Below are positions 1 through 10,550 of a stretch of DNA of 10,550 bases, one piece after another (position 1 is the first letter of the stretch; the number at the start of each line of letters is the position of its first letter). A program made the position numbers and the translations under genes. The stretch comes from Pseudomonadota bacterium (GTDB lineage: Bacteria; Pseudomonadota; Alphaproteobacteria; Rhizobiales; Hyphomicrobiaceae): the NCBI GenBank assembly GCA_021812845.1, contig JAKAML010000017.1, positions 1 through 10,550 of the forward strand, given 5' to 3'. The notes below the pieces were generated by a model. That model ran no database searches. It saw only the letters and a list, made by a program, of their open reading frames with translations, and was not told the origin of the DNA.

Positions 1-148
1 AGGCCTGCGCGAAGGGCTGTCTGCAATCTCATGATACGATCCTGTCGAATGAGCTTTGACGCGCGCCAGCACCATGCCGGACGCGCGCAGCGCCAAGGGC
101 AGATGCCCACGCGCCGTTGCCCGCAGCAGCGGGCCCGTCATCGATGGA

Positions 149-568
149 TCAGGTTCGGGGAGGTGGAGTTTCAGGCCGGATGGATCGCTTCGGCGGCCGA
201 TCAGGCTCCGCCGCGTCGAACCTCTGGGCGACGAGCAGGCTCACCAGGAGCGGGCGAGGCAGATTGCCGAAGATCTTGTAGCACTTGGCGAGGCACGCTT
301 CGGGTGGGCAGGCCTTCTGCGGATCGCAACAGGGGCAGTCGGCCGAGCCCGACTTTTCCATCATCTTCTCGCAGTCGGTCATCCCCACCATGCCGGACAT
401 GTCGTGAGGAGCAAGAGCGGCGGCGCGATGATCCGTTGCCCCGTGCTGTGTCAGGTGCGGTCCGGCGAGGGCCGAGCCGAGCGGCGCGGTGGCCACCGCC
501 AGCGCGACGAGCAGGACGATGATGAGGCGCTGCAAGGACACGCGACCATGCCTCCCAAACAGCATCAT
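149..568 (-). CDS. small exported Cys/Met/His-rich protein, putative metal-binding
   Basis: The product is a 139-residue protein that I do not recognise with certainty. Residues 1-35 look like a Sec signal peptide: Arg-containing n-region, hydrophobic core LIIVLLVALAVA, then SALA before the predicted mature start at Gly36. The mature part has a His/Met stretch (HDMSGMVGM, about residues 55-63). A cluster of seven cysteines follows (C66, C78, C80, C81, C87, C92, C96), and the tail is Pro/Arg-rich. This composition resembles small periplasmic proteins often found near copper-handling genes; metal binding is inference. The frame stays open upstream to 760, but I chose the double ATG at 563-568 because the signal peptide starts there and AGAGAGG lies just upstream. 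An internal GTG before SLQRL is another possible start. It lies 160 bases downstream of, and on the same strand as, the HTH remnant. Confidence 0.55.
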   Translation of the reverse strand: MMLFGRHGRVSLQRLIIVLLVALAVATAPLGSALAGPHLTQHGATDHRAAALAPHDMSGMVGMTDCEKMMEKSGSADCPCCDPQKACPPEACLAKCYKIFGNLPRPLLVSLLVAQRFDAAEPDRPPKRSIRPETPPPRT

Positions 569-728
569 CCTCTCTTGGCGTCCGAGGTCAAGTCGTCGAA
601 TACGGCATTCGTTCACGTTCTCGCGCGCATGGCCCGCATGGTTAAGCGCGGCACAGATCCCTGCCGCACACACTTTCGCGTCATACGCCAGCTCCGCCTC
701 GAAAGCCGATCGAAGCTGACAACTCGAG

Positions 729-974
729 CTATTGCTTCTTGTTCGATACGCGCGTCTCATCCGGCAGCTGACCTGCCGACACCTTCAGCCCCTTGGCGAT
801 CTTGTCGAGGATGACCACGGTCGGTTTCCTGACGCCGCGCTCGATGCCGCTGCTGTAGGTCCGATGTAAACCGCAATGGCCGGCAGAGCTCTCCTGCGAG
901 AAGCCTTTGAACCGCCCCGGGATTGCCGGAGGCTCCAGCTCTTGAGAGACGGGAGCCACGACGATGCGCGTCAT
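729..974 (-). pseudogene. XRE/Cro-C1 family HTH regulator, 5' part disrupted
   Basis: The frame encodes 81 residues. From residue 24 onward it follows the XRE-type helix-turn-helix domain closely: GFSQESSAGHCGLHRTYSSG, then IERGVRKPTVVILDKIAKGL, then KVSAGQL. Helices 2-5 are therefore present. Helix 1, normally an Arg/Leu-rich segment just before GFSQE, is replaced by an unrelated Pro-rich stretch (ELEPPAIPGRFK). Another frame on the same strand reads LRQSRG at 914-931, which is what this family has before GFSQE. An 11-base insertion near 903-916 would explain both the shift and the odd N-terminus. No start codon precedes LRQSRG in that frame before a stop. I therefore call a remnant, although a truncated protein starting at 974 could still be made. 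It could once have regulated the exported protein downstream. Confidence 0.55.
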
Positions 975-1135
975 TGCAATCGTGCGACGGGTCGCGCGCG
1001 GGCTTCGAAGCCTCGCGCCCGAGCCCTATCCTTCGACAAAGGCGTCGCTCCCGGCGCCCGGCCGGCGTAACGTCACTGGACAGGGTGCATTCGCGCGCGT
1101 CGCCGGATGCGACAAGAGTTTCGGGGCGGGGTGGC

Positions 1136-2542
1136 ATGACACATTCCCAGGACATCGGCAGCACGCGGTACGTCTTCGCGTCGCTGAAGGAGCTGTTGGC
1201 CAAGGCGTCGCCGCCGCGGGCGGGTGACCGGCTCGCAGGCATCGCGGCCGCGACCGCCGAGGAGAACGTCGCCGCCAAGCTCGCGCTCTCCGACGTGCCG
1301 CTCAAATCCATCCTGGCCCAGCCGCTGATCCCCTACGAGAACGACGACGTCACGCGGCTGATCCTCGACCGGCACGACGCGCGTGCGTTTGCGCCTGTCT
1401 CCCACATGACGGTCGGCGAGTTTCGCGAGCATCTGCTGTCGCACGCGACCACCGCGGACACTCTCGCCGCACTCGCTCCGGGCATCACCCCGGAGATGGC
1501 GGCGGCCGTCTCCAAGCTCATGCGCAATCAGGATCTGATTCTGGCGGCCCGCAAGTGCAGTGTCGTGACGCGCTTTCGCAATACCCTCGGACTTCCGGGC
1601 ACCATGGCCGTGCGCCTGCAGCCGAACCACCCGACCGACGATCTCGCCGGCATCATGGCGGTAATCGCCGACGGGCTGATGTACGGCTGCGGCGATGCCG
1701 TCATCGGCATCAACCCGGCGACCGATCAGCCCGCGCGCATCGAGGCCATGCTCCGGATGCTCGACGATATCATCTTGCGCTACGAGATCCCGACGCAGGC
1801 GTGCGTGCTGTGCCACGTCACGACCGCCCTCGATCTCATGGCCAAGGCCGTGCCGGCCGACCTCGTGTTCCAGTCGATCGGCGGCACCGAGGCGACCAAC
1901 CGCTCGTTCGGCATCACGCTCGATATGCTGGGCGCGGCGAACGAGGCTGCGCGCGCGTTGAGGCGCGGCACGATGGGTCGGAATGTCATGTACTTCGAGA
2001 CCGGGCAGGGTTCCGCGCTTTCGGCCGGCGCGCATCACGGTGTCGACCAGCAGACCTGCGAGGCGCGGGCCTATGCCGTGGCGCGCGCGTTCGAACCGTT
2101 GCTCGTCAACACGGTCGTCGGCTTCATCGGACCCGAGTATCTCTACGACGGCAAGGAGATCCTGCGCGCGGCGCTGGAGGACCATTTCTGCGGCAAGCTC
2201 CTCGGCCTGCCGATGGGCGTCGACGTCTGCTACACCAACCACGCCGAGGCCGATCAGGACGACATGGACATCGTGCTCACCGCGCTCGCCGCGGCGGGCG
2301 TCACCTACGTCATGGGCGTGCCCGGAGCCGACGACGTCATGCTCGGCTACCAGTCGACATCGTTCCATGACGCGCTGTTCGTCCGCGAGGCGTTCGGGCT
2401 GAGGCGCGCGCCCGAGTTCGAGGCGTGGCTCGCGCGAATGGCGATCACCGACGATGCAGGGCGGCTTCTGCCGCCCGCACCCGGGCATAGGCTCGTCGCC
2501 AGCGTGCAGGCCGCAGCCCGCGAGCGGGAGGCGGCGTCATGA
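1136..2542 (+). CDS. eutB: ethanolamine ammonia-lyase, large (catalytic) subunit EutB
   Basis: This is the 468-residue alpha subunit of adenosylcobalamin-dependent ethanolamine ammonia-lyase (EC 4.3.1.7), which converts ethanolamine to acetaldehyde and ammonia. It covers the whole TIM-barrel family; the E. coli protein is about 453 residues. Substrate-site residues known from E. coli EutB are all visible: Arg160 and Gln162 in RLQPNHPTDD, Asn193 in GINPATD, Glu288 in FETGQGSALSAG, Asp363 in GVDVCYTNHAEADQDD, and Met393 in YVMGVPGADD. Numbering is within one residue of E. coli, which supports the ATG at 1136; the in-frame sequence upstream is unrelated. The purine-rich GGGGCGGGG just upstream is a modest ribosome site. 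The stop overlaps the eutC start (ATGA), so translation is probably coupled. No eut shell, transporter, reactivase or regulator gene is in the window, and no cobalamin riboswitch was recognised upstream. Confidence 0.97.
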   Translation: MTHSQDIGSTRYVFASLKELLAKASPPRAGDRLAGIAAATAEENVAAKLALSDVPLKSILAQPLIPYENDDVTRLILDRHDARAFAPVSHMTVGEFREHLLSHATTADTLAALAPGITPEMAAAVSKLMRNQDLILAARKCSVVTRFRNTLGLPGTMAVRLQPNHPTDDLAGIMAVIADGLMYGCGDAVIGINPATDQPARIEAMLRMLDDIILRYEIPTQACVLCHVTTALDLMAKAVPADLVFQSIGGTEATNRSFGITLDMLGAANEAARALRRGTMGRNVMYFETGQGSALSAGAHHGVDQQTCEARAYAVARAFEPLLVNTVVGFIGPEYLYDGKEILRAALEDHFCGKLLGLPMGVDVCYTNHAEADQDDMDIVLTALAAAGVTYVMGVPGADDVMLGYQSTSFHDALFVREAFGLRRAPEFEAWLARMAITDDAGRLLPPAPGHRLVASVQAAAREREAAS

Positions 2543-3327
2543 CCGGAGCTCCGCGCGATCCATGGCAAGGGCTTGGAGCGCAGACACCGGCGCGGATCGC
2601 GCTCGGCCGCACCGGCTCGTCGCTGCCGACGCGCGAGGTGCTGGCATTTTCGCTGGCGCACGCGCAGGCGCGCGATGCCGTGCACGCCGAGCTCGATCGT
2701 AGGTCACTCGCCGCGCGATTGCGCACCTTGGGGCTCGATGCAATCGAAGCCGGGAGCCGGGCGCGCGACCGCGCCACCTACCTGCGCCGCCCCGACCTCG
2801 GCCGGCAACTCGACGACGCATCGCGCGAGCGAATGAGGATCGCGGTGCATGGCAAGGGGTGCGATCTCGCGCTGATGATCGGTGACGGGCTTTCGGCAAC
2901 AGGCGTCGCGGCCCATGCACCGGCACTGGTCGGCGCGCTGCTCCCTCATGTGACGGCGCTTGGGCTGACGCTCGGACCGGTCGTCATCGCCGAAGGAGCG
3001 CGCGTTGCACTCGGCGACGAGATCGGTGCGCTCCTTCGCGCGCGGCTCGTCGCGGTGCTGATCGGCGAGCGCCCGGGGCTCTCGGCCGCCGACAGCCTCA
3101 GCGTCTACCTGACCTACGCCCCGCGCCCCGGCCGCACGGACGCCGAGCGGAACTGCATCTCGAATATCCGCCCGGACGGGCTCGCGCCCGAGGCCGCCGC
3201 GCACAACCTTGGGTGGATCGTCAGGGCCGCACTCGCGCTCCAGGTTACGGGCGTAGCGCTGAAGGACGGGAGCGGCGGCGGTGTCGATGTCATCGGGACC
3301 GAGGCCCTCGCTGCGCCGACGCGATAA
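2539..3327 (+). CDS. eutC: ethanolamine ammonia-lyase, small subunit EutC
   Basis: This is the 262-residue beta subunit of ethanolamine ammonia-lyase. With EutB it forms the adenosylcobalamin-binding heterodimers of the hexameric enzyme. Family motifs are present: HGKGCDLALMIGDGLSATGV (about 104-123), then IGERPGLSAADSLSVYLTY (175-193) and RNCISNIRPDGL (204-215), the last two forming the conserved C-terminal core that contacts cobalamin. It is somewhat shorter than E. coli EutC (about 295 residues), the difference being mainly the variable N-terminus. The ATG overlaps the eutB stop and has GGGAGG seven bases upstream, inside the end of eutB. Together the pair would supply carbon and nitrogen from phosphatidylethanolamine-derived ethanolamine. 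Acetaldehyde handling must be encoded elsewhere, since no aldehyde dehydrogenase lies nearby. Confidence 0.96.
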   Translation: MTGAPRDPWQGLGAQTPARIALGRTGSSLPTREVLAFSLAHAQARDAVHAELDRRSLAARLRTLGLDAIEAGSRARDRATYLRRPDLGRQLDDASRERMRIAVHGKGCDLALMIGDGLSATGVAAHAPALVGALLPHVTALGLTLGPVVIAEGARVALGDEIGALLRARLVAVLIGERPGLSAADSLSVYLTYAPRPGRTDAERNCISNIRPDGLAPEAAAHNLGWIVRAALALQVTGVALKDGSGGGVDVIGTEALAAPTR

Positions 3328-3332
3328 CTCGC

Positions 3333-3348
3333 AGCGGCCGAGGCCGCT
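3333..3348 (+). terminator. possible intrinsic terminator hairpin after eutC
   Basis: AGCGGCC and GGCCGCT form a perfect 7-base inverted repeat, realistically a 6-base stem with a CGAG loop. It starts five bases after the eutC stop. It is GC-rich and well placed to end the eutBC transcript. No run of T follows, so it may act with Rho or only protect the 3' end. Confidence 0.35.
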
Positions 3349-3448
3349 CAAGTCATTGTTCCGACACTCGTTTCACGGAAGCATTGGCAACTTGTCCGGT
3401 CGGCGCGAGGGTTTGGCTGCTGCCGACCGTGGGAATATTCTCGGGGCC

Positions 3449-3480
3449 ATGTCGGCGCGGCTGCGCCCCGTCCGTCTTGA
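3449..3480 (+). promoter_or_regulatory. candidate ECF42-type promoter P1 of the DGPF/sigma operon
   Basis: ATGTCGG at 3449-3455 is followed by exactly 17 bases and then CGTCTTGA at 3473-3480. The same arrangement with identical conserved blocks occurs at 6143-6174. From memory, the promoter motif reported for ECF42 sigma factors is TGTCGA in the -35 region and CG(A/T)C in the -10 region; TGTCGG...CGTC differs by one base. Transcription would start near 3486, about 55 bases before the first DGPF gene, and run through the sigma gene itself, which implies autoregulation. Assignment to this sigma factor is inference. Confidence 0.6.
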
Positions 3481-3539
3481 GTTCAGTTCCGTCGGAAGAC
3501 CGACATGAACATCCCCCTGGACCGCACAAGGAGCCGCAC

Positions 3540-3971
3540 ATGAAAGTCATGGTCATCGTCAAGGCGAGCAAAGCGTCGGAAGCCGGCGAGATGCCGGACC
3601 AGGAACTGCTGACCGCCATGGGCAGCTACAACGAGGAGCTGGTCAAGGCGGGCATCATGCTTGCGGGCGACGGCCTGCATCCGAGCATCAAGGGCAAGCG
3701 GGTCCGGTTCGAGGGCAAGGACCGCACCGTGATCGACGGACCGTTCGCCGAGACCAAGGAGCTGATCGCCGGCTACTGGCTGTGGAAGGTCGCGGACATG
3801 GACGAGGCCGTGGCGTGGCTGAAGCGCTGCCCCAACCCGCACCACGAGGTGACCGAGGTCGAGATCCGTCCGGTGTTCGAGGCCGACGATTTCGGCGAGG
3901 CGTTCACGCCCGAGCTGCGTGCCCGGGAGGCGCGCGTCTTTGCCGAGGCGGCGAAGAACCGGCAGAAGTGA
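3540..3971 (+). CDS. YCII-related / DGPF-domain protein 1
   Basis: This 143-residue cytoplasmic protein belongs to the YCII/DGPF family, a dimeric alpha-beta ferredoxin-like fold with no settled biochemical role. The name-giving motif is seen as VIDGPFAETKE (DGPF at residues 66-69), preceded by a typical N-terminal strand (MKVMVIVKAS) and followed by GYWLWKVADMDEAVAWLKRC and VTEVEIRPVFE. The C-terminus carries a charged helical extension (TPELRAREARVFAEAAK). The ATG at 3540 has AAGGAG six bases upstream. The longer open frame upstream has no family similarity. It is first in the unit with a second DGPF gene and an ECF42-type sigma gene; genetic linkage of DGPF genes with ECF42 is an established pattern. 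A possible 12-residue leader ORF ends across its start codon. Confidence 0.92.
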   Translation: MKVMVIVKASKASEAGEMPDQELLTAMGSYNEELVKAGIMLAGDGLHPSIKGKRVRFEGKDRTVIDGPFAETKELIAGYWLWKVADMDEAVAWLKRCPNPHHEVTEVEIRPVFEADDFGEAFTPELRAREARVFAEAAKNRQK

Positions 3972-4020
3972 GTTCGCCCTCCTCTCCCCGGCCGCATCGT
4001 CCCCGTCACGGAGCCCCGAC

Positions 4021-4386
4021 ATGCAGTACGCGATCCTCTGCTATCACGACGAGAAGGTCACCTGCGCCTGGTCCAAGCAGCACGACGACGAGATCATGGC
4101 GAAGCTCGGCGCGGTCATGGAGAAGCACAAGAGCAAGCTCGGACCCGTGGCGCGGCTCCTGCCGACGACCGCCGCGACGACGCTGCGGAAGGATCGAGAT
4201 CCGCCGCTGGTCATCGACGGCCCGTTCGCCGAGACCAAGGAGCAGTTCCTCGGCTTCTACGTCGTCGACTGCGCGACGCTCGACGAGGCGCTCGACTTCG
4301 CGCGCGAGCTTGCCGCGGTCAATCCCGGCGGCGCCTACGAGATCCGGCCCGTCGCGGCGTTCTATCCCGACAAGGCCGCGTCGTGA
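4021..4386 (+). CDS. YCII-related / DGPF-domain protein 2
   Basis: This second YCII/DGPF-family protein has 121 residues, close to the usual family length. It has the N-terminal strand MQYAILCYHDE and the motif VIDGPFAETKEQFLGFYVVD (DGPF at residues 66-69, the same position as in protein 1). The end, YEIRPVAAFYPD, matches the usual C-terminal strand. ACGGAG lies seven bases before the ATG. It is 49 bases downstream of protein 1, and its TGA overlaps the GTG start of the sigma gene (GTGA), so translation of the two is likely coupled. DNA around the motif is nearly identical between the two DGPF genes over about 22 bases, which may reflect shared constraint or gene conversion. Its function is unknown; the partnership with ECF42 is known only from context and family surveys. 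Confidence 0.92.
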   Translation: MQYAILCYHDEKVTCAWSKQHDDEIMAKLGAVMEKHKSKLGPVARLLPTTAATTLRKDRDPPLVIDGPFAETKEQFLGFYVVDCATLDEALDFARELAAVNPGGAYEIRPVAAFYPDKAAS

Positions 4387-5636
4387 CGGGAGACGGCTGG
4401 ATCAGCGACGTCATCGTCGCGGCCCGGCCGCAGGCCATGGCGGCCCTGGTCCGCTATTTCCGCGATCTCGACGCGGCCGAGGAAGCCTTCCAGGAGGCGT
4501 GCCTGCGCGCCTTGCGAGCGTGGCCGAAGAACGGCCCGCCGCGCGACACCGCCGCCTGGCTGGTCATGGTCGGCCGCAATGCCGGCATCGACCGCGTGCG
4601 CAAGAACCAGAGGATGCGGCCGCTTCCGCCCGACGACCAGATCTCCGACCTCTCCGACGTCGAGGAGACCGAGGCCCTGCGCATCGACGAGGCCGACTAC
4701 CGCGACGACATCCTGCGGCTCTTGTTCGTGTGCTGCCATCCCGACCTGCCGGCGACGCAGCAGATCGCCCTCGCCCTGCGTATCGTGTCGGGGCTCGACG
4801 TCCGGCAGATCGCCCGCGCATTCGTGGTCTCCGAGGCGGCGATGGAGCAGCGCATCACCCGTGCCAAGAGCCGCATCGCGGCGGCGAGCGTGCCGTTCGA
4901 GGCGCCGGGCGCCGTCGAGCGCAGCGAGCGCATCGGCGCCGTCGCCGCGATGATCTACCTCGTCTTCAACGAGGGCTACACCACCAACGTCGCCGAGCAC
5001 GGCGCGAAGGCGCCCTTGTGCGCGGAGGCGATCCGGCTCGCGCGGCTGCTGCTGCGGCTCTTCCCCACGGAGCCCGAGATCATGGCGCTCCTCGCCCTGC
5101 TGCTGCTGCAGCAGTCGCGGTCGGCCGCACGCTTCGATGCCGACGGCGCCATCGTCCTGCTCGAGCACCAGGATCGCGCGTCGTGGGACCGGCGCCTGAT
5201 CGCGGAAGGCCTCGCGCTCGTCGACAAGGCGATCCGCCGGCGCCGCCCGGGCCCCTATCAGGTCCAGGCCGCGATCGCGGCACTTCACGCCCGCGCGGCG
5301 ACCTTCGCCGAAACGGACTGGCAGGAGATCGCGCTGCTCTACGGCACTCTGGAGGTCATGCAGCCGTCGCCGGTGGTCACCCTCAATCGCGCCGTCGCGG
5401 TGTCGAGGACGCGCGGCGCCGCCGAGGCGCTGACGCTGATCGAGCCGCTCGCGGGCAAGCTCGCGGCCTACTTCTATTTCCATGGAGCGCGGGGCGCGTT
5501 CCTCAAGGAGCTCGGCCGCGACGACGAGGCCCGCACGGCCTTTGGCCGCGCCATCGCGCTCGCCAACACGCCCGCCGAGGCGGCACACATCCGCGCCGCC
5601 CTCGACAGCCTGTCTCGAACGGACAAGACGCGATGA
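4383..5636 (+). CDS. ECF42-type RNA polymerase sigma factor with C-terminal extension
   Basis: This 417-residue extracytoplasmic-function sigma factor is about twice the length of a classical ECF. Region sigma2 is at about residues 20-78 (ALVRYFRDLDAAEEAFQEAC ... AAWLVMVGRNAGIDRVRKNQ). Region sigma4 is at about 108-165, with the helix-turn-helix around SGLDVRQIARAFVVSEAAME. The remaining 250 residues match the ECF42 extension: MIYLVFNEGYTTN (190-202), a helical LARLLLRLFPTEPEIMALLA stretch, YGTLEVMQPSPVVTLNRAVA (320-339), and a final TPR-like helix pair ending FLKELGRDDEARTAFGRAIA. In ECF42 proteins this extension, rather than an anti-sigma factor, is thought to control activity; no anti-sigma gene is present here. 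The GTG start overlaps the previous stop. Its own stop overlaps the next ATG. It probably transcribes from P1 and P2. Confidence 0.93.
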   Translation: MTGDGWISDVIVAARPQAMAALVRYFRDLDAAEEAFQEACLRALRAWPKNGPPRDTAAWLVMVGRNAGIDRVRKNQRMRPLPPDDQISDLSDVEETEALRIDEADYRDDILRLLFVCCHPDLPATQQIALALRIVSGLDVRQIARAFVVSEAAMEQRITRAKSRIAAASVPFEAPGAVERSERIGAVAAMIYLVFNEGYTTNVAEHGAKAPLCAEAIRLARLLLRLFPTEPEIMALLALLLLQQSRSAARFDADGAIVLLEHQDRASWDRRLIAEGLALVDKAIRRRRPGPYQVQAAIAALHARAATFAETDWQEIALLYGTLEVMQPSPVVTLNRAVAVSRTRGAAEALTLIEPLAGKLAAYFYFHGARGAFLKELGRDDEARTAFGRAIALANTPAEAAHIRAALDSLSRTDKTR

Positions 5637-6127
5637 GCACCGAGAGGCCGTATCGCTTCCATCAGCTCGAGCGCCACGAGGCGCCCTTCCTCGCCGCGCT
5701 CATGAGCGTCTTCGGCGAGGCCTTCGACGACCGCGAGACCTACCTCGGCGCCGTGCCGTCCGAGACCTACCTCGCGCAGCTCCTGGGCCGGGATCACTTC
5801 ATCGCGATCGTGGCGCTGGCGGAGCACGAGGTCGTCGGCGGGCTGACCGCCTATCGGCTCGACAAGCCCGAGCAGGTGCGATCGGAGATCTACATCTACG
5901 ACCTCGCAGTCGCGCCGGCACACCGGCGGCGGCGGGTCGCGACGGGCTTGATCGAGGCCCTGCGCCGGACCGCCGCCGGGCTTGGGGCTTACGTCATCTT
6001 CGTCCAGGCCGACCTGGTGGACGCGCCCGCGATCGCCCTCTACGAAACGCTCGGAACCCGCGAGACCGCCCTTCATTTCGACATCGAAGTGCCGAACGGT
6101 CGAGGACGCCGCACCGACAGCCGATGA
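5633..6127 (+). CDS. GNAT acetyltransferase, AAC(3)-I (aminoglycoside 3-N-acetyltransferase) family
   Basis: This 164-residue GNAT-fold protein resembles AAC(3)-I enzymes, which acetylate the 3-amino group of gentamicin-type aminoglycosides, along most of its length. Diagnostic stretches are FGEAFDDRETYLGAVPSETY (27-46), RSEIYIYDLAVAPAHRR (83-99), LGAYVIFVQAD (117-127) and ALYETLGTRETALHFDIE (135-152). These correspond to RSEIYIYDLAVSGEHRR, LGAYVIYVQAD and ALYTKLGIREEVMHFDID in AAC(3)-Ia as I remember it. The acetyl-CoA pyrophosphate loop, normally RRxGxA, reads RRRRVA (98-103), so the conserved glycine is Arg101. That change may weaken or alter cofactor binding. The ATG overlaps the sigma-factor stop, making it a member of the ECF42 operon. 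Family membership is clear; aminoglycoside activity is untested, and a different amine substrate is possible. Confidence 0.9.
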   Translation: MSTERPYRFHQLERHEAPFLAALMSVFGEAFDDRETYLGAVPSETYLAQLLGRDHFIAIVALAEHEVVGGLTAYRLDKPEQVRSEIYIYDLAVAPAHRRRRVATGLIEALRRTAAGLGAYVIFVQADLVDAPAIALYETLGTRETALHFDIEVPNGRGRRTDSR

Positions 6128-6142
6128 AAATTCCGGAGCCCG

Positions 6143-6174
6143 ATGTCGGGTTCGACAGCTTTCGGACGTCTTGA
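6143..6174 (+). promoter_or_regulatory. candidate ECF42-type promoter P2 upstream of the VOC genes
   Basis: ATGTCGG at 6143-6149, a 17-base spacer and CGTCTTGA at 6167-6174 reproduce the P1 sequence exactly in both conserved blocks and in spacing. The spacers themselves are unrelated, so this is not a simple duplication of the upstream region. It begins 15 bases after the acetyltransferase stop. A start near 6180 would leave a leader of about 45 bases before the glyoxalase-like gene. It would place the VOC pair under the same sigma factor, as a separate or additional transcript. Confidence 0.6.
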
Positions 6175-6223
6175 ACCCGAGTGCCACTGCAGTGCCCCGT
6201 CAGACCGTAACAAGGAGCATCCC

Positions 6224-6625
6224 ATGTCCACCAAGCTGTTCGTCAACCTGCCCGTCCGCGACCTTCCGAGGTCGAAGGCGTTCTACGAAGCGCTCGGCTT
6301 CACGTTCAACCCCCAGTTCACCGACGACACCGCCGCGGCGATGGTCATCTCGGAGCACAACTACGCGATGCTGCTGACGCACGCGAAGTTCGAGAAGTTC
6401 GTGACGAAGCCCATTCCCGACGCGCGCGCGACGACGGGGGTGCTGATCGCGCTCTCACTCCCGAATCCCGAGGCCGTCGACACCCTGGTCACGAAGGCGC
6501 TCGACGCCGGCGGCAAGGAGCCGCGGCCGAAGCAGGATCACGGCTTCATGGTCCAGCGGACCTTCGAGGATCCCGACGGCCACACCTGGGAGCCCTTCTA
6601 CATGGACCCGACGTTCGTGAAGTAG
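6224..6625 (+). CDS. VOC-superfamily (glyoxalase/bleomycin-resistance-like) protein
   Basis: This 133-residue single-domain-length VOC protein has two beta-alpha-beta-beta-beta modules. It starts STKLFVNLPVRDLPRSKAFY and ends TFEDPDGHTWEPFYMDP, which are typical of a widespread family annotated as glyoxalase or lactoylglutathione lyase-like. The first metal-ligand position, His in true glyoxalase I, appears to be Asn8 (FVNLPV). Glu123 (HTWEPF) keeps the last ligand position. It may therefore bind metal differently, or bind and sequester a ligand rather than isomerise it. AAGGAG lies six bases before the ATG. It is 41 bases upstream of the next VOC gene and downstream of promoter P2. Genes of this family commonly accompany DGPF genes. 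The substrate is unknown. Confidence 0.88.
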   Translation: MSTKLFVNLPVRDLPRSKAFYEALGFTFNPQFTDDTAAAMVISEHNYAMLLTHAKFEKFVTKPIPDARATTGVLIALSLPNPEAVDTLVTKALDAGGKEPRPKQDHGFMVQRTFEDPDGHTWEPFYMDPTFVK

Positions 6626-6666
6626 CCGCGGCATCACGTCTGCCGCAACCGCAGGAGGCACCCGAC

Positions 6667-7149
6667 ATGTCCGTCAAGCCGCGCATTTCCTCGTTCCTCA
6701 CGTTCGATGCCGAGGCCGAGGCCGCCGCGAAGTTCTACACGGCGATCTTTCCCAATTCGCGCATCAGGTCCATCGCACGCTACGGCGACGGCGCGCCGCG
6801 CCCGAAGGGCAGCGTGATGACGGCGGACTTCGAGCTCGACGGCATCCCCTTCACCGCGCTGAACGCCGGCCCGATGTTCCAGCCGACGGGCGCGGTATCG
6901 TTCGTCGTCCATTGCGAAACCCAGGCCGAGGTCGACCACTACTTCGATCGCCTGACCGCCGACGGCGGCAAGCCGATCGAATGCGGCTGGCTGACGGACA
7001 GGTTCGGCATCTTCTGGCAGATCACGCCGAACCGGCTTATCGAGATGATGCAGGACGAGGATCCGGTCAGGGTCCAGCGCGTGTTCGCGGCCATGTTGCA
7101 GATGAAGAAGATGGACATCGCCGGGCTCGAGGCCGCGTACCGCGGGTGA
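6667..7149 (+). CDS. PhnB-like VOC protein (3-demethylubiquinone-9 3-methyltransferase domain family)
   Basis: This 160-residue protein belongs to the PhnB-like branch of the VOC superfamily (Pfam name 3-dmu-9_3-mt). Visible signatures in order are ISSFLTFDAEAEAAAKFYTA (7-26), RYGDGAPRPKGSVMTADFEL (38-57), FTALNAGP (62-69), SFVVHCETQAEVDHYFDRL (78-96), CGWLTDRFGIFWQITP (106-121) and AMLQMKKMDIAGLEAAY (142-158). Despite the domain name, most members have no demonstrated methyltransferase activity and no S-adenosylmethionine site is seen. Role and substrate are unknown. AGGAGG sits eight bases before the ATG, the strongest ribosome site in the window. It is probably co-transcribed with the preceding VOC gene. 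The first of the tandem hairpins begins 11 bases after its stop. Confidence 0.92.
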   Translation: MSVKPRISSFLTFDAEAEAAAKFYTAIFPNSRIRSIARYGDGAPRPKGSVMTADFELDGIPFTALNAGPMFQPTGAVSFVVHCETQAEVDHYFDRLTADGGKPIECGWLTDRFGIFWQITPNRLIEMMQDEDPVRVQRVFAAMLQMKKMDIAGLEAAYRG

Positions 7150-7160
7150 CATAGTATGAT

Positions 7161-7214
7161 GATCGAGACGTCCGCTTCGTTCGGCAGCCGCACATGAGGA
7201 CGGACGTCTCGATC
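7161..7214. repeat. hairpin repeat unit 1 (tandem pair)
   Basis: GATCGAGACGTCCG (7161-7174) and its exact complement CGGACGTCTCGATC (7201-7214) enclose a 26-base loop. The arms pair perfectly over 14 bases. The loop contains GCAGCCG, CACA and GAGGA, which recur in the same order in unit 2. It lies just after the PhnB-like gene and could stop transcription or stabilise that mRNA, but no T-run follows. It is clearly homologous to the unit at 7255-7307. Confidence 0.8.
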
Positions 7215-7254
7215 TGGATCACACCACGAGTCTCGGCTCTTCCAGTGTCGTTCA

Positions 7255-7307
7255 GACCGCGAAGTCCGCAGCCGGGCACACGGAGGAAGGAAGCGGACTT
7301 CGCGGTC
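7255..7307. repeat. hairpin repeat unit 2 (tandem pair)
   Basis: GACCGCGAAGTCCGC (7255-7269) and GCGGACTTCGCGGTC (7293-7307) pair perfectly over 15 bases around a 23-base loop. The left arm matches that of unit 1 at 12 of 15 positions. The three differences (T/C, A/C, C/A) are each accompanied by the complementary change in the right arm. The two units are therefore diverged copies of one element whose pairing has been kept, as in REP-like or other mobile palindromic repeats, or in structured RNA. The element's name and copy number in the genome are unknown to me. Confidence 0.8.
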
Positions 7308-7406
7308 ACGACGCTAGTTTTCCGGCGCAAACATTCGCATCCCGTTCGTTGCCAGGTCGAGAGCAGATGTTTGGGCCAAAGGAACACTTGCAAGCTTGTG
7401 TTCTTA

Positions 7407-7479
7407 GTGCTGTTTCAGGCGCCGTCATTTGGTTGGAATGCCTGCCGCGGATCGAAACCAAATGACTGCGCCACAGCAC
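7407..7479. repeat. long imperfect inverted repeat (third hairpin)
   Basis: GTGCTGT (7407-7413), a four-base bulge and GGCGCCGTCATTTGGTT (7418-7434) pair with AACCAAATGACTGCGCC (7456-7472) and ACAGCAC (7473-7479). The inner 17-base stem has one mismatch, the outer 7-base stem is perfect, and the loop is 21 bases. It is unrelated in sequence to the two hairpins before it. Because of the symmetry, both strands read Asn-Gln-Met-Thr-Ala-Pro with an ATG inside the arm. I see no other sign of coding. It may be a small mobile palindrome, a duplicated fragment in inverse orientation, or an RNA structure in the leader of the GFA gene. Confidence 0.65.
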
Positions 7480-7531
7480 GAGGTGGCGTTGAGCAAGCGA
7501 CGAAGTATCGCGACAGGACGGAGACGAGGTC

Positions 7532-7936
7532 ATGACACGAGCCGGCGGATGTCATTGCGGCGCGATCAGGTACGAGCTCGAGGGCGAGCCGAAGGCGCAC
7601 GCGCTCTGCCATTGCCACGACTGCCGCCGCCACGCCGGCGCGCCGATGGTCGGCTGGGCCATGTACCCGGCCGGCGCGTTCGGGATCACCCGCGGCACGC
7701 CCAAGGTCTATGCCTCCTCGACCCACGGCCGGCGCTACTTTTGTCCCGACTGCGGCACCGGCCTCTACTACGTCAACGAGGCGTTGCTGCCCGGCATCGT
7801 CGACGTGCAGAGCGCGACGCTCGACGATCCGGGCGCGATGCCCCCGCGCGTCCACATCCAGGTCGCCGAGCGCCTCCCCTGGATGACGACCGTCCACGAG
7901 CTGCCGTCCTTCGACCGCTTCCCGCCGGGGAAGTGA
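7532..7936 (+). CDS. GFA-family (glutathione-dependent formaldehyde-activating-like) zinc protein
   Basis: This 134-residue protein carries the CENP-V/GFA fold. Zinc-ligand cysteines are visible as GGCHCG (C7, C9), ALCHCHDCRRHAG (C26, C28, C31) and FCPDCGTGLYY (C71, C74), the complete set for the two zinc sites of the family. Further family features are AIRYELEGEP after the first pair and LPWMTTVHELPSFDRFP near the C-terminus. The best-known member was described as speeding glutathione-formaldehyde adduct formation, but most members have no proven activity, so the substrate here is open. The ATG at 7532 is preceded by the purine-rich GAGACGAGG. It is separated from the VOC genes by nearly 400 non-coding bases and has no copy of the ECF42-type promoter, so it is probably regulated separately. 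Confidence 0.93.
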   Translation: MTRAGGCHCGAIRYELEGEPKAHALCHCHDCRRHAGAPMVGWAMYPAGAFGITRGTPKVYASSTHGRRYFCPDCGTGLYYVNEALLPGIVDVQSATLDDPGAMPPRVHIQVAERLPWMTTVHELPSFDRFPPGK

Positions 7937-7983
7937 TGCGCACGCGCCGAAGCTAGACCGATCCAGCTCCCGATACACTGCAC

Positions 7984-8064
7984 GGCCGCGCTCGACACGG
8001 CCATCGCCTGCCTACATCACGGGTCTTGCCTGGAGCACTGGATGGCCGGATCACGTCCGGCCAT
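7984..8064. repeat. Rhizobiales-type palindromic intergenic repeat
   Basis: ATGGCCGGA (8042-8050) and TCCGGCCAT (8056-8064) form a perfect 9-base stem with a TCACG loop. A weaker related pair, GGCCG/CGGCC, lies at 7984-8002. The minus strand reads AMAGRDPAIQ across the palindrome, which is a variant of the 'MAGLDPAI' peptide that often appears as a spurious translation of a highly repeated palindrome in Rhizobiales genomes. The family assignment is from memory, not from a search. It lies between the GFA gene and the gene remnant and could also act as a bidirectional terminator. Confidence 0.55.
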
Positions 8065-8117
8065 GGCGCGTCGGGGAGGCTTCCGAGGTCGAGGCCTCCG
8101 CCCTCGGGCACGAGACG

Positions 8118-8291
8118 GTCGAGCTTGATGCGGATCTGCTCGGGCTTGTGGTCGGGCATGATGAGTGTGACCACGATCGTGGTGCCCTTGCCGGCCTTGA
8201 AGGCGCCGGTGCCCTCGAGCACGTTCGCCGGATCGGGCGACAGCGTGACGTCGACCTTCTTGCCGTCGGACAGCACGGCGGCGGTCACCAC
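8118..8291 (-). pseudogene. C-terminal remnant of a hypothetical exported-type protein
   Basis: The minus strand reads TAAVLSDGKKVDVTLSPDPA, NVLEGTGAFKAGKGTTIVVT and LIMPDHKPEQIRIKLD, with normal codon bias and the look of the last beta-strands of a small secreted or periplasmic protein. Upstream of Thr3 the frame runs into low-complexity sequence (repeated Gly/Leu/Arg from CCCAGA-like repeats) with no signal peptide. Downstream of Asp58 it runs into the palindromic repeat. Both edges look truncated, so I call a fragment and not a gene. I recall similar phrases in small Rhizobiales hypothetical proteins but cannot name the family. Confidence 0.45.
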
Positions 8292-8651
8292 CCACCAACG
8301 TCGCCGACCGAAGCCTGAACCCAGACCCAGACCTAAGTCCTAGTCCCGCATCCGACCAGTCGGCAACGCGCTGAGACCTCAGACAGCCGCAGGCCGCAGG
8401 CCCTTCGACCGTTGTGACATTCGGCTCGTGTGCGAGATTGGGGCGGACTTCAATCGTCATATCGGCGTGAGAGGGAGCACGCCCGACCCATTCGAGAGCC
8501 TTGCGATCGAGCGCAAGCCGGAATGGACGCATGACCCGGCTGCCGGTTCCACGAGACCCGGCTCCCCGAACGATCCACCCCGACCCCGTCCACCGGCCCG
8601 AGCGACCCCCTCGGACCGGACCAGCGAACTGTTGCCTGTGAGGAGCACACC
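8292..8651. other. 360-base non-coding 5' flank of the peroxidase gene
   Basis: No gene, recognisable promoter or operator is seen. There is a short run of CCCAGA-type repeats near 8318-8331, a tandem CCGCAGG near 8389-8400, and a C-rich tract (about 8575-8615) just before the peroxidase ribosome site. The minus strand at 8400-8460 reads MTIEVRPNLAHEPNVTT, which I could not match to any family. An ECF42-type motif is absent. Confidence 0.4.
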
Positions 8652-10550
8652 ATGGTTACGATGATCCGCTCGGACCTCGAATTCATCTTCGCCCAGATCC
8701 TGATCGCGGAGGCGGACGCACGGGGCGAGCAGCTGCTCGGCACCTACATTCCGAACTCCGAGCTGCCGTGGGGCCTGCGGCGGGTCGACGGATCGGACAA
8801 CAACCTCATCACCGGCCAGGGCGACTTCGGTGCCGCCGACCAGCCGTTCCCGCGCTCGACGACCGAGACGTTCATCAACGAGGGCGACGACGGGATGCCG
8901 TTCGGCCCGCCGATCCTGGTCGACGGCGTGCCCCTGTCGCTGCCCGGCACCAACGGTCCCGGCACGGGCGTGCCGCTCGGCTACATTCCCGGCCCCGGCG
9001 GCAATTGGTTGAACAACAACGATTACGGTGTCCAGGCCCAGAATACCGATCCGAACCCGCGCGCGATCCAGCCGGGCGACGTGGTCGACGCCGACCCCCG
9101 CACGATCTCGAACCTCATCGTCGACCAGACGGCGAACAACCCGGCGGCGATCTTCAAGGCGCTGCAGGAGGCCGGTCTCGACAACCCGACCGCCTTCGTC
9201 GAGATGGGCAACGTCGCGCTCTCGGTCGACGCCGTGAAAGCCGCCGAGGCCGCCGGCGCGCCCGCCATCGACGCGCTCGCGGCGGCCGAAGCCGCGCTCG
9301 CGGACGCACAGGAGGCGCTCGACCTCGCCAACGCCGCCAACGCCGCCCAGGCGCTGATCATCGCCGCCTACCAGGCCGCCGATGCGGCGACCGATCTCGC
9401 GACGGCCGCCACCGCCGGCGTCGATACGACGACCTCCGCCCTGGTGCTCGAGCTCGCCAACGGCGGGGCTGTCGTGGACCAGGCCGACCTCGATGCCCTC
9501 GCGGCCGCCGAGGCCGCCGTCGTGACGCTTCGCGGTCACGTTCAGGCCACGCTCGACGCGCTGAACTCGGTGCCCGGCTTGAACGCGGCCGACATCACGG
9601 CCACGACCGACTTCCTGAACTCGATCGACTCGCTGGTCGGCGTGCTCGACAACATCAACCTCGGCGACAACGCCGTCGGGCTCGCGGACACGATCAACGC
9701 TCAGGTCGCCGAGACCTTCGGCAACGCCTTCCCCGGCGTCGCCGCCGACCTCGACGCGCAGATCGACGTGTCGCTCGCCGACGCGATCGCGTTCGATGCC
9801 GGCATCGCGGCCGCGACCCAGGCGGTCATCGACGCGCAGGCCGCCGTCGACGCCGCCGCTCCGGCGGCCGCCGCCGCCCAGATCGCGATCGACACCGCAG
9901 GCGAGGCGCTGCGCACCCAGCTCGAGGGCTTCGGCATCTCGCTCGAGGAGAGCCCGACCGGCGACATCCTGAAGGCGACGCTGTTCATCGGCAACGTCGC
10001 GCCGGACGAGGGCCTGTCGGCGCCGTTCAACGGCTTCATGACGCTGTTCGGCCAGTTCTTCGACCACGGCCTCGACCTCGTGTCCAAGGGCGGCTGGGGC
10101 TCGGTCTACGTTCCCCTGCAGCCCGACGACCCGCAGTACGTCGAGGGTTCGAACACCAATTTCATGGTGCTGACCCGCGCCACCCTCGATCCGGTGACCG
10201 GCGAGCCGATCAACCTGACGACACCGTTCGTCGACCAGAACCAGACCTACACCTCGACGCCGTCCGCCCAGGTGTTCCACCGCGAGTACGAGATGCGCTT
10301 CGACGCGGCGCTCGGACATGACGTGCCGAAGGCGACCGGCCGCCTGCTCAACGGCGTCGACGGCGGCCTTGCCACCTGGGCCGACGTCAAGGCGCAGGCC
10401 TTGAACCTGCTCGGCATCGAGCTCGACGACTTCGACATCCACGCCATCCCGCTGCTGGCGACCGATCCCTACGGCAACTTCATCCCCGGCCCCAACGGCT
10501 TCCCGCAGATCGTGACCGCGGGCGGCCTCGTCGAGGGCGATCCGCTGGCG
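8652..10550 (+). CDS. animal-type haem peroxidase, N-terminal part (runs off the window)
   Basis: The frame is open for 633 codons to the window end. It encodes the N-terminal part of a large bacterial homologue of the myeloperoxidase/peroxinectin family, which uses haem and hydrogen peroxide to oxidise halides or organic substrates. Recognised blocks are LPWGLRRVDGSDNNL (38-52), GQGDFGAADQPFPR (55-68), DADPRTISNLIVDQ (146-159), LSAPFNGFMTLFGQFFDHGL (455-474), FVDQNQTYTS (526-535) and LLATDPYGNFIPGPNGFPQ (601-619). GQFFDHGLD carries the distal haem residues: Gln468, Asp471 (covalent haem ester position) and distal His472. Myeloperoxidase Asp96, a calcium ligand, is Gly473 here. Residues about 195-430 are an Ala-rich helical insertion. 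There is no N-terminal signal peptide; relatives often end in RTX repeats for type I secretion, which cannot be checked here. GAGGAG is six bases before the ATG. Confidence 0.9.
   Translation, partial: MVTMIRSDLEFIFAQILIAEADARGEQLLGTYIPNSELPWGLRRVDGSDNNLITGQGDFGAADQPFPRSTTETFINEGDDGMPFGPPILVDGVPLSLPGTNGPGTGVPLGYIPGPGGNWLNNNDYGVQAQNTDPNPRAIQPGDVVDADPRTISNLIVDQTANNPAAIFKALQEAGLDNPTAFVEMGNVALSVDAVKAAEAAGAPAIDALAAAEAALADAQEALDLANAANAAQALIIAAYQAADAATDLATAATAGVDTTTSALVLELANGGAVVDQADLDALAAAEAAVVTLRGHVQATLDALNSVPGLNAADITATTDFLNSIDSLVGVLDNINLGDNAVGLADTINAQVAETFGNAFPGVAADLDAQIDVSLADAIAFDAGIAAATQAVIDAQAAVDAAAPAAAAAQIAIDTAGEALRTQLEGFGISLEESPTGDILKATLFIGNVAPDEGLSAPFNGFMTLFGQFFDHGLDLVSKGGWGSVYVPLQPDDPQYVEGSNTNFMVLTRATLDPVTGEPINLTTPFVDQNQTYTSTPSAQVFHREYEMRFDAALGHDVPKATGRLLNGVDGGLATWADVKAQALNLLGIELDDFDIHAIPLLATDPYGNFIPGPNGFPQIVTAGGLVEGDPLA

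Follow-up and report, generated by a model that had tools for sequence, protein, structure and literature searches.

The 10,550-bp window analysed here (the whole stretch of DNA) contains two copies of ATGTCGG-N17-CGTCTTGA, at positions 3449-3480 and 6143-6174, and we are confident that, taken as a whole, they are best explained as promoters recognised by the ECF42-type sigma factor whose gene lies between them. This sigma factor very probably turns on its own operon and the neighbouring pair of glyoxalase-like genes. On the sequence side, the argument is carried by the position of the boxes, their spacing, their conservation among alphaproteobacteria and the finding that some of the same genes are preceded by a box when they lie on other contigs.

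RNA polymerase carrying the sigma factor would start about 9 bases after CGTC, at approximately 3485 and 6179; we placed these starts by analogy with the promoter of S. meliloti SMc01149 as printed in the part of PMC6180224 consulted, taking the lower-case letter as the start. Transcription from box 1 would drive YCII1-YCII2-sigma-GNAT, an autoregulation, and transcription from box 2 would drive VOC1-VOC2. The activity of the sigma factor would be controlled by a helical, TPR-like C-terminal extension and not by an anti-sigma factor, and the TGTCGG form of the boxes would be the preference of a subclade with glutamate 155 (E155) in region 4.2.

The sigma factor and the predicted operons

Box 1 (TGTCGG-N17-CGTC, 3450-3476, forward strand) is the predicted ECF42 promoter of an operon whose genes all lie on the same strand. 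The first, YCII1 (3540-3971), is of the YCII/DGPF type (Pfam YCII, E = 2.5e-19) and has AAGGAG before its ATG. It is followed by YCII2 (4021-4386), of the same type (E = 1.3e-19) and supported by synteny, a homologue being found immediately 5' of the sigma gene in most near relatives. The ECF42-like sigma gene (4383-5636; Pfam Sigma70_r2, Sigma70_r4_2 and DUF6596) is overlapped by 4 bases by a gene for an AAC(3)-I-like GNAT acetyltransferase (5633-6127; NCBIfam NF033083, 200.6 bits with a cut-off of 200). Because the GNAT protein had no tblastn match at E 1e-5 in 113 sigma loci, and no box was present at the GNAT loci of the nine relatives scanned, we rejected it as a conserved member of the regulon; it is probably a lineage-specific member of the operon. 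Box 2 (TGTCGG-N17-CGTC, 6144-6170, forward strand) is the predicted ECF42 promoter of VOC1 (6224-6625), which is glyoxalase/bleomycin-resistance-like (Pfam Glyoxalase, E = 4.3e-11), and VOC2 (6667-7149), a PhnB-like protein of the 3-dmu-9_3-mt family (PF06983, E = 1.6e-41), both on the forward strand.

Several features identify the sigma factor as ECF42-like. Its only sigma domains are those of sigma2 (Sigma70_r2, residues 15-77) and sigma4 (Sigma70_r4_2, residues 115-164), and two YCII genes lie directly upstream, as expected of a group in which a YCII/DGPF gene adjoins the sigma gene. From residue 177 to 416 the predicted model is helical nearly throughout, with pLDDT values of 70-96 for 10-residue blocks between 181 and 410, except for 53 at 201-210. 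In a fold comparison, proteins with TPR or similar helical repeats make up most of the best 50 PDB rows, and ECF sigma factors most of the remainder; among the matches listed for the sigma model, no PDB row has an E-value below 0.001, and Pfam names the extension DUF6596, not TPR. Judged from the model, we counted this region as the TPR-type C-terminal extension of approximately 200 residues that marks ECF42. Nine proteins of the window have a Pfam match, and no anti-sigma factor is among them. The sigma factor shares 68% identity with the S. meliloti protein that occupies the position of RpoE10. Its region 4.2 carries E155 and T159.

Conservation of the boxes

The blocks and the 17-base spacing are the same in box 1 and box 2 while the spacers are unrelated, as originally noted, and both have the form of an ECF42 target promoter (TGTCGA or TGTCGG, 17 bases, CG(A/T)C). 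In the MAG to which the window belongs (2.04 Mb, 54% complete), the full sequence has two exact copies, both in the window, and its reversed control has none. By itself, the identity of the two boxes is weak evidence, because the window holds four pairs of exact 7-N17-8 repeats (spacings of 12-22 give 2 to 8 pairs) and 121 of 300 dinucleotide shuffles of it hold at least one. The looser pattern TGTCGR-N15-19-CGWC matches three times in the window, no more than chance would give (three are reached in 44 of 200 shuffles). The claim that no other TGTCGG or TGTCGA site has CG(A/T)C at this spacing was wrong: TGTCGA-N17-CGTC is present on the minus strand within eutB (2333-2359), where it lies antisense and is taken as a chance match.

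Comparison of the upstream regions of orthologous loci found the boxes to be kept. Among 93 related loci (sigma factor at least 63% identical), a count that overstates independence because many are close relatives (Neorhizobium, Phyllobacterium, Shinella), 80 have TGTCGG-N17-CGTC ahead of the YCII-sigma genes. The motif is also found downstream of the sigma gene, between 1200 and 1400 bases from where that gene starts, in 40 loci, and in 55 when the span is widened to 1200-3400 bases. Permuted motif pairs (n = 90) reach a mean of only 0.42 loci upstream and 0.04 downstream, with maxima of 4 and 2, and other spacings (12-16 and 18-22) reach at most 6. Nine of the 13 loci that lack the upstream box have one with a single mismatch at -420 to -474, two have an exact box at approximately -2300, one has TGTCGA, and one has almost no upstream sequence. 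No exact second box was found within 3.4 kb in 38 of the 93 loci, some of which are on short contigs. At one locus (L066) the box is followed by VOC1, as in the window; the first genes behind the relatives' boxes were open reading frames picked mechanically, some probably in the wrong frame. In more distant loci the box is present in its TGTCGA form. Selection on the boxes, which had been read from their identity, is thus supported by conservation across genomes, while the identity itself proves little.

Boxes also occur at orthologues away from the sigma gene. VOC1 lies on a contig other than that of the sigma gene both in a genome of the same genus (G001), where a box stands 80 bases upstream, and in G024, where a box stands 498 bases before the gene and VOC1 is followed by a PhnB-like gene (the latter identified by eye). 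In two genomes with the other type of ECF42 (G039 and G010), the VOC1 homologues have TGTCGA boxes at -94 and -82. For three of seven relatives (G022, G035 and G051), no box was present within 900 bases upstream of VOC1; the VOC1 gene of G022 is part of the operon behind its sigma gene. A TGTCGG box is close upstream of YCII1 in eight of nine genomes with a TGTCGG-type sigma factor and in none of nine others, counting the genome of the window and leaving out G007, which has two sigma types.

Comparison with S. meliloti and alternative readings

The layout of the window is already known from the root-nodule bacterium S. meliloti. In the parts of PMC6180224 consulted, mapped promoters of that species carry the motif TGTCGG-N17-CGTC and RpoE10 raises glyoxalase-like genes. 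As in the window, a YCII gene adjoins the sigma gene (SMc01151-rpoE10-SMc01149-SMc01148), one TGTCGG-N17-CGTC precedes the YCII gene and another lies between the sigma gene and the target operon, and the sigma factor has E155 in region 4.2 and glyoxalase-like targets; the DNA compared was from strain Ak57, whereas the promoters were mapped in Rm1021. The two differ in that the first S. meliloti target is an AHSA1/SRPBCC gene followed by a SnoaL-glyoxalase fusion, in place of VOC1 and the PhnB-like VOC2, and in that the first operon of the window contains a second YCII gene as well as a GNAT gene. ECF42 promoter sequences are given in PMC6180224 and in none of the portions consulted of PMC8999054, PMC8103513, PMC9205884, PMC10880074 and PMC6713349.

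Because conservation across genomes, the boxes at the unlinked VOC1 genes of G001 and G024 and the mapped RpoE10 promoters agree, the boxes are very probably ECF42 promoters of a known kind, and the same three lines of evidence support the original prediction that box 2 brings the VOC genes into the regulon. The small ECF42 regulon of S. meliloti, a YCII operon plus glyoxalase-like genes, is confirmed from these comparisons to be widespread in alphaproteobacteria.

Autoregulation through box 1 (3449) appears less secure than activation through box 2 (6143), because overexpressed RpoE10 did not raise SMc01151, the upstream YCII gene that opens its own operon, and the motif there overlaps the mapped start site (PMC6180224, in the parts consulted). 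For the same reasons box 1 may be inactive as a promoter for autoregulation. An unlikely but not negligible reading is therefore that only box 2 works, box 1 being inactive, weak or read by another factor and the sigma operon not being autoregulated; it sits poorly with the counts, in which box 1 is kept more often than box 2 (in 80 of 93 loci, against 40 to 55), and with the boxes that precede YCII1 in G022, G023 and G038, where this orthologue is unlinked, though the YCII1 orthologue of G024 has no box upstream. It is very improbable that a different DNA-binding regulator uses the boxes as operators: we found no point in favour of this, a pair of dissimilar half-sites held 17 bases apart has the shape of a promoter, the letter at position 6 follows the type of sigma factor, and the same motif is found in S. 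meliloti promoters mapped by transcript ends (PMC6180224, in the parts consulted). A chance repeat in GC-rich DNA, which the four repeat pairs and the shuffles would allow, is refuted for practical purposes by conservation at fixed positions far beyond that of permuted motifs and by the boxes beside orthologues that sit on separate contigs.

The sixth base of the -35 element

The Streptomyces and Pseudomonas ECF42 members that have been studied read TGTCGA. TGTCGA-type ECF42 factors share with that of the window a long C-terminal extension and, in the loci compared, YCII neighbours and the 17-base spacing, but they have TGTCGA instead of TGTCGG and A, G, S, Q or R at residue 155 in the rows seen. 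The extension is of the long TPR type in the ECF42 factors of S. venezuelae and P. putida (PMC8999054, in the part consulted). ECF41 factors likewise have a C-terminal extension in place of an anti-sigma factor (PMC8999054 and PMC6180224, in the parts consulted), but of the SnoaL type, and the promoter of S. meliloti RpoE9, an ECF41 member, reads TGTCAC (PMC6180224, same parts).

What is new in this analysis is that TGTCGG in place of TGTCGA goes with E155, a residue predicted to face that base pair: its counterpart in the alignment with E. coli sigma-E is R171, a residue that contacts the base opposite -31. For example, G057 and G026 each have one sigma factor of each kind, and each factor has its own box letter. 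Against the link stand G007 and L045, where an E155 sigma factor goes with a TGTCGA box, and L309, which has A155 and both boxes. Fourteen other columns, with a divergence of at least 0.90, discriminate between the two sigma types with similar success. E155 as a repeated, independent switch is unsupported, since the TGTCGG rows essentially fall into a single clade in a tree built from 72 of the first 151 sigma factors. L322, with Q155 and T159, also goes with TGTCGG and is the leading candidate for an independent gain. We therefore offer only tentatively, from these alignments, the proposal that one residue in region 4.2 of ECF42 decides which base is read at position six of the -35 element and that one alphaproteobacterial clade has switched. 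The differing base of TGTCG[G/A] would be -31; glutamate 155 would recognise the cytosine paired with G, and with alanine there the thymine paired with A would be tolerated. The switch would move the regulon (YCII, VOC, BNR and AHSA1 genes) to TGTCGG and would insulate it from TGTCGA-type ECF42 factors in the same cell. If true, the link lets promoter choice in a common sigma group be predicted from one residue and one base pair, which would help regulon prediction and the design of orthogonal expression switches; it may already be in print in subscription papers.

Extent of the regulon and the bases after the -10 element

The two boxes had been proposed to define a regulon around the sigma gene. 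The VOC genes belong to it by prediction, but the two boxes do not delimit it, because a different contig of the same genome has a third box, placed before a BNR-repeat gene and the ThiS gene that follows it. A box also precedes the BNR orthologue in G001, and the predicted ECF42 targets are extended accordingly to the BNR-repeat and ThiS genes. The genome of the window has 10 TGTCGG-N17-CGTC sites (reversed control, 4), and at three of them CGTC is followed by a pyrimidine and T (control, 0); we set aside the other seven, none of which has these two bases or, by eye, a convincing gene start behind it. G001 has five such sites (control, 2), two of which look like chance by eye, one lying antisense where a gltD-like gene begins and one having no gene behind it in its own direction.

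Box 1 and box 2 also share TTGA after CGTC, which had been suggested to be a conserved extension specific to this lineage. We rejected this extension, since exact TTGA follows only 1 of 80 upstream boxes and 0 of 55 downstream boxes in relatives, and G001 has CGTCCTTGGG and CGTCCTCGAA, both lacking TTGA, before the same two genes. The downstream box of L287 provides one further case of TTGA. What is kept after CGTC across relatives is a pyrimidine and T, with CTTGG mainly at the downstream box.

Predicted promoter boxes around the sigma gene

The window is one entire contig of 10,550 bases from a MAG that is 54% complete. Its genes all lie on the + strand, in the order eutB-eutC, YCII1 (3540..3971), YCII2 (4021..4386), an ECF sigma gene with a DUF6596 extension (4383..5636), GNAT (5633..6127), VOC1 (6224..6625), the PhnB-like VOC2 (6667..7149) and a GFA-domain gene. 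The original prediction described two ECF42-type promoter boxes, and both were confirmed. TGTCGG-N17-CGTC occurs once between the eutC and YCII1 genes (3450..3476, + strand), where CGTC ends 63 bases ahead of the YCII1 start, and again between GNAT and VOC1 (6144..6170, + strand), 53 bases ahead of the VOC1 start; AAGGAG precedes both starts. The accompanying statement that no other site has this spacing was wrong. A loose form of the motif has three matches inside the window, no more than chance would give, and repeat pairs of 7- and 8-base blocks are frequent in its GC-rich DNA. Judged inside the window alone, the boxes do not exceed chance.

Because the GNAT gene overlaps the sigma gene by 4 bases, it is probably co-transcribed from the first box. 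Its product scores 200.6, barely above the cut-off of 200 for AAC(3)-I aminoglycoside acetyltransferases, and no GNAT match adjoins the sigma gene in any of 113 loci scanned (E 1e-5).

Conservation across genomes

The comparison drew on 113 loci, each centred on a homologue of the sigma gene; relatives supplied 33 of them and named-genome contigs 80 (the best 80 of a longer list). After removal of two duplicates, a cut-off of 63% sigma identity separated the remaining 111 into near loci (93) and far loci (18). TGTCGG-N17-CGTC was found upstream, at -1800 to -300 from the sigma start, in 80 of the 93 near loci, and downstream, at +1200 to +1400, in 40, or 55 with the limit extended to +3400. 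Ninety control pairs, built from thirty permutations of the -35 hexamer and, for each, three rearrangements of the -10 block (which may include CGTC itself), gave a mean of 0.42 loci upstream and 0.04 downstream, with maxima of 4 and 2. When spacers of 12 to 22 bases were scanned, 17 alone stood out. By this sequence comparison, the predicted promoters clearly exceed chance across genomes.

Nearly all of the 13 near loci without an exact upstream box are accounted for: nine have a one-mismatch box at the usual position, two have exact boxes about 2.3 kb upstream, one has TGTCGA, and one lies on a contig with 131 bases upstream. TGTCGG-N17-CGTC was found in none of the 18 far loci, 11 of which have TGTCGA-N17-CG[AT]C upstream.

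The conserved letters behind CGTC are a pyrimidine and then T. This T stands in 96% of the upstream boxes (80 compared) and in all 55 downstream ones; downstream boxes continue as CTTG (29/55) or CTAG (14/55). The regulon reading was correct in outline. The claim of a conserved TTGA extension after the -10 was wrong: TTGA follows 1 of the 80 upstream boxes and none of the 55 downstream.

Predicted regulon

The genes behind the second box vary from genome to genome. Behind 55 downstream boxes, the first open reading frame belongs to one BLAST cluster in 31 cases, and the single tested member of this cluster is AHSA1 by Pfam. Tests of other first-gene products gave glyoxalase, SnoaL-type, DUF1428 and DUF899 proteins; a few first genes match YCII1, VOC1 or VOC2 of the window. 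Locus L066, whose sigma (79% identical) is the closest among the named loci listed, has the order YCII1-YCII2-sigma-box-VOC1 as in the window, with a VOC1 73% identical.

The window's own genome has three TGTCGG-N17-CGTC[CT]T sites (control 0), namely the window pair and one 97 bases ahead of a BNR-repeat gene, which is followed by a ThiS-domain gene (L225, contig C132, 1080-2606). A genome of the same genus, G001, has five (control 2): ahead of YCII1 in the sigma operon, of VOC1 on a different contig and of the BNR orthologue, and two that look like chance matches. In a scan of 20 BNR loci (22 rows), a TGTCGG box lay within 100 bases in three, those of these two genomes and G017; more distant boxes lie at -631 in G023 and -875 in G010. 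The G003 homologue (76% identical) has no box, and that genome has no sigma of this type. Because the box is also missing at the homologues of G013, G015, G022, G024 and G044, though such a sigma is present there, the BNR gene is a secure predicted target only in the window's own genus and G017.

The arrangement of boxes and sigma is of a known kind. S. meliloti Ak57 (L357, CP090106.1) has the order YciI-sigma-SRPBCC-(SnoaL/glyoxalase), with the motif ahead of YciI and a second copy ahead of the SRPBCC gene; these stretches match the SMc01151 and SMc01149 promoters in Table 1 of PMC6180224. According to that paper, overexpression of RpoE10, the S. meliloti ECF42 sigma, raised SMc01149-SMc01148 and SMb20475-SMb20474, two of them with glyoxalase-like domains, and did not raise SMc01151. 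Given these results, S. meliloti already offers a known example of this layout and of glyoxalase-like targets, and autoregulation through the upstream box is a prediction. The CP090106.1 record is titled plasmid pSymB, yet it looks like a chromosome carrying a plasmid label, because it contains dnaA and rpsT and is 3.7 Mb long.

The sixth base of the -35 hexamer

The part that merits a bench test is a proposed link between this base and E155, a glutamate in sigma region 4.2. In an enlarged set of 197 non-identical sigma factors (151 + 46), we counted upstream boxes with 17-base spacing and CG[AT]C from -2600 to -250, where sequence reached that far. The 137 E155 sigmas had TGTCGG only in 119 cases, both hexamers in 2, TGTCGA only in 1 and neither in 15; for the 60 others, the counts were 34 with TGTCGA only, 1 with both, 1 with TGTCGG only and 24 with neither. 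Locus L045 is an exception to the rule.

A HMMER alignment with AlgU chains sets E155, R157 and R160 against three arginines of the AlgU stretch VRSRIFRAR; through residue names in PMC6713349, they may be equated with R171, R173 and R176 of E. coli sigma-E. In that paper, R171 bonds the base opposite -31, and R173/R176 bond G-35. We infer that TGTCG[G/A] spans -36 to -31, and the variable base would therefore lie at -31.

The link has its limits: the TGTCGG rows form a single clade in a tree of 72 sigmas, and 14 other alignment columns divide the two types about equally well. Within the recognition helix, position 155 alone, plus 159 less sharply, divides them. Locus L322 (Q155, T159, TGTCGG) is the sole hint of a second event.

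E155 was placed by sequence alignment, not from the AlphaFold model of the sigma (28-row alignment, mean pLDDT 73.9), which is weak across sigma4 (pLDDT blocks 39-54, residues 101 to 180) and good across the extension. Among the 50 PDB matches listed, the majority are TPR-like proteins and others ECF sigmas, none with an E-value below 0.001. Taken with the review PMC8999054, model and matches fit an ECF42 factor.

Other elements in the window

A large open reading frame at 8652-10550 continues past the contig end and has no Pfam or NCBIfam match (E 0.001). Ahead of the GFA gene, an inverted repeat at 7418-7472 has 17-base arms with 94% complementarity. Two further strong hairpins (7161-7214 and 7255-7307) lie in a repeat of about 160 bases directly behind VOC2 (7157-7318), with a fold z-score of -6.4 and no match in Rfam. 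The genome holds seven near-full copies, this one included (74-100% identical), plus partial copies, and the repeat is probably a dispersed extragenic palindromic element.
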